Shown here: one piece after another, positions 1 to 64,000 of the stretch
Layout of the letters: the number at the start of each line of letters is the position of its first letter
How positions within the stretch are numbered: the first letter of the stretch is position 1
Assembly: GCF_026241255.1 (NCBI RefSeq)
Contig: NZ_JAPHNC010000002.1
Span: 1 to 64,000, forward strand
Length of the DNA stretch: 64,000 nt
Direction of reading: 5' to 3'
From: Helicobacter sp. MIT 21-1697
Lineage (GTDB): Bacteria > Campylobacterota > Campylobacteria > Campylobacterales > Helicobacteraceae
Translations under genes and position numbers: made by a program
The notes under the pieces: model-generated
What the model saw: only the letters and a program-made list of their open reading frames with translations
The model's database searches: none
Told to the model about the DNA's origin: nothing

Positions 1-45
1 TGCATTGAGAAGCTAAAGGTTCTGCTGCAAGGACAAAGTCAATGA
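1..45 (+). CDS. 3' end of an unidentified upstream gene
   Basis: Frame 1 is open from the window edge and ends CIEKLKVLLQGQSQ at a TGA that overlaps the next start codon (ATGA at 42-45). That makes it the upstream, probably co-translated member of the glycan-modification operon that follows. Fourteen residues are too few to identify a family. Confidence 0.6.
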   Translation, partial: CIEKLKVLLQGQSQ

Positions 46-641
46 AACAATTTATCTTTGACTTAGATGGGACATTAACTAAAGAGGAAACCCTACCCAA
101 AATCGCCCAAGCCTTTAATGTCCAAGCACAGATTGATAATCTCACGCAAGAAACGATTGCAGGCAATATTCCTTTTATAGAGTCTTTTATCTCTCGTGTG
201 GGGATTTTGGGCAAATTGCCTGTGGATAAAATCGCAAGATTACTAGAGCAAATAGAAATTTATGAAAATTTAAATGCCTTTATCCAAGCGCATAGCAATC
301 AATGCTGTATAGCCACAGGGAACTTAGAATGTTGGATTAGCAAACTTGTAGCAAAGGTAGGGTGTGAGACTTTCAGCTCTAGTGGAATCTTGCAAGATAA
401 TAATGTTCTCAAACTCACCCATATTCTTAAAAAAGAATCCATTGTCAAAGCTTACCAAGCACAAGGGCAAAAAGTGATTTTCATAGGTGATGGCAATAAC
501 GATGTAGAAGCAATGAGATTAGCAGATGTTTCTATTGCTTCAGGCTTGACGCATAAGCCTTCACCGGGCGTGTTATCCATTGCAGATTATGCAATTTTTA
601 GCGAGGAGGCATTATGCAGACTGCTTTATCAGTTGTTATAA
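42..641 (+). CDS. HAD-superfamily (type IB-like) phosphatase
   Basis: A 199-residue HAD hydrolase. The nucleophile motif FDLDGT is at residues 6-11 and the metal-binding motif GDGNNDVEAM near residue 150, the same layout as phosphoserine-phosphatase-type enzymes. It should dephosphorylate a small phosphorylated metabolite in the cytoplasm; the substrate cannot be read from the sequence. The start overlaps the upstream stop as ATGA and its 3' end overlaps the nucleotidyltransferase by 28 bases, so it is probably translationally coupled in a cassette that makes an activated modification precursor. The family call is firm; the role in glycan decoration is inferred from neighbours. Confidence 0.8.
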   Translation: MKQFIFDLDGTLTKEETLPKIAQAFNVQAQIDNLTQETIAGNIPFIESFISRVGILGKLPVDKIARLLEQIEIYENLNAFIQAHSNQCCIATGNLECWISKLVAKVGCETFSSSGILQDNNVLKLTHILKKESIVKAYQAQGQKVIFIGDGNNDVEAMRLADVSIASGLTHKPSPGVLSIADYAIFSEEALCRLLYQLL

Positions 642-1255
642 GCTGTGCGGGGATTGGCTCTAGGCTTGGGCTAAACTCCACAAAAGCTTTGATAAATTTA
701 GAGGGTAAATCCTTAATTGCGTGGCAATTAGAACTTTTTAAAGAAGTAGAAGATGTGCGCATTGTCGTTGGATTTCAAGCCTCTTTGGTAATGGAGGAAG
801 TTTTGAAATACAGAAAAGATGTGATTTTTATCTATAATCATAATTATTTTGAAACCAAAACAGGCACAAGCTTCTATCTAGGGGCAAAAGACGCGAATGA
901 ATTTGTCATAGAATACGATGGCGATTTGCTGGTGAATCCCCAAGATATGCAAATGCTCTTAAAGCAAAGTGGAGAATGGATAGCCTACACAGATATAAGC
1001 TCTAGTGAGCCGGTGTTTGTGAATGTTAATAGCGCGGGTGAAGTGGAATCTTTTTCGCGTAAAAATGGCGATTATGAATGGACAGGACCTTGCTGCTTGA
1101 AAAAGTCAAATGTCAAATACACTTCAAGTAATGTCTATAATCAACTAGAAACTTATCTGCCCCTTAGAGGCATAAAAGTGCGTGCAGTAGATATAGATAC
1201 CTATGATGACTATCAAAACGCACATTTCATCTTAAAACAATGGAGAAACAAATGA
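614..1255 (+). CDS. Sugar/choline-type nucleotidyltransferase
   Basis: A 213-residue nucleotidyltransferase of the MobA-like/LicC type. The N-terminus carries a glycine-rich SCAGIGSRLG loop (about residues 10-19), then KALINLEGKSL, and an acidic EYDGDLL metal site near residue 100. Such enzymes activate a phosphorylated compound as an NDP or CDP derivative. Size and motifs recall the cytidylyltransferase of the Campylobacter jejuni phosphoramidate pathway (Cj1416 type), but the kinase and amidotransferase partners are not visible here, so the substrate is open. AGGAGG at 604-609 supports the start; the stop overlaps the next ATG as ATGA. Confidence 0.75.
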   Translation: MQTALSVVISCAGIGSRLGLNSTKALINLEGKSLIAWQLELFKEVEDVRIVVGFQASLVMEEVLKYRKDVIFIYNHNYFETKTGTSFYLGAKDANEFVIEYDGDLLVNPQDMQMLLKQSGEWIAYTDISSSEPVFVNVNSAGEVESFSRKNGDYEWTGPCCLKKSNVKYTSSNVYNQLETYLPLRGIKVRAVDIDTYDDYQNAHFILKQWRNK

Positions 1256-2070
1256 AATTTCTAAGAAAACTCAAAGACGAATTCAAAAGGCATCTTACTA
1301 AGCCTTTCAAGGTAGCAATTCCACAAGAATACGCCAAAGACTTGCAACAATGGAATAACGATAGGGGCGTGTTTAGCACTTCATATCAGGCAATCTGTGC
1401 AGTGATAAGGCAAAATTCCCAAAAAACACCTTTATTTTATCTCACAAGCAAATTTTGGAATCTTCAAAGTGTTATTCCTGCACGATTTAAGGAGCAAAAG
1501 GCATTTATAGAATCCGCTTTCCTCCCCAAGCTCAAAAAGAGCGATTGTTTGCTAGATATGGGTTGTGCTAATGGCGAATGGAGCTTTATGTTTGCACCTT
1601 TTGTCAAGGAAGTTAGAGCGTATGATTACTCTCCTGCTTTAATTGAAGGTGCAAAAGAAATCCACGCAAGAGATTTTCCACACATTAGCAATATCACTTT
1701 TGCGCAAGGCGATGCAAGTAGCTTAAAAGGAGAGCAAACTTATGATTGCATTGCTTTAATGGGAGTTTTATCCTATGTTTTTAAATGGCAAGAGGCAGAG
1801 GAGATTTTCTCCAAACTCCACACTGCTCTTCGGGGGGGGGGGGGGTATATGATTTATAAAGATAATACCAACTCTAGTGCAGAGGACTTTTATTTTTATG
1901 CCAATAGAAATTATTGGATGGTGGCGCGAAGTCGTGCGAAATATTTGGCACTTTTTGAAAAAGTAGGCTTTAAAATCGTGCAAGAGAAAATCATACACAA
2001 GGCGATAGAAAAACTTGAAAATGAGCAAATAGAGACAGAATCTTATATGTGTATCTTACAAAAGGAGTGA
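1252..2070 (+). CDS. Class I SAM-dependent methyltransferase, phase-variable (in frame)
   Basis: A Rossmann-type methyltransferase of about 272 residues with motif I LLDMGCANGEW and an acidic YDYS strand end. ATG 1252 is preferred over an in-frame ATG at 1240 because it overlaps the preceding stop (ATGA). A G14 tract at 1832-1845 encodes glycines in the loop that is usually LKPGG in this fold (here ALRGGGGYMIYKD). The frame stays open across it to a normal end 3 bases before the next start, so the gene reads ON. A change of one or two Gs would cut off the last quarter of the protein. It probably methylates an intermediate of the modification made by this operon. Confidence 0.75.
   Translation: MKFLRKLKDEFKRHLTKPFKVAIPQEYAKDLQQWNNDRGVFSTSYQAICAVIRQNSQKTPLFYLTSKFWNLQSVIPARFKEQKAFIESAFLPKLKKSDCLLDMGCANGEWSFMFAPFVKEVRAYDYSPALIEGAKEIHARDFPHISNITFAQGDASSLKGEQTYDCIALMGVLSYVFKWQEAEEIFSKLHTALRGGGGYMIYKDNTNSSAEDFYFYANRNYWMVARSRAKYLALFEKVGFKIVQEKIIHKAIEKLENEQIETESYMCILQKE
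1832..1845 (+). repeat. G14 contingency tract
   Basis: Fourteen Gs inside the methyltransferase gene, flanked CTCTTC-G14-TATA. The same flank surrounds the G14 at 14717. The gene is in frame at this length. Confidence 0.95.
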
Positions 2071-2073
2071 GTG

Positions 2074-3007
2074 ATGACAAAGCTAAACAACTTTAAACAC
2101 AAACTAAAGTCTAAAGGCAAGGAAATTAGACATTATTTAGAGGATAATGGGCTTAAAAAGCCAAAGCCTATAAAAATTGATTTTTTTGTCTTTTGGTGTG
2201 GGACAAAGTGCAGTTTGCATTGCAAAAATTGCTGCAACCTTATCCCTTATATGAAACAAGAATCGTTTAATGTCCAAGAGATTTTGGCAGATTTTGCGTT
2301 TCTTGCAAATTATTGCGAAATCAAATCCTTGCAGATTCAAGGTGGGGAGCTTTTCACCCACCCCAATGTAGCTCAAATCATCGCCAACCTTGCACAATAT
2401 AAGATTCCGCGCATTAGTCTTACAACCAATGGAAGTATCGTGCCAAAAGAGGAGCTACTCCAAGTGTTAAAAGACAATCCCAATGTGCAAATTACGATTT
2501 CAAACTATGATTGCATACCGCAGAAGCGCGAAAAGCTCATCAATGTCCTAGAGCAACACAACATTGCCTATAATAAATATGAATTTATGTATGGAAATGG
2601 GCAATGGTTTGATTATGGCAATGTCCATCAAAAGCGCGTGAGTGTGGAGAGAGCAAAGGCAAATTATAGGGATTGCGATGAGAAATATTGCCTCACTTTT
2701 GCCGATGGGTTTCTTTACACTTGTGGAAAAATCCGCGCGATTAATGAAATCTATGGAGAGGATATGCGCGCAAATCAAAGCGATTATAATGGAATTTCTA
2801 AAGTCAATGTCCGAGCGTGGAGGCAAGAATCTATCGGGGGGGGGGGGCTTAGTTTATGAGCAAGAATTTAGAAGATTCTTTAGAACTCGTAATGAATACA
2901 AAGAGGAATGCCATTATTGTATCGTGGATAAAAATCGCTTTGTCAAAGCGGGTATTCAGCTAAGTAGCGAGGAAATGAGGCAATGGAAGCAAAGAGAACA
3001 AAAATAA
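2074..3007 (+). CDS. Radical SAM protein (SPASM-like), split by G12 tract (OFF)
   Basis: The radical SAM cluster motif is CSLHCKNC (C-x3-C-x2-C), followed by a QIQGGELF glycine-rich strand. Extra cysteines further on (CDEKYC, a TCGK cysteine and ECHYC near the end) suggest an auxiliary SPASM-like iron-sulfur domain. At the recorded G12 (2836-2847) the frame stops at 2859. The missing C-terminus lies in the next frame to 3007, and deleting one G (G11) or adding two would give about 310 residues. ATG 2074 is chosen over GTG 2071 because AAAGGAG lies 6 bases upstream. The stop overlaps the racemase start. The reaction is unknown; radical chemistry on an amino-acid or sugar intermediate is plausible. 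Confidence 0.75.
2836..2847 (+). repeat. G12 contingency tract
   Basis: Flanked CTATC-G12-CTTAG, in the last quarter of the radical SAM gene. The gene is out of frame at 12 and would be in frame at 11 or 14. Confidence 0.95.
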
Positions 3008-3708
3008 TTGGAATCATCGGTGGAGCAGGAGTCGCAGCGACTAACAAACTCAACGAACTCCTAGAAATTGAGCTGACTAAAAAAGGAGCATTTAGAGATG
3101 CACATCACCCACAAATCCTTACCTTTCAAGCGACCCAAGCTCCATCAAGAAGCCTTTATTTGGAGGGCAGAGGAGAGGACTTCACACAAGATTATATTGA
3201 GGTAGGCAAAAGATTGCAAGATTTTGGCGCACAAACGCTCTGTATGTGTTGCAATACTGCGCATTATAGTTTTGATGCCATAAGCAAAGCACTGCCAAAA
3301 GTGAAGTTTCTTAACCTCATAGAATCTGCAGTGCTTAAAGTCAAGCAGAGCGGAGCAAAATCTGTGGGACTAATCGCAAGTGATGGTTGTTTAAAGGGTA
3401 GAGTGTATGAGCGGTATTTTGAAAAACTCTGCCCAAAGGTGAAAATCATCTATCCAAACGCAGAGTTTCAAAAAAGAGTTACACAAGGGATTTGCAATAT
3501 CAAAAATATTCATCGTTTTGACAACGCCAAATCCCTAGAGCGTCCTAAAAATATCTTTAAACAAGTGCGTGAGCATTTGTTATCGGGGGGGGGGGATATA
3601 ATCCTACTTGGTTGCACAGATATTCGTGTGGATTATTACAATGCGTGCGATATTTGTTCTTTAGAAGTATTGAAAGATTTGATTTTAAAAGAGGTGTGGA
3701 ATGAATGA
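2983..3708 (+). CDS. Aspartate/glutamate racemase family protein, phase-variable (in frame)
   Basis: A 241-residue member of the cofactor-independent Asp/Glu racemase family. Both catalytic-cysteine motifs are present: MCCNTAHYSF in the N-terminal half and LLGCTDIRVDY near the C-terminus. The N-terminus IIGIIGGAGVAATN is also typical. It would interconvert L and D amino acids or a related acid. It is not the cell-wall murI, which is present separately at 62865-63608. A G11 tract (3585-3595) just before the second motif is in frame; a slip would remove the catalytic cysteine. It starts inside the end of the radical SAM gene and ends inside the next gene's start, so it belongs to the same coupled operon. 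Confidence 0.8.
   Translation: MEAKRTKIIGIIGGAGVAATNKLNELLEIELTKKGAFRDAHHPQILTFQATQAPSRSLYLEGRGEDFTQDYIEVGKRLQDFGAQTLCMCCNTAHYSFDAISKALPKVKFLNLIESAVLKVKQSGAKSVGLIASDGCLKGRVYERYFEKLCPKVKIIYPNAEFQKRVTQGICNIKNIHRFDNAKSLERPKNIFKQVREHLLSGGGDIILLGCTDIRVDYYNACDICSLEVLKDLILKEVWNE
3585..3595 (+). repeat. G11 contingency tract
   Basis: Flanked GTTATC-G11-ATATAA. It precedes the GCTD catalytic motif of the racemase; in frame at 11. Confidence 0.95.
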
Positions 3709-4339
3709 AAAGGCATTGGAGTTTTTCGGGGCTTTAAGCAAAGAGGCGAGAGAAGATTCTGTAAAGCTTGCAAATAATACAGATTTTTCAGAACTTGATG
3801 CGAAATTTATTTTAAAATATGCTAATGAGAAATCGCATATTTTGGATTTAGGTTCGGGCAGTGGGCTGATTGTGAATAAAATCTATCCGTATGTTGAAAA
3901 GATTGTTTGTGTGGATTTTTATCAAGAATTTACAAAATTTATTGCAAAAAATGAGAAAATCACAATTATTAATGAGGATTTATTTAGCTTTAACACGCAA
4001 GAGAAGTTTGACATTGTGAGTGCGTTTGGCGTGATGCACTATGTGAATGAGCAAGAAGCGCAAGAGTTATATCAAAAATATCAGCAATTTTTAAAACCTC
4101 AAGGGGGGGGGTTGTTTATCATTAAAAATCAATTTGGCATAAAGGAGACGATTAATGTTTCGGGTTATTCGCAGGAGCAAAAAAGAGAATACTACTCGCA
4201 ATATCGTTATATTGAGAGAGAAAAGCAAATTTTAAAAGACTTAGGATTTGAAATCATAGAAGTGTGTGATATTTATCCCAAAGAAGCAAATCGCTGGGAG
4301 AACACGCACTTTTGGGCGATTGTGGGGAAGTTAGCGTGA
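3701..4339 (+). CDS. Class I SAM-dependent methyltransferase, phase-variable (in frame)
   Basis: A 212-residue methyltransferase with motif I ILDLGSGSGLI and CVDFY at the second strand. The G9 tract (4103-4111) again falls on the LKPGG loop (LKPQGGGLFIIKN), the same structural position as in the gene at 1252, and is in frame. The start overlaps the racemase stop by 8 bases. It is the last gene of the first coupled operon; a gap of 79 bases with promoter-like hexamers follows. The substrate is unknown, presumably the same decoration pathway. Confidence 0.75.
   Translation: MNEKALEFFGALSKEAREDSVKLANNTDFSELDAKFILKYANEKSHILDLGSGSGLIVNKIYPYVEKIVCVDFYQEFTKFIAKNEKITIINEDLFSFNTQEKFDIVSAFGVMHYVNEQEAQELYQKYQQFLKPQGGGLFIIKNQFGIKETINVSGYSQEQKREYYSQYRYIEREKQILKDLGFEIIEVCDIYPKEANRWENTHFWAIVGKLA
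4103..4111 (+). repeat. G9 tract
   Basis: Flanked CCTCAA-G9-TTGTT, encoding the glycines of the post-motif loop of the methyltransferase. In frame. Confidence 0.9.
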
Positions 4340-4364
4340 TACTCAAAGTCAAAGGTTAGAAATT

Positions 4365-4383
4365 TATAATTTTTCTGTATAAT
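4365..4383 (+). promoter_or_regulatory. Tandem TATAAT -10-like hexamers
   Basis: Two TATAAT hexamers (4365-4370 and 4378-4383) lie in the 79-base gap upstream of the GT2 gene, within T-rich DNA, as expected for epsilonproteobacterial sigma-70 promoters, which often lack a clear -35. They would start a new transcript just ahead of the gene at 4419. Confidence 0.5.
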
Positions 4384-4418
4384 TCCTTTTTTATTTTATA
4401 GAACAAAAATGGGTATGA

Positions 4419-5507
4419 ATGTTTCCTAAAATCTCTATCTTAGCTCCGAGTTTTAATCACGAGAAGTTTGTTGGATTCTATATAGAATCTATCTTGAGCC
4501 AGACTTTTAGCGATTTTGAATGTATCATTGTAGATGATTGCTCCACTGATAACAATGTGCAGGAGATTTTAAAATATAAAGATACGCGTATTAAACTTGT
4601 CCAACACCCATATAATCAAGGCATTAATGCAAGCTTGAATACGGCTTTTGAAAACGCAAGTGGAGAATATCTTGTATTTTTAGCCACCGATGATATATTA
4701 GAGCCAAATGCGCTAGAAATCTTGTATCAAGCCCTAGAGCAAAATCCTAATGCAAAAGCAATTTATCCACGATTAATGAAAATAGACAAGGATAATCAAA
4801 AGTTAGGAATCCTTGAAGTAAGGCAAAGAAGCAGGGAGGAGCTTTTGTATCATTTATTTATGATAGGTAATGCTCTGACTTCGCCGGGTATGGCTCTAAG
4901 GAGGACAGATTTTGTGCAAATTCTCTATCCACTAGATAGAGCAATGTGCAATTTCCAAGATGTGCAAATGCACATTAAATTACTTTTGAGGGGGGGGGTC
5001 GTGCTTCTTCCGCAAATCCTTGTGCTTTATCGTTTTGACCCAAGAGGGAGTAATATTAGCGCACTCACAGAAAATACCTTTAAACGTGAAGATATGGAGA
5101 AATCTAAGCTAATGGATACTTTCTTAGAGCTTAAAAATATCACTAGAGCAGAGGAATTGCTCCAAAATGTCTTTGCTAAGGAAATTGAGACGCTCAATAT
5201 CGCCCCTAATGTGTCAGCTTTAGAATATTTCTTAGGGAGAATGGCACTCCTCTCACCTGTGGAGTTGAATAGAATGTGGGGTTATCATCAGATTATGACT
5301 TCTTATGCAAGCAAAGAGGGCGCACAGAAGCTTAAACAACTTTATAACTTTGAGTTTAAGGATTATCTCAAGCTTATAGAATCTTGTGATGGAACACATT
5401 ATAAAAATTGGCGCAAATATCAAAAATACAAAAAGCTTTTTAACGCTACTCTTACTTTTGCCCTTGTGCTTTGTATCCTTTTGATTGTGTTTATTATAAA
5501 GGGATAA
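4419..5507 (+). CDS. GT2-family glycosyltransferase with C-terminal membrane segment, phase-variable (in frame)
   Basis: A 362-residue protein. Residues 1-110 are a typical GT2 domain (ISILAPSFNHEKF, then VDDCSTDN and the metal site ATDDILEP). The middle is helical, and the last 25 residues (around TFALVLCILLIVFII) form one hydrophobic segment that could hold it to the inner membrane. A G9 tract at 4990-4998 is in frame. No strong Shine-Dalgarno precedes ATG 4419; a seven-codon ORF (4409-4429) overlaps the start and could feed ribosomes to it. It should add one sugar to a lipid-linked or LPS/LOS glycan; donor and acceptor are unknown. Confidence 0.8.
   Translation: MFPKISILAPSFNHEKFVGFYIESILSQTFSDFECIIVDDCSTDNNVQEILKYKDTRIKLVQHPYNQGINASLNTAFENASGEYLVFLATDDILEPNALEILYQALEQNPNAKAIYPRLMKIDKDNQKLGILEVRQRSREELLYHLFMIGNALTSPGMALRRTDFVQILYPLDRAMCNFQDVQMHIKLLLRGGVVLLPQILVLYRFDPRGSNISALTENTFKREDMEKSKLMDTFLELKNITRAEELLQNVFAKEIETLNIAPNVSALEYFLGRMALLSPVELNRMWGYHQIMTSYASKEGAQKLKQLYNFEFKDYLKLIESCDGTHYKNWRKYQKYKKLFNATLTFALVLCILLIVFIIKG
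4990..4998 (+). repeat. G9 tract
   Basis: Flanked TTTTGA-G9-TCGTG, in the middle of the GT2 gene, encoding RGG. In frame. Confidence 0.9.
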
Positions 5508-5537
5508 AATGCAAGAAGTAAAATGCAAAGGACAGCG

Positions 5538-6542
5538 ATGAAAGACGATTTAGTCATTATTAGAGTAGATGGCGGGATAGCAAGTCAAATTGCCTTTATC
5601 ACGCTTGGTTTAGCCTTTGAACAAAAGGGTGTAAAAGTCAAATATGATTTAAGTTGGTTTGAGGACTTTGGCACAGGATTTTTTAATCCAAGCAAGAGCT
5701 ATGATAAAGTCTATGATGTGAATTTTGATATTCCCAAAGCCTTTCCTGCCTTGTCTCTAAAAATCGCAAGCAAAGAAGAAGTAGCGCATTATAGTGAGTA
5801 TTATTTTATTGATGATAATGATGTGATTATGCGTCAAGCCCCACTTTATATCGGAGGATATTTAGGCAGAGTGTTTGATACACGTTATGCTAAGCTTTTG
5901 CAAGAGCATTTTAAACCACAAGAACTAAGTGAGCGCAACACTCCTTTTGCTACATTACTCCACGAGATAGAATCTTCTCCAGCCCCCTGTGGTATTCATA
6001 TCAGACGAGGGGACTTATCCCAGCCCCATATTGCTTATGGCAATCCTACGAGCAATGAATATTTTGCCAAAAGCATAGAGCTAATGTGCCTTTTACACTC
6101 GCAAAGTAGCTTTTATCTCTTTAGCGATGATTTAGCTTATACAAAAGAACAGATTGTCCCACTATTAAAGGGCAAAACTTATAGAATCTGTGATGTCAAT
6201 AATCCAAGTCAAGGCTATTTGGATTTATATCTTTTAAGTCAGTGTCGCAATATCATTGGTTCGCACGGAGGAATGGGAGGGTGTGCGAAGATTCTCTCTC
6301 CCTATAATCCCTTGCTGATTACGCCTCGCTATCGCAATATTTTTAAAGAAGTAGAGAATGTAATGTGTGTGAATTGGGGTGAAAGTGTGCAGGTTGCACC
6401 TCTAGTATATTCTGCCCCCCCCCTGTTATCTCCCAGCTCAAAGCAAATGCGCCGCTTAATCAAGGCTTATTTAAGGAGAAAGATAGTGCGAGTGCTTGAA
6501 AAGTTTGGGATAAAAAGGAGCGCAAATGGTGCCATTTCTTGA
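5538..6542 (+). CDS. GT11-like fucosyltransferase (HxRRGD motif), variable tail
   Basis: About 334 residues. The GT11 donor-binding motif HIRRGD appears in [11 protein letters not shown], followed by [10 protein letters not shown] and [13 protein letters not shown], the arrangement seen in alpha-1,2-fucosyltransferases. ATG 5538 is preferred because AAAGGA lies 5 bases upstream. A C9 tract at 6415-6423 near the C-terminus is in frame now. Other lengths would replace the last 40 or so residues with short tails ending at 6459 (C8) or 6499 (C10), leaving the motifs intact. The 3' end overlaps the aminotransferase start. Transfer of fucose from GDP-fucose is likely; linkage is not determined. Confidence 0.7.
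6415..6423 (+). repeat. C9 tract
   Basis: Runs as C on the coding strand (encoding APPL), unlike most tracts here, which are G on the coding strand. Close to the 3' end of the fucosyltransferase-like gene; in frame. Confidence 0.9.
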
Positions 6543-7617
6543 TGTTAAAGCCATTAATGAAAGATTTAGTGCGGAGTTAGAATCCGCATTTTCTGAAGTG
6601 TTGCAAAGTGGTTGGTATGTCTTGGGTGAGCAAAATAAAGCTTTTGAACGCGAATTTAGCGCGTATTGTGGGGTGAAGCATTGCGTGGGTTGTGCGAATG
6701 GTTTAGATGCTTTGCGACTTGCTATCAAAGCACTAGGATTTGGCGCAGGCGATGAGATTATTGTCCCTGCAAACACCTATATTGCCTCAATTTTAGCAAT
6801 CACTGATAACCTCTGCACACCTGTGCTTGTAGAGCCAAATTTAGAGACTTATAATATTGATGTTAATCTCATAGAATCGCACATTACACCAAAAACCAAA
6901 GCGATTCTTGTCGTGCATTTGTATGGACAGGCAGTGGATATGCAGAAAGTGTGGGAGTTAGCGCAAAAATATCATCTCAAAATTATAGAGGATTCCGCAC
7001 AAGCGCACGGCGCGATATATCAAAGCAAAAGAGTAGGGAGTTTGGGTGATGTGAGTGGATTCTCATTTTTTCCGGGCAAGAATCTAGGGGCATTAGGCGA
7101 TGGTGGTTGTGTGGTGAGCAATGATGAGGCTCTCATACAAAAAGTCCGCGCACTAGGGAATTATGGCTCACATATCAAGTATGAAAATCTCTATGCAGGG
7201 CTTAATTCTAGGCTTGATGAAATCCAAGTGGCGTTTTTGCGCATAAAGCTTAAAGCCCTTGATGAGGATAATAAGCGGCGGCAGGAGATTGCGAGAATGT
7301 ATAGAGAGCATATCTACAATGAGCACGTTATCCTGCCTCAATGCGTCAGTGAAGAATCGCACGTGTGGCATTTGTTTGTCGTGCGTAGTGCGCAAAGGGA
7401 GCGTTTGCAAGAGCATTTGAGGCAAAGTGGAATCCAAACGCTTATCCATTATCCTATCCCGCCACATAAGCAGCAAGCCTACAAGCAGTATAATCATTTG
7501 AGCCTGCCTATTACCGAGCGCATTCACAAAGAAGTGCTATCCTTGCCCATAAGCCCTGTAATGAGTGAAGAGCAAGTGAGTGTAGTTATAGAATCTGTGA
7601 ATGCTTTTAGGGGATAA
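6526..7617 (+). CDS. DegT/DnrJ/EryC1/StrS-type sugar aminotransferase
   Basis: A 363-residue PLP enzyme that aminates a keto-sugar nucleotide. It shows the family landmarks: PFLDVKAIN at the start, [21 protein letters not shown], and the PLP lysine in [14 protein letters not shown]. Sequence style is closest to FdtB/QdtB-type 3-aminotransferases making dTDP-3-amino-3,6-dideoxyhexoses, but the dTDP-hexose isomerase partner is not in the window, so the exact product is unsure. AAGGAG at 6513-6518 sets the start inside the preceding gene's 3' end. No tract interrupts it, so the precursor would be made constitutively while downstream transferases switch. Confidence 0.85.
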
Positions 7618-7638
7618 GTTTAATTACAAGGAGTGAAA

Positions 7639-8530
7639 ATGCAATACAAAATCGTGGAACTTACCTGTGGCTTAGGTAATCAGATGTTTCAATATGCTTT
7701 TGCTAAGAGCTTGGAGCATCATTTGCAAATGCCCATTTTGCTTGATAAAACTTGGTTTGAAGTAGAGGGCAAAAAGCATTCTATCCCCTTTAGTTTGGGG
7801 CTTTTTAACATTGATTTACCCTATGCGACACAGGAGCAAATTAGCGCACTCAAGGAAAAATTCAACTCTTTTGAATCTAAGCCAAAGATTATGAGAAGTA
7901 TTTTAAAGAGAGTAGGGTATCCTAGAGTCGCTAGAAGCTTTGCTTTTGAATACAAAGCACAATATTTAAAGCCAAATCCTTTTGCATATTTTGTTGGATT
8001 CTTCCAAAATCCACTTTATTTTAAAGAGATTGCTTCGCATATAAAGGAAGTGTTATGCCCCCCCCCCCATTAAAAGCGAAATAAATAAGCATAAATTAGA
8101 GCGCATTTGCCAAGCTCAAAACAGCGTTTTTATCCACATCAGACGCGGTGATTATTGCACACATTCGTGGCAGGTGGATTTAAGCTATTATAAAAAAGCA
8201 GTGGCTACCATTGCAAGCAAGATAAATAATCCTCAATTTTTCCTCTTTTGTGCAGATAGAGAGTTTGCACGAAATCTTGATTTGGGCTATCCCTTTGTGG
8301 ATATGACGACTGAAAATATTACCGCAGATAATCATTATGAGGACTTAACGCTTATGGCGCATTGCCAACACGGCATTGTGGCAAACAGCACTTATTCGTG
8401 GTGGGCAGCTTATCTCATCAGTAATCCCCAAAAAATCATCATCGCCCCCACCCCTTGGCTACTTGGTAACGATGAGATAATTTGTGCAGATTGGATTAAA
8501 ATAGAAGCGGCAAGAGAGGTGGCATTATGA
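7639..8530 (+). CDS. Alpha-1,2-fucosyltransferase (GT11, FutC-like), split by C11 tract (OFF)
   Basis: The N-terminal part has the GT11 hallmark CGLGNQMFQYAFAKSL. After the C11 tract (8058-8068) the protein continues in another frame with IHIRRGDY and the conserved VANSTYSWWAAYL. At C11 translation ends at 8073, before the donor-binding motif, so the gene is OFF; C10 (or C13) would give about 296 residues. H. pylori futC also has a poly-C run and makes the Lewis-type H epitope, so a similar host-mimicry role is plausible. AAGGAG places the start at ATG 7639. The stop overlaps the next start as ATGA. Confidence 0.85.
8058..8068 (+). repeat. C11 contingency tract
   Basis: C on the coding strand, upstream of HIRRGDY in the FutC-like gene. 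On the G strand the flanks read TTTAAT-G11-CATAA. Out of frame at 11, in frame at 10 or 13. Confidence 0.95.
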
Positions 8531-9438
8531 AATACTCTCTTAGGACTTTTATTCGCAATCTCCGCTATTTGTGGCGATATAACCTCAAAGAAATAGATAA
8601 TAAATTGCACGATTTATTCAAATCTGCTCCCACATCGGATTATTTTTATAATTTTGCAGAGATGTTAAGAGATGAAATCAAAAATGATTTTGACACGATT
8701 ACCCCGCCGATTGTCAAAGATAATTTTGAGACTTTGCAGATTTTATTAGATTCTCAAAAAAGCTTTATTCGCTTTGGTGATGGGGAATATATCTTAATGG
8801 AGGGAGGTAGCATAGGATTCCAAAAATATGATAAAAATCTTGCTCAAACTCTGCAAGAAATCATCACTTCACAAGATGAAAATCTGCTCATTGGCTTAGG
8901 TTATAGCTTGTTTCACGCACCTACTGAAAATTCGCGTTCCCCGTGGTTTAGATACACTTGGGTAGCAGAGAATTATCATATCATCAAAAAATACCTTGTG
9001 CCTCATAAAGTGTATGGTGCGACAGATATAAGTCAAGTTTATGCAGGATATAAAGAATACGATTTTGAGCGACACTATGCGCTACTCAAACAACTTTTTA
9101 TAGGTAAAAAAATCTTAGTGATTTGCGGAGATAAGGTGTTGGCAAATGCGCAATATAGTATTTTTGAGGAGTGTAAAGACATTGCCTATCTCTATGGAGC
9201 GACTAAACACGCTTACGAGGGTATAGGCACATTAAGGAGACAGATTCTTAACTTTAGCAAGGACTATGTGCTTCTTTTTGCACTCGGTCCTGCGGGTAAG
9301 GCTTTGGGCTATGAGATGTTTAAGCTAGGCTATCGTGTGCTTGATATTGGACATAGTATTAAAGATTATGACGCCTATAAACGCAGGATGCAAATGGATA
9401 AAAAAGGTGTAGCACAATTTTTCGCTCCTGATGAGTGA
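8527..9438 (+). CDS. GT-D fold glycosyltransferase (DUF1792-like)
   Basis: A 303-residue protein whose SFIRFGDGEYILMEGG segment (about residues 80-95) carries the FGDGE signature of the DUF1792/GT-D glycosyltransferases. The rest (SRSPWFRYTW, VCGDKVLANAQ and LLFALGPAGKALGYEM) fits that family. The start is ATGA-coupled to the FutC-like stop. It has no tract, so it should be made steadily unless polarity from the upstream frameshift lowers its translation. Donor and acceptor are unknown. It is the last gene of the first plus-strand block and faces a convergent minus-strand gene. Confidence 0.7.
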   Translation: MKYSLRTFIRNLRYLWRYNLKEIDNKLHDLFKSAPTSDYFYNFAEMLRDEIKNDFDTITPPIVKDNFETLQILLDSQKSFIRFGDGEYILMEGGSIGFQKYDKNLAQTLQEIITSQDENLLIGLGYSLFHAPTENSRSPWFRYTWVAENYHIIKKYLVPHKVYGATDISQVYAGYKEYDFERHYALLKQLFIGKKILVICGDKVLANAQYSIFEECKDIAYLYGATKHAYEGIGTLRRQILNFSKDYVLLFALGPAGKALGYEMFKLGYRVLDIGHSIKDYDAYKRRMQMDKKGVAQFFAPDE

Positions 9439-9530
9439 GACTTAGATTCTTCTACTAATGCTTCAGAATAATAGGGTATAGTGTCATTTTACAAGCGTGG
9501 GCAAAAGCAACGCTCGGTGGGTTAAGTGAT

Positions 9531-10758
9531 TTAAGGCAGTTTTTCACATAAGGATTCAAAAGCCTGATAATGTGTCCAAGATTCTATAATGTCTGCTCTC
9601 TCACGCTTTAAATCCTGCAAGTCCTTATCACAAAGAGCTTTAAAATTCTTTGCTATTTGTGGGTGTGAAGCAAAATACTCTAAAATATCCTTTTCGCTTA
9701 AGGCTTGTTGTTTTTTGGTTACCACGATGTGCAAAAGTGCCTCTAGTGTCGCTATAAGCTCGCGCTGAATCATCTCAAAATGTGATTGAATCATTTGCAC
9801 TTCTTTATGCGTTTTGACATAGACTTTGCAATTTTCCAAGTCGGGATTGTTTTGATAGGAGGGTGGCATTATTTTATCGGTAATGTCTATGTCTTTTGCA
9901 TTTTTTGCAAGCGTAAGGGTGATTTGGCAATCTTGCAGCACAAGACAAAGGTGCAAAGGCAAAATAAAATACAAATGCGCATAGGCTTGCTCCTCAAAGA
10001 GATGTTTATCCACCTCTTTAGGTGTTTCAAAGCCAAAAATGTGGCTTAGCCTTTTCATCGTCTCAAAAGCTCTGTCTTTAGTAATTTCGCTCATATCCAC
10101 ATAGTGCTTTTGCGTGATATGTGGCAAAGATGTGAGCAGTTCATTAAGAATAAACCACGAATGAAATTCATCTTGCTTTTGTGCTTTAGCGATATAGGAT
10201 TCTATTTTATCAAGGCAGGGAGAGTGTGAGAAGTAAGATTCTTGTGTGTGGGGATTGTAAGCACCATATTGCAAAGAGGCGATAAGTTTATTCTGCCCCC
10301 CCCCCCATTAGTTGCTTATCTTGCTGCGGTTGGGCAAAATTGATACCAGATTTGAGGATAGAAATCGGGTCGCGCACCAAAATAAGTGCCGGGACTTTAG
10401 AATCTAGTGTGCTTGTGTATTTGGTAAAGTCTTTGAAGTTGTATTCGCACAGCGCAAGGGCTGCATAAGTTGGCTTTGTGCTTAATCTTACATAATTGCT
10501 TTTATACCGCTCAAAACCGCTTTCTAAAAACTGAACATTGAGCGAGATATTGCAATACTTTAAGAAGTTCGTCATCGCATTATGTCCTGTGGCGTGATAA
10601 GTGATAAAATAAAAGCGATAATTTGGAGGCAGTGCGTGGTTGCGCTTGTAGAGAAAAGGCGCTAAAAATTTTGCACATCGTTTAAAAAATTGGTATTTTA
10701 AAGTAGCACAAATGCCTTGTTCTTCGAGAATCTTTAGAGTTTTGCTGTGTTTGCGCAT
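9531..10758 (-). CDS. DUF2972/sulfotransferase-like glycan-locus protein, split by C11 tract (OFF)
   Basis: Two minus-strand ORFs (10758-10288 and 10307-9531) join into one reading frame of about 408 residues if the tract at 10296-10306 is 10 (or 13) instead of 11. The N-terminal half has YFITYHATGHNAM, like a nucleotide-binding loop, and LILVRDPISILKSG, which resembles the 3'-phosphate-binding region of sulfotransferases. The C-terminal half is helical and unfamiliar. Similar proteins occur in Campylobacter capsule loci as DUF2972; I recall no defined activity. ATG 10758 has AAAAGGA upstream. The family assignment is tentative; the frameshift is clear. Confidence 0.6.
10296..10306 (-). repeat. 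C11 (G11 on coding strand) contingency tract
   Basis: G-strand flanks are ACTAAT-G11-CAGAAT, nearly the same as at 50729 (TTAAT-G11-CAGAAC). Out of frame at 11; in frame at 10. Confidence 0.95.
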
Positions 10759-10833
10759 ACTATTCCTTTTGAAAATAAGGCATTTTACATTAATTTTATT
10801 TAATTTTGTATTTATTTGTTTGTGTGAGTGTGT

Positions 10834-11860
<1,027 letters not shown>

Positions 11861-11866
11861 TGTGTT

Positions 11867-11879
11867 CCCCCCCCCCCCC
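11867..11879 (-). repeat. C13 (G13 on coding strand) tract at translation start
   Basis: Located between an upstream ATG (11887) and the probable start ATG (11860), leaving a 6-base AACACA spacer. It therefore occupies the Shine-Dalgarno position. At 13 both ATGs are in the same frame. Confidence 0.9.
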
Positions 11880-11899
11880 TGTCTCATAGCAAATCAAGC

Positions 11900-11905
11900 A
11901 TTATA
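11900..11905 (-). promoter_or_regulatory. TATAAT -10-like hexamer of the GT52-like gene
   Basis: ATTATA on the plus strand gives TATAAT on the minus strand in the 90-base divergent gap. Transcription would begin near 11893, leaving only a few bases before ATG 11887 and placing the G13 tract about 15-27 bases into the transcript. Confidence 0.5.
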
Positions 11906-11977
11906 TCTTAATTTTAAGCTAGATTTGTTTATGATTCACACAAAAGTTGGCAGTTAGCAAAGGTTAAGGGAGAGACA

Positions 11978-12663
11978 ATGTTTAAGGGCTTGAAATCAAG
12001 TGTGAGGCAAATAAAGCAAAAGGTGAAAGAGGCAAAAAATGCCAAAAAAATAGCAGCAGATAAACAAAGCTTAAACCCACAACACTACCCATTACAATTA
12101 TCGGAGAATGAGCAAGTGTATGTGTGCAACGCACTTATAAGTGCGGGGGGGGGGCATATTTGGAGTTTGGTTCAGGTGGTTCTACCTTTTTGGCGATTCT
12201 ATTCTCGCAAGTGCGCGTATTCAGCGTGGAATCTGATAGGGCGTGGATAGAGCATTTGAAGAGTTGGCAAGTGATAAATGAAGCGATTAGGCACAAACGC
12301 TTGGAGTTTATATCGGTAAATATTGGGCGCACAGGAGAATGGGGCGTGCCACAAGATATGAGCAAAACATCGCTTTTTCCGCAGTATTCTGCGCAAGTAT
12401 TTGAAAATCACAAAGATTTTGATGTGATATTTATTGATGGGAGATTTCGCGTGGCTTGTCTTTTGCAGAGTGTGCTGCATTGTTCTAAGGACACGAGGAT
12501 TCTTATGCACGATTTTAATAACCGCGCCTTTTATCATCAAATCCTAGAGTTTGTGGATTTTGTGGATACTTGCGATACTTTAGCAGAGTTTAAAGTGAAG
12601 TCAAACATTGACAAACAAAGGCTACTAGCACTTTATGAGGAGTATAAATATGTCTGGGAGTGA
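11978..12663 (+). CDS. SAM-dependent methyltransferase-like protein, split by G10 tract (OFF)
   Basis: The start ORF (MFKGLKSSVRQ, basic N-terminus) ends at 12250. The rest of the protein, with the SAM-binding YLEFGSGGST, VESDRAWIEHL and VIFIDGRFRVAC, is one frame away and ends at 12663. The G10 tract (12145-12154) lies directly before motif I; G11 (or G8) would give about 228 residues, so it is OFF. AGGGAG lies 5 bases before ATG 11978. The VIFIDGR segment resembles small methyltransferases that act on sugars. The gene overlaps the following GT2 gene. Confidence 0.65.
12145..12154 (+). repeat. G10 contingency tract
   Basis: Flanked AAGTGC-G10-CATATT; directly upstream of motif I in the methyltransferase gene. 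Out of frame at 10, in frame at 11. Confidence 0.95.
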
Positions 12664-13696
12664 AGTGAGACTAAGCATTATTATGCCAACTTATAATAGG
12701 GAGGCGTATATCAAGGAAGCGTTAGATTCTATTCTTATGCAAGAGAGCAGCTATCCTTATGAGATTATCATCGCTGATGATTGCTCAACTGATAAGAGCC
12801 TAGAGATAGCCCAAGAGTATCAAGCGCGTAATCCTCACAAGATTAAGATTCTCACTTCACAAAGTAATCAAAAGCTTTTTAAAAATATTGTGCGTGTGTA
12901 TGCGGATTTGAAAAGTGATTATTTTTGTGTGCTAGACCCTGATGATTTTTGGACAGATAAGTTTAAGATTCAAAAGGCATTAGATTTTTTAGAATCCCAC
13001 ACAGATTTTTGCGCGTATTTTGGCAATACTGCCTATAAGTATGAGATTGATGAACACGCACAAGGTGAGCGTCCAGATTTTTATTTTAAACACGATACCC
13101 CATCTTGTGAATACACTTTTGATGAGTTTTTAAATGGCAAATATCTGTTTGGGCATACCTCCAGCGTGATTTATAGAAATGTGATTTTTCAAAATGCCCT
13201 GCCAGAGCAGCTCAAAAATGTAAGCAAAGAGAGTGAAATCTCTTATCGGGGCGATAGTTTTCGTAATTTTATCCATTTGCAAAAGGGCAAATCCTATTAT
13301 AGCGGGGAGTTAGATTCTGTCTATCGCATAGTCTCTAGCGGGATTTGGACTTCTTTGAATCTGCAAGAGCGCGCACTCATCGGAGCAACATTTTATAAAG
13401 ATATGTATTTGTATTGGGATAAGGCATATTTACAAATGCTTCTTTTCTCTCGTAGGGCTTATAGGGAGTATAGTCCGCTTGAATTAATTATCGGGGGGGG
13501 GGGCAGCTCGCCGCTTGAACAAAGAGTGGTACAATGCAAGTGCCTAGAACAACTCTACCAAGAGCACAAAGAACAACTGCAATCTCTCGCATTTGCAAAA
13601 GTTAAATGGAAATATAGAATCTACTTTGCCCTCTATAAGTTTCTCTATAAAAAGCTGCATAAAAAGGGCTTAGTAAATCATCAAAATTTTGTATAA
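12650..13696 (+). CDS. GT2-family glycosyltransferase, phase-variable (in frame)
   Basis: About 348 residues. The N-terminal GT2 domain has LSIIMPTYNREAY, IIADDCSTDKS and the metal site LDPDDFWTD. ATG 12650 is chosen over 12635 because GAGGAG lies 8 bases before it. The G11 tract at 13493-13503 (IIGGGGSSP) is about 65 residues from the C-terminus and in frame, so this copy is ON; a slip would remove the basic helical tail that may contact the membrane. It overlaps the end of the upstream methyltransferase gene. Confidence 0.8.
   Translation: MSGSEVRLSIIMPTYNREAYIKEALDSILMQESSYPYEIIIADDCSTDKSLEIAQEYQARNPHKIKILTSQSNQKLFKNIVRVYADLKSDYFCVLDPDDFWTDKFKIQKALDFLESHTDFCAYFGNTAYKYEIDEHAQGERPDFYFKHDTPSCEYTFDEFLNGKYLFGHTSSVIYRNVIFQNALPEQLKNVSKESEISYRGDSFRNFIHLQKGKSYYSGELDSVYRIVSSGIWTSLNLQERALIGATFYKDMYLYWDKAYLQMLLFSRRAYREYSPLELIIGGGGSSPLEQRVVQCKCLEQLYQEHKEQLQSLAFAKVKWKYRIYFALYKFLYKKLHKKGLVNHQNFV
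13493..13503 (+). repeat. G11 contingency tract
   Basis: Flanked AATTATC-G11-CAGCTC in the C-terminal part of the GT2 gene. In frame. Confidence 0.95.
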
Positions 13697-13697
13697 T
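13692..13697 (+). promoter_or_regulatory. TATAAT -10-like hexamer
   Basis: Overlaps the stop of the GT2 gene and lies 27 bases before ATG 13725. It would give the GT-methyltransferase fusion gene its own promoter and a leader of about 20 bases. Confidence 0.45.
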
Positions 13698-13724
13698 GAC
13701 AATATCAAAATAAAGGACTTCATA

Positions 13725-15300
13725 ATGGGATTTTTAAAATCAATCAAAAAAAGAATAGCAAGATTTAAGTCAAAATGCACAAATGCACTGACCAAAAGTC
13801 GCCTAGATTCTACAATCCGCGCATTTTTGGATTCTAAACACATAGGCGTTGTGCCACATCATATCGGCATAGAATCAAGTATCGGGGGGGGGGCGTGTGC
13901 TCATAGTTTCTCTCACTTCGTATCCTCTTAGAATCCCAACTCTGCACTACACACTTTTTTCACTTTTGACGCAAACGCACCAGCCGCACAAAATCGTGCT
14001 TTGGCTCTCTGTGGAGGAATTTCCAAACAAAGAGCAGGATTTGCCCCAAAGCGTGTTGAGATTTATGCCTCACGGCGTGGAGATACAATGGTGCGAAGAT
14101 AATATCAAATCCTACAAAAAGCTCATTCCGAGCTTACAGCTTTACCCCGAGGCGATTATCGTAACTTGTGATGATGATGCGATGTATCCTAAGGATTGGT
14201 TAGCTAAGCTTTATGCTGCCTATGTGGAGAATCCCCAATATATCCATTGCCACCGCGCGCATAGAGTGTCTTTTGATGAGCAAGGCAGATTGTTACCTTA
14301 TATGCAATGGGAATCTTGTATTGCTCATACGCAAACTTCACCTTCGTTTTTAATTTTCTTTACGGGACTTGGTGGGGTTTTGTATCCGCCGCATTGTTTG
14401 CATAAAGATGTTTTAGAGCAACAGCAGTTTTTGCGCTTCGCCCCCCACCAAGATGATATTTGGTTTTGGGCTATGGCATTGCTTAAGGAGACAAAAATCA
14501 ATGTTGTGGAAGAAAACTATACAGAATTTGTGAGCTATGTGGATTTTAAAAAATGTGGAGCATTATGGATAGAAAATGCCAAAGGTGGAATCAATGATAA
14601 AGTCTTGCAAAATATCTTAGAATCTTACCCTGCACTTAGACAAAAGATGAAATTTGATTCTAGTGAATATTGGGAAAATCGCTATAAGGATTTCAATGCA
14701 ACCCATAATACTCTTCGGGGGGGGGGGGGGTATAATATAGGTGCTTCTGGAGCAGGAAGTTATAATAATCTCGCAGCTTTTAAGGCGAAGGTGTTGAATG
14801 AATTTGTCAAGGAGGAGCAAGTGCAAAGTGTATTAGAGTTTGGCTGTGGCGATGGGAATCAGCTCTCACTAGCGCAGTATCCGCGCTATATCGGGCTTGA
14901 TGTGAGTAAGAGCGCATTAACGCATACAAGCGCAAAATTTAGCGCAGATAGTACAAAAGCATTTTATTTGGTTGATGAATTTTTAGCTACTCACCCCGAT
15001 TTTAGCGCGGAGCTTACTTTATCTTTAGATGTGATTTATCATCTCATTCAAGATGAAGTCTTTGATGAATATATGAAGAATCTTTTTGCACACTCTCGCA
15101 AATTTGTAGGCATTTATTCCTCAAACAAAGATGAGTTTCTTGCCTTTCACGTCAAACATAGAAAATTCAGTGCGTGGATAGAGGCAAATGCTAAGGAGTG
15201 GGAGTTGTATAAGTTTATCCCTAACACATATCCATTTGATGAGAAAAATCCCAATCACACTTCGTTTGCGGATTTTTATTTTTATAAAAAGCAGCGATGA
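13725..15300 (+). CDS. Two-domain glycosyltransferase-methyltransferase fusion with two G tracts (OFF)
   Basis: Removing one G from the first tract (13884-13893, G10 to G9) joins the two frames into about 524 residues. Residues 55-320 look like a glycosyltransferase (VLIVSLTSYPLRI, then VTCDDDAMYPKDWL as the metal site). Residues 340-524 are a class I methyltransferase (VLEFGCGDGNQL, YIGLDVSKSAL). The second tract (G14, 14717-14730) lies in the linker at the start of the methyltransferase domain and is in frame with both sides. As recorded, translation stops at 13931, about 67 residues in. AAAGGA 7 bases upstream supports ATG 13725. Confidence 0.7.
13884..13893 (+). repeat. G10 contingency tract (first of two in one gene)
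   Basis: Flanked AAGTATC-G10-CGTGTG, at about codon 54. Controls whether any enzyme domain is made. Out of frame at 10, in frame at 9 or 12. Confidence 0.95.
14717..14730 (+). repeat. G14 contingency tract (second of two in one gene)
   Basis: Flanked ACTCTTC-G14-TATAAT, at the junction between glycosyltransferase and methyltransferase domains. In frame with both at 14; other lengths would yield the first domain alone. Confidence 0.95.
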
Positions 15301-15331
15301 AAGCGCAAAGTTAATCAAAAAGGAGCGAGAT

Positions 15332-16160
15332 ATGTTTTTTAGAAAAATGCGTAGAAAAATCAGAGAAATATTGCATAGGACTGATAGAATGGAAGCCAAT
15401 TTGGAATCCATAACTTATCAAACCTACTATCATAGTAATCAAGAGAAAATTTTTTCTTTTAATCATTTTTTTGACAAATCCCCGCAATCACGATGGCAAA
15501 GGAAATATCAACAATGCGGCACAATCAAATTTTATCTGCCTTATGCGTTAGATGATTGGTTGCAATCCATTATTTTGCGCACAAGTGATTTTTATGATAT
15601 TGCCTCTTTGCAAAGAGTGGATAAATATCTTCCGAGTAATGCGACAATCTGTGATATTGGTGCAAATGTTGGCAATCATAGCATTTATTGGGCTATGGTG
15701 AGAGGGGCAGCGAGAATCTATGCCTTTGAGCCTATCAAGGAAACTTATGATTTATTATGTAAAAATATCGCGCTCAATGGCTTGGACAATAAATGCAATC
15801 TTTTTCATCTTGCTTTAGGAGAGCAACAATCGCGCGGCAGTATCAAGGCAAGTTTTAATGATAATATTGGAGCGACACAAATTTGTAACGATACATCAGG
15901 AGAGTTGATTATAGAAAGTTTGGATAGGCTAGAGAATCTAGGCACATTTGCTCATAAAATTGATTTTGTCAAAATTGATGTGGAGGGTTTTGAAGGCGAA
16001 GTGTTATCGGGGGGGGGGGGCATTCTTTGCTCAACATAAACCTGTGATTATGATAGAGATTTGGCAGCACAATCAGCAAAAAGTCTTTGGGATTTTAAAG
16101 GATTTGGGATATGTTTGTGTTGAGGAACTTGATGAGCAGAATTTTGTGTTTATGCGGTAA
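15332..16160 (+). CDS. FkbM-family methyltransferase, split by G12 tract (OFF)
   Basis: FkbM landmarks are present: ICDIGANVGNHSIYW (SAM site), IYAFEPIKETYDLL, and FVKIDVEGFEGEVL. The G12 tract (16009-16020) falls directly after EGEVLSG, where the family usually has a VLxGA turn. The remaining 45 codons (KPVIMIEIW onwards) are in another frame to 16160; G11 gives about 275 residues. ATG 15332 has AAGGAG upstream; an in-frame extension back to 15188 overlaps the previous gene and is rejected. It probably O-methylates a sugar hydroxyl. Confidence 0.8.
16009..16020 (+). repeat. G12 contingency tract
   Basis: Flanked GTGTTATC-G12-CATTC in the FkbM gene. Out of frame at 12, in frame at 11. Confidence 0.95.
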
Positions 16161-16228
16161 ATTTAAGCGTAAGCGTATTTGGCAAGTTATGTTAAGATTG
16201 CACTTATTTTTGAGAAAATGGGGAGGAA

Positions 16229-17370
16229 ATGTATAAAATGGTAAAACGAAAACAAAAATTTGATGAAATGCGGAGATTGATAAGGGATAGATATTATTTT
16301 TGTAATTTTTTAATTTTGCGCTATGTCATCTCTTATCCGAGTAGTGGGGCAGTGGCAACTCTGTATTTATTCGGAATTGTGCCTGTGTGGAGATTTTATC
16401 TCACAAGTGCGATGTTGTCATCAGGAAAGATTCTCGGGGGGGGGGGCATAAAAGCAAATATGCCCTTGATGCTTCTCACCTTATGGCGCAAGATATAGCA
16501 CGAGCGTTAAATTCCTGTGAGATTGAGGGCAAGATTCACAGGCTGTGCGCTCATTTAGACAAACAAAGTGTAAAATGTGTCAGCACGATTGTGGCACGAC
16601 TAAGATTCGCTTCTTTACTCAAAAATAAAAAAATTCATCGTCTTAGCAAAAAAGAAAAGCGCGTTTTAGAGACACTAGAAAAAGAGTTTTATCCCAATAT
16701 TATTGCTTTTGAAAATTCTTATTTTTACAATGGCTATTTTTTACCCATCAATCATTTTGAAGCAGGTGTGTTTTGGCATAATCACGGGTTAGAAAATATC
16801 AAACATTGGGAGAGAATCGCTCATAAAAATATCATTGATGTGGGTGGATTTATTGGCGATAGTGCAATTATTTTGCAAAAATACACTGACAAAAAGGTGT
16901 ATTCTTTTGAAGCAATGAGTGAAAATTATGATTTAATGCTTCAAACATTGAAGCTCAATAACGCACAGAGAATCGTGCCGATTAAAAAGGCATTAGGAGC
17001 GAGTTTTGAGCGTATTAAAATCGTAAAATATGGTGCGGGCTCAAGCGCAGTTGTCATCTATAACAACACAGATTTTGAGGAAGTAGAAGTGATGACTTTA
17101 GATTCTTTTGTCCAAGAGCATAATCTTGAAGTGGGCTTTATCAAGGTGGATATTGAGGGCTTTGAAATGCCATTTTTACAAGGTGCGTTACATACAATCA
17201 AAACGCAAAAACCCGCAATGCTTATAAGTATCTATCATCAAGCAAGTGATTTTTTTGATATTAAGCCTTTTTTGGAAGATTTGGATTTGGGCTATACTTT
17301 TTGTGTGTATAAGCCTATTGATGGGAGTGTTTCGGGTGAGACTTGTTTATTTTGCGAAGTGAGGGATTAG
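16229..17370 (+). CDS. FkbM-family methyltransferase, split by G11 tract (OFF)
   Basis: A second FkbM enzyme. After a 70-residue N-terminal stretch with a hydrophobic patch, the G11 tract (16436-16446) shifts the frame. The main domain (IIDVGGFIGDSAIIL, VYSFEAMSENYDLM, FIKVDIEGFEMPFL) follows in the next frame to 17370. G12 (or G9) restores about 380 residues, so it is OFF. GGAGG lies only 2 bases before ATG 16229 but 11 before ATG 16238, so the start is uncertain by three codons. The 3' end overlaps the convergent gene by 4 bases. Confidence 0.75.
16436..16446 (+). repeat. G11 contingency tract
   Basis: Flanked GATTCTC-G11-CATAAA, upstream of the catalytic domain. Out of frame at 11, in frame at 12. 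Confidence 0.95.
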
Positions 17371-18959
17371 AGCAGTCCTCTTTTTGCAAGACTTCTTTTT
17401 AATCCTTTAAAACGCCCTATCCAATACTTTAAAGAGCAGAGTTTGCGTATATATGCAAAGTGTATTCGCATTTTTAGAGTGCGCACTTTTTTGGCAAAGG
17501 ATTTGCTTTGAAGTTTCAAAGTAAGTTCATTGAAAGATTCTATCTCTTTAGTGTGAGAGCAAAATCGCGTGATATTTTGAGAATCCAAAAAAGCTAAAAT
17601 TGCTTTATAGTTTTGTATTTGTTGGATTTGCTCTAAGGGTAGTTCTAGTAAAACACTCACAATAGCATATTTGAAATAAGTAACATAGGGTATTTGAGAG
17701 AATGATAAGTTGTGCGTAAGTGTGAAATATTCCTCCAAGGCAAAGGCATATAAGAATGAGTGATATGTTTGATAGGCTGTGAGCTCTTGTAAAAAACTCT
17801 CTTTGCATTGCGCTAAAATAAGTGATAAGAGTTTTTCTAGCTCTCCATATTTTTTCATTTTAAGCATTGTAGAGCAAAGCAAAATCTTATAAGTCATATT
17901 TTCATACTCACACGCAGTAGCTTTAGCGATATAGTGCTTTTGGTGCTCCAAGCCAAGATGTAATAATCCTGCGAGATGCCACAAATGTAAATAGGCAAAG
18001 GCAACTTGTGCGGGGTGAAAGGTATAGGTTTGTAGATACTTTTGATAGATATGATATTGCTGCGCGAGAGAGAATCTCTCATAGAGCGAGATATGGGGCA
18101 TATTGCTTATCATTATGGGCAGACGCGAAAATGCAGAATCTCCAGAGGAATACAAGGTTTTCGCACAAGAGATGAGAATCATCTCAAAAAAAGAGCGTTC
18201 AAAATTGTTCCAGTGTGTCTCTATAATATCATCGGCAATAATGAGTTCTGCCCCCCCCCCGTTCATCGCAAAATAATTATCATTTTGTGCTTTTATTGCT
18301 TGAAGTGTAGGTAAATCATCACTAAAAAGAAGCACTTTTTGTCCCGCTTGCCTTTGTTCGTTGATGATTTCTAAAGCTAAATAAGGCGATAGAGGCTTTT
18401 TCATAAAAGTGTAGGGGTTGATATGAATATCTTGCTTGAGATTATAAATCACATCTCCAGCTCTCAAATGCACCGCAACAAAAGAGCCAAGGTTTAGAGC
18501 CTTTGCCTTTGCTTTGGCAATAATGCGCTCAACATAAGGTGTGAAACGCACACTTTCCCAACAACTTTTAAGAATTGTAAAATATTCTTTGATGTCTATG
18601 TCTTTCCAATAATGATGAAGCAAAACTTGCACAGAATAAGAGCCAAACACATAAGTGCAGGGAGTAGAACAAAATTTACTCAAAGATTGGTGATGAAGAA
18701 TAGACATATCCTCACTTGAGGGAATAAGTGTAGTGTGGTAGTTGGCAATAAAATCAGGGTGAAAGAGATTCTCTTTGCTTGGTATATTTTCATAAGGTGT
18801 TAGAATACCCTTTAGGGTAGTATTGTGTGGGATACGAGGCACTTCCCAGCGAAATTTAAAACTCAAATGTGTCTTTTTGCTTAAATACATTGCATTGAGC
18901 AATGTGCATAAGCGCACTCCAAATCCATCGGGTTTGGCTGCAACGATATATTTTTCCAT
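17367..18959 (-). CDS. Fucosyltransferase-like protein with HxRxGD motif, phase-variable (in frame)
   Basis: A 530-residue protein. The N-terminus IVAAKPDGFGVRLCTLLNAMYLS resembles the donor-domain start of fucosyltransferases. VAVHLRAGDVIYN carries the HxRxGD motif shared by alpha-1,2-, alpha-1,6- and O-fucosyltransferases, and VLLFSDDLPT follows. The last 200 residues are helical with repeat-like aromatic segments and may be a TPR-type or membrane-association domain. The C10 tract (18251-18260, G on the coding strand, MNGGGAELI) is in frame. It is the third HxRxGD enzyme of this island; linkage is unknown. Confidence 0.6.
   Translation of the reverse strand: MEKYIVAAKPDGFGVRLCTLLNAMYLSKKTHLSFKFRWEVPRIPHNTTLKGILTPYENIPSKENLFHPDFIANYHTTLIPSSEDMSILHHQSLSKFCSTPCTYVFGSYSVQVLLHHYWKDIDIKEYFTILKSCWESVRFTPYVERIIAKAKAKALNLGSFVAVHLRAGDVIYNLKQDIHINPYTFMKKPLSPYLALEIINEQRQAGQKVLLFSDDLPTLQAIKAQNDNYFAMNGGGAELIIADDIIETHWNNFERSFFEMILISCAKTLYSSGDSAFSRLPIMISNMPHISLYERFSLAQQYHIYQKYLQTYTFHPAQVAFAYLHLWHLAGLLHLGLEHQKHYIAKATACEYENMTYKILLCSTMLKMKKYGELEKLLSLILAQCKESFLQELTAYQTYHSFLYAFALEEYFTLTHNLSFSQIPYVTYFKYAIVSVLLELPLEQIQQIQNYKAILAFLDSQNITRFCSHTKEIESFNELTLKLQSKSFAKKVRTLKMRIHFAYIRKLCSLKYWIGRFKGLKRSLAKRGLL
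18251..18260 (-). repeat. C10 (G10 on coding strand) contingency tract
   Basis: G-strand flanks are GATGAAC-G10-CAGAAC, sharing the CAGAA 3' flank with tracts at 6415, 10296 and 50729. In frame. Confidence 0.95.
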
Positions 18960-18991
18960 TAAAGCCCCTCCTTGTATTCTTTATTTGAATT

Positions 18992-19933
18992 TTATTCAAT
19001 CAAATTACGACTAAAGTAACGACTCAAATCATCTGCAAAAAGTGTTACAATCAGGCTATTTTGCACTTCATTTGCAAGTTTTAAGCAAGCTTGCAAGCAC
19101 GCACCAGAAGATATACCTGCTAAGATTCCCTCATTTTTGGCTAATATCCTCACTCCCTCATAGGCTTCTTCATCTGTTATTTTTTGCACACTATCAATGA
19201 GCGAAATATCCATTGTATCGGGGATAAAGTTATTGCCAATACCCTCAATATTTGCACAGCCCTCAATTCCCCCGCCGATAATGCTCCCCACAGGGTCGCA
19301 TAGCACACTTTTTATGCGGGAATCTTGTTCCTTAAGATAACGAACTATACCACTGAAGCTTCCTCCACTCCCAGCACCACATACAAGATAATCAAGGAAT
19401 GCAGCAGAACACTTTTCGCCATTTGAGCGCACTTGTGCCATATCATCATAAATCTCTTTGGCTGTGGTGAGATAATGAGCTTGTGGGTTATCAAGATTCT
19501 CAAATTGATTAAAGCTTAGTGCATAGGGCGTGTGAGATAACATCTCTTGCGCTTTTTCCATAGCACCTTGCATTCCTTTTTCTTTTGGTGTGTTAATGAC
19601 TTCTGCGCCTAGAGCGCGCATTAGAATCTGCTTTTCAATAGAGAATTTATCGGGCACAATCAAAATGGCTTTGCACCCAAAATGTTGTGCTACAAAAGCA
19701 ATACCAAGTCCTGTATTTCCAGCAGTAGCTTCAATAATAACAGAATCTTTATGTAAAAGCCCCTTTTCTTTAAGCTTTTGGCAAATATAAAGCGCTACTC
19801 TATCTTTTATGCCTCCTGCGGGATTATAAAATTCTAGCTTCGCAAAAATGCGATTATGATTTGGAATGCGTAAATGCGTAAGTTCTAAAAGCGGTGTATG
19901 CCCTATGAGTTCAAGACTTGAACGATAGAGCAT
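18992..19933 (-). CDS. cysK: Cysteine synthase / cystathionine beta-synthase family PLP enzyme
   Basis: A 313-residue fold-type II PLP enzyme. NPAGGIKDRVAL holds the PLP lysine (near residue 43), EATAGNTGLGIAF binds the substrate carboxylate, and GAGSGGSFSG binds the PLP phosphate. It lies one base after metB on the same strand, as in H. pylori (HP0106/HP0107 order from memory). The TAGNTG variant and pairing with a cystathionine lyase suggest a cystathionine-forming role in reverse transsulfuration (homocysteine to cysteine) rather than, or besides, O-acetylserine sulfhydrylation; this is inferred. Confidence 0.85.
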   Translation of the reverse strand: MLYRSSLELIGHTPLLELTHLRIPNHNRIFAKLEFYNPAGGIKDRVALYICQKLKEKGLLHKDSVIIEATAGNTGLGIAFVAQHFGCKAILIVPDKFSIEKQILMRALGAEVINTPKEKGMQGAMEKAQEMLSHTPYALSFNQFENLDNPQAHYLTTAKEIYDDMAQVRSNGEKCSAAFLDYLVCGAGSGGSFSGIVRYLKEQDSRIKSVLCDPVGSIIGGGIEGCANIEGIGNNFIPDTMDISLIDSVQKITDEEAYEGVRILAKNEGILAGISSGACLQACLKLANEVQNSLIVTLFADDLSRYFSRNLIE

Positions 19934-19934
19934 A

Positions 19935-21086
19935 CTATACCTTTGCTTTTTTGATAGCTTGATTCAAATCATCAAGTAAATCTTGTGCATATTCAATACC
20001 AACAGAGAGGCGGATAAGATGTTCGCTTATCCCCATACGCTCACGCACTTCTTTAGGGATTGAGGCGTGAGTCATAGATGCAGGGTGGCAAAGGAGAGAT
20101 TCTACGCCCCCTAGACTTTCGGCTAGGACGATTATTTGCGTGGATTTAAAAAAGATTCTATAATCATAGTCTTTTTTGAGCTCAAAACTTAGCATACCGC
20201 CACCACTACGAGCTTGCGAGCTTTGCACTTCATAGCCCTCATCGCTTTCCAATCCCGGATAATATACCTTTTCTACTGCATTATGCGTTTTCAAAGCTTG
20301 TGCTAAAAACAGGGCATTTTCACAATGGCGCTGCATTCTTAAGCCTAGAGTTTTCATACCGCGAATAAGCAAAAAGCTATCAAAAGGTGCTAACACGCCG
20401 CCAATGCTATTTTGTAAAAAGCCAATTCGCTCTGCGAGTGCGGCATCATTAACAACTACAAGTCCTGCTATAAGGTCGCTATGCCCTCCAAGATATTTTG
20501 TTGCTGAATGCACTACGATGTCAATGCCAAGTTCTAATGGTTTTTGTAAATAAGGTGTCATAAAGGTATTATCTACAATGCTCAAAATTCCTTTTTTTTT
20601 CGCGAGTGTAGCAACTTGTTCCAAAGGTGTAACGCTAAGAAGTGGATTTGCTGGAGTTTCAATAAGCACAGCTTTGACTTCAGGCGTGATAGCGGATTCT
20701 AAGGCTTTTAAATCGCGTGTATCAACAATTTTATAACTGATATGAAAATGCGAGAAGACTTTATCTAAGATTCTAAAAGTGCCACCATAGACATTGTTTG
20801 AAATAATAATGCAATCTCCGCTTTGAAAAAGGCTTAAAATCGTGCCAATAGCTGCCATACCCGAGGCAAAAGCAAAGCCAAATTTTCCGCCCTCACATTC
20901 GGCAATAAGGCTTTCAATACCATCTCGCGTAGGATTCTTAGTGCGCGAATATTCATAACCTAAATGCTCTCCAAGTGCGCTTTGAGCATAGGTAGAGGTT
21001 TGATAGATAGGTAGATTAACCGCTCCTGTTCGCGGGTCTGTGGTCGCCCCTCCGTGTATGAGCAATGTATCAAGTGTGCTTTTCAT
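19935..21086 (-). CDS. metB: Cystathionine gamma-synthase/gamma-lyase (MetB family)
   Basis: A 383-residue Cys/Met-metabolism PLP enzyme. Landmarks are YSRTKNPTRDGIES, FASGMAAIGT, IVDNTFMTPYLQ, the PLP lysine in HSATKYLGGHSDL, and SLGGVESLLCHPASMTH near the C-terminus. With the cysK-like gene one base downstream it probably forms cysteine from cystathionine, although synthase activity cannot be excluded. An A9 run on the coding strand (20592-20600, AKKKG) is the longest A/T homopolymer noticed in a core gene here and could allow occasional slippage. Confidence 0.9.
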   Translation of the reverse strand: MKSTLDTLLIHGGATTDPRTGAVNLPIYQTSTYAQSALGEHLGYEYSRTKNPTRDGIESLIAECEGGKFGFAFASGMAAIGTILSLFQSGDCIIISNNVYGGTFRILDKVFSHFHISYKIVDTRDLKALESAITPEVKAVLIETPANPLLSVTPLEQVATLAKKKGILSIVDNTFMTPYLQKPLELGIDIVVHSATKYLGGHSDLIAGLVVVNDAALAERIGFLQNSIGGVLAPFDSFLLIRGMKTLGLRMQRHCENALFLAQALKTHNAVEKVYYPGLESDEGYEVQSSQARSGGGMLSFELKKDYDYRIFFKSTQIIVLAESLGGVESLLCHPASMTHASIPKEVRERMGISEHLIRLSVGIEYAQDLLDDLNQAIKKAKV

Positions 21087-21098
21087 TTTTCGCCCCCT

Positions 21099-21869
21099 TT
21101 ATTTGCAAATGTATTTGACTTGAATTTTTGCTGTAATTTCTTGTTCTTTAGGTGAGGGTAGTTCCCAACTCACATCAGCTGAAGCACTCATATTGCTTAC
21201 TTTAGCAAATTCACGCGGTGCAAGAGTATTATTCATAGCATCAGCACTTACAAGAGTGCATTTTTTATCTAAAATCTTAGAATATTCTTGTGCGCTCTCT
21301 TGTGCAAGTTTAAGAGCACCGCCAAAGGTTTTATCTTGAGCTTCTTGCCAAGCTTGGGGGGTAGCAATGATATTGACATTGGGTGCAAGGAAGCTAAGAT
21401 ATTTATTTTTATTGATTTTTTTGTCAATATCAGCGATAAAAGTATCATAATCTTTTTTTTGTTTGCTTGGCACATCACATTCAAGACTAAAACTAAGTGT
21501 ATAACCAACGGTGTCGCGCGCTGCACCATCTTTGTATTGGATATTTGGGCGCAAATCGTGATTGCCTCCTTCGCAGAATCCTTTTTGCTTACTTAGCGCA
21601 ATAATGTCATTGAGTGTATTGGCAATATCTTTTTTGGCTGTAGATTCTATTTCGCCGCCTTTGCGTAAGGTATCGCTTTCTGTAATGCGAATACTTGCTT
21701 TATAGGCATTGGGCATAATATTTTGTGAAAATGAGACATTTTTGTATAAACAAAGAGCATCTTTAGGGCATTCGTTGGTGTTAAATGCTTTTTTTTCATC
21801 GCTACACGCACTCATCATAAGGGCAAGTCCTATAATTCCTAATATTGAGGCGAAAGATAAAGCTTTCAT
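21099..21869 (-). CDS. Predicted lipoprotein with SIMPL (DUF541)-like domain
   Basis: 256 residues. The N-terminal signal sequence ends in a lipobox (LMMSAC), so the mature protein is probably lipidated at Cys22 and periplasmic or outer-membrane bound. The body has alternating strands and a late segment (ALKLAQESAQEYSKILDKK then CTLVSAD) that resembles the SIMPL/DUF541 fold of bacterial periplasmic proteins of unclear function. It is 12 bases upstream of metB on the same strand, so possibly co-transcribed, though no functional link is evident. Confidence 0.6.
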   Translation of the reverse strand: MKALSFASILGIIGLALMMSACSDEKKAFNTNECPKDALCLYKNVSFSQNIMPNAYKASIRITESDTLRKGGEIESTAKKDIANTLNDIIALSKQKGFCEGGNHDLRPNIQYKDGAARDTVGYTLSFSLECDVPSKQKKDYDTFIADIDKKINKNKYLSFLAPNVNIIATPQAWQEAQDKTFGGALKLAQESAQEYSKILDKKCTLVSADAMNNTLAPREFAKVSNMSASADVSWELPSPKEQEITAKIQVKYICK

Positions 21870-21922
21870 AAATCACTCCTTCTATAAAATAAGTGTGGAT
21901 TATAGCTATTTTGGGTAACTTG

Positions 21923-23740
21923 TTAGTAATCTAATTTACCATCTTGGGGCAAAATTAAATGAATATCTTTGGGGAGATAGCCTAAGATTCTATCAAGAAA
22001 TATACTATTGCCTAGCATATCGCCAAGTAAGAGAACATTATTAATAGCAAGATTTGTTTTTGTATCGCGCACAAGGGTAGCAAGAAATTCACTCAAAGAA
22101 TCAAGCACTCCATAAGCAAGAATCTCATCGTCCATATCTGCACATTTAAAGCTTATGCAGGAGCGGACAATGCGATTATAATCAAGCGAGATTGTATTAT
22201 CTTTGCGCAAAAGTGTGTAATCAATACGCGGTCCTCTTTCGCGCACAAAGCGATAAGCACGATAAAAAAGTGCATTTTTATCAGCTGGAGTATCATAAGT
22301 AGAGCTAAAGCCAAGTATGAATGAGAGAATACCAAATATATCAGTAAGATTATGTGAAAGTTGTGGGGTAGTGGGCAAGGCAAAGATATGTTTTAAAAGC
22401 TGTGGAGAATGTGTCCCAAAGCTTTTAATGAGCTCATCTCCACTTTTGTAAGAATGGATAATATCTTGGAGTATGAGATGAGGATTGCATTCAAAGCTAA
22501 TATCAAGAAGGATTTTTGATTTTTGTTCTTGAATCAAAAATGCACTTGGGTGAGTTGTGCTAAGATAGATGACAAGATAGGGTTGAGAGGGAGAATCTTC
22601 CAAGTGTGGCAAAGAATGTGGAGTATCTGTGGAGGATATATCTGCCTGTGTATGCGAGTAAAGATGAGTATTAATAAGTGATTCTAAAGTATATTGCTGT
22701 GTGATATGTGTATCAATGAGTATGCCATTATGTGAGATAGTGAAAGTCTGCGCGTTTAAGCCAAGAGAGTGGCAAAAATCAAATGGTGTTGGATAGGTGT
22801 GTTGTATATCATAAGAGAGAAAAAAATAACTAATGTCATCTTGTAAAAGTAATGCGCCAATAAGGGCTAGAGGCATATCATAAGGAAGTCCAATCAACGC
22901 TAAGCCACACTCATCAATAGGGAAGTGTTCTTGGAATACTTCTTTTGGCACAAGGCGCGTAAGAGGCTTTTCAAAGCTTGCAAGCGTATCAATATGAGAT
23001 TGATGTGTGCGAAAATAAGTTTTAATTGAGGCAATATCGCAAAGTATAGTAGTATGCGTATGAGGCGTGGGAGCAAGAGAGAGAATCTGCATACCTCGTT
23101 GCGTGCAAAAAGGCACACATTGTTTTTCTTTGAGCATATCTACAATACCCACAAAATATGCTTTGTCTTGAGTGGCAAGTGGTTTATGCATAGAGGAATG
23201 AGGTGGGTTAAGAAATGCAAACATATCGCTTGAGGGGTTAAGAATCTCTTTTGTCTCTAAGGCAGTATAATAGTATGTTTTGGGTGCGTGAAAATGCGCA
23301 AGGATAGCGTGTGAATCTTGCAATAAGTTTTGTATATTCATAGGCTTGTCAGGGAACGCGTGAGGAATAGATTGTTGCATAGATTCTTTGCAAAGAGTGT
23401 CATAAAAGGGTGTTGGTGGTGTGATTGTATGTAATTCGCGGAAGTAAAAATATAATGACAGAGGAAGCTTGAGCGAAATTTCATTAGCAAATTCTAAAAT
23501 AAGTTTTGCATAAGATTCGCTCTCATAAGAACAATCAAGCGAAGAAGGTATAGGCTGATTAGGATAAATTTGCGCATAAGATTCTTTTAGGGCAGGTATG
23601 TTAGGGATCAAGCAATGCGTATGCTCTGCATATGTATAAAAAAATGCTTCTAAGTTAAGACTTTGGGCTTGCGAGGCAATGAGAAAAAGAAAAAAGCTTT
23701 CATCTTGGCTTTTATTATAGAATCTAAAATCATAAATCAT
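21923..23740 (-). CDS. hydE: Hydrogenase formation protein HydE
   Basis: 605 residues, the last gene of the hydABCDE operon; it overlaps hydD by 4 bases. The C-terminal region (LFYRAYRFVRERG, then NVLLLGDMLGNSIFLDRIL) resembles the Kae1/HypF-like C-terminal fold, whereas the N-terminal half is poorly conserved. In H. pylori the fifth gene of the operon is needed for hydrogenase maturation. The assignment rests mainly on position plus size, with modest sequence support. Confidence 0.75.
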   Translation of the reverse strand: MIYDFRFYNKSQDESFFLFLIASQAQSLNLEAFFYTYAEHTHCLIPNIPALKESYAQIYPNQPIPSSLDCSYESESYAKLILEFANEISLKLPLSLYFYFRELHTITPPTPFYDTLCKESMQQSIPHAFPDKPMNIQNLLQDSHAILAHFHAPKTYYYTALETKEILNPSSDMFAFLNPPHSSMHKPLATQDKAYFVGIVDMLKEKQCVPFCTQRGMQILSLAPTPHTHTTILCDIASIKTYFRTHQSHIDTLASFEKPLTRLVPKEVFQEHFPIDECGLALIGLPYDMPLALIGALLLQDDISYFFLSYDIQHTYPTPFDFCHSLGLNAQTFTISHNGILIDTHITQQYTLESLINTHLYSHTQADISSTDTPHSLPHLEDSPSQPYLVIYLSTTHPSAFLIQEQKSKILLDISFECNPHLILQDIIHSYKSGDELIKSFGTHSPQLLKHIFALPTTPQLSHNLTDIFGILSFILGFSSTYDTPADKNALFYRAYRFVRERGPRIDYTLLRKDNTISLDYNRIVRSCISFKCADMDDEILAYGVLDSLSEFLATLVRDTKTNLAINNVLLLGDMLGNSIFLDRILGYLPKDIHLILPQDGKLDY

Positions 23741-24276
23741 TCATAGCCTCTAAAAGAACCATTAGCGACTTCCTGTAAATCTCTATTGTCAATTTTTTGC
23801 GCGTGGATACCATTTTCTGCCAAAAATTCTAAGGCGAGTTTTTCCATAAGCTTTGCACCTTCTTTTACAGGTTCAGAGAGAGTAAAAGCTGTATCTTCAC
23901 CAATAACTTCAGGAATAATACCAATAATTTTCACAGGAGGTAAATCACCATTAATTTCTGCAAGACGCAGTGTTTGAAGCATCTCTACTTCGTGTGCGCT
24001 TCCTGCCCAAGTAATAATATTTGGCACATTATCAAAATCAAAATAATATACTTCGCCAATGTTAGCGTTATTGACATCTACACAATCAAGAATGAGAACT
24101 TTATCATAGGAGGTAATCAGGGGAATAAGCATAGAGGCAAGTGTGCCGCCATCAACAAACTCCACCTCATTTTCCCCACTAAAGCGATAATTAAGCTTAA
24201 GAAAATTGGCTAAATGCACCCCAATACCCTCATCACCAAAGAGGATATTGCCAATGCCAAGCACCAAGATTTTCAT
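23737..24276 (-). CDS. hydD: Hydrogenase maturation endopeptidase HydD
   Basis: A 179-residue nickel-dependent protease of the HyaD/HybD family. The N-terminus GIGNILFGDEGIGVHLA carries the first metal-binding acidic residue, LILDCVDV the second, and the His of GSAHEVEMLQTLRLAE the third. It removes the C-terminal extension of the large subunit after nickel insertion. The substrate HydB, with an intact extension after DPCIACSVH, lies two genes upstream. Confidence 0.92.
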   Translation of the reverse strand: MKILVLGIGNILFGDEGIGVHLANFLKLNYRFSGENEVEFVDGGTLASMLIPLITSYDKVLILDCVDVNNANIGEVYYFDFDNVPNIITWAGSAHEVEMLQTLRLAEINGDLPPVKIIGIIPEVIGEDTAFTLSEPVKEGAKLMEKLALEFLAENGIHAQKIDNRDLQEVANGSFRGYE

Positions 24277-24282
24277 ATAAAG

Positions 24283-25047
24283 TTAAACTTTTACTTCATC
24301 AGTATAACGTATGCCACTCACAATAGCATCTACACCACCATTTGGGTATTTGATTGAATTCCATACCGCAAAATAAATATGCACTGGAATAAAGATAATA
24401 ATTGCCCAAGTAAAAATATGATGCAGATTCCGCACACTTGATAAACCTCCGCAAAGCACTTCTACCCACTTAAAGCAAAATTCTAAAATTGCTCCAAGTC
24501 CATTGTTATAGACATTATAATAGAGCACGACTCCTGTAAGAGATATAAGAAATACAAGTATGCCAAGACATAAATAGGTTACAAATTGTATGGGATTGTA
24601 AGCTCCATTGATGTGAGGGTGATTGCCTATAAACATATAGGTTTTAATTTGGGCTATCCATACTTTAGGTTGAAGCACTTGGTGAAGCGAGATTCTCTCA
24701 GGCAAAGATTTTTTGTCAAAGAAAAAAAGATAGATTCTAAAAAACGAAATAGCAATGAGCACAAAACCCATAATTAAATGCACACTTCGGATATAGCCTT
24801 GCAAGTAAGATGTGCTTACTGCACCCATACTTTGTTCAATAACAACTTGCCCTTGTATGCTTCCTTGCAAAGTAGCCTGTGTTGTATCAGGATTTGATAT
24901 AATAAAAGGGTAAGCAATATAAAATCCTGTAGCGATAAGTGTAAAAATACATAGGGCTCTTAGCCAGTGAAATATGCGAGTGAGTCCAGAGAACTCCTCG
25001 TGCATATGGAGCTCTTTTTTAAACATTTCAATTTTATTTGTATTCAT
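24283..25047 (-). CDS. hydC: Ni/Fe hydrogenase b-type cytochrome subunit HydC
   Basis: A 254-residue integral membrane cytochrome b with four to five hydrophobic segments (ALCIFTLIATGFYIAYPF, HLIMGFVLIAISFFRIYLFF, LCLGILVFLISLTGVVLYY, HIFTWAIIIFIPVHIYFAVW). Histidines for two b hemes occur in HWLRAL, RSVHLIMG and NLHHIFTW. It takes electrons from the HydA/HydB dimer to the menaquinone pool. It sits 11 bases downstream of hydB and 6 upstream of hydD. Confidence 0.92.
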   Translation of the reverse strand: MNTNKIEMFKKELHMHEEFSGLTRIFHWLRALCIFTLIATGFYIAYPFIISNPDTTQATLQGSIQGQVVIEQSMGAVSTSYLQGYIRSVHLIMGFVLIAISFFRIYLFFFDKKSLPERISLHQVLQPKVWIAQIKTYMFIGNHPHINGAYNPIQFVTYLCLGILVFLISLTGVVLYYNVYNNGLGAILEFCFKWVEVLCGGLSSVRNLHHIFTWAIIIFIPVHIYFAVWNSIKYPNGGVDAIVSGIRYTDEVKV

Positions 25048-25058
25048 ATCGCCTCCTT

Positions 25059-26789
25059 TTATCTTAATCTTGCAAATGATGGTTCTACCTTGTATTGGCT
25101 TAATTCATTACCTTGTGTATTCATAACATGCACTGAACAAGCAATACACGGGTCAAATGAATGGATATGGCGGATAATCTCAAGTGGCTGCGTAATATCT
25201 TTGACTTGTGTGCCAATAAGACTCATTTCATAAGGTCCTTTTTTACCATTAGCATCACGTGGTCCTGCATTCCAAGTTGAAGGCACAACAGCTTGGTAGT
25301 TTTCAATTACACCATTTTTGATACGCACCCAGTGGCTAAGCATTCCTCGAGGCACATTACCAATAAAGCGTCCTTTGTATTCTTTATTTTTATCAATACT
25401 ATAAGGCGCACAGGTATTTTTATCTCCTGAAGCAATATTAGCGACAAGAGCATTAAAAGCTTTTATCCCGTGGTCTGCGACAACCTTACATTCAATTGCA
25501 CGCGCTGCGGTTCTACCAAGAGTGCTAAAAAGTGCTTCTTTGGGTAAGCCTGTGGCACTAAGAAACTCATTTACAACATCAACCATAGCTTTATTACCAC
25601 TCGCATAGCCCACAACAACACTTGCCAGTGGTCCAACTTCCATTGGCTCACCATCATAGCGAGGAGATTTAATCCACGAATATTTGCCACTTTCATCAAT
25701 AATTTTAGAATCTATAAGTTTGCCATCGGGTCCAATAGTTTGAGCATCTCTAAAGCCTGTATATTTTGGGTTTGTCTTGCCATCATATGGGTGAAGTGGT
25801 TCATTATCTTCATACCACGAGTGTATAGCTTCCTCTGTGATTTTGCTTTCATCAATAGGATAGACTTTGCTCAAATCACCATCTTTGACAATCCCGCTAC
25901 TAAAGAGCCATTCTTCAGCGCCTACTTGTATTTCTTGGAAGCTAATAAAGTTTTTTACACCGCAACCTTTTAACACAGAATCTTCATTTTTATAAGCTTC
26001 AGCTGCCATAATAATGTCTGCCCAATATGCGCGATTCACAAATTCAACAACTTCTTTATATTTGGTTAGCCATTCACCTAAACGACTAGGGTCTAGAATA
26101 TCCATCACAGAAGTTATGCCACCTACCGTGAGACTTTGTGGGTGCGGGTTTTTTGCACCAAAAATTGCCATCATTTGTGCAATTACACGTTGCACTTCAA
26201 GAAGCTTGAGATAATGTGAGAGAACAATGAGATTTTGCTCTGGCGTAAAATGATAGGTTTTATGTCCCCAATATGCGTTTGCAAATGGTCCAAGCGCACC
26301 TTGCTTGACAAAAGTGCTTACTTTTTCTTGCACTGCTTTGAGTTCATTTTCACCAGTGTAGATAGGATTTGGGCTATATTTGAAAGCAAGCTTTGCTGCA
26401 CTTGCACAATCAGCTTTTAGGGCAGAGGTAATATCGCACCAGTCAAGTCCGTGTAGAGTGTAAAAATGCACAGCGTGGTCGTGTAAAAAGAGTGAAATAT
26501 TCATCAAAGCGCGAGTAAGAATGGCATTAAGGGGTGGTTTAATCCCTAATGCATCTTCCACAGCAACAATTCCTGCCTTATAATGAGAATATGTGCATAC
26601 ACCACAGATTCTTTGCATAATAAAACCTGCATCGCGTGGATCACGATTTTTAACAATTGTTTCTAAGCCACGCCATAATGTTGAGGTTGAGAATGCATCT
26701 TGGATAACATTATTGTCATCAACGATAACTTCAATTCGTAAATGTCCTTCAATTCTTGTAATTGGATCTACAATGATACGTTTTGTCAT
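25059..26789 (-). CDS. hydB: Ni/Fe hydrogenase large subunit HydB
   Basis: 576 residues with both nickel-binding cysteine pairs: RICGVCTYSH near residue 62 and DPCIACSVH near the C-terminus. A 22-residue extension after the final His is the expected target of HydD. N-terminal DPITRIEGHLRIEV is the family signature. It forms the periplasmic heterodimer with HydA, oxidising H2 for respiration, an important energy source for gut and liver helicobacters. Confidence 0.95.
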   Translation of the reverse strand: MTKRIIVDPITRIEGHLRIEVIVDDNNVIQDAFSTSTLWRGLETIVKNRDPRDAGFIMQRICGVCTYSHYKAGIVAVEDALGIKPPLNAILTRALMNISLFLHDHAVHFYTLHGLDWCDITSALKADCASAAKLAFKYSPNPIYTGENELKAVQEKVSTFVKQGALGPFANAYWGHKTYHFTPEQNLIVLSHYLKLLEVQRVIAQMMAIFGAKNPHPQSLTVGGITSVMDILDPSRLGEWLTKYKEVVEFVNRAYWADIIMAAEAYKNEDSVLKGCGVKNFISFQEIQVGAEEWLFSSGIVKDGDLSKVYPIDESKITEEAIHSWYEDNEPLHPYDGKTNPKYTGFRDAQTIGPDGKLIDSKIIDESGKYSWIKSPRYDGEPMEVGPLASVVVGYASGNKAMVDVVNEFLSATGLPKEALFSTLGRTAARAIECKVVADHGIKAFNALVANIASGDKNTCAPYSIDKNKEYKGRFIGNVPRGMLSHWVRIKNGVIENYQAVVPSTWNAGPRDANGKKGPYEMSLIGTQVKDITQPLEIIRHIHSFDPCIACSVHVMNTQGNELSQYKVEPSFARLR

Positions 26790-26799
26790 ATTTTACCCC

Positions 26800-27960
26800 T
26801 TATTTTGCATTTTGTGTTGAGCTAATAATTGCGTGTGCAGCGATACCTATGGCTGCCGCTCCTAGCACTACTGCGCCGATTGTATCTGCTGTTTTATCTG
26901 CACCCATTCCATTGAAACTTGTTGCATAAAGGCGATTGCCTATAGGCTCTTCAAATGGATTCATTGTATCCCAAAAATGAGGCTCACTGCAACCTATACA
27001 GCCGTGCCCTGCTTGAATAGGCCAACTTGTATGTTGGTTAAATCTCAATTTTGAGCAATTATTAAAAGTATAAGGTCCTTTACAACCTACCTTATAGAGG
27101 CAGTAGCCTTTTTCTGCATTTTCATCGCCAAAATGTTGAACAAATTGTCCTGCGTCAAAACGTCCTCGCCGCTCACATAAGTCGTGGATTCTTAGTCCAT
27201 ACGCCCAAGTTGGACGATTGTATGCATCAAGAGAGGGAAGAGAGCCAAAAAGGATAAAATGTAACACATTTCCCACAATATTTTTTTCACTTGGCGGACA
27301 ACCGGGTACATTAATGACACTGCGGTTGGTAATTTCACTAAGAGGCACAGCATTTGTTGGGTTGGGGTGTGCAGCTTGGACACCACCAAAGCTTGAACAA
27401 GTGCCAATGGCAAAAATCGCTTTTGCACCTTTTGCTGCGTGTCGTGCTTCTTCTGCACCTGTGCGAGCGTGTCCTCCAATAGTGAGGTAAAATTCACTAC
27501 TTCCCTTAGGGATACCACCTTCCACCATTAAAATATATTGTCCTGCATATTTTTCAATAGCATTTTCAAGATTATGTTCGGCTTGCCAACCCGAAGCAGC
27601 CATAACAGTCTCGTGGTATTCAAGGCTAATATAATCAAAAATGAGAGAATCTATGCTTGGGGCATCACTGCGAAGCAAGCTTTCACTACAACCTGTGCAT
27701 TCTGCCATATGTAGCCATACTACCGGAAGACGATTGGCAACTTCAGCAGCTTTAGCAGTGAGTGGCGCAAAAGTTGCGGGTAGGGCTAATGCAGCTGTCA
27801 TCATTCCTGACCACTTCATAAAATCACGGCGAGAGAATCCTTTAGATTCTAATTCTTTAAGCAAATCTTTTCCTGCGTTATGAGCAGGAAGTTTGGAGAG
27901 CTCATCAAGTCTTTGAGAAGCCTTTTTAAACAACTCTTGGTGTGCATCTTGTGTTTTCAT
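26800..27960 (-). CDS. hydA: Ni/Fe hydrogenase small subunit HydA
   Basis: 386 residues. A twin-arginine signal (SRRDFMKWSG followed by a hydrophobic stretch to AKAAE) starts about residue 38, after a long cytoplasmic N-region. The proximal FeS cluster motif WLHMAECTGCSESLL follows, with further cysteines in VPGCPPSE, GCKGPYTFNNC and GHGCIGCSEP. The C-terminus has a hydrophobic anchor (IGAVVLGAAAIGIAAHAII). First gene of the operon; HydB is 10 bases downstream and travels through Tat bound to it. Confidence 0.95.
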   Translation of the reverse strand: MKTQDAHQELFKKASQRLDELSKLPAHNAGKDLLKELESKGFSRRDFMKWSGMMTAALALPATFAPLTAKAAEVANRLPVVWLHMAECTGCSESLLRSDAPSIDSLIFDYISLEYHETVMAASGWQAEHNLENAIEKYAGQYILMVEGGIPKGSSEFYLTIGGHARTGAEEARHAAKGAKAIFAIGTCSSFGGVQAAHPNPTNAVPLSEITNRSVINVPGCPPSEKNIVGNVLHFILFGSLPSLDAYNRPTWAYGLRIHDLCERRGRFDAGQFVQHFGDENAEKGYCLYKVGCKGPYTFNNCSKLRFNQHTSWPIQAGHGCIGCSEPHFWDTMNPFEEPIGNRLYATSFNGMGADKTADTIGAVVLGAAAIGIAAHAIISSTQNAK

Positions 27961-28288
27961 AAGAACCCTTTCCTTTGTAGTTTGTTGTTATCAAATAGTA
28001 TTTTTACATTAAAATGTTGAGATTTTGTTTAAATAAAACTAAAACACTTTAATTGTTTTGTGAAGTTACTAAAAGTACTAAAACTTGCATTAGGAGAGTT
28101 TTGATAATTGATTTGCATAAAATGTATTGCTCAGTAAAATTTTTATTGAATATTGAATAAAGTAATATATAATATTCTTGGATTTTAAATACTGCTATGA
28201 CTTTAAGTAGCCTTAAAAGACAATGGGGTAGTGCTTTGGGGGAGTAGTAGGTTTAAAATATATCTCAAATGACAACAAGGAGTTTGTT
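27961..28288. other. Divergent intergenic region hydA / trxA
   Basis: 328 bases of AT-rich DNA between divergent hydA and trxA. No ORF of note. It must contain the hydA promoter (minus) and the trxA promoter (plus). I see a TATAAT for trxA but no confident operator. Confidence 0.7.
28168..28173 (+). promoter_or_regulatory. TATAAT -10-like hexamer upstream of trxA
   Basis: Lies 115 bases before trxA in AT-rich sequence, which would give a leader of about 110 bases. AAGGAG precedes the trxA ATG. Confidence 0.4.
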
Positions 28289-28606
28289 ATGGCTAAGTAT
28301 AAAGAATTAACGAATGATAACTTTGATACAGAAGCTTTAAGCGGTGTAGCTTTAGTGGATTTTTGGGCGCCTTGGTGCAATCCTTGCAAGATGCTCTCTC
28401 CTGTAATAGATAAACTTGCAGATGAATATGAGGGTAAGGCAAAGATTTGCAAAGTAAATGTTGATGAACAAGGAGAGCTATCAAAACGATTTGGTATTAG
28501 AAATATTCCTACAATCTTATTTATGAAAGATGGGGAGATTAAAGATCAAATTACGGGCGCAATGCCAGAACAAGTTATCCGACAAAAGCTTGATTCAATT
28601 CTTTAG
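28289..28606 (+). CDS. trxA: Thioredoxin with WCNPC active site
   Basis: 105 residues with the complete thioredoxin core: LVDFWAPWCNPCKMLSPVID, then VNVDEQ, RNIPTILFMKDGE and a C-terminal helix. The cis-proline IPT is present. It reduces disulfides in the cytoplasm using thioredoxin reductase. The active site reads Trp-Cys-Asn-Pro-Cys rather than the usual Trp-Cys-Gly-Pro-Cys, which may alter redox potential. AAGGAG precedes the start, and a strong hairpin follows the stop. Confidence 0.95.
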   Translation: MAKYKELTNDNFDTEALSGVALVDFWAPWCNPCKMLSPVIDKLADEYEGKAKICKVNVDEQGELSKRFGIRNIPTILFMKDGEIKDQITGAMPEQVIRQKLDSIL

Positions 28607-28610
28607 AATC

Positions 28611-28639
28611 TTTAAACTCCGCTTCAGGCGGAGTTTAAA
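28611..28639 (+). terminator. Perfect 12-bp hairpin after trxA
   Basis: TTTAAACTCCGC (28611-28622) and GCGGAGTTTAAA (28628-28639) are perfect inverted repeats with a 5-base loop, a few bases after the trxA stop and just before the next gene. The arms supply the T-run on either strand; no long T tail follows. Confidence 0.7.
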
Positions 28640-28644
28640 GAATA

Positions 28645-30249
28645 ATGCGATACCATAAAGTTTATATGCGAAAATATTTTAAAAAACTTCCTCAATTTTC
28701 CCTTAATTATCATTTCCTTATTCTCCTAAGCAGTGCTTTTATTGTCTTTTGTTTGAATGATTTTTTTCATACTACTTTTAAAACTGCTGCACATCAAGCT
28801 GGTTTTGATTATCTTATATGGCTAAATGGCACGATACATACTTTGATTTTAGCTCTAGCTTTTGAAATAATTACTCTGCGTTTGAGCGTGAAGTATATAA
28901 TAGGTATAGTGTTATTATTATGTAGTGTCTGTGGATTCTATATGGATTCTTTAAGTGTTGTATTTGATGAGGATATTATCCAAAGTATATTTGAAACACA
29001 TATAGATGAGGCTTTTGATTTAATCAGTTTTGGGCTTATTCAATATGTTTTATTATTTGGAGTGCTTCCTGCTGTCTTACTTGCTTTTATTAAAGTCAAG
29101 AAAGTGCCCTTTATTCGTGCATTTTTTCAAAAATTGGCATTTATTGTGATATTAAGTGTGCTTATTGGCGGAAGTTATGGATTATGGGGAAAGGATATTG
29201 TTTTTGTGTTTAAGGCGCAAAAAAAGCTTGAGAATATGCTCAATCCTATTTCACCTCTACGCTCCTTGTTTCTTTATGTACAGAATTTACAAGAAGAAAA
29301 CTTTGTTCCGACACTCATCGCACAAGATGCTTACTTAATGCAAACAACGCCACCACAAATTGTTGTATTGGTTATTGGTGAGAGTGCAAGAAGTGCAAAT
29401 TTTGCTCTTAATGGCTACACAAAGCCTACAAATCCCTATACAAATGCTCTTGATGTGATAAGTTTTAAGGATTTTTATTCTTGCGGCGTTGTTACAGCTA
29501 TTTCAGTGCCTTGTATGCTAACAAATTATACACAAGAGACTTATACAAATCGGAATCTTTCTTTGTATATCAATAATATCCTTGATATAGCTCAAAGTGT
29601 GGGATATGAAGTGTGGTATTTGGGCAATAATGGTGGTAAATGTGTGGGGGGCTGTGATAGAAATATTAAACATACTCTCCTTTACCCAAGTGATAGCTTT
29701 GATGGTGTGATGTTGCCTGATATTCAAAAAATTATTGCAGGGGCTCAAAAAATGCAACGCAACACTTTTGTTGTTGTGCATCAGTATGGCAGTCACGGAG
29801 CTTCTTATAATAAGCGGTATCCAAAAGATTGGACGCGCTTTACTCCTGTTTGTGAGCAAAAAGAGCTTTCAAAATGCACCTATGAAGAAATTGTCAATGC
29901 GTATGACAATTCGCTTGTGTATAGTGATTGGGTATTGGCTCAAATCATAGAGAATCTCAAAAAGGTAACCTCTATGCGTTCTATGCTGTGGTATGTAAGC
30001 GACCACGGCGAAAGTTTGGGAGAATTAGGGCAGTATATGCACGGGGGGTTAGGCTATACTCTTGCACCAAAGTATCAAAAACATATCCCCTCAATAATGT
30101 GGTTTAGTGCAGGGTGGGAAAGATTCCCAAATGCAGCAAAGACGCGCGTAAATGATCATTTAAGCCACGATTATGTATTTCATACTTTGCTGCATATACT
30201 TGGAATACAGACAAAAGATTATCAAAGCACACTTGATATAATGCCTTAA
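28645..30249 (+). CDS. eptA: Lipid A phosphoethanolamine transferase (EptA family)
   Basis: 534 residues. The N-terminal 190 have about five membrane helices. The periplasmic sulfatase-fold domain has VIGESARSANFALNGY (metal site), the nucleophile region YSCGVVTAISVPCML (catalytic Thr), and late YVSDHGESLGE and HGGLGYTLAPKYQ. It moves phosphoethanolamine from phosphatidylethanolamine to lipid A, lowering surface charge and polymyxin sensitivity. ATG 28645 and an in-frame ATG at 28666 are both possible starts. It converges with rmuC, overlapping it by 4 bases. Confidence 0.88.
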   Translation: MRYHKVYMRKYFKKLPQFSLNYHFLILLSSAFIVFCLNDFFHTTFKTAAHQAGFDYLIWLNGTIHTLILALAFEIITLRLSVKYIIGIVLLLCSVCGFYMDSLSVVFDEDIIQSIFETHIDEAFDLISFGLIQYVLLFGVLPAVLLAFIKVKKVPFIRAFFQKLAFIVILSVLIGGSYGLWGKDIVFVFKAQKKLENMLNPISPLRSLFLYVQNLQEENFVPTLIAQDAYLMQTTPPQIVVLVIGESARSANFALNGYTKPTNPYTNALDVISFKDFYSCGVVTAISVPCMLTNYTQETYTNRNLSLYINNILDIAQSVGYEVWYLGNNGGKCVGGCDRNIKHTLLYPSDSFDGVMLPDIQKIIAGAQKMQRNTFVVVHQYGSHGASYNKRYPKDWTRFTPVCEQKELSKCTYEEIVNAYDNSLVYSDWVLAQIIENLKKVTSMRSMLWYVSDHGESLGELGQYMHGGLGYTLAPKYQKHIPSIMWFSAGWERFPNAAKTRVNDHLSHDYVFHTLLHILGIQTKDYQSTLDIMP

Positions 30250-31601
30250 ATATCCTCTTGTATTTGCAATGTTTCAATTTCTGTGCCCTGAAGCAATTTA
30301 TGAATGTCTTTGCTTTTAGGTGCAATGCCTTGTTTGCCATTGTATTTGGTCATTACATCATCATAAGTTTTTTTCATTGTATCAATATTGCGCCCTAGTT
30401 GCTCTAGCACACCCTCAAATTTTTCAATGCGTTCAAAAAGTTTTTTAATCTCATTAAAGATTCTATTAATATTTTTGTCGCGGTATTCAATTAGCCATAA
30501 ATTATGGATAATACGAAGCACCGCCATAATCGTAGTAGGCGAGACAAGCACCACTCCTTTTTGATATGCTTTATCATAGAGTGTGTAGTCATACTGCATT
30601 GCTTCTAAAAACGCTCCCTCAATGGGGATAAACATCAACACAAAGTCAAGCTTTTGCCCTTGCAAGTGGTGTTGATAGTTTTTAGCACTTAAATTATTAA
30701 AATGCGTTTGTATGGAGTGTGCTAATTCTTTTTGTGCATTTAATTTTTGCATTTCATTTTGCGCGTTGCATAATTTTTCATATGCTACAAGCGAAGTTTT
30801 AGAATCCACCACTACACATCGCTGTTCATTGCCACTTTTGGGCAATTTTACGATTGCATCGGGGCGCAATAATTGTGATTGCTCATCGCGCATACTTGTT
30901 TGCAATTCATATTCTCGTCCCTCTTGTAAGCCGCTATTTTCAAATACGCGTTGTAAAATAATTTCACCCCAATTTCCCTGCGTTTTATTTCCACCTTTAA
31001 GCGCGTTTGTAAGATTATGTGCGTCATTTGAAAGCTGCACATTGAGCTTGCTTAATTGTTCAATTTGGGTTTGTAAGGCGGTGTGTTGAGTAAGTGTAGT
31101 AGTATGATTATCATTGAGTTGCTTTGTGAATCTTGCAATTTCCTCTTTAAGCGGTTGAAGTGAGAGGAGCTGCATTTGATTGAAACTTTGTGTATTTTGA
31201 CGCAAAATATCTGAACTTAGAGCTTTAAAGGCATTTTTTAATTCTTCTTTATTTTTATCTTGCTCCTCTTGTGAGCGATAAAATTGCTCTTGGAGCGTAT
31301 TAAGCATATTTGCAGAGCGTATTTTTTCCTCGCTCAATCGCGTTTCACACACTTCTTGTATGTCTTTAAGTCGTTGAGTGTGGGTAGATTCTATCATTTG
31401 GAGCATTGTTTGAGCTTGGGTATATTGTTTTTCAAGGCTTTGGATTTTTTGCTGCAAAGATTCTATCGTAGCATTATGGGCTGTAATAAGTTGAGATTGT
31501 TTTTTCTTAAAGCGATGATTGAGCCATAGCCATACGCTTCCACCGCTTAGGATAAGACTTGCACATATAAGTAGAATAAGGCTAGGGATATGAAGTGGCA
31601 T
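30246..31601 (-). CDS. rmuC: DNA recombination protein RmuC
   Basis: 451 residues. One N-terminal membrane segment (LILLICASLILSGGSVWLWL) is followed by a coiled coil of about 90 residues and then the RmuC nuclease-like domain (GNWGEIILQRVFENSGL, LRPDAIVKLP, VVVDSKTSLVAYEKL), which has PD-(D/E)XK character. The family limits inversion-type rearrangements in E. coli. That is notable in a genome loaded with repeat tracts, although no role in tract slippage is known. Confidence 0.9.
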   Translation of the reverse strand: MPLHIPSLILLICASLILSGGSVWLWLNHRFKKKQSQLITAHNATIESLQQKIQSLEKQYTQAQTMLQMIESTHTQRLKDIQEVCETRLSEEKIRSANMLNTLQEQFYRSQEEQDKNKEELKNAFKALSSDILRQNTQSFNQMQLLSLQPLKEEIARFTKQLNDNHTTTLTQHTALQTQIEQLSKLNVQLSNDAHNLTNALKGGNKTQGNWGEIILQRVFENSGLQEGREYELQTSMRDEQSQLLRPDAIVKLPKSGNEQRCVVVDSKTSLVAYEKLCNAQNEMQKLNAQKELAHSIQTHFNNLSAKNYQHHLQGQKLDFVLMFIPIEGAFLEAMQYDYTLYDKAYQKGVVLVSPTTIMAVLRIIHNLWLIEYRDKNINRIFNEIKKLFERIEKFEGVLEQLGRNIDTMKKTYDDVMTKYNGKQGIAPKSKDIHKLLQGTEIETLQIQEDI

Positions 31602-32081
31602 TTACGAATCCTTGCGCACAAAATCACCGCTTTTGCCACCACTTTTTGATTGCAGGCAAATATCACTTATTATCATAGATTTATCAATGGCTTTAAGCAT
31701 ATCATAAATGGTTAAAAGCCCTATACTCACGCCTGTAAGCGCTTCCATTTCTACGCCTGTTTTGCCCTCACATTTTACTAAAACACCAAGTGTGATAGAG
31801 TGCTTAGCGGGATTTGGGGTTATATCTACATTAATTTTATTTATCATAAGCGGGTGGCACATAGGGATAAGATTACTTGTCTTTTTGCTTCCCATAATCG
31901 CAGCAACAATCGCAGTTTGCGTAATGCTCCCCTTTTTTCCTGTGTGATTTATCGCTGCTTCAAAGGCTTGTTCGCTCATTGAGATAACGCCACTTGCGTA
32001 TGCCTCACGCGTAGTAATATCTTTATCACTCACATCAACCATTGTAGGGTTATTATGTTCATTGAGATGCGTAAGCTGCAT
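31602..32081 (-). CDS. moaC: Cyclic pyranopterin monophosphate synthase MoaC
   Basis: About 159 residues. [17 protein letters not shown] at the start, IPMCHPL and the late KSGGKSGDF are the MoaC signatures. With MoaA it forms cyclic pyranopterin monophosphate for molybdenum cofactor. ATG 32081 has AGGAG upstream; the longer in-frame version from 32114 adds an unrelated [10 protein letters not shown] leader. Starts the cofactor block shared with H. pylori. Confidence 0.93.
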
Positions 32082-32243
32082 ATTGCTCCTTAATTGCTTT
32101 TTTAAAAGGAGCATTATATCAATTTTAGCTTATTTCTTTTGAATTTGCTTGTGATTTTATCCAAAATACATCATAGAGTATAGAGTTTATTCTTGTGTAT
32201 GAGGTATCAATGTAGCATTGTTAATGATAATTTAAACATTTTC

Positions 32244-32783
32244 TTACGCTTTAGGGCGGAAAACTTGAATGTTGGCGGTATTAGCGTGGATATAGCTCCC
32301 CTCAATCAAATCAATGCAATATGGCACAGCTGGAAATACTGCTTCTAAGCATTCTCTAATGCTTTTTGGTTTGCCCGGCAGATTGATAATCAGCGATTTG
32401 CCTCTAATCCCCGCACTTTGACGCGAGAGAATCGCAGTTGGCACATATTTGAGACTCACACTTCGCATAAGCTCTCCAAAGCCCGGCAACATTTTTTGAC
32501 ATACAGATTCTGTTGCTTCTGGTGTTACATCTCTTTTAGCTGGTCCTGTGCCACCTGTCGTAACGATTAAATCACACCCCACTTCATCACTTAACTGCAC
32601 AAGGTAAGATTCTATCAAATCTTGCTCATCGCTTATGATATGATAGTGATATTCGCAAGGATTGAGGATAAAATCACTTAAAACCTCTTGTATCGCTTTG
32701 CCTGAAATATCCTCATATACGCCTTGAAAGGCTCTATCACTAGAAACTACAATGCCTATTTTGATTGTTTGCATAGTGTGCAT
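32244..32783 (-). CDS. mogA: Molybdopterin adenylyltransferase MogA
   Basis: 179 residues with IGIVVSSDRAF, the MPT-binding VTTGGTGPAKRDVTPEAT and LIINLPGKPKSI. It adenylates molybdopterin before metal insertion. The start overlaps the mobB stop as TAATG with AAAGGAG inside the mobB end. 129 bases without a gene separate it from moaC. Confidence 0.93.
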   Translation of the reverse strand: MHTMQTIKIGIVVSSDRAFQGVYEDISGKAIQEVLSDFILNPCEYHYHIISDEQDLIESYLVQLSDEVGCDLIVTTGGTGPAKRDVTPEATESVCQKMLPGFGELMRSVSLKYVPTAILSRQSAGIRGKSLIINLPGKPKSIRECLEAVFPAVPYCIDLIEGSYIHANTANIQVFRPKA

Positions 32784-33334
32784 TATGCTCCTTTAAATGA
32801 ATGAGATTGGGGGTAGGTGCTGATAAACTCTGCGATTTGCCCTGTGTCATTGAGGTTAAGAATAGGCAAAGCAGAGGGGAGAATATGCGTATTTTTCACA
32901 CTCTCATCAATAGCAAATGCGTGAGCATAAGGAATATACGCAGATTCTATTTGCCCTCTAGCTATTACAATGCGCGGAAAAGGCAGCGTCTTAAGCCCCT
33001 CAATAAATATATAATCATAGTCTTTAAATTGCTCTAGAACAGCATAAAAGGCATTGGATTCTATCTTTTGCGTGTCTTGGGGATTTTGAGAATCTATGTT
33101 GTGTTTTGTCTGTAAAATGGTGCGGGTAGGGGAGATAAGAGCCACTGCATTAGAGCGTTGAAAAAACTCATAGGAATCTTTGCCTTGCGTATCAAAATAT
33201 GCCTTATCCTTTGGGTCGTGCTTAATCACAGCAACTTTTGCTTTTGGCTTAAAATACTCGCAGAGTTTGCAAATAAGGGTTGTTTTGCCACTATTGCTTT
33301 CTCCGCTAAAGGCAAAAATAATAGGCGTGTGCAT
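32783..33334 (-). CDS. mobB: Molybdopterin-guanine dinucleotide biosynthesis adaptor MobB
   Basis: 183 residues. The P-loop FSGESNSGKTTLICKL is at residues 9-24, followed by VAVIKHDPK and a late YDYIFIEGLKTLPFPRI. MobB is a GTP-binding helper for conversion of molybdopterin to its guanine dinucleotide form, used by formate dehydrogenase and N- or S-oxide reductases. Confidence 0.9.
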   Translation of the reverse strand: MHTPIIFAFSGESNSGKTTLICKLCEYFKPKAKVAVIKHDPKDKAYFDTQGKDSYEFFQRSNAVALISPTRTILQTKHNIDSQNPQDTQKIESNAFYAVLEQFKDYDYIFIEGLKTLPFPRIVIARGQIESAYIPYAHAFAIDESVKNTHILPSALPILNLNDTGQIAEFISTYPQSHSFKGA

Positions 33335-33364
33335 TTTGTGCGCTCCTTAAAGCATTGAGAGAAT

Positions 33365-33811
33365 CTAGGTATCGCTTAAAATACCGCTCCCCTGCAAGGG
33401 TTTGCTTCGCTCTCTAGCATAGATTCTCTGATTATTGATTATATCATATTTCCAAATAGGCGCATTTGCCTTGAAATCCTCTATAAAATTCTCATATATG
33501 CCAAGCACACCTTTGCGTTGTGAGGAGATAATACCGCACATATAAGAGCTTTGTCCGCATAGCACATCACCTACACTATGTGCCATACATATATAAGTAT
33601 CATAATGATTGTGCGCCCTCTCTTGCCACTGCATAAACCATTTTTGCAAGAGCGGCTCATAAATATCAAAACTCAACGCGCTGATATTATTTTCTGCCCG
33701 CACGATACCTGTAAAAATACTCAACGCCCCTGCATTACGCTCTCTTGCAAAGCTCTCCCAACTTTCATAAATGGTATGTGTAGGCAAAGCTCCTTGATAA
33801 AGTTCTAACAT
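33365..33811 (-). CDS. moaE: Molybdopterin synthase catalytic subunit MoaE
   Basis: About 148 residues. ALSIFTGIVRAENN, the CMAHSVGDVLCGQSSYM region and WKYDIINNQ near the end fit MoaE. ATG 33811 forms a TAATG overlap with the moaD stop, so the two subunits are co-translated. It transfers sulfur from thiocarboxylated MoaD to make molybdopterin. Confidence 0.9.
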   Translation of the reverse strand: MLELYQGALPTHTIYESWESFARERNAGALSIFTGIVRAENNISALSFDIYEPLLQKWFMQWQERAHNHYDTYICMAHSVGDVLCGQSSYMCGIISSQRKGVLGIYENFIEDFKANAPIWKYDIINNQRIYARERSKPLQGSGILSDT

Positions 33812-34035
33812 TACCCACCGCATACAGGAGGTAGAAGCACCACTTTATCGCCATAGGAAAGAGGATAGGAGAGGTCTTCAATAATTTCATCATTGACTGC
33901 CACAGCACTTATATTAAGCCACGAACGCAATGATTCATCTTGGCTTAGAATCTCTTTGAGTTCTTTGAGCGAGTGAGCCTCTAATTCGCGTGAGGGAATA
34001 TCACTCATTGGACCTAAAAAATCAACTTTAATCAT
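33811..34035 (-). CDS. moaD: Molybdopterin synthase sulfur carrier subunit MoaD
   Basis: 74 residues, ubiquitin-like, ending in VVLLPPVCGG; the C-terminal Gly-Gly is the thiocarboxylate attachment site. Begins MIKVDFLGPMSD. Overlaps moaE and follows moeA by 45 bases. Confidence 0.92.
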   Translation of the reverse strand: MIKVDFLGPMSDIPSRELEAHSLKELKEILSQDESLRSWLNISAVAVNDEIIEDLSYPLSYGDKVVLLPPVCGG

Positions 34036-34080
34036 CTTTGCCTCCTTGTTTGGATTCTAAAAATCATAGCAAAGCTAAAG

Positions 34081-35331
34081 TTAAAACTGATTTAAGAGCA
34101 TTATTTGGATAGATTCTCCTGCTTGCAGGTTACTACCATTTTCCGCAAGGAGCGCGAGAGCAGTATTGTGTGTGAGATTATTAATCATTGAGCTTTGCAG
34201 AGATTTTTTGGTGCTAAATCTCACTCCAAGTACGCCATTATCGTTCATAACCTCACAAGCGCGAAACTCCATACGAGAATCTGTGCGAATCACATCTTCA
34301 AGGAGCTTTGCTTGAAGTGTTAAAGGGGCATAGATTCTATTTTGTAAGCGCGCAAGTAGAATGAAGCCAAAAAGCAAAAAAGTAATTGCACACGAATTTG
34401 GGAATCCGGGCAATCCAAGCACAAAAGTTTTCTTATGGGCATTGCAATATGTGCCACAAGTAACAGGTTTGCCCGGCTTTAATCGCACACCTTTAAAATG
34501 TATGTGTGTAAGCTCTTTGATGACTTCTTGGGTATAATCATAATCTCCCATACTCATACCTCCTGCGCTAAGAAGCACATCGCATTCTTTAAGTGCTTGT
34601 TCATAGGTAGCTTTAAGCAGTGCCTTATCGTCTTTGATAAGAGGATAAATAATAGGTTCTTGTCCCATTTGTAAAAGTAAAGATTCCAAAAGATGAGCAT
34701 TCACACTCCGCACCATATTTGTATGCTCACTCATTGCACCCACTTCAACAATCTCATCACCTACGCATATTACACCTACACGCACTTTTTGATAGACTTG
34801 GACAAAATTTATATTGAGTTCAGCGAGCAAACCAATTTCAAAAGCACCGATTCTATCGCCCTTACGCAGTAAAATCTCACCTTTTTTGTAATTATCCCCC
34901 ACTTGCCGAATCCATTGAGCTTGACGCACTTCATCTTTAGGCACATTGAGGAAGATTCTATCATTTTCAAGTGTAATATGCTCTACAATGATAAGTGTAT
35001 CAGCATTTATGGGCATTAAAGAGCCGGTAAAAGTTTTGATTGCATAGCCTTTTTGCAATGTAGGGCGAGTGGGATTCCCTGCTTTATTTGGTGGGAGTGT
35101 TTTTAAACCTTTGGAAAGAAGTAGAGGCAAATCTTCAAAAGTGATAGCATAGCCGTCCATTGCCGCAGTAGGATAGGCAGGATAATCCTGTGGTGCGCAT
35201 ATATCTTGTGCGCAGATTCTATGAAGTGCATTTTTAAAATGCACCTGTTGTGTGCCAAGTGGTTGAATGGGTAAATCTTGTATAATTTTTAATGCTTGTG
35301 CATAACTTACCATTGTTGGATATTCTGCCAT
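34081..35331 (-). CDS. moeA: Molybdopterin molybdotransferase MoeA
   Basis: 416 residues. The domains are in normal order: AMDGYAI near residue 58, VGVICVGDEIVEVG, the central LLSAGGMSMGDYDYTQEV, and LPGFPNSCAITF. It inserts molybdate into adenylated molybdopterin. The central motif has Met where Val is commoner (GGVSVGDYD); this should not stop function. It lies between ribA and moaD in the cofactor block. Confidence 0.92.
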   Translation of the reverse strand: MAEYPTMVSYAQALKIIQDLPIQPLGTQQVHFKNALHRICAQDICAPQDYPAYPTAAMDGYAITFEDLPLLLSKGLKTLPPNKAGNPTRPTLQKGYAIKTFTGSLMPINADTLIIVEHITLENDRIFLNVPKDEVRQAQWIRQVGDNYKKGEILLRKGDRIGAFEIGLLAELNINFVQVYQKVRVGVICVGDEIVEVGAMSEHTNMVRSVNAHLLESLLLQMGQEPIIYPLIKDDKALLKATYEQALKECDVLLSAGGMSMGDYDYTQEVIKELTHIHFKGVRLKPGKPVTCGTYCNAHKKTFVLGLPGFPNSCAITFLLFGFILLARLQNRIYAPLTLQAKLLEDVIRTDSRMEFRACEVMNDNGVLGVRFSTKKSLQSSMINNLTHNTALALLAENGSNLQAGESIQIMLLNQF

Positions 35332-35360
35332 AATTACTCCTTTGTAAAGTGCCCTATTCT

Positions 35361-35978
35361 TTAAAGCAAATGCCCAAGTTTTTGTTTTTTGACTTCTAAA
35401 TATGCTTGATTGTGAGGATTGCTTGGTGTGATGATGCTTTGGCGCAAGATTTTTGCATAGGGCTTTAGCGCGTCAATTTTGCGCGGATTATTCGTAAGGA
35501 GATGAATATGCGTGATATGAAAATGTTTAAAAATTTCTCCTACAATTTCATAGCTTCTTGCATCGCTTTGGAATCCTAGCTTTTCATTTGCTTCCACCGT
35601 ATCATAGCCCTTATCTTGCAAGGCATACGCATTAATCTTATTAAATAATCCAATACCGCGTCCTTCTTGACGCAAATAAATAAGCATTCCTCCTTGAGCA
35701 TTGTGCGCGATTTGTTCCATTGCAAGAGCAAGTTCATTGCCACAATCACATTTTTTTGAGCCAAATACATCGCCAGTGAGACATTCGGAATGAATCCTCA
35801 CAAGCGGAGTCTCTCCAAGCGTGTGTGTAAAAACTACAAGATGTTCAAGCAAGGTATCATTCGCCGCATATTCACGAAAGCTTTTGGTAAGAAAGTTACC
35901 AAAACGCGTAGGGAGATTAGCTTGATGAGAAATCTCATATCGTATAGCATTGATAGTATTGTGCATTGCATTATCCAT
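35361..35978 (-). CDS. ribA: GTP cyclohydrolase II
   Basis: 205 residues. Zinc site [18 protein letters not shown], catalytic [15 protein letters not shown] and [13 protein letters not shown] are intact. It opens GTP in the first step of riboflavin synthesis. Monofunctional, with no ribB domain. H. pylori also has ribA beside the moa genes. Divergent from katA across 164 bases. Confidence 0.93.
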
Positions 35979-36142
35979 TATGCTTCCTTAACTTTGTGCG
36001 TGGATTTTAAAGTTGTAGATTCTAAAATAATTTATTAAATCTTGTAGTTAAAAATAAAGACAAATTTACTGAATCATTAATATTTGGTTTTATAGTGAAG
36101 TTGCATTGATGCAAGAATATTTTATTAACTAAAGGAGATTTT

Positions 36143-37579
36143 ATGAACAAAAAGCTAACAACAGCCACAGGCAAACCATTGGGCGATAATCAAAATTCAA
36201 TAACAGCAGGACAAAGGGGACCAAGCCTCCTCCAAGATACTTGGCTTTTAGAAAAACTTGCACATTTTGATAGAGAGAGAATCCCAGAACGTGTAGTGCA
36301 TGCCAAAGGAAGCGCAGCTTATGGAGAACTTACTATTACAAATGATATTACACAATACACAAAAGCAGACCTTTTTAGCAAGGTGGGTAAAAAAACAAAA
36401 GCATTTTTGCGCTTTTCAGTGGTAGCAGGTGAGCGAGGAGCAGCAGATGCAGAGCGTGATGTGCGCGGATTTGCACTTAAACTTTACACAAATGAGGGAA
36501 ATTGGGATATTGTGGGTAATAACACACCTGTGTTTTTTATTAAAGATGCGATTAAATTTCCTGATTTTATCCATACACAAAAGCGAGACCCTAAGACAAA
36601 TATGAAAAACCCTGCAGCAATGTGGGATTTTTTGAGTTTGCATCCAGAATCTTTACATCAAGTAACAATTTTAATGAGTGATAGGGGGATTCCACGTAGT
36701 TACCGAGAAATGCACGGATTTGGTAGCCATACATATAGTTTTATCAATGCAAAAAATGAACGCTTTTGGGTGAAGTTTCATTTTGTTTGCTTACAAGGTA
36801 TTGCTAATCTTACTAATAAAGAATCAGAGGCAATTATTGCTAAAGATAGAGAATCTCATCAAAAAGATTTATTTGAAAACATTGAAAAAGGCAATTATCC
36901 TAAATGGCGATTCTGTATCCAAGTAATGACTGAAAAAGAGGCGCAAAACTATCGCTTTAATCCTTTTGATTTGACAAAGGTATGGAGTCATAAAGACTAT
37001 CCGCTCATTGAAGTGGGGATTTTGGAGCTCAATAAGAATCCGCAAAATTATTTTGCCGAAGTAGAACAAGCAGCTTTTAATCCTGCAAATATCGTGCCCG
37101 GCGTAGGATATAGTCCCGATAAAGTGTTGCAAGGACGACTTTTTAGTTATGGTGATACACAAAGATACCGCTTGGGCATTAATCACATTCAACTTCCTGT
37201 AAATGCACCTATTGTGCCTGCAAGCAACACACATCGTGATGGTTTTATGCAGCAAGGTCAATATGGTGATAGATGTAATTATGAGCCAAGTTCTACAAAT
37301 GACTATACCGAAGATAAAAATGCGCTTGAGCCACCGCTTTTTGTCCAAGAGGGTGATGTAATGTATAAATATGACCATCGTGAATATGAAGATGATTATT
37401 ATGTACAAGCGGGGGATTTGTATCGCTTGATGAGTAGTGAGCAAAAAGAAGCATTGTGTCAAAATATCAAAGAATCTATGGAGGGTGTGCCTGTGGAGAT
37501 TAAAAAGCGACAACTTGAGCATTTTAAAAAGGCTGATAAATCTTATGGTAAAAGAGTAGCAGAGCTTTTGGGATTGTAA
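36143..37579 (+). CDS. katA: Catalase KatA (clade 3 heme catalase)
   Basis: 478 residues. The distal His lies in [17 protein letters not shown], the Asn site in [16 protein letters not shown], and the proximal heme-ligand Tyr in [14 protein letters not shown]. It decomposes H2O2, a main defence of microaerophiles against host oxidative burst. AAAGGAG lies 8 bases before the ATG. The AT-rich 164-base upstream gap has room for Fur or PerR control, but I cannot point to a clear operator. A hairpin separates it from the ankyrin gene. Confidence 0.96.
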
Positions 37580-37586
37580 ATAAATT

Positions 37587-37610
37587 GGCTTAAAACATTT
37601 GTTTTAAGCC
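37587..37610 (+). terminator. Hairpin between katA and the ankyrin gene
   Basis: GGCTTAAAACA and TGTTTTAAGCC form an 11-bp inverted repeat in the 47-base gap. The position suggests a partial terminator or mRNA-stabilising stem that would lower expression of the second gene. Confidence 0.6.
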
Positions 37611-37626
37611 TTATGATGAGTGCAAA

Positions 37627-38100
37627 ATGAAAGAAATTCTCACACAAGCAGAGCAAGAAAAGCTAGAGGAATTATGTCAATATGCCTTTGAATGCGCAAG
37701 AAATAATGATGTAGATTCTTTGGAGATAATGCTTAATGCAGGATTGAATGTGAATCTTGCAAATCATCAGGGCAACACGCTCCTTATGTTAGCAGCTTAT
37801 CATAATAATCTTGAAGTGGCAAGAATGCTCCTTGAAAGAGGTGCTTTGGTTGATAAGAAAAATGATAAGAATCAAACGCCTCTTGCAGGAGTGTGTTTTA
37901 AGGGTTATGAACAAATGGTGCAGCTGCTTCTTACCTTTGGTGCAAATCCCAATGAAGATAATGGTATGGGGCTAACGCCTCTTAATTGTGCGTGTTTTTT
38001 TAGACGCAAAGGTATTCTTCGTATGCTTCTTAAGTATTCCCAACGCAAACTTACTTTTATGCAAAGAGTGAGCCTTTTTTTCTTACGCATTAAGGATTGA
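37627..38100 (+). CDS. Ankyrin-repeat protein, probable catalase partner
   Basis: 157 residues with about three ankyrin repeats (NHQGNTLLMLAAYHNNLEV, NDKNQTPLAGVCFKGYEQM, NGMGLTPLNCACFF), preceded by a helix and followed by a basic tail; no signal peptide, so cytoplasmic. In Campylobacter jejuni the ankyrin protein next to katA (Cj1386) helps load heme into catalase. The same arrangement here suggests the same job. The Shine-Dalgarno is weak (GATGAG). Confidence 0.85.
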   Translation: MKEILTQAEQEKLEELCQYAFECARNNDVDSLEIMLNAGLNVNLANHQGNTLLMLAAYHNNLEVARMLLERGALVDKKNDKNQTPLAGVCFKGYEQMVQLLLTFGANPNEDNGMGLTPLNCACFFRRKGILRMLLKYSQRKLTFMQRVSLFFLRIKD

Positions 38101-38139
38101 GAGCATAAACGCACTACATTGATTTACAAAAGATTAACC

Positions 38140-38823
38140 CTATCTATTGCGTTTTTGAATGCGCCAATAGCATACATAGCCTACTATGCACACTATCACA
38201 AAGCCAAGTGTATAAAATCCTGCTTGTTTGACTATATTTTTAAGCTCTATTTCTTGCGCACTTGGCGTTGTGGAAGTAAAGGCGTGGATTATAGAATCTA
38301 TATTCATATCTGTGCCAAACCACACACCTGCATAATATCCAATGAGTGTGAGGATAATCACCCAAATCCCCGCACCCAAAGATGTATAAAGACAAAACTT
38401 TATAAGATTCATTCTTGCAAGTCCAGCAGGAAGAGAAATGTATTGTCTTATAATCGTAATCAGTCTGCCTACAAAAGTGCTTATTGGTCCGTGTTTGAGA
38501 AAGAAAGATTCCATTTTTTGCATTGTAGATTCTGTAAAAAAGACATATTTGCCATAGCGGATAAGAAAATCTCGCCCAAATTTGAGCGCAATGTAATAAT
38601 TAAATAACGCCCCAGCAAGAGAACCAGCAATGCCACAAGCCACTGCGATAAAAGCATTCATTTCGCCTTTAAAAACCAAATATCCAGCAGGTATCATTAC
38701 TACTTCAGAGGGGAAGGGAAAAAAACTTGATTCTAAAAACATCATTATAAAAATCCCTCCATAACCCAAAGTGCCTACAATTTCTACAATAGTATTGATA
38801 ATGTTTCCAAGTAGCTCTCTCAC
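38140..38823 (-). CDS. DedA-family membrane protein
   Basis: 227 residues with about five membrane helices. The conserved DedA features are [21 protein letters not shown] and, later, [22 protein letters not shown], which holds the conserved Arg residues. The family is linked to lipid carrier flipping (undecaprenyl phosphate) and membrane potential. That could matter for a cell making many lipid-linked glycans, but no direct link is visible. Confidence 0.88.
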
Positions 38824-38945
38824 ACTTTTGCTCCTTATAATGAATAAATTTGTTTTTCGTATCCTGTCATTATTTTAGTTTGATATAATGCCATACTTTG
38901 TTAAAGATTACGAGTGATAGATTAACCACAAGGGGAAAAAGAGGT

Positions 38946-39593
38946 ATGAAAGAGTTATTTGAAGGGGCAATCAAATTTCGCGAGGAAGACTTTAATGAGC
39001 ATAAGGAGCTCTATGAAAGCCTTAAAAAAGGGCAAGAGCCTCATACATTGCTTATTACCTGCACAGATTCGCGAGTCGTGCCAAATCTTATCACAAATTC
39101 CTTGCCCGGTGATTTGTTTGTCATACGCAATATGGGCAATATTGTCCCACCCTATCTTGGAAGCGATAAGAATATGCGTGGAGGATATTTGGCAACGACT
39201 TCAGGCATTGAATATGCGCTTAGTATTTTGGGTATTAAGAATGTCATTATTTGTGGGCATAGTGATTGTGGAGCGTGCTCTGCAATTTATGAACCACCAG
39301 AGGAGCTAGAAAAAGCTCCATATGTCAAAAAATGGATTGAGCTTTTAGAGCCGGTTAAGCAAAAAGTTGATGCACTCAAACCTAGCTCAAAAGCTAAGCG
39401 TAGGTGGCTTATGGAGCAGATTAATATTGAACATCAGCTTGAGAATCTAATGACTTATCCTTTTGTAGAAGAGCGTTTTGATAGAGGAGAGCTTAATGTT
39501 TATGGGTGGTATTATATTATTGAAACAGGCGAGATTCTTAATTATAATATGATACAACGCGAATTTAAGCCGATTAATAAAATTAAATCATAA
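38946..39593 (+). CDS. Beta-class carbonic anhydrase
   Basis: About 215 residues from ATG 38946. Zinc and catalytic residues are visible in TCTDSRVVPNLI (Cys, Asp, Arg) and CGHSDCGACSAI (His, Cys). It interconverts CO2 and bicarbonate in the cytoplasm. It is followed by kdsA, ribH and nusB, the neighbourhood of HP0004-HP0001 in H. pylori. Confidence 0.93.
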   Translation: MKELFEGAIKFREEDFNEHKELYESLKKGQEPHTLLITCTDSRVVPNLITNSLPGDLFVIRNMGNIVPPYLGSDKNMRGGYLATTSGIEYALSILGIKNVIICGHSDCGACSAIYEPPEELEKAPYVKKWIELLEPVKQKVDALKPSSKAKRRWLMEQINIEHQLENLMTYPFVEERFDRGELNVYGWYYIIETGEILNYNMIQREFKPINKIKS

Positions 39594-39602
39594 GGAGAAA
39601 AG

Positions 39603-40415
39603 ATGATTTTAATGAGCGGACCTTGTGTGATTGAAAGTTATGAGGCGCTAAGTGCAGTCGCACAAGCATTAAAGCCTTTGAGTGAAAAGGCAGATATTGA
39701 TTTTTATTTTAAAGCGAGTTTTGATAAGGCAAATCGTACGAGTTTGGAGAGTTATCGCGGACCAGGGCTAGAGAGAGGACTTGAATTATTATCTGAAATT
39801 AAAAAACAATTTGGCTATAAGATTATCACCGATATTCACGAAAGCCACCAAGCAAAGCATATTGCAAAAGTAGCGGATGTGATACAGATTCCTGCATTTT
39901 TGTGTCGCCAAACAGATTTAATCGTTGAGGTAGCAAAAACAGAGTGCATTGTAAATATCAAAAAAGGGCAATTTATGAATCCCGCAGATATGCAGCATAG
40001 TGTCTTAAAGGCGATTAAAACGCGTGGAGGCACACAAGCTACTTATGAGCAGTCGCAAAAATATGCTGTATGGCTTACAGAACGTGGAAGTACTTTTGGT
40101 TACGGGAATCTTGTCGTTGATATGCGCTCCCTTGTGATAATGCGCTCTTTTGCACCTGTGATTTTTGATGCCACGCATAGTGTGCAAATGCCCGGTGCAG
40201 CGGGAGGCAAAAGCGGAGGTGATAGCTCATTTGTGCCCTATCTTGCTCGTGCTGCTGCTGCCGTGGGAGTAGATGGATTCTTTATGGAAACACATTTAAA
40301 CCCAAAAGAAGCACTGAGTGATGGACCAAATATGGTGCAAACAAATGCGCTTATCCCGCTTATAGAGCAGTTGTGTGATATTGAGAATCTCACACAACAT
40401 CAAAATGGCAAATAG
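39603..40415 (+). CDS. kdsA: 3-deoxy-8-phosphooctulonate (KDO-8-P) synthase
   Basis: 270 residues. [11 protein letters not shown] at the start, [36 protein letters not shown] and [21 protein letters not shown] are the KdsA landmarks. It condenses PEP with arabinose 5-phosphate to the KDO precursor of the LPS core. AAGGAG precedes the ATG; 9 bases after the carbonic anhydrase stop. Confidence 0.95.
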
Positions 40416-40442
40416 ATTCTCAAATCAATCAAGGAGTGAATA

Positions 40443-40913
40443 ATGAACATTATTGAGGGTAAATTACAGCTTACAGGCGATGAGAGGATTGCGATTATTA
40501 GTTCTCGTTTTAATCATTTGATTACAGATAGATTAGTAGAGGGTGCGAAAGATTGTTTTGTGCGACACGGCGGACTTGAAGATTTGCTTGATTTGGTGCT
40601 TGTGCCCGGAGCGTATGAGATTCCCTTTGCGCTGCAAAAGATTCTCTCACAGGGCGAATATGATGGAATCTGCTGTCTTGGCGCAGTGATACGAGGCTCT
40701 ACGCCGCATTTTGATTATGTTTCTGCCGAAGCGACTAAAGGCATAGCGAATGTTACGCTTAAATATGGCGCACCTGTAACTTTTGGCGTTCTCACTACTG
40801 ATAGTATTGAGCAAGCTATTGAGCGCGCTGGGACAAAGGTTGGCAATAAGGGATTTGAAGCAATGGCTGGGCTTATTGAGCTTATTAATCTCTATCGTAA
40901 AATTGGAGCTTAA
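40443..40913 (+). CDS. ribH: 6,7-dimethyl-8-ribityllumazine synthase
   Basis: 156 residues. [25 protein letters not shown] and [18 protein letters not shown] are the lumazine-synthase signatures. It supplies riboflavin together with ribA in this window. Forms a run with kdsA and nusB. Confidence 0.95.
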
Positions 40914-40923
40914 AGAGTAATCT

Positions 40924-41391
40924 ATGGCGACACGTACACAGGCGAGAGAGGCAGTTATTGGTATGCTTTATGCCTATGATGTAGGGAATGAGAGTATTCT
41001 TGAAGTGGCGCGGAGTATGCTTGAGGAAAAAAAGATTAAAAATAAGCAGCAAGATTTTGCCTTTTGCCTTTTGGAGGGCGTGATAACACATCTTTCTGAC
41101 ATTGATTTGTGCATTGCTCCTTATTTAAAGGAATGGGAGTTTTCACGACTTGGTGGAATGGAACGCGCAATGTTAAGACTTGGAGCTTTTGAGATTCTCT
41201 ATACCGATACAGATACGCCCGTGGTGATTAATGAAGCAGTGGAGCTTGGGAAAATCTATGGTGGCGAAGACAATGCACCGCGCTTTATAAATGGTGTGCT
41301 TGATGCACTTAGTAAGGCACATACAAGAAAGTCAAAGCGTGAAATTACAACACAAGATATTCCAAATAATGTTTTAGGCAGGGAATCATAA
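40924..41391 (+). CDS. nusB: Transcription antitermination factor NusB
   Basis: 155 residues. ATRTQAREAVIGMLYAYD, GMERAMLRLGAFEIL, and the late VVINEAVELGKIYGGEDNAPRFINGVLD are the NusB signatures. It binds boxA with NusE in rRNA antitermination. The stop is immediately followed by the pyrF start. Confidence 0.95.
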   Translation: MATRTQAREAVIGMLYAYDVGNESILEVARSMLEEKKIKNKQQDFAFCLLEGVITHLSDIDLCIAPYLKEWEFSRLGGMERAMLRLGAFEILYTDTDTPVVINEAVELGKIYGGEDNAPRFINGVLDALSKAHTRKSKREITTQDIPNNVLGRES

Positions 41392-42096
41392 ATGAAATTA
41401 TGTATCGCCCTTGATAATCCACATTTGCAGGATAATCTTATGTTGCTTCAAGAGTTAGATTCTCTCTCTCAATCTCAAAAGCAGGACATATGGCTTAAAG
41501 TAGGATTGCGAAGCTTTATTCGCGATGGCATACAAGGTATAGAATCGCTTAAAAGGTATGGTGATTATAGAATCTTCCTTGATTTGAAGCTTTATGATAT
41601 TCCAAATACTATGCTTGATGCGATTATGGAGGCTCAAAAGCTAGGTATTGATATGCTTACCATTCATACAAGCTGTGGTTTTGAGGCGATGAGGGCGATT
41701 GCAAAACTGAAAGAAAATCAGCATAATATGCCCTTAATCGTGGGGGTGAGTGCGCTTACAAGTTTTGATAATGAGGGCTTTATGGAGATTTATAATGCTT
41801 CACTTTTTTCCCATACGCTCAAACTTGCTTCTTTAGCTTTTCAAGCAGGTATTGATGGGGTGGTGTGCTCAACGCAAGAGAGTTTGGCAATCAAAAAAGC
41901 AACTCACAGCACATTTTTAACCATTACGCCGGGCATTCGCCCTTTTGGTGAGAATGCCAATGACCAAAAGCGCGTGGCAAGATTGCAAGATGCACTAGAT
42001 TCACAAAGTGATTTTGTTGTTATTGGGCGTCCGATTTATAAAGATAGTAATCCTCTTGGCGTTGTAGAGAGAATCTTGGCTTGTAAAGATAAATAG
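41392..42096 (+). CDS. pyrF: Orotidine 5'-phosphate decarboxylase
   Basis: 234 residues. The catalytic DLKLYDIPNTMLDAI, the MLTIHTSCGFEAM strand, TPGIRPFG and VIGRPIYKD are present. Last step of UMP synthesis. It starts directly after nusB and precedes panC by 36 bases. Confidence 0.95.
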   Translation: MKLCIALDNPHLQDNLMLLQELDSLSQSQKQDIWLKVGLRSFIRDGIQGIESLKRYGDYRIFLDLKLYDIPNTMLDAIMEAQKLGIDMLTIHTSCGFEAMRAIAKLKENQHNMPLIVGVSALTSFDNEGFMEIYNASLFSHTLKLASLAFQAGIDGVVCSTQESLAIKKATHSTFLTITPGIRPFGENANDQKRVARLQDALDSQSDFVVIGRPIYKDSNPLGVVERILACKDK

Positions 42097-42132
42097 TGTT
42101 ATCAATGCAGATAAAAATATAATGGAGCAAAA

Positions 42133-42966
42133 GTGAAAATTATACAGAGCATTTGTGAGATGAAAGATTATCGCGCAGGAATCACAAATGATAAAAGGGT
42201 GGGTTTTGTAGCTACAATGGGTGCACTTCATCAAGGACATTTAAGTCTTATACAAGCCTCAATAGCGGCGAATGATTACACAATAGTTTCTATTTTTGTC
42301 AATCCTACGCAATTTGGAGCAAATGAGGATTTTGGTGCTTATCCACGCACATTGGAAGCAGATATAGCACTTTGTGAGAGGGCGGGAGTGAGCACAATTT
42401 TTGCCCCAAATGTAGATGATATGTATGATGATGATGAGGTAGGATTGTTTGCACCAAAGAAAATGGGATATATTTTGGAGGGCTTTGATAGACCGACACA
42501 TTTTGCAGGTGTGCTTCAAGTGGTACTTAAACTTTTTTGTTTGATTAAGCCTCATTGTGCGTATTTTGGACAAAAGGACGCACAACAAGTGCTTATTTTG
42601 CAAAAAATGGTGTGTGATTTGTTTTTGGATATTGAGATTGTGCCTTGTCCAATACAAAGAGATAGTGATGGTTTGGCTTTGAGTTCGCGTAATGTCTATT
42701 TAAGCGTGAGTGAGAGGCAAAAGGCTTTGTGTATCCCGCGCACGATTATGCTTATAAAAAAGAGCATTCTTCAAGGAGAGAGAGAAGTTGCCACACTTAG
42801 AGCAATGGCTTTACAATCTTTGCAGAGTGAGGATATTACGCTTTTTTATGCACAATTTTGCAATCATAAGCTTGAGCCCATCACACATATTGTGGAGAAT
42901 GAAAGCATATTTTTGATTGCTGCAAAGGTGGGGCAAACGCGTTTGCTTGATAATTTATGGATTTAA
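42133..42966 (+). CDS. panC: Pantothenate synthetase
   Basis: 277 residues. [14 protein letters not shown] (ATP HxGH motif), [28 protein letters not shown] and the SSRN segment are typical. It condenses pantoate and beta-alanine. The start context is weak (GTGAAAATT at 42133, after AATGGAGCAAAA). Confidence 0.94.
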
Positions 42967-42975
42967 GGGGAGGAA

Positions 42976-44208
42976 ATGAAAGTTAAGAATCTGTTTTTGC
43001 TCGCACTCTTTTATAGCAATATATGGGCTTATGATAGCATTGATGAGGCACTAGAAAATGGTATTTCAAGTGGCGATATTACCTTTTATGGTAACTATAC
43101 TAATAGCAAAAATAATGGAAAATCTGATATTGAAGATGTCGGATATATGGTGGGTAGCGTAGGTTTGGCTTATCATTCTGCATTTTGGAAATATTTACGC
43201 GTGGCAGTGAGTTTTCGTGCATTAGGCGTTATGTATGAGCATAATGAGCATTCGCAGTGGAATAATGAGCCACTTTTAAATAATCCTAATCGTTATGGGC
43301 AGGGCGATGCTTCTAGGGATTTTTATACGAATCATCGCACAATGCTTGGGCAATCTTATGTGGAATATTTTGATGGCGATACAAGTGTGAAAGTAGGGCG
43401 TGTGTTTGTGGATTCTGAATGGGCAGATAGACTTATTGATGGGTTGTGGGTGCGTAATCGCTCCTTGCCAAATACGCTTATTGAAGCGTTATGGGCAAAA
43501 AATAATGGGTATGTGCAATATAATAAAATGACAGGATTCTATGATGTAAATCCTCATAGTGCATTAGGACTTACGCAAATGAGCTTAAAATATCATCTTG
43601 GCGATGTAGTGAGTTTTAAAGTTTATGGCATTGCCAATCCGGAAGTTTTTTATGCAACAGGTATAAAGGCTATGGCGCGTTATGAGAGCTCACAATCTTA
43701 TATTGGTTTGAGCGGACATTTTAGCACAAGTTTTGAGCAAAACTATGGCAGATTCAATGGTGAAAATGGTAATGGATACAATACTGATATTAAAGTGTAT
43801 GTGGGCGTAAAAGATATGGCTGAAGCAAGTGGTGGCTTTGTAGGGAGTGGGGCAAATGTCGGTTGGGGTTCGCTCAATACACTTGGCAATAGCATAAGTC
43901 CATTTTTTATGTGGGGTGGAAGAGCTTTACTTGAAGGGGTAGATGCAAGTTTATGGTATGGCAAAGTAATGTTTGCCATTGATAGAGTAAGCTTTGCAGT
44001 AGTGTATGGCAGCACAAAGTTTCGTGCTCCAAGAATTGATAACATAAGCAATCCCTATGATAGAGTAAATGAAGTGAATCTTTTGCTTGATTTTGGCTTC
44101 ACAGAGCACTTAAGCGCACTTTTAAATGTGCTTAACACGCACGGAGGAGCACAAAGATATTATCCACATACGACAAATGTTAATCTTGGTATGAAATTAG
44201 CATTTTAA
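42976..44208 (+). CDS. Helicobacter outer-membrane beta-barrel protein (HP_OMP_2-like)
   Basis: 410 residues. A signal peptide of about 18 residues (FLLALFYSNIWA) precedes a body of alternating amphipathic strands, and the protein ends in NVNLGMKLAF; a terminal Phe is normal for barrel insertion. Sequence style is close to the second Helicobacter outer-membrane family (Hof/OprD-like porins). Probably a porin or substrate-specific channel; ligand unknown. It follows panC by 9 bases, where H. pylori also has an outer-membrane gene nearby. Confidence 0.75.
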   Translation: MKVKNLFLLALFYSNIWAYDSIDEALENGISSGDITFYGNYTNSKNNGKSDIEDVGYMVGSVGLAYHSAFWKYLRVAVSFRALGVMYEHNEHSQWNNEPLLNNPNRYGQGDASRDFYTNHRTMLGQSYVEYFDGDTSVKVGRVFVDSEWADRLIDGLWVRNRSLPNTLIEALWAKNNGYVQYNKMTGFYDVNPHSALGLTQMSLKYHLGDVVSFKVYGIANPEVFYATGIKAMARYESSQSYIGLSGHFSTSFEQNYGRFNGENGNGYNTDIKVYVGVKDMAEASGGFVGSGANVGWGSLNTLGNSISPFFMWGGRALLEGVDASLWYGKVMFAIDRVSFAVVYGSTKFRAPRIDNISNPYDRVNEVNLLLDFGFTEHLSALLNVLNTHGGAQRYYPHTTNVNLGMKLAF

Positions 44209-44218
44209 AGCAATTAAG

Positions 44219-44237
44219 AATAAATATTAATTTTATT
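44219..44237 (+). promoter_or_regulatory. Possible Fur-box-like AT dyad upstream of feoB
   Basis: AATAAATATTAATTTTATT is a loose A/T dyad 55 bases upstream of feoB, followed by a TATGAT (44267-44272). Iron-dependent Fur repression of feoB is established in H. pylori. The match here is only suggestive because the whole gap is AT-rich. Confidence 0.3.
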
Positions 44238-44291
44238 GACTTCAGATACAAACTCAGCTAAAATGATATGATTTAAAGAGTAGGATAGAGA

Positions 44292-46556
44292 ATGAAACCA
44301 ATTACGATTGTGTGTGTAGGGCAACCAAATGTTGGGAAAAGTTCATTAATCAATAAAATTTGTGGTGTGCATTTAAAAGTAGGAAATTTCACAGGCGTAA
44401 CGATTGAAAAATCTGAAGCACAGCTTGCCTATAAGGGCTATAATCTGCGCATCATTGATTTGCCCGGCATTTATTCACTCAATGATTACTCACTTGAGGA
44501 ACGTTTAACAAAGCAGTTTTTAGAAAACGAAGAGTATGATGTGATTTTAAATGTGCTTGATTCTACAAATTTGGAACGTTGTTTATTCCTCACAACGCAG
44601 CTTTTGGAGCTTAATTCGCGTATGTGTTTAGCATTAAATATGAGTGATGAGGCAAAAAAAGAGGGTATTGACATTGATAATGCGCTTTTGGGAGAGATAT
44701 TAGGCGTAGAGTGCGTGAGTGTATCGGCTTTGCGTGGGGAGAATATGCAGCTTCTCCTTGATACACTTATCAATGTCGCCACTCTCGCTCCTAAAGCAAG
44801 TAAGCGTGTCTATACTGATTTCTTAGAAGAAGAAATTTCAAATATGCACACATTTTTAGCCCAAAAACATTATGCTGATGTGCAGATGTTATTGGCTCAA
44901 AAGCACAGAGGTTTGCAAAGTTTGCGTGATATAGCGATTAAGCTTCTTAAACAAGATAGTTTTGTGAGCGGAGCTTTGCACGATAAGGGTTGTTGGGTAG
45001 AATTAAGTGAATATACGCAAAAGTGTATCCAAAGACTTTATACTCAAAGTGGTGAAAATAATGTGCGTGATATTTTAAATAATGATGCGCTTAGCTTTGC
45101 AAAAGGCGCAAGTATGGAATCTAGTCGTATTTCTGCTCCGCTTGAGCGCTCTCTCACACAAAAAATTGATGCACTTTTGCTGAATACATATCTTGGGATT
45201 CCCATATTTTTGTTTTTGATGTGGCTTTTGTTTCAAGTTACTTTTTATGTCGGGGAGTTTCCTAAAGTATGGATTGAGGAGAGTGCAGCAGATATTGGTG
45301 CGTGGATAGAGGAGCACTTACCTTTCTCATTTCTTGCTTCTTTGCTCTCTGGTGGGATTATTGCAGGTGTTGGAGCAGTGTTGAGCTTTTTGCCTCATAT
45401 TTTGATACTTTTTTGTGGCATTGTGTTTTTAGAAAGCACAGGATATATGGCGCGAATTGCATTTTTGCTTGATGGATTTTTTCATAAATTTGGTTTGCAC
45501 GGCAAGAGTTTTATACCGCTTGTAACAGGCTTTGGTTGCTCTGTCCCTGCGTATATGAGCACACGAATGCTTAAAAATCATAATGATAGAATGCTCACAC
45601 TTTTTATTATTAATTTTATGAGTTGTGGCGCGCGTTTGCCTGTTTATACGCTTTTCATTGGCGCTTTTTTCGCACCGCAAATGGCTGGAAATGTGCTGTA
45701 TGGAATCTATATTTTTGGTGCACTTGTGGGGCTATGTATGGCAAAGATTCTAAAGCTTACTGCATTTAAGGGTGATGATGAACCTTTTGTAATGGAAATG
45801 CCTAAATATCGTCTGCCCACCCTGCGACTTATAACTTTTAGTGTGTGGCATAAGGCAGTGAGCTATGTCAAAAAAGCAGGGACTTTTATACTGCTTGCTT
45901 CAGTGGTGATTTGGGTTGGCACACAATTCCCCAAAAATGAGGCATTAAAGCAGCAAATGATAGAATCTACACATCTCATAAAGGCACAAATTGAAAAAAT
46001 CAATATGGAATGCTATGAGCAATCCAGTGCTGCTGTGGATTCTATAAAATTGAGCCAATCCCAAATACAAGATTTGCCCTGTGAGCAAAATAAGAAAAAA
46101 GCCCTTCTTGCCTTGCAAGCGCAATTAGATGATGTAGAGCATCATTATCAAGCTACACTTGTGGAACAAAGTTATCTAGGACGCATAGGGCAGTTTATAC
46201 AGCCTGTATTTGCGCCTATGGATTTTGATTGGAAACTTTCTGTTTCACTTCTTAATGGGCTTTTGGCAAAGGAGACAATTATATCAAGTATGGGTGTGTT
46301 GTATGCACTTGGCGATGATATAGATGAAAACAATACTACGCCATTGCGTGATGTACTCCAAGAGCATATCAGCTTACCTAGCGCGATTGCATTTATTTTG
46401 TTTATTATGTTTTATAATCCTTGTTTTGCAGCAAGCATTGTTTTTGGCAAGGAAGCGGGTGGAAAGCGATATATCGCCTATTTGTTTATTTTCACAAGCG
46501 TGGTGTCATATATATTTGCACTTCTTGGATATGCCCTAACGCGTGTATTTTTTTAA
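44292..46556 (+). CDS. feoB: Ferrous iron transporter FeoB
   Basis: 754 residues. The N-terminal G domain has GQPNVGKSSL (G1), DLPGIYSL (G3), NMSDEA (G4) and VSALRGE (G5). The membrane part contains the two Gate regions, including YMARIAFLLDGFFHKFGLHG and FGCSVPAYMSTR, and NPCFAASIVF. It imports Fe2+ across the inner membrane. Not paired with a visible feoA. Confidence 0.95.
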   Translation: MKPITIVCVGQPNVGKSSLINKICGVHLKVGNFTGVTIEKSEAQLAYKGYNLRIIDLPGIYSLNDYSLEERLTKQFLENEEYDVILNVLDSTNLERCLFLTTQLLELNSRMCLALNMSDEAKKEGIDIDNALLGEILGVECVSVSALRGENMQLLLDTLINVATLAPKASKRVYTDFLEEEISNMHTFLAQKHYADVQMLLAQKHRGLQSLRDIAIKLLKQDSFVSGALHDKGCWVELSEYTQKCIQRLYTQSGENNVRDILNNDALSFAKGASMESSRISAPLERSLTQKIDALLLNTYLGIPIFLFLMWLLFQVTFYVGEFPKVWIEESAADIGAWIEEHLPFSFLASLLSGGIIAGVGAVLSFLPHILILFCGIVFLESTGYMARIAFLLDGFFHKFGLHGKSFIPLVTGFGCSVPAYMSTRMLKNHNDRMLTLFIINFMSCGARLPVYTLFIGAFFAPQMAGNVLYGIYIFGALVGLCMAKILKLTAFKGDDEPFVMEMPKYRLPTLRLITFSVWHKAVSYVKKAGTFILLASVVIWVGTQFPKNEALKQQMIESTHLIKAQIEKINMECYEQSSAAVDSIKLSQSQIQDLPCEQNKKKALLALQAQLDDVEHHYQATLVEQSYLGRIGQFIQPVFAPMDFDWKLSVSLLNGLLAKETIISSMGVLYALGDDIDENNTTPLRDVLQEHISLPSAIAFILFIMFYNPCFAASIVFGKEAGGKRYIAYLFIFTSVVSYIFALLGYALTRVFF

Positions 46557-46621
46557 AGATTCCTAGATTTTAGATTCTAAAAAGTAGAGTAGAGATGAAA
46601 AGGCGGGGAGGAGCATAAGAG

Positions 46622-47302
46622 ATGATAAGTTTGCAGCAAAAAACTGCCATTATCCTTTTTGATTTGGACGGCACACTTATAGATTCCACACAGGCTATTT
46701 ATATGAGCTTTTGTGAGGCTTATAAAACAATGTGTGCAGAGCTTCCTGCATTTGAATGTGTCAAAAACTCTATCGGGCATACTTTGGAGGATATGTTTGT
46801 GCAAAATGGCGTGGCACGCTCTGAAGTGCAAGAATATGTCAAAGCTTATAGAATCCACTATCGCGTACTTATGGAGGAGGGCACACATTTGCTTCCTTTT
46901 GCCAAAGAGGCGATTATCAAAGCGTATGAGTTTGCAAATCTTGGCATTGTAACGACTAAGCGCGGGGATTTTTCGCAGATTCTCTTGCAAAAGCTTGGCG
47001 TGTGGGAGTATTTTGATGATATAATCGGCATAGAATCTGTGAGATTCCCCAAACCTCATACAGAGCCAATTTTAAAGGCATTAGAGCATTTGGGTGCAGC
47101 GCAAAAAGGCATTAATAATCACAAAATCTTTATGATAGGCGATACCTCGCTTGATTTGAGTGCTGCTAAAAATGCGCATATTAACGCTGTGGGAGTGCTA
47201 TGTGGCTTTGGCAAGAGGGACGATATGGAATCTTTCAATGTGCCTTTGTGCGAAAATACGCTTGCGGCTGTGCATTATATTGCCCAAAAGTGCGGCGTTT
47301 AG
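46622..47302 (+). CDS. HAD phosphatase, phosphoglycolate-phosphatase-like
   Basis: 226 residues. LFDLDGTLIDST (motif I), IVTTKRG (motif II), RFPKPHTEPILKAL (motif III) and FMIGDTSLDLSAAKNA (motif IV) are all present, with a helical cap between I and II. It fits the Gph/PGP group; the substrate is uncertain. No close functional link to feoB. Confidence 0.85.
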   Translation: MISLQQKTAIILFDLDGTLIDSTQAIYMSFCEAYKTMCAELPAFECVKNSIGHTLEDMFVQNGVARSEVQEYVKAYRIHYRVLMEEGTHLLPFAKEAIIKAYEFANLGIVTTKRGDFSQILLQKLGVWEYFDDIIGIESVRFPKPHTEPILKALEHLGAAQKGINNHKIFMIGDTSLDLSAAKNAHINAVGVLCGFGKRDDMESFNVPLCENTLAAVHYIAQKCGV

Positions 47303-47336
47303 TCTTTATTTAAACTTGATATAACATAATGAAGTG

Positions 47337-48050
47337 CTAAGGCATATCTGCTGCTTCCTCATCAAGGTGTATAAGAGCGTCTCTTGTGATGTTTTCAAAG
47401 CTATCATTATAAGTTTGCATTTGTGTCTCACTTAAATTTTGCTTCTTTTTTATATATTGTGCTAAATCATCAAAAATTGACATATATAATGTGCAACTTG
47501 CCTCAAATTCTAGCCCATCAAAGCGGTTACAGACATTTCTACCCCACAACGAATCGTTATTTATTTCAAACTCTAGTTCATCGCGCACTGCCACAGATTC
47601 TTCTTTGTCTATGCTCAAATAAGCGATTATTTTATAATGTAAAAGAGAATCTAATGAATGTGTATCGGTGCTTATTTGGTGATTGTGTATTTGTCTTACT
47701 ATATCAGCTTTATACACTTGGATTTGTGCATAGGTGCAGCTTTGCTCTTCTATAAATTCCTCATTTGTTTGAATTTTATAATTTTCATTAATGCTTTTAA
47801 TGTTCTCACACTGCTCTTGAGTGAGGGAATTAATGTTATCAAGTTTTTCTTCTTTGAGGAGATTTTTAAGCACTTCATCTAAGCTTAAAATTCGTTTTTC
47901 ATTCTCTAGTATTTTTGCAGATTTTGATAAAACTTCTTGTGCTCCTTGCACTTTAGAGCCCTCAAAGGGTGTTTTCTCGCCCTCTTTGTTGCCTTCACAA
48001 GCGAGAAAAAACATTCCTGTAAGTATCATTTGCAAAATTTTTATTGTCAT
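47337..48050 (-). CDS. Predicted lipoprotein of unknown function
   Basis: 237 residues. A short signal with lipobox FFLAC puts the lipidated Cys at residue 18. The mature part is acidic and helical with four more Cys residues (EQCENIK, EQSCTYA, RNVCNRF, EASCTLY) that could form disulfides in the periplasm. No family recognised. It stands alone on the minus strand between the HAD gene and the tRNA cluster. Confidence 0.6.
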   Translation of the reverse strand: MTIKILQMILTGMFFLACEGNKEGEKTPFEGSKVQGAQEVLSKSAKILENEKRILSLDEVLKNLLKEEKLDNINSLTQEQCENIKSINENYKIQTNEEFIEEQSCTYAQIQVYKADIVRQIHNHQISTDTHSLDSLLHYKIIAYLSIDKEESVAVRDELEFEINNDSLWGRNVCNRFDGLEFEASCTLYMSIFDDLAQYIKKKQNLSETQMQTYNDSFENITRDALIHLDEEAADMP

Positions 48051-48105
48051 AGCTCCCCTAATTATTTGACTGCAATTTTTGCTTGTATAACTAGAATTAT
48101 AAGTG

Positions 48106-48182
48106 TGGCACGCCCGAAGGGAGTCGAACCCCTAACCCCCAGATCCGAAGTCTGGTGCTCTATCCAATTGAGCTACGAACGC
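48106..48182 (-). tRNA. tRNA-Arg (anticodon UCG)
   Basis: 77 nt. Stem CCAGA/TCTGG encloses the loop CTTCGGA with anticodon TCG. D arm TAGCTC...GAGCA and T loop GGTTCGACT are normal, and CCA is encoded. The acceptor stem has several G-U pairs including G1-U72. Confidence 0.93.
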
Positions 48183-48197
48183 ATAAGTTTGAAAAAA

Positions 48198-48275
48198 TGG
48201 GGTGGGAGATGGGGCTCGAACCCACGACCCTCAGAGCCACAACCTGATGCTCTAACCAACTGAGCTACACCCACC
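48198..48275 (-). tRNA. tRNA-His (anticodon GUG)
   Basis: 78 nt counting the extra 5' G(-1), which pairs with discriminator C73. Anticodon loop TTGTGGC with GTG; T loop GGTTCGAGC; CCA encoded. Confidence 0.93.
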
Positions 48276-48293
48276 ATAAGGAAAACTTAAAAA

Positions 48294-48371
48294 TGGTCGG
48301 GGCGAAAGGATTCGAACCTTCGACCCCTTGGTCCCAAACCAAGTGCGCTAACCAGACTGCGCTACGCCCCG
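48294..48371 (-). tRNA. tRNA-Pro (anticodon UGG)
   Basis: 78 nt. Acceptor CGGGGCG pairs perfectly with CGCCCCG; anticodon loop TTTGGGA with TGG; T loop GGTTCGAAT; CCA encoded. First gene of a Pro-His-Arg tRNA transcript. Confidence 0.94.
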
Positions 48372-48453
48372 ACACAAAAGCCGCTATTATAGTATAACGC
48401 TACCTTTTTGTCAAGAATGACACAAGGATACAAATCACTACGATATAAGAAGA

Positions 48454-49693
48454 TTACAAAAACTTCTTAAGAGCCATTCTTAATTTTTTTGGGCACAAAT
48501 AAACACATTCTTGTTGCGGGTGTATTGATATGTTAGGTGTGCTGCCTACAATATAATAATACTTGAGACCTCGCGCTAACGCCTTCATTTGTGGAGATGC
48601 ATCGTGATAGTATTGTGAAAATATTTCAAGCATTTTTGTATCTTTTTCTGCAAAGATAAGATTATCTAATCCTGCTCCATGCATACCTATTATGTGTGTT
48701 GCAGAAGAAATGGTGGCTATTTGTTCACTTACGCTTAAATTATCGGGCAAAATAATTTCAAAGCCATATTCTGTCAAAATAGATTCTATTTCTTGCAAAT
48801 TGAGTATGTTGCGGTTAGAATTGATTGGACGCGTAAGAAATAGCTTGCGCTTAGGTTTAGTTGATGTAGTGTTCAATAAGTGAGGACATAATTTGTCATA
48901 CATTGTATATACAAAATAAGGCAAGACAAATGAGCGAAAATGAGTGTAGCCAGGACGATATTCAACAATTTCATAATCTGCAATTGGTGTAGGGACAATT
49001 AACTTTTTTGCATGGATAAGGCGGGACGGGTAAGATGGGATAATACGTTCTTTATTGATACCCAAAATTTCATACATTTGTGTCTGAAAAGGTGTATCAA
49101 GTGGTAAAATATAGTAATCAGGCTCAATATTTGCAAGTTTAAGCTGATAAAGTCCAGCAATAGTCTCTGTAATGAAGTGTCCGTAGTTGTTGCTTACTTG
49201 ACGCGAAAGTAATGCAATAGAATTTTGAGAGGTTTGAGTAAAAATAGTTTTAATATAGAATTTAATTTGCTTTTTTAATAAGCGCAGAGATTCTTTAATA
49301 TATTTAAATTTATTGCCATCATATATCATTACAAATGGATGGATGCGAAGTGGTGTATGTGAGATAACAACCTTTTTATTTTTAGTAAAAATAATCTCGT
49401 CATTACTATAACAATATCCGAAAGGTAAAATTCTTACATAACATTCAAGCGTAAGGTGGATATAAGGACGAAAAAAACGATGCAAATAACCAGAGATATC
49501 ACAAAAGCTTGGATTATTACCGAGATTATAATGAGGTTTTTCATTATCCCCCCCCCCCCATATCTTGCTGTGTAGATTTATCAAGGTGTTTTATACCTTC
49601 TGCGCAAACAAGAATAGGTTCTGAAGGATAAACAAGGATTTCTTGAGATATTTCACCGCTATGTTTGGCTTGTTTATATGTTGTTGTTCTCAT
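48454..49693 (-). CDS. GT61-like glycosyltransferase, split by C12 tract (OFF)
   Basis: The catalytic part (RKLFLTRPINSNRN, then SATHIIGMHGAGLDNLIFAE) is typical of GT61/DUF563 polysaccharide transferases. The true start is probably ATG 49693, which overlaps the upstream gene's stop as ATGA. From there 44 codons (MRTTTYKQAKHSGE onward) lead to the G tract at 49548-49559. At G12 this frame stops right after the tract (TAA); G11 (or G14) joins it to the downstream frame, giving about 412 residues. The only in-frame start seen for the recorded 3' frame is a TTG at 49584 without Shine-Dalgarno. So it reads OFF. Confidence 0.7.
49548..49559 (-). repeat. C12 (G12 on coding strand) contingency tract
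   Basis: G-strand flanks AAGATAT-G12-ATAATG, at codon 45 of the GT61-like gene. Out of frame at 12, in frame at 11. Confidence 0.95.
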
Positions 49694-50676
49694 AATTGTT
49701 CTTTCCTTTTTGTTTTACAGGTGAGTTTTATTAGAAATTTTTTGCATTTCGAGTAGAGCCGCTTATAAATTGGTGTTACATCAAAAATAATCTTAAAATT
49801 TACTTTATCAATATCCTTGTTTTGATTGATTATTGTAGGATGTTTTAATGGGAAACTTAGTTCATAAGTAGGCATAGAAGCAAATTTAGAATCTCCAGTA
49901 GTATGTGTAGCATCAGCCCTGTTCAAACCAATATTTAAAATCATATTGGCTTTTGGATAAATACATAAACCATTTGCTTTCCAAATGCTGTATGTCCATG
50001 GATAATCCCAAGTATCTATTTTTCCTTGAGCATAATTCTTAATAATTTTATACCATTTATTTTTCTCATTTTTTGAGCAAAAATTATTTAGTATTTTAAA
50101 CTCATTGGTATCAAGTTCAAGCTGATAGTTTTGCCATGCTCTTGACCAAGAAGCCCATCCCCAAATATGATTGTATTTTGAAAAATAGTAATCTTCTTGT
50201 AATTGTGCTTTTGGGGAGAGTGTTTCTACTGAAGGATTTTGGGCAAAGTCTAACGCACTCCAGCCACTTATCATAAAGACTTTTTGTTGCATTTTATATT
50301 TTTCTAATAATTCATCACAGAAGCGGAAGAAACTTATATTTGGCAAACAATCATCTTCTAAAATGATTCCTTGAGATTCACAAGAAAAAAACCATGTAAT
50401 AGAGGAAGAAACAGCCATTTTACACCCTAAGTTATAATCTAAAAAACGGGTATGGATTTCACATTCCCACGTTATATTTTGAAGTAAAAATTCGCGTATA
50501 GCTTTTATTCTATTATGTTCTTCTTCATTTCTTGCTCCATCACCTGCAAGATACATTCTAGGGGGTTTAACTTTAGCAAGTTGGGAGAGTGTTTGAGTGA
50601 GAGTATCAAGACGATTAAAAAAAAGGAGCAAAACTGGATTTTTGCAAATATAAGGTTCTGACATAATTTGATACAT
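49690..50676 (-). CDS. Glycosyltransferase (GT2-like, LEDD type)
   Basis: 328 residues. VLLLFFNRLDTLTQTL at the start, AGDGARNEEEH and the metal site GIILEDDCLPN form a GT-A domain; IWGWASWSRAWQNY follows as in related capsule and LOS transferases. The start ATG 50676 overlaps the upstream stop as TAATG, and the stop overlaps the next start as ATGA, so translation is coupled on both sides. It is similar in plan to the gene just upstream, suggesting an old duplication. Confidence 0.75.
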   Translation of the reverse strand: MYQIMSEPYICKNPVLLLFFNRLDTLTQTLSQLAKVKPPRMYLAGDGARNEEEHNRIKAIREFLLQNITWECEIHTRFLDYNLGCKMAVSSSITWFFSCESQGIILEDDCLPNISFFRFCDELLEKYKMQQKVFMISGWSALDFAQNPSVETLSPKAQLQEDYYFSKYNHIWGWASWSRAWQNYQLELDTNEFKILNNFCSKNEKNKWYKIIKNYAQGKIDTWDYPWTYSIWKANGLCIYPKANMILNIGLNRADATHTTGDSKFASMPTYELSFPLKHPTIINQNKDIDKVNFKIIFDVTPIYKRLYSKCKKFLIKLTCKTKRKEQL

Positions 50677-51695
50677 TATGCCGCCTTTCGCAGATTATGA
50701 TACTGAGTATAGAAATATTTTAGTTCTGCCCCCCCCCCCATTAATTTTTTTGCTTTTTGTGTAAAAATAGAGGAAAGATTAAGCATTTTTGAGTACGCTC
50801 TTGTGTGTAATGGTTTACGAATAGATTGCTCAAAGGCTTTGATGCGCTCTAGTGCAAGATGAGATTCTATAATTTTATGGGGATAAGTAATTGGGAATTT
50901 TATATTAATATGGGTAGGATTATATATATTTCCTTCTTTTCCACAATGTATCCCGCTCCCATCAAAGCCAATTTGTTTGATGTATGATATGTTTGGACAA
51001 AGCGTAAGGGCAGAATGTTTGTAGCTGATAAGGTAGTTAAAAATTGCCCAAGTTTTGATTTTTCCCTGATGATTGGCAATGAGATGCTCAAAGTAACGAG
51101 CCACACCATCAAGATTAATATAGTCAATATCTTTTTTATCAAAGTTCTTTAATGCCCAAGATGTATCGCGTTTAAAGTGTATCCACCTATCATTCCAGCT
51201 TGCCCAACCCCAACAATGAGGAATTCGCCAAAAATAACAATCTCCCAAGCCACTCACTTCTATTGGATAGCTCCACCCAGATATGCTCCACACTTTGTGT
51301 TTATTTTTGTATTGTTCCAAGCTTGCGTTCATATAGTCCAAAAATACAGGCGAGGTAACAATATCATCTTCAAGAATGATTGCTCTACCGAACTGATGCA
51401 TAATTTCGCTTGTTCCATTAATGATAGAGTCTGCCAATCCAAGATTGTGTTTAGCGTGTTTTATCGTAATGGAGTTAAAGAATTTTTGTGTTGTATTAAG
51501 AGATTTGAGTGACTGAATATAATCTTGCACTTTTGATACGGCTTGTTTTGATTCTATTGTAGCATTTTCTTTGATGCCATCAGCATAAATAAAGAGATGG
51601 CTTTTTTTGCTTAAAGGATTTGCAATTAAGCTTTTAATTGTTTGTTGAAGATGAATTGGGCGATTGTAGGCAAAAAGAACAATAGGCGCTAGCAT
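50676..51695 (-). CDS. Glycosyltransferase (GT2-like, LEDD type) with tract near C-terminus (in frame)
   Basis: About 339 residues. APIVLFAYNRPIHLQ, AIILEDDIVTSPVFLDY and HCWGWASWNDRW match its downstream neighbour. ATG 51695 is chosen because it overlaps the FkbM stop (ATGCTAG); a TTG-start extension to 51737 is less likely. The G11 tract (50729-50739) is 17 codons from the end. At 11 the protein ends AELKYFYTQYHNLRKAA and its stop overlaps the next start. At 10 it would end MGGGQN, and at 12 MGGGGRTKIFLYSVS, both before the next start. Confidence 0.75.
   Translation of the reverse strand: MLAPIVLFAYNRPIHLQQTIKSLIANPLSKKSHLFIYADGIKENATIESKQAVSKVQDYIQSLKSLNTTQKFFNSITIKHAKHNLGLADSIINGTSEIMHQFGRAIILEDDIVTSPVFLDYMNASLEQYKNKHKVWSISGWSYPIEVSGLGDCYFWRIPHCWGWASWNDRWIHFKRDTSWALKNFDKKDIDYINLDGVARYFEHLIANHQGKIKTWAIFNYLISYKHSALTLCPNISYIKQIGFDGSGIHCGKEGNIYNPTHINIKFPITYPHKIIESHLALERIKAFEQSIRKPLHTRAYSKMLNLSSIFTQKAKKLMGGGAELKYFYTQYHNLRKAA
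50729..50739 (-). repeat. C11 (G11 on coding strand) contingency tract
   Basis: G-strand flanks TTAAT-G11-CAGAAC. Near the gene end; sets the tail sequence and the position of the stop relative to the next start. Confidence 0.95.
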
Positions 51696-52412
51696 TGTTG
51701 ATTCTTGAAAATTAGGGTATTTAATGTTTTGGCACAAAGTTTATAGCCTTGTGTAGCAAGAAAGGTATATATTTTATTATTATAGATATTTTCAAAATCA
51801 CTCTCCCAGGATTCAACAAGTATAATTCCGGGGCGATATTTGAGCCAATTGTTTGACTGTAAAACTTCTAAATCAAGTCCTTCAACATCAATATTTAAAA
51901 AATCAATTCTATGTTGGTTAGGGAGGAGATATTCATCAAGAATTTGTTCAAGTTTTTTTACGGGCATAGGAATTTTTTCTACCAAATAGAAGTGTGGATG
52001 ATTTTTATATTTGTTTTCTAAAATAGGGGTAAAGCCATTGAGTGCTGGCTCATTAAAACTATAATATATCATATCCCCCCCCCCCATTCAAAGCTATACC
52101 ACATTCAATATTTATGTCCCGCGGGCGAAAGCGACTAAAAAGTTTCATAGAATTTGGCATAGCATCAATATTGATGCCTTTCCAACCTTTTTGGTAGAAA
52201 AGATAAGTATTTGAAAATCTGAAAGGATGATGTGCTCCCACATCAACATAGAAGCCATATTGTATATTATTTAGCATTTCTTGGAGGATTAAATCTTCAC
52301 CTTGTTGAGCGTAAGATTTATTTTGAAAACGAGTAATATAAAGATTTTTATAGTAGAGAAGTAAATACTGAGCTTTATGTGGTAGAATTTTCTTAAGAAG
52401 ATATTTGAGCAT
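51689..52412 (-). CDS. FkbM-family methyltransferase, split by C11 tract (OFF)
   Basis: The N-terminal ORF has SYAQQGEDLIL and FYVDVGAHHPFRFSNTY (SAM site). The C-terminal ORF has IDFLNIDVEGLDLEVL and GIILVESW. The C11 tract at 52075-52085 separates them; C10 (or C13) restores about 240 residues. The start codon (52412) and its AGGA Shine-Dalgarno lie in the right arm of a 10-bp inverted repeat. A short upstream ORF carrying its own G11 tract precedes it. Two tracts could therefore control this one gene. Confidence 0.78.
52075..52085 (-). repeat. C11 (G11 on coding strand) contingency tract
   Basis: G-strand flanks TTGAAT-G11-ATATGA, inside the FkbM gene. Out of frame at 11, in frame at 10. 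Confidence 0.95.
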
Positions 52413-52444
52413 TTTGTCCTATCTTTTTAAGAAAAGGACAAAAT
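52411..52444 (-). promoter_or_regulatory. Inverted repeat burying Shine-Dalgarno and start of the FkbM gene
   Basis: On the minus strand ATTTTGTCCT (52444-52435) and AGGACAAAAT (52420-52411) are perfect complements with a 14-base spacer that can itself pair partly. The right arm contains AGGA 4 bases before ATG 52412 and the first two bases of that ATG. If folded in mRNA it should block initiation. Confidence 0.65.
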
Positions 52445-52464
52445 CAAACGTCCAAAATTTTAGT

Positions 52465-52527
52465 TTATGCCCCCCCCCCCATTCTATAGTTAGAAGCTAT
52501 AAGAGAACAGTATATTGTGAAAATCAT
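52465..52527 (-). CDS. Short upstream ORF (leader peptide or gene remnant) with G11 tract
   Basis: ATG 52527, with AAGGA about 10 bases upstream, encodes MIFTIYCSLIASNYR followed by MGGGA and TAA at the recorded G11. At G12 it would stop three codons after the run. At G10 or G13 it would continue to 35 or 36 residues, ending at TAG 52421-52419, 6 bases before the FkbM ATG and overlapping its AGGA. It may be a translational-coupling leader, or the decayed start of a lost glycosyltransferase gene. No homologue is recognised. Confidence 0.45.
   Translation of the reverse strand: MIFTIYCSLIASNYRMGGGA
52470..52480 (-). repeat. C11 (G11 on transcribed sense) tract in leader region
   Basis: G-strand flanks TAGAAT-G11-CATAAA. 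The only tract in the window outside a full-size gene; it lies 58 bases upstream of the FkbM start, inside the short upstream ORF. Confidence 0.95.
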
Positions 52528-52565
52528 TGCTACACCATCCTTATAAAATATCGCCAAATCTATAC

Positions 52566-52571
52566 ATTATA
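52566..52571 (-). promoter_or_regulatory. TATAAT -10-like hexamer for the second glycan operon
   Basis: ATTATA on the plus strand reads TATAAT on the minus strand. Transcription would start near 52559, about 33 bases before the short upstream ORF. It is the only good -10 match I see between the MATE gene and the glycan genes on this strand. Confidence 0.5.
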
Positions 52572-52655
52572 GCGGATGCTATCATAACATTGAGAAATTT
52601 AAAAAGCCCTTAATTGATTGTAATGAAAGTGTGAAGAGATATAATCTTTATTATT

Positions 52656-54011
52656 TTACAATTGTGCGATGTATTTTTTCCATAAACCTTTATAAAAAAC
52701 AAAGCCAAAGATTCCTGCGCGTAAATATGTTTCGCAGCAAATGATAGCAAAAATATATCCCACAGCAATGTCATAATGCACACACAGCCACATCGGGAGG
52801 ATTCTTAGAATCCAAATGCTCCCTGTGTTAATCCATAATGAAAGCTTTGTCGCACCACTTCCTCGCAATGCCCCATCAAGCACGAAAATACAAATAAGAG
52901 GCACTTGAGAAAGCCCTACTGCAAGGAGATAATCAAAAGAATACTCAATTACTGCCACTTCTGTGCTAAAAATTGCGGAGAGTTCTTTGCCTAGCACGCA
53001 TAGCCCTATGCCTAATATGCCCATAACCACTGATGAGATAAGCAAAATTGTTTTGATAAAAGATTCTGCTAAGTCTAATCGCCTTGCACCGAGCATTTGT
53101 CCAACTAATGCCATTGCTGCCACTTGGAATCCAAAGCCGGGCATAAAAATGAAGCTCTCCACCCTTGAGCCAATTTGAAATCCTGCAATGACTTCCAAAC
53201 CATAATCAGTCATAAATTTTGTAATCAGCACAAGGGAGAAAATTGTCAAACCTCGCTCAATACCAGAGGGAATACCAATGCACAACCCATTGTAAAGAAT
53301 CTGCCATTTAAAGGTGGGTAAAAATGTCAAATGATGGTGTAGCCCACAGAGAATTCCAAGTAAAATCAAACATTCAAAATAAGTGATGATGACATTTGCT
53401 ATGCCAGCCCCCATAATCCCAAATGGTGGGATACCAAGCCCTTGCACCCCAAAAATAAGCATAAAATTAAGGATAATATTTAAGCTTGTGGCGATGATTT
53501 TTACAAAAAAAACGCTTTTTGTATCCCCAATGGCTGAAAGAGCAGAGATAAATATTGTCTTAAGAAAAAGTGCGGGAATGCCATAAAAAATCCAATTCAA
53601 ATACAACATACCTAGCTCTTTAGTTTCTCCACCTACGCCCATCCAGTTAAAATAAAACTCATTACTCATATATGCAAGAGCATAAATAGGAATAGAGCAG
53701 AGCCCAGCCCCGATACTCATTGTGCTTAGAATCTGCCCTGTTTTAAGGTTATTTCGCTCCCCAAATGCGCGTGAGACTTGCGCATTTGTACCCACATAAA
53801 AAATAGTTGTGAGCGCAAAAAGAAACATCCAGCAGCTCATACCAAGCCCGAGTGCCACGATATTATGCTTTGTAACTTCAGAATCTGGCGAAATATGGGC
53901 AATAAAATACATTCCTATGGCGATATTAGCAATATCAAGTAAAGAGTTTCCTCCAGAGGGCAAAGCAATACTTAGAATCTTGTGGAGACGTTGTTTGAAG
54001 TTATATATCAT
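52656..54011 (-). CDS. MATE-family multidrug exporter
   Basis: 451 residues with about twelve membrane helices and the MATE internal repeat (ALGLGMSCWMFLFALTTIFYVG in the first half; MPGFGFQVAAMALVGQMLGA in the second). NorM-like drug or cation antiporter; substrate not determinable. No tract. It ends 85 bases before the promoter of the second glycan operon on the same strand. Confidence 0.87.
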   Translation of the reverse strand: MIYNFKQRLHKILSIALPSGGNSLLDIANIAIGMYFIAHISPDSEVTKHNIVALGLGMSCWMFLFALTTIFYVGTNAQVSRAFGERNNLKTGQILSTMSIGAGLCSIPIYALAYMSNEFYFNWMGVGGETKELGMLYLNWIFYGIPALFLKTIFISALSAIGDTKSVFFVKIIATSLNIILNFMLIFGVQGLGIPPFGIMGAGIANVIITYFECLILLGILCGLHHHLTFLPTFKWQILYNGLCIGIPSGIERGLTIFSLVLITKFMTDYGLEVIAGFQIGSRVESFIFMPGFGFQVAAMALVGQMLGARRLDLAESFIKTILLISSVVMGILGIGLCVLGKELSAIFSTEVAVIEYSFDYLLAVGLSQVPLICIFVLDGALRGSGATKLSLWINTGSIWILRILPMWLCVHYDIAVGYIFAIICCETYLRAGIFGFVFYKGLWKKYIAQL

Positions 54012-54020
54012 ATAGATTCT

Positions 54021-54641
54021 TTATAGCTTTGGTGCGCATTGGCAGCAAGGCGTATATTTGGCAATAAAACGCATAATGTGTTGGTATGCAGGATTTGTTT
54101 TATGGGAATCTTGTTTGTTTGATTTGTAAATGCTTTGATGTAAGATTTCAAAGCCTCTTTGGGGGGTGAAGATTGCCTCAAGCTCCCCTGCATACAATGC
54201 CTTATCATTGAGGGGTTGATGAGAGGTTGTGTCAATAAAAGTTTCAAAAATGAGCATAGCATTGGGTTTAAGTGCATTGATTATAGAATCAAAAAGATTT
54301 CTATCAAGGAAAAAGCTATCAAGTATCACATCATAATGTGCCTGCGGTAGCTTAAAAGTATCCAAATCTGCCAAAATAGGCGTGATATGGGGGATATTTG
54401 TAAGGTTTTTTAATGCGACAGAGGATATATCAAGTGCATCAACTTCAAAGCCCATTTGGGCTAGAATCTTAGAATGTCGTCCATTGCCGCAAGCAATATC
54501 AAGAGCTTTTAAAGGTTGAGAATGGGCAAAAGAAAAATTGCGCTCAATTTCCTCACACGCTTGCAATATAAATGGACTTGGCTCATTGGGCATAAAATTT
54601 TCTTGATACCGAGCATTCCATTTGAGCGCATCTTCTTGCAT
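54021..54641 (-). CDS. Class I SAM-dependent methyltransferase (TehB/TPMT-like)
   Basis: 206 residues. N-terminal ALKWNARYQE, then PLKALDIACGNGRHSKILAQ (motif I), VDALDISSVAL, and DVILDSFFLDR. It resembles TehB or thiopurine-type enzymes acting on small toxic molecules rather than glycans. It lies 9 bases upstream of the MATE gene; a detoxification pair is possible. Confidence 0.75.
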   Translation of the reverse strand: MQEDALKWNARYQENFMPNEPSPFILQACEEIERNFSFAHSQPLKALDIACGNGRHSKILAQMGFEVDALDISSVALKNLTNIPHITPILADLDTFKLPQAHYDVILDSFFLDRNLFDSIINALKPNAMLIFETFIDTTSHQPLNDKALYAGELEAIFTPQRGFEILHQSIYKSNKQDSHKTNPAYQHIMRFIAKYTPCCQCAPKL

Positions 54642-54662
54642 TCAATATCTTTATAGCAAGTA

Positions 54663-55004
54663 TTATACAAGTGAAGGGAATTTTAATTTACCACCGCCGA
54701 GAATATGCAAATGCAAATGTGGCACTTCTTGCCCACCATCAGCGCCGATATTGGTAATGATTCTATATCCGCTTTTATCAATTCCTACTGATTTGGCGAC
54801 TTCTTGTGCAAAGCCACATAACTCTCCTAAAAGTTTAGAATCCGCACAATCAAAATCTTTTACGCACACTTTGGGAATAGCAAGGATATGCACAGGAGCT
54901 TTGGGATTAATATCGTAAAAAGCAAGGAATCGCTCATTTTCAAGCACTTTTTTGCAAGGAATCTCACCTGCTACAATTTTTTCAAAAATTGTTTTCTCTG
55001 CCAT
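54663..55004 (-). CDS. HIT-family nucleotide hydrolase (HinT-like)
   Basis: 113 residues. TIFEKIVAGEIPCKKV at the start and the histidine triad HLHLHILGG near the end. Hydrolyses AMP-lysine-type phosphoramidates in the HinT branch. Divergent from pheS, as the HIT gene is next to pheS in H. pylori (HP0404/HP0403). Confidence 0.93.
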   Translation of the reverse strand: MAEKTIFEKIVAGEIPCKKVLENERFLAFYDINPKAPVHILAIPKVCVKDFDCADSKLLGELCGFAQEVAKSVGIDKSGYRIITNIGADGGQEVPHLHLHILGGGKLKFPSLV

Positions 55005-55084
55005 ATTTGCTCCTTAAAGCCTCTATTTTATGATAATTTGATAAAAAAGAACTGATATTATAACTTTTAAACCTGAATAGAATC

Positions 55085-55090
55085 TATAAT
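55085..55090 (+). promoter_or_regulatory. TATAAT -10-like hexamer for pheST
   Basis: In the divergent gap, 55 bases before the probable pheS start. The leader contains no obvious attenuator. Confidence 0.45.
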
Positions 55091-55144
55091 ATGCTACAAT
55101 GCCGACTTATTTTATATCGCTTATGCTGCAAGGAAGGAAAGATA

Positions 55145-56146
55145 TTGAAAACACAAATGCAAGAGATAATGACACGATTAGAGCAAGTAGATAATCTTAA
55201 TGATTTAGAGCGTTTGCGTGTGGAAGTTTTGGGGAAAAAGGGCATTTTAACCCAGCAATTCGCACTCCTTAAGAATCTTGAGGGCGAGACAAAAAAAACC
55301 TTTGCTAAAGGGCTTAATACAAATAAAGAAGATTTTGAAAAAATGCTTGAAAGCAAGAGAGAGAGCCTACTAAAAGCACAGATGAACGAGAATCTCGCCA
55401 AAGAAGTGGTTGATGCAAGTTTATTTACAGCCTTGCACCCAAAGAGCAATGGACACCCCATTTATCAGACAATGGATAGAATCATTGATTTTTTTGTGAA
55501 TATGAACTTTTCGATTCAAACCGGACCTTTGGTAGAAGATGATTTTCATAATTTTGAAGCGCTCAATCTCCCTGTATTTCACCCAGCAAGGGATATGCAG
55601 GATACTTTTTATTTTAAAGATTCAATGCTCTTGCGCACTCACACCTCTCCTGTGCAAATCCGCACTATGCAATCACAAGATATTCCTATTCGTATGATAG
55701 CTCCGGGTAGCGTTTTTAGGAGAGACTATGATTTGACGCATTCACCGATGTTTCATCAGGTTGAAGGCTTAGTGGTTGAGCAGAAAGATAAAATTAGTTT
55801 TGTGCATCTTAAATACATTTTAGAGGATTTTTTGCATTATATGTTTGGCGATGTGAAAATCCGCTTTCGCTCAAGCTTTTTTCCCTTTACAGAGCCAAGT
55901 GCAGAGGTGGATATTAGCTGTGTCTTTTGTGGTGGTAGTGGTTGTAGAATATGCTCTCACACAGGGTGGCTGGAAGTATTAGGTTGTGGTATTGTGAATC
56001 AAAAAGTATTTGATGCTGTGGGTTATAAAGATGTGAGTGGATATGCTTTTGGGCTTGGCGTAGAGCGATTTGCTATGCTTATCCATCGTGTAAATGATTT
56101 GCGTAGCTTTTTTGAGACAGATTTACGTGTATTGGAGCAGTTCTAA
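55145..56146 (+). CDS. pheS: Phenylalanyl-tRNA synthetase alpha subunit
   Basis: About 333 residues. The N-terminal coiled coil is followed by the class II core: [44 protein letters not shown] (motif 2 region), [15 protein letters not shown], and [10 protein letters not shown] (motif 3). Likely start TTG 55145, with AAGGAA 6 bases upstream; ATG 55157 is the alternative. The longer ORF from 55091 is rejected as leader. The stop overlaps the pheT start as TAATG. Confidence 0.93.
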
Positions 56147-58548
56147 TGATTTTTTCAAAACATTTATTATCGCATTTTGTTGATATTTCACATCTTGATA
56201 TTGAGCAGATGTGTATAAGATTAAGCAGTATGGGACTTGAGGTAGAATCTGCATATCCAGTGGAGATACCCCAAAAGGTTGTTGTAGGCAAGGTGCTTTC
56301 ACTCACGCCTCACCCCGATGCAGACAAACTCAATGTATGCAAAGTGAGTATTGGCTCACAAGAGTTACAAATTGTATGTGGAGCAAGCAATGTAAAAGCT
56401 CATCAATATGTTGCTGTGGCACTTGAGGGGGCAGTAATACCTCATACTAAAAATGGTGAGATGGTGATTAAACAAACAAATCTGCGCGGCGTAGAGAGTT
56501 GTGGAATGTTGTGTTCTAGCACAGAGTTAGGTTTGCCAAAAATCAATGATGGAATTATGGTGCTTGATAGCACAGCTGGAAAATTAGAACTTGGCACTGA
56601 ATTAAGCAATCTCTCTCTTTTTAATGATTATGTGATTGAAGTAGGAATTACTCCTAATCGCGGTGATTGTTTGAGTGTGCTAGGTATCGCGCGCGAACTT
56701 GCTACAAGCTATGATTTGCGTCTGAAACACGAAGTAGATATGGATAATGTGATTACGCTTGGTTTGGGCAGGGTATTGCAGATTCTTTCTGATGAAAAAA
56801 TTGAAGCCCATTTACTCTATCGTGTGATTGAAGTCAAACAGGCTTATCTTCCTCTTGATATTGCACTTTGTCTTGCGCGCAATGGGAGTTTAGTTGATGA
56901 TATTATGTGTAATTTTTTAGAATATGGCACTTATATGACAGGCGTTATCCTCAATGCCTATAAACTCTATGATTGCGAGAATAAAGATATTATTCTTGAT
57001 AATGGTTTAGTCGCACAACTTAGAATCAAAAAAGATGAGAATGGCTTAGGAGCAGTCTTTGCTCGCCAAAAACTTTCTGTAATTGGCGTATCTTATGGTG
57101 AGCGACATTTTGGGACACGTTCTGAAATTTATATTATTGAAGCAAGTTATGTGAATCCTACTCTGATTGCCAAAGGTCTTTATGAACACGGAATAAAAGG
57201 CGATGCACAGCTGACTTATCGTAGCACAAGGGGGAGTAATCCAAATTTAGAGCAAGGCATTGACTTTTTATGTAGAAAAATGGTGCTCGTTTCTGATGCG
57301 CTTGTGTATTCTGGCTCACACAATGTTATTCAAAATATTGATGAAATTACGATTAAGACGACATTTAAAGCTATTAATCAAATTATAGGTATAGAACTTG
57401 ATAAGGAAGAGATAGCTACTATTTTAAAACGATTGAATTTTAAGCTTGATGCGACTTGTGATGAGAATTTTTTTATGGTTACTGTGCCAAATTATCGGCA
57501 CGATATTCAAAGCATTCAAGATGTGGCTGAAGAGGTGCTTAGAATCTATGGCATTGATAATGTTTCTTCTGTGCCTCTGCTTTGCTCCCAATCTCATAAT
57601 ATCAATAACACATATTTTACTTACAAAAACACGCGCAAACTTGCCTACGGATTGATTGCCTACGGATTTGTAGAGTGTATTCATTATGTGTTTGCTTCTT
57701 CGCAAAATTTGGAGAAATTAGGTTTTATGCGACTTGATGAGGATTTGGAATTGCTCAATCCTATCACAAACGAGCTTGATACACTTCGGACAAGCTTGCT
57801 TCCAGCTATGCTTGATTCGTTAAAACGCAATGAAAATCTTGGCTTTAAAAATATTACACTTTTTGAGATTGGAAGTGTGTATAATGCAAAACGAGAGGAA
57901 AAAAGTAAGCTTGCACTTGTCGCGAGTGGCTGTATGCAAGATGAGTGTTATCCCCATACCAAAGCTGCTAAATGGAATCTTTTTGCTTTTGGAGCTATAT
58001 GTCAGAGTTGTGTAGGAGATTTGAGCTTTAGAAATATCCGTGATGAAGTGAATGCAAAGGAACTTTTAAATCGTTTTTGTTTTGCCGATGAGAGATTGCT
58101 TCACCCCTATCAAAGCGCATTTGTTTATCAAAAAGACAAGCCCATAGGCGTGATTGCCAAATTGCACCCACAAGTTGCTATTAATATGGATTTAGGTGAA
58201 ACATTTATATGTGAAATTGAGCTTGATATGAGTGATTTTTCTTTGTCTCAAGCCTATGAATTTTCAAAATATCAAAAATCTACGCGTGATTTGACAATTT
58301 TGATTGATAAAGATATTCCTTTTTATCGTGTGCGTGAGATTCTTATGGAAGCTCAAATCACTTATGTGAAAAATATTTATCCTATTGATGTGTATTATGA
58401 TAAGAGTTTGGGAGAAAAAATGGCATTAAGCATACGCGTGGTGATTCAATCTGATGAGGGCACATTGCAAGAAATGCAATTAGTGCAAGCAGTAGAATCT
58501 GTGCTTGGTATTTTGGTGCGCGAATTTGACGCGTCATTACGCACTTAG
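56146..58548 (+). CDS. pheT: Phenylalanyl-tRNA synthetase beta subunit
   Basis: 800 residues. N-terminal tRNA-binding EMAP-like domain (VVVGKVLSLTPHPDADKL), then ITPNRGDCLSVLGIARELA, the B5 domain (VPNYRHDIQSIQDVAEEVLR), and the C-terminal FDX-ACB domain (FSKYQKSTRDLTILIDKDI). Translationally coupled to pheS; the two form the alpha2-beta2 enzyme. Confidence 0.95.
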   Translation: MIFSKHLLSHFVDISHLDIEQMCIRLSSMGLEVESAYPVEIPQKVVVGKVLSLTPHPDADKLNVCKVSIGSQELQIVCGASNVKAHQYVAVALEGAVIPHTKNGEMVIKQTNLRGVESCGMLCSSTELGLPKINDGIMVLDSTAGKLELGTELSNLSLFNDYVIEVGITPNRGDCLSVLGIARELATSYDLRLKHEVDMDNVITLGLGRVLQILSDEKIEAHLLYRVIEVKQAYLPLDIALCLARNGSLVDDIMCNFLEYGTYMTGVILNAYKLYDCENKDIILDNGLVAQLRIKKDENGLGAVFARQKLSVIGVSYGERHFGTRSEIYIIEASYVNPTLIAKGLYEHGIKGDAQLTYRSTRGSNPNLEQGIDFLCRKMVLVSDALVYSGSHNVIQNIDEITIKTTFKAINQIIGIELDKEEIATILKRLNFKLDATCDENFFMVTVPNYRHDIQSIQDVAEEVLRIYGIDNVSSVPLLCSQSHNINNTYFTYKNTRKLAYGLIAYGFVECIHYVFASSQNLEKLGFMRLDEDLELLNPITNELDTLRTSLLPAMLDSLKRNENLGFKNITLFEIGSVYNAKREEKSKLALVASGCMQDECYPHTKAAKWNLFAFGAICQSCVGDLSFRNIRDEVNAKELLNRFCFADERLLHPYQSAFVYQKDKPIGVIAKLHPQVAINMDLGETFICEIELDMSDFSLSQAYEFSKYQKSTRDLTILIDKDIPFYRVREILMEAQITYVKNIYPIDVYYDKSLGEKMALSIRVVIQSDEGTLQEMQLVQAVESVLGILVREFDASLRT

Positions 58549-58582
58549 CTGTATTTATGATAATTTAAACAAAGGATAGTCA

Positions 58583-60541
58583 ATGCAAAAAAAATTACCT
58601 CATATTACAACTGAAGATATACCTTTATTGCAAAAAATGTCGCACACACTAGGGTTTTTGTGCGCAGATATGGTGCAAAAGGCAAATAGCGGACACCCCG
58701 GAGCACCTATGGGACTTGCAGATATTGCAAGTGTGCTACATTTTCATATTAATCTTGCGCCCACACAAGCTCAATGGTTAAATAGAGATAGAATCATCTT
58801 TAGTGGAGGACACGCAAGTGCGCTTGTGTATTCGCTCCTTCATTTATGGGGGTTTGAGGTAAGTATGGCGGATTTACGCTCTTTTAGGCAGTTAGATTCT
58901 AAAACGCCCGGACACCCTGAATTTGGTCATACTCAAGGTATTGAGATTACCACAGGTCCCCTTGGACAAGGTATAGCAAATGCAGTGGGTATGGCAATGG
59001 CAAGTAAATATGCACAAAATCTCTTTGGACGAGAAATCATTTCGCATAATATATATTGTTTGTGCGGTGATGGAGATTTGCAAGAGGGGATTAGTTATGA
59101 AGCAGCTTCTTTGGCTGGACATCACGCTCTTTCAAATTTGATTCTTATTTATGATAGCAATCATATCACAATAGAAGGTGATACGAAACTTGCGATGAGC
59201 GAGGATATTGCTAAACGTTTTGAAGCGCAGGGTTGGGAAGTTTTAAGCTGTGATGGACACGATTATATGGAGATTCATAATGTGCTTAGTACTGCTAAAA
59301 CTTCTTCAAAGCCAACGCTTATTGTTGCTCGTACTATTATTGCCAAGAATGCCCTTAGCCTTGAGGGTAGCCATAAAGCACACGGCGCACCTTTAGGCGA
59401 GGAAATTATCACCGCAGCAAAGCAAAAGCTCTCATTTCCTACACAATCTTTTTATATTCCTGATGATGTGGCACTTGCTTTTGGCACGATGAAAGAACGC
59501 GGTGAGCTAAACTTTGCACAATGGCAGAAAAATTATGAGAATCTCCCTCAAATTGCAAAAGAGCGGCTTGATAAAATGAGAGAGCCCGATGTTTCACAGA
59601 TTGTTTATCCACAATTTACGCTTGGTGAAAGTATGGCTACACGCGTGAGCAATGGAAAGATTTTAAATAGCATTTCTCAAGCACTAGAGGGATTTATTGG
59701 TGGAAGTGCAGATTTAGCTCCATCAAATAATACACAACTTCAAGATGAGGGTGATTTCCCACAAGGTAAAAATTGGCATTTTGGTATCCGAGAACACGCA
59801 ATGGGTGCAATTTGCAATGGTGTCGCAAATTATGGTTTATTTTTGCCTTTTTGCGCGACATTTTTTGTTTTTAGTGATTATATGAGCCCAAGTGTGCGCA
59901 TAGCAAGCCTTATGAAAGCAAAAGTGTATTATATTTGGACACACGATAGTATCGGTGTGGGTGAAGATGGTGCGACACATCAGCCCATTGAACAATTAAG
60001 TCATTTTAGGGCAATGCCAAATCTCCTTGTTTTTCGTCCTGCTGATGCAAATGAGAATGTTGCTTGTTGGCAGGTTGGTTTGGATTCTAGGCTACCTTGT
60101 GCTTTTGTGCTTAGTCGTCAGAATCTCACTGTTATTATGGAATCTACCCCTGCGTTAAAAAATCAGGTGCAAAAAGGCGGCTATGTATTGCGTTCGCGTG
60201 AGAATGCAGCTATTACTCTTATGGCGAGTGGAAGTGAAGTAAGTCTCGCACTTAAAGCGTGTGAAACACTAGAAGATTTGGGAATCAAAGCACAGGTGGT
60301 AAGTGTGCCTTGTCTTGATTTGCTTTTACAACAAGGTAAAAGTTATATTTTGGAGATGTGTGGTAAGAGTAAGATTCTTGCTATTGAGGCTGCAAGGGGC
60401 TTGGAGTGGTATGCGGTGGCTGATGAAGTGATTGGTATGCAGAGTTTTGGAGCTTCAGGGAAAGGCGAAGCCCTCTTTCATCATTTCAATTTTAATAAAG
60501 AACATATTATAGCAACAGCACAAAAGCTGATTCAATCTTAA
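58583..60541 (+). CDS. tkt: Transketolase
   Basis: 652 residues. TPP motif GDGDLQEGISYEAASLAGH, N-terminal ANSGHPGAPMGLADIA, the pyrimidine-binding GIREHAMGAICNGVANYG and HDSIGVGEDGATHQPIEQL are intact. It works in the non-oxidative pentose phosphate branch and supplies sugar phosphates for nucleotides and heptoses. Start 42 bases after pheT, so perhaps in the same transcript. Confidence 0.95.
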   Translation: MQKKLPHITTEDIPLLQKMSHTLGFLCADMVQKANSGHPGAPMGLADIASVLHFHINLAPTQAQWLNRDRIIFSGGHASALVYSLLHLWGFEVSMADLRSFRQLDSKTPGHPEFGHTQGIEITTGPLGQGIANAVGMAMASKYAQNLFGREIISHNIYCLCGDGDLQEGISYEAASLAGHHALSNLILIYDSNHITIEGDTKLAMSEDIAKRFEAQGWEVLSCDGHDYMEIHNVLSTAKTSSKPTLIVARTIIAKNALSLEGSHKAHGAPLGEEIITAAKQKLSFPTQSFYIPDDVALAFGTMKERGELNFAQWQKNYENLPQIAKERLDKMREPDVSQIVYPQFTLGESMATRVSNGKILNSISQALEGFIGGSADLAPSNNTQLQDEGDFPQGKNWHFGIREHAMGAICNGVANYGLFLPFCATFFVFSDYMSPSVRIASLMKAKVYYIWTHDSIGVGEDGATHQPIEQLSHFRAMPNLLVFRPADANENVACWQVGLDSRLPCAFVLSRQNLTVIMESTPALKNQVQKGGYVLRSRENAAITLMASGSEVSLALKACETLEDLGIKAQVVSVPCLDLLLQQGKSYILEMCGKSKILAIEAARGLEWYAVADEVIGMQSFGASGKGEALFHHFNFNKEHIIATAQKLIQS

Positions 60542-60560
60542 AGATTACAAAAGGCACAAT

Positions 60561-62858
60561 ATGGGCAGAGAATCTACCCTTTATGTATATAGTTCTCATC
60601 GTTCTTTAATGCAAGATAGCAACGAAGGAGAAATTTTAGTCCCGAGTATGATGATGGGAGATTTTTTTACACAGCTTAGTATTATTGATGGGTATAGAGC
60701 ATTGCCACGCAGTATGCGCTTACCTCTTGTTATGAGTGTATTAAAAGAATGTGCCTTTGAGCTTGAGAGAGCAAAATTTATTTTTGAAAAGAGTTTTTTA
60801 GGATTTTTGGAAACCTCTAACTTTTTATTTGATTTTTTTGATGAAATCGCTCAATCACAAATACAGATTAAAGATATTCCATCGTGTGATATTTATAGCG
60901 ATTATGCAGACCATTTGTATGTGTTGGAATGGTTGGAAAATCGCTATAAAGAACGACTTTTTGAATTGAAGTGTTATGATGGACATATTCTCCCACCGCA
61001 AGCCCAGCCCCGCTTTAATGAAGCATTTGTGCGACATTTTGAATGTATTGAAATTTTTGTAGAGGGGATTATAAGCCCTGTTCATCAGGCAATGCTTGTA
61101 AATGCGGCAAAAATAACGCCTATAAAAGTGCATTTTTGGGTTGATGAATATAATATTTCTTTGCCTTTTTTGCCCTCATATATTTTAATGCAATGTAAGC
61201 CGTTTTTTAGATATAGCGCAGAATTAGACACAGGAAAGATTCTGCAATTTACGCCTATTCCACCTTTGGGGAAGATTGAAGCTTTTAGTTTTGCTTTGGG
61301 CATATCGCAAGTGGCATTAGTGTTTGCCAAGATTGATGAATGGATAAAAAATGGTGTGCAAGAGCAGGATATTGTGATTATTGTGCCAAATGAGAATTTT
61401 GCTCAATATCTTTTTTTGCTTGATAGGGCGCATAATTTAAATTTCGCAATGGGTGAGGATATATCACGCACTAAAGCTTACAAGTATCTCCAAGATTATA
61501 TTGCTCAATCAAAAAATACAGCACATATTCCGTGCCCTTATGCCCAAGTATGTGAGGATATAGTATCTTTGCTCACACACTTAGAAGATAGGCAAAGCAA
61601 AAGAGTGCGCGAGTATGTAAGTGAGATACTCTTTATGTGGGAGAATCTAGGACTAAAAGAATGCACACATACAGAGATTATTGAGTTATTGTTAGAAGAG
61701 CTGAAGCGATATAGCATTGATGATGTAATGGGCGGGAAAGTCCGAGTAATGGGTGTTTTAGAATCAAGAGGTTTTGCATTTAAAAAGGCTGTGATTGTAG
61801 ATTTTAATGAAGGTGTAATACCCAGCAAACAAGAGAGTGATTTATTTTTAAATTCTGCTTTACGCCAGAGGCTTAAAATGCCAACTATGAGGGATAAAGA
61901 GTGCCTCCAAAAACATTATTATTATGGCATTTTTGGCACTGCTGATGAGATAGCAGTAGCGTATGTGTCAAATGAAAATAATCACCCAAGCTTTATGCTT
62001 GAGGAATTAGCACAAAAGAGTGTAGTGGAATATAAAAATGGAGATCATTTCTTTACATTGCTTCCGCAAGGAAGAAAACTAGAATATTATGAAGATGAAA
62101 TAAGCGGGTATCTGCCACGCACTCTAACACCCAGCAAATTAAAAGTGTTTTTAGAATGTCCAAGGAGGTATTATTATCTTTATGAAGAGCGTCTTAGCGA
62201 ACTTCCTTCTTTGCAAGAGAGTGCTTTTATGGGAAATCTTATCCACCAATGTTTAGAATCTATCTATAAGCCATATATAGGAAAAAAGGTAATCTTAGAT
62301 GAAAAAGCACTTTATCAGAGTGCGCAAGTATGGCTAGAACAATGGTTAGAGAATGAAAATGCAAAAAATCCAAAAAGTGCATTGCAAAGCGCACATATTG
62401 AGTGGCTCAAATGTGAATTAAAACGATTTTTTACTTTTGAGAATGGGCGCGAAGTAGAAATCTTGCAGCTTGAGGGAGAAAATATGAAGGCTTTATATGG
62501 TGATTTTATCTTTTATGGACGACCTGATAGAATCCAAAAAGTTGGCGAGTATATAGAAATCATAGATTATAAATATCGTCAATCCTTTAAGGTGCAAAGT
62601 GTGCAAAAGAGCACAGATTTTGCACTTATTGTGTATATGCAGGCATTTAAAGCTCATTATCCTCAATATGCTCATTTGCCAATAAGTGCGTGGTATTGGG
62701 ATATTAGAAGAGGTGAGAAAAAGGAGGAAAATAATCAAAAGAGTGATATTCTTCTTCAAAAGCTATCTTGTATGAAAGATAAGGTTGTATTTGCTAAGAG
62801 TGAGCAGCGCTCAAACTGCCGATATTGTGAGTTTGTGGAGTTGTGCGATAGAGACTAG
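60561..62858 (+). CDS. addB: Helicase-nuclease subunit AddB
   Basis: 765 residues. The C-terminal RecB-like nuclease has YGRPDRIQ... and IEIIDYKYRQS (PD-(D/E)XK). An iron-sulfur cluster is suggested by the Cys in KVFLECPRRYYY plus NCRYCEFVELC at the end. The N-terminal helicase-like half is degenerate, as in AddB, with VLESRGFAFKKAVIVDFNEG as the UvrD-like motif. With AddA it resects double-strand breaks for RecA and, in H. pylori, supports stomach colonisation. Confidence 0.88.
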   Translation: MGRESTLYVYSSHRSLMQDSNEGEILVPSMMMGDFFTQLSIIDGYRALPRSMRLPLVMSVLKECAFELERAKFIFEKSFLGFLETSNFLFDFFDEIAQSQIQIKDIPSCDIYSDYADHLYVLEWLENRYKERLFELKCYDGHILPPQAQPRFNEAFVRHFECIEIFVEGIISPVHQAMLVNAAKITPIKVHFWVDEYNISLPFLPSYILMQCKPFFRYSAELDTGKILQFTPIPPLGKIEAFSFALGISQVALVFAKIDEWIKNGVQEQDIVIIVPNENFAQYLFLLDRAHNLNFAMGEDISRTKAYKYLQDYIAQSKNTAHIPCPYAQVCEDIVSLLTHLEDRQSKRVREYVSEILFMWENLGLKECTHTEIIELLLEELKRYSIDDVMGGKVRVMGVLESRGFAFKKAVIVDFNEGVIPSKQESDLFLNSALRQRLKMPTMRDKECLQKHYYYGIFGTADEIAVAYVSNENNHPSFMLEELAQKSVVEYKNGDHFFTLLPQGRKLEYYEDEISGYLPRTLTPSKLKVFLECPRRYYYLYEERLSELPSLQESAFMGNLIHQCLESIYKPYIGKKVILDEKALYQSAQVWLEQWLENENAKNPKSALQSAHIEWLKCELKRFFTFENGREVEILQLEGENMKALYGDFIFYGRPDRIQKVGEYIEIIDYKYRQSFKVQSVQKSTDFALIVYMQAFKAHYPQYAHLPISAWYWDIRRGEKKEENNQKSDILLQKLSCMKDKVVFAKSEQRSNCRYCEFVELCDRD

Positions 62859-62864
62859 AATAAA

Positions 62865-63608
62865 TCAGCTTAACCATTTATGAGCAATTTTTGTTAGTGC
62901 AGCAGTGTTATCGCTTGCAAAAAATTGTAGTGATTTCAATGCATAATGTGAGGTAAGGTGCAAGTGCGTTTTTAAATATTCTACAATGGCTTCACCCGAA
63001 TGGATAAGCATACTTTGATGATTAAAATAACAATCAAGTGCTGGTGCAATAAGTGGAAAATGTGTGCAGCCTAATATTATGGCTTGAGGAGGAGTTGTGA
63101 TTGAGGCAAAATAATGATGAAATATGCTCTCAAGCACTGCCCCTTCAAGCAATCCTTCTTCAACGATGGGCACAAAAAGCCCTGTGGCAAGACTTTTAAG
63201 ATTCCAAAAACCTATATTGCGTAGCTTTGTTTCATATTCGCCGGAATTAATTGTTGCGCGTGTGGCAATGATGAGAATTTCAGAATCTGTATCTTTAAGA
63301 TTATTTTGCACTGCCAATACACCCGGCTCAATCACACCTACGATAGGAATCTTACTCTGTTTTTGCATCTCTTGTAGAGCGTAGGCACTCACGGTGTTAC
63401 AAGCAACGATGAGAATATCAATATTATGAGGCGCAAAAAACTCAAGTGCTTGAAGTGAGAATTTGATAATTGTTTGTTTGTCTTTGACACCATAAGGCAC
63501 ACGCGCAGTATCGCCATAATAAATGATGTCCTCAAAGAGTTTTGCATTAATAAGGCTTTTAAGCACACTTAAACCACCCACACCACTATCAAACACGCCT
63601 GCTCGCAT
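62865..63608 (-). CDS. murI: Glutamate racemase
   Basis: 247 residues. GVFDSGVGGLSVLK, the first catalytic Cys in IVACNTVSAYALQ, and the second in ILGCTHFPLIAPA. Makes D-glutamate for peptidoglycan. Next to rho as in H. pylori. It is distinct from the glycan-locus racemase at 2983. Confidence 0.95.
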   Translation of the reverse strand: MRAGVFDSGVGGLSVLKSLINAKLFEDIIYYGDTARVPYGVKDKQTIIKFSLQALEFFAPHNIDILIVACNTVSAYALQEMQKQSKIPIVGVIEPGVLAVQNNLKDTDSEILIIATRATINSGEYETKLRNIGFWNLKSLATGLFVPIVEEGLLEGAVLESIFHHYFASITTPPQAIILGCTHFPLIAPALDCYFNHQSMLIHSGEAIVEYLKTHLHLTSHYALKSLQFFASDNTAALTKIAHKWLS

Positions 63609-63616
63609 ATATCTCC

Positions 63617-64000
63617 TTATTCTTGGCTATTCATCATATTTAAAAACTCTTCATTATTCTGTGTTTGTTTCATTTTTGAGTAAATGAAAGTGAGTGCTTC
63701 AATATCGTCCATTGTGTGCATTACATTGCGTAGCATCCATACTTTTGTAAGATTATCTTTGCCAAGCAGTAAATCATCTTTACGCGTCCCACTTTTGAGC
63801 ACATCAAAGGCTGGGTAGATTCTGCGATCAGCAATAGAACGCGCAAGGACAATTTCACTATTGCCTGTGCCCTTAAATTCTTCAAAGATAACTTCGTCCA
63901 TTCTTGAGCCTGTTTCAATAAGTGCAGTAGCAATGATAGTAAGACTACCGCCTTGTTCAATATTGCGTGCTGCACCAAAAAATCGTTTAGGTTTATGCAG
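63617..64000 (-). CDS. rho: Transcription termination factor Rho, C-terminal part (runs off the window)
   Basis: The minus-strand frame is open to the right edge and contains the Rho ATPase-domain C-terminus: [61 protein letters not shown]. About 127 residues are visible; the N-terminal RNA-binding domain lies outside. It ends 8 bases before the murI start. Confidence 0.95.

Follow-up and report, generated by a model that had tools for sequence, protein, structure and literature searches.

At the gene borders sampled in some twelve species of Helicobacter and other genera, G tracts that lie just beyond the body of one gene are mostly followed by two reading frames that stop almost at once and a third that stays open as far as the start of the next gene, a layout that suggests a random choice of whether that next gene is translated. 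The window analysed here, a stretch of 64,000 nucleotides from Helicobacter sp. MIT 21-1697 (contig NZ_JAPHNC010000002.1), holds what is probably a degenerate member of this class of tract-to-gene borders, placed ahead of a gene for an FkbM-family methyltransferase. The account that we favour, which we rate somewhat above an even chance, is phase-variable translational coupling, in which the FkbM leader is the end of a DUF115-type gene that keeps a gate recurrent between glycan genes. The general border class is a more interesting claim than the single locus in the window.

The leader is read on the minus strand (Table 1). The original prediction described it as a possible leader-peptide switch, and every element that it named, from the TATAAT, the ATG of the short ORF and the G11 tract to the two arms, the AGGA, the FkbM ATG and the TAG, lies to the base where it was placed. 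The account of the reading frames was equally accurate: counted from the A of the FkbM start, the short ORF stops at -55 after 20 codons at G11 and at -50 after 22 codons at G12, and at G10 and G13 it runs for 35 and 36 codons, respectively, to a stop at -9 that lies on the first bases of the AGGA. Across tract lengths of 8-15 Gs the stop falls at -55 or -50 in all but G10 and G13. The early stops are due to the 3' flank of the tract, GCATAAACTAA; GGGGGGGGCATAA, the type of flank found behind other tracts, occurs 14 times in this genome and 0 times in the reversed control. In class and length (G11) the tract fits slipped-strand phase variation, as judged in one assembly of the species, and it would presumably slip. 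The start of the short ORF is weak, and its translation is uncertain because the nearest AAGGA lies ten bases upstream of the ATG and the sole promoter evidence is one TATAAT, 85 nt upstream of the tract, that the promoter scan did not list.

Table 1. Features of the FkbM leader, its neighbours and related tracts, in window coordinates.
Feature	Position	Strand	Remarks
TATAAT, possible -10 element	52566-52571	-	from sequence; no good -35; absent from promoter scan output
Short ORF at G11, 20 codons, MIFTIYCSLIASNYRMGGGA	52465-52527	-	ATG at 52527; stop TAA 52467-52465
G11 tract in leader	52470-52480	-	
3' flank of leader tract, CATAAACTAA	52460-52469	-	two frames stopped (TAA 52467-52465, 52462-52460), third open (HKL)
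Open tail HKLKFWTFDFVLFLKR, read at G10/G13	52419-52469	-	ends TAG 52421-52419; relic of DUF115b C-terminal tail
Left arm of 10-bp perfect inverted repeat	52435-52444	-	
Right arm of inverted repeat	52411-52420	-	contains AGGA (52420-52417) and AT of FkbM start codon
Alternative weak hairpin GGAC/GTCC, then TTTTCTT	52436-52453	-	rivals start hairpin for left arm
MATE-family transporter gene	52656-54011	-	conserved left border of locus; in 11/11 genus genomes searched
FkbM-family methyltransferase gene, N-terminal part	52059-52412	-	ATG at 52412; out of frame past internal tract
Second G11, within FkbM	52075-52085	-	full frame needs G10 or G13
FkbM C-terminal part, other frame	51689-52087	-	
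G11 near end of next glycosyltransferase gene	50729-50739	-	open tail ends TAATG on start of following gene (50676); same layout
G11 at another border of same kind	3585-3595	+	frames stop at -102, +1 and +5 of gene at 3701

The history of the leader is apparent from its relatives. The window species belongs to the H. cinaedi/H. hepaticus group, and its MATE protein shares 93% identity with its counterpart in a relative (G008) which we take to be H. hepaticus. The locus is bounded by feoB and the MATE gene, and in H. cinaedi, as in a genome that matches H. magdeburgensis, the island next to MATE consists of an SDR gene, two DUF115-type genes and FkbM, in this order; H. marmotae has the order SDR-DUF115a-DUF115b-FkbM a few kilobases further along, and a further relative (G003) has the same block at another place. 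Of the remaining genomes, G002 has MATE and SDR without FkbM, G006 has SDR-FkbM with neither DUF115 genes nor a tract before FkbM, and G008 is without the island. In species that possess DUF115b, the gene ends in a G tract, from which the FkbM start is 61-73 nt away, or 94 nt in Helicobacter avicola. In the window the order is MATE, 243 nt, FkbM, with SDR, DUF115a and DUF115b missing, and a search for DUF115b in the rest of this genome, run without a positive control, returned no match. The 57-nt spacer between tract and FkbM aligns with the DUF115b-FkbM spacers of H. cinaedi (z 3.7), H. magdeburgensis (z 3.8), H. marmotae (z 3.2) and G003 (z 2.6), all against shuffles, and the open frame, MGGGHKLKFWTFDFVLF, aligns with the DUF115b tail of the relatives, MGGGAKVRILSFYFLLF, at 53% identity over 17 residues. 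Because of the synteny loss, the spacer scores and this match, the open frame is taken as the tail of DUF115b, and the leader, judged by its sequence, is what survives of the 3' end of a DUF115-type (MptE-like) gene since lost by deletion, namely the tract and the 57-nt spacer. An origin as a leader peptide is therefore given up, the open frame being the tail of a deleted upstream gene, and the decayed gene start that had been named as the main alternative was right as to decay and wrong as to the start: what decayed is a gene end. The part of the short ORF that precedes the tract (15 codons) gave no convincing relative in DNA and protein searches, and the deletion joint probably lies within these codons. 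A 51-nt match to a glycosyltransferase tract of G002, which shares GCTTCTANCTATA and the flank, was considered as the source of the ORF and rejected, since its protein loop was not found in this genome. This glycosyltransferase (L010, 1060-2512), of family-2 type, has a G tract within a long insert that separates VGIEYV from EYIHFVDSDD, and the flank of its tract resembles that of the FkbM leader tract.

The perfect 10-bp inverted repeat that holds the AGGA and the AT of the FkbM start was likewise correctly described, its arms being exactly complementary around a 14-nt loop. Among dinucleotide shuffles of the 76-nt leader, 0.87% contain such a repeat. In 675 kb of this genome, with 408 gene starts, one start has a stem of at least 10 bp over the Shine-Dalgarno or start, and the local fold at the leader reaches -17.4 kcal/mol (z -4.5). 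The stem was chosen post hoc, and any whole genome would be expected to hold a few genes with one like it; by itself it is suggestive, not conclusive. Conservation in related strains had been proposed as a check both on the stem and on the frame geometry. Base-for-base conservation of the stem is rejected, the Shine-Dalgarno of the relatives pairing with other partner sequences, and the stem is weakened accordingly, whereas the frame and its stop on the next start do recur in relatives and are strengthened. The FkbM Shine-Dalgarno is predicted to be mostly paired in most relatives, with downstream codons in H. cinaedi, with an upstream TTCCTTC in G003 and with TGCCC in H. marmotae. The left arm of the stem is also claimed by the alternative hairpin, and one could suppose an attenuator in which the GGAC/GTCC hairpin and its T run terminate transcription unless the short ORF is translated through. 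We regard this as highly improbable: a terminator-like site is present, where shuffles yield a mean of 0.2, and its hairpin contends with the start hairpin for one arm, but its stem has just 5 pairs, its T run is interrupted, the competing 10-bp stem is far stronger and the arrangement has no general occurrence in relatives. Nor does the locus resemble a leader-peptide attenuator, the open frame being a gene-end relic and the second structure weak.

In the assembly this copy of FkbM is off irrespective of its leader, because it is out of frame at the second G11 (52085-52075), and since its own internal tract breaks it the copy may be inert. A possible though doubtful account extends this to the leader as a whole, which would be an inert relic: a deletion left a gene end before FkbM, transcripts of FkbM would come from read-through or a promoter close by, its translation would start irrespective of the tract, and the gate, inactive here, may function in the relatives. 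The lost body of the upstream gene, the internal G11 and a stem that is not conserved base for base agree with such a relic, but it leaves unexplained a tail frame that is open for 16 codons past the tract, two early stops and a start stem that are intact, and a local fold with so extreme a z score. Phase-variable coupling, the reading that we prefer, has the same window to contend with: here the upstream gene is gone, the short-ORF start is weak and FkbM is out of frame.

The original prediction holds in part. Its core idea, that the arrival of ribosomes at the FkbM start would depend on tract length, is supported by comparison: orthologous and unrelated borders alike have one frame that stops on the next start and early stops in the others. 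The geometry is documented by sequence, frames, synteny, recurrence, composition and predicted pairing. A border was defined as a tract with the start of another gene no more than 200 nt downstream, and 45 borders from about 10 species, including H. avicola, were combined with 8 from two genomes of other genera (n = 53), the regions being selected as tract-rich except for 675 kb of this genome and 400 kb of G003, which were taken as runs. At 46 of the 53 borders one frame stays open past the tract and stops between -15 and +25 relative to the next start, a result that shuffled spacers give at 18.0 borders, and the stops at coupled borders lie mostly at +1, -2, -3, +4 or +8. Of the first set, 40 borders are coupled; in 23 of them the upstream frame is in phase with the open path at the tract length of the assembly, and in 17 it would be after a change of one G in either direction. 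Both of the other frames stop within 20 nt past the tract at 65% of borders, as compared with 25% of random points in the same genes, and these early stops come from flanks such as GCATAAACTAA, GATAGAGTAA and GTAAATAG. In well-defined enzyme families the tract comes after a complete domain, and the FdtA-FdtA border of this genome (L035), with its tract behind a complete FdtA domain, is an intact, in-phase example. Several of the tails are hydrophobic, and among orthologues they differ in sequence yet end at the next start. It counts against coupling that stops on or near the next start are also common in control gene pairs, as in tightly packed operons.

Composition and predicted folding set these borders apart as well. 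The G content of the spacers is 0.102, versus 0.181 upstream in the same gene (p 2e-8) and 0.169 downstream; that such depletion is a trait of any tract is partly true, as tracts inside genes show a weaker one (0.147 versus 0.183). Predicted pairing of the next gene's Shine-Dalgarno has a median of 0.80, versus 0.52 for adjacent genes without a tract (p 1e-7). Composition-preserving shuffles of the spacer give 0.71 versus 0.75 observed (p 0.01), so that most of the extra pairing is due to spacer composition and a small surplus remains, a result that tells against coupling and weakens the strong claim of selected hairpins at every border. A few borders (L215, L072) have little predicted pairing. 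Six borders from two further genera have a median pairing of 0.98 versus 0.47 (p 0.002) and a spacer G content of 0.083 versus 0.165.

How phase-variable translational coupling would operate can be outlined as follows. The gate would consist of a G tract just beyond the body of gene i, a flank that ends two of the three frames immediately, and a third frame that forms a G-poor open tail reaching the Shine-Dalgarno or start of gene i+1, where the Shine-Dalgarno would tend to be hidden by folding. With slippage into the open phase, translation of gene i would run on along the tail, open the structure and end at the next start, thereby favouring initiation there; in the other two phases ribosomes would be released some 50-130 nt short of it, leaving the next gene poorly translated. 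The existence of such coupling, and the size of its effect on expression, we infer. At the window locus the same scheme would apply provided that the short ORF, a remnant of 20-36 codons, is still translated, and the TAG reached at G10 or G13 places an upstream stop next to the downstream Shine-Dalgarno and start, as coupling calls for.

Tracts of this kind have been read in another way. In the part of the H. canadensis report drawn on here, eight genes with poly-G tracts of at least 10 at their ends, mostly in a glycan region, are assigned C-terminal phase variation (Snyder et al., 2010; PMC2823697), and five of the eight genes listed combine a single frame of 16-50 residues with two of 0-5 (PMC2823697). 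The likeness to the present borders lies in the poly-G at gene ends and in the two short frames with one long one. The differences are that, in that part of the text, the switching is held to be aimed at the tail of protein i, with discussion of one gene fusion, that coupling to the start of the following gene, spacers poor in G and occlusion of that start go unmentioned there (PMC2823697), and that in the window protein i is gone. Were the tail varied purely for its own sake, the overlap with the next gene would be ordinary operon packing. This is the known reading of such H. canadensis tracts, and similar stop positions in control gene pairs and the hydrophobic character of several tails suit it; we think it unlikely nonetheless, because orthologue tails diverge while ending at the next start, the spacers avoid G, predicted pairing of the next Shine-Dalgarno exceeds that of controls, and the window leader has no upstream protein to vary. 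C-terminal variation of this kind fits the relatives but not the window, which has lost the upstream coding sequence.

A second precedent comes from H. pylori: the tlpB-hp0102 operon, one of whose genes is a glycan gene, has a variable G repeat in its leader on which RepG acts (PMC8295292). The window shares a leader G repeat with that system, which differs in working by small-RNA pairing with a graded effect and without reading-frame geometry (PMC8295292). A comparable small RNA, with a C/U-rich loop that pairs with the leader G tract and an effect tuned by tract length, would suit a tract placed before a glycan gene in both cases; two early stops and one open frame ending at the start are not predicted by it, an Rfam scan of the window alone gave no RepG family above threshold, and we consider it improbable. 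Classical translational phase variation uses the same type of tract, and FkbM carries such an internal tract, but the leader tract lies outside the gene that it putatively controls. Transcriptional phase variation would call for a tract inside the promoter whose length alters the spacing, and the leader tract lies 85 nt downstream of the TATAAT. Translational coupling of overlapping genes has the same stop-on-start geometry, and an occluded downstream start may be a further likeness, as suggested by predicted pairing that is mostly due to composition, the difference being that access to the coupled path would here hinge on a slipping tract. A reading-frame survey handles phase variation and translational coupling as separate classes (PMC3711429). 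No account of tract-gated coupling was found in the open-access literature consulted.

Whether end tracts form widespread two-gene phase switches in Helicobacter, gating gene i+1 and not altering protein i, is in our estimate evenly balanced. Tracts at gene ends have so far been without a clear purpose, because little of the protein is left to encode after them. Should they control the gene that follows, what is called C-terminal phase variation would be recast as phase variation of the next gene, many genes listed as constant would be phase variable, and predictions of surface-sugar state would change. The combination of a G-poor spacer with stops in two frames would then be a searchable signature in other genomes.

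Several further observations concern the tracts themselves. In this genome (C1 and C2, the window included) G-on-minus tracts mostly follow AAT, AAC or ACA and G-on-plus tracts follow ATC, TTC or CTC, and in another genome (G103) C precedes nearly all G-on-minus tracts of two arcs (0-450 kb and 1.64-2.08 Mb) and none of those between; this dependence of the preceding bases on strand and arc is possibly a replication-strand effect. Two plus-strand genes of the window have poly-C in the coding strand (8058-8068 and 6415-6423), against the poly-G rule, and these tracts have flanks typical of minus-strand tracts. Identical sequence follows the G tracts of two large genes of this genome (C1:5858 and C1:150709), which are likely paralogues that switch independently. 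At about 11183-11286 of the window, YIYIYIYI in two overlapping ORFs in different frames points to a TA dinucleotide repeat, which may be another phase-variable site.
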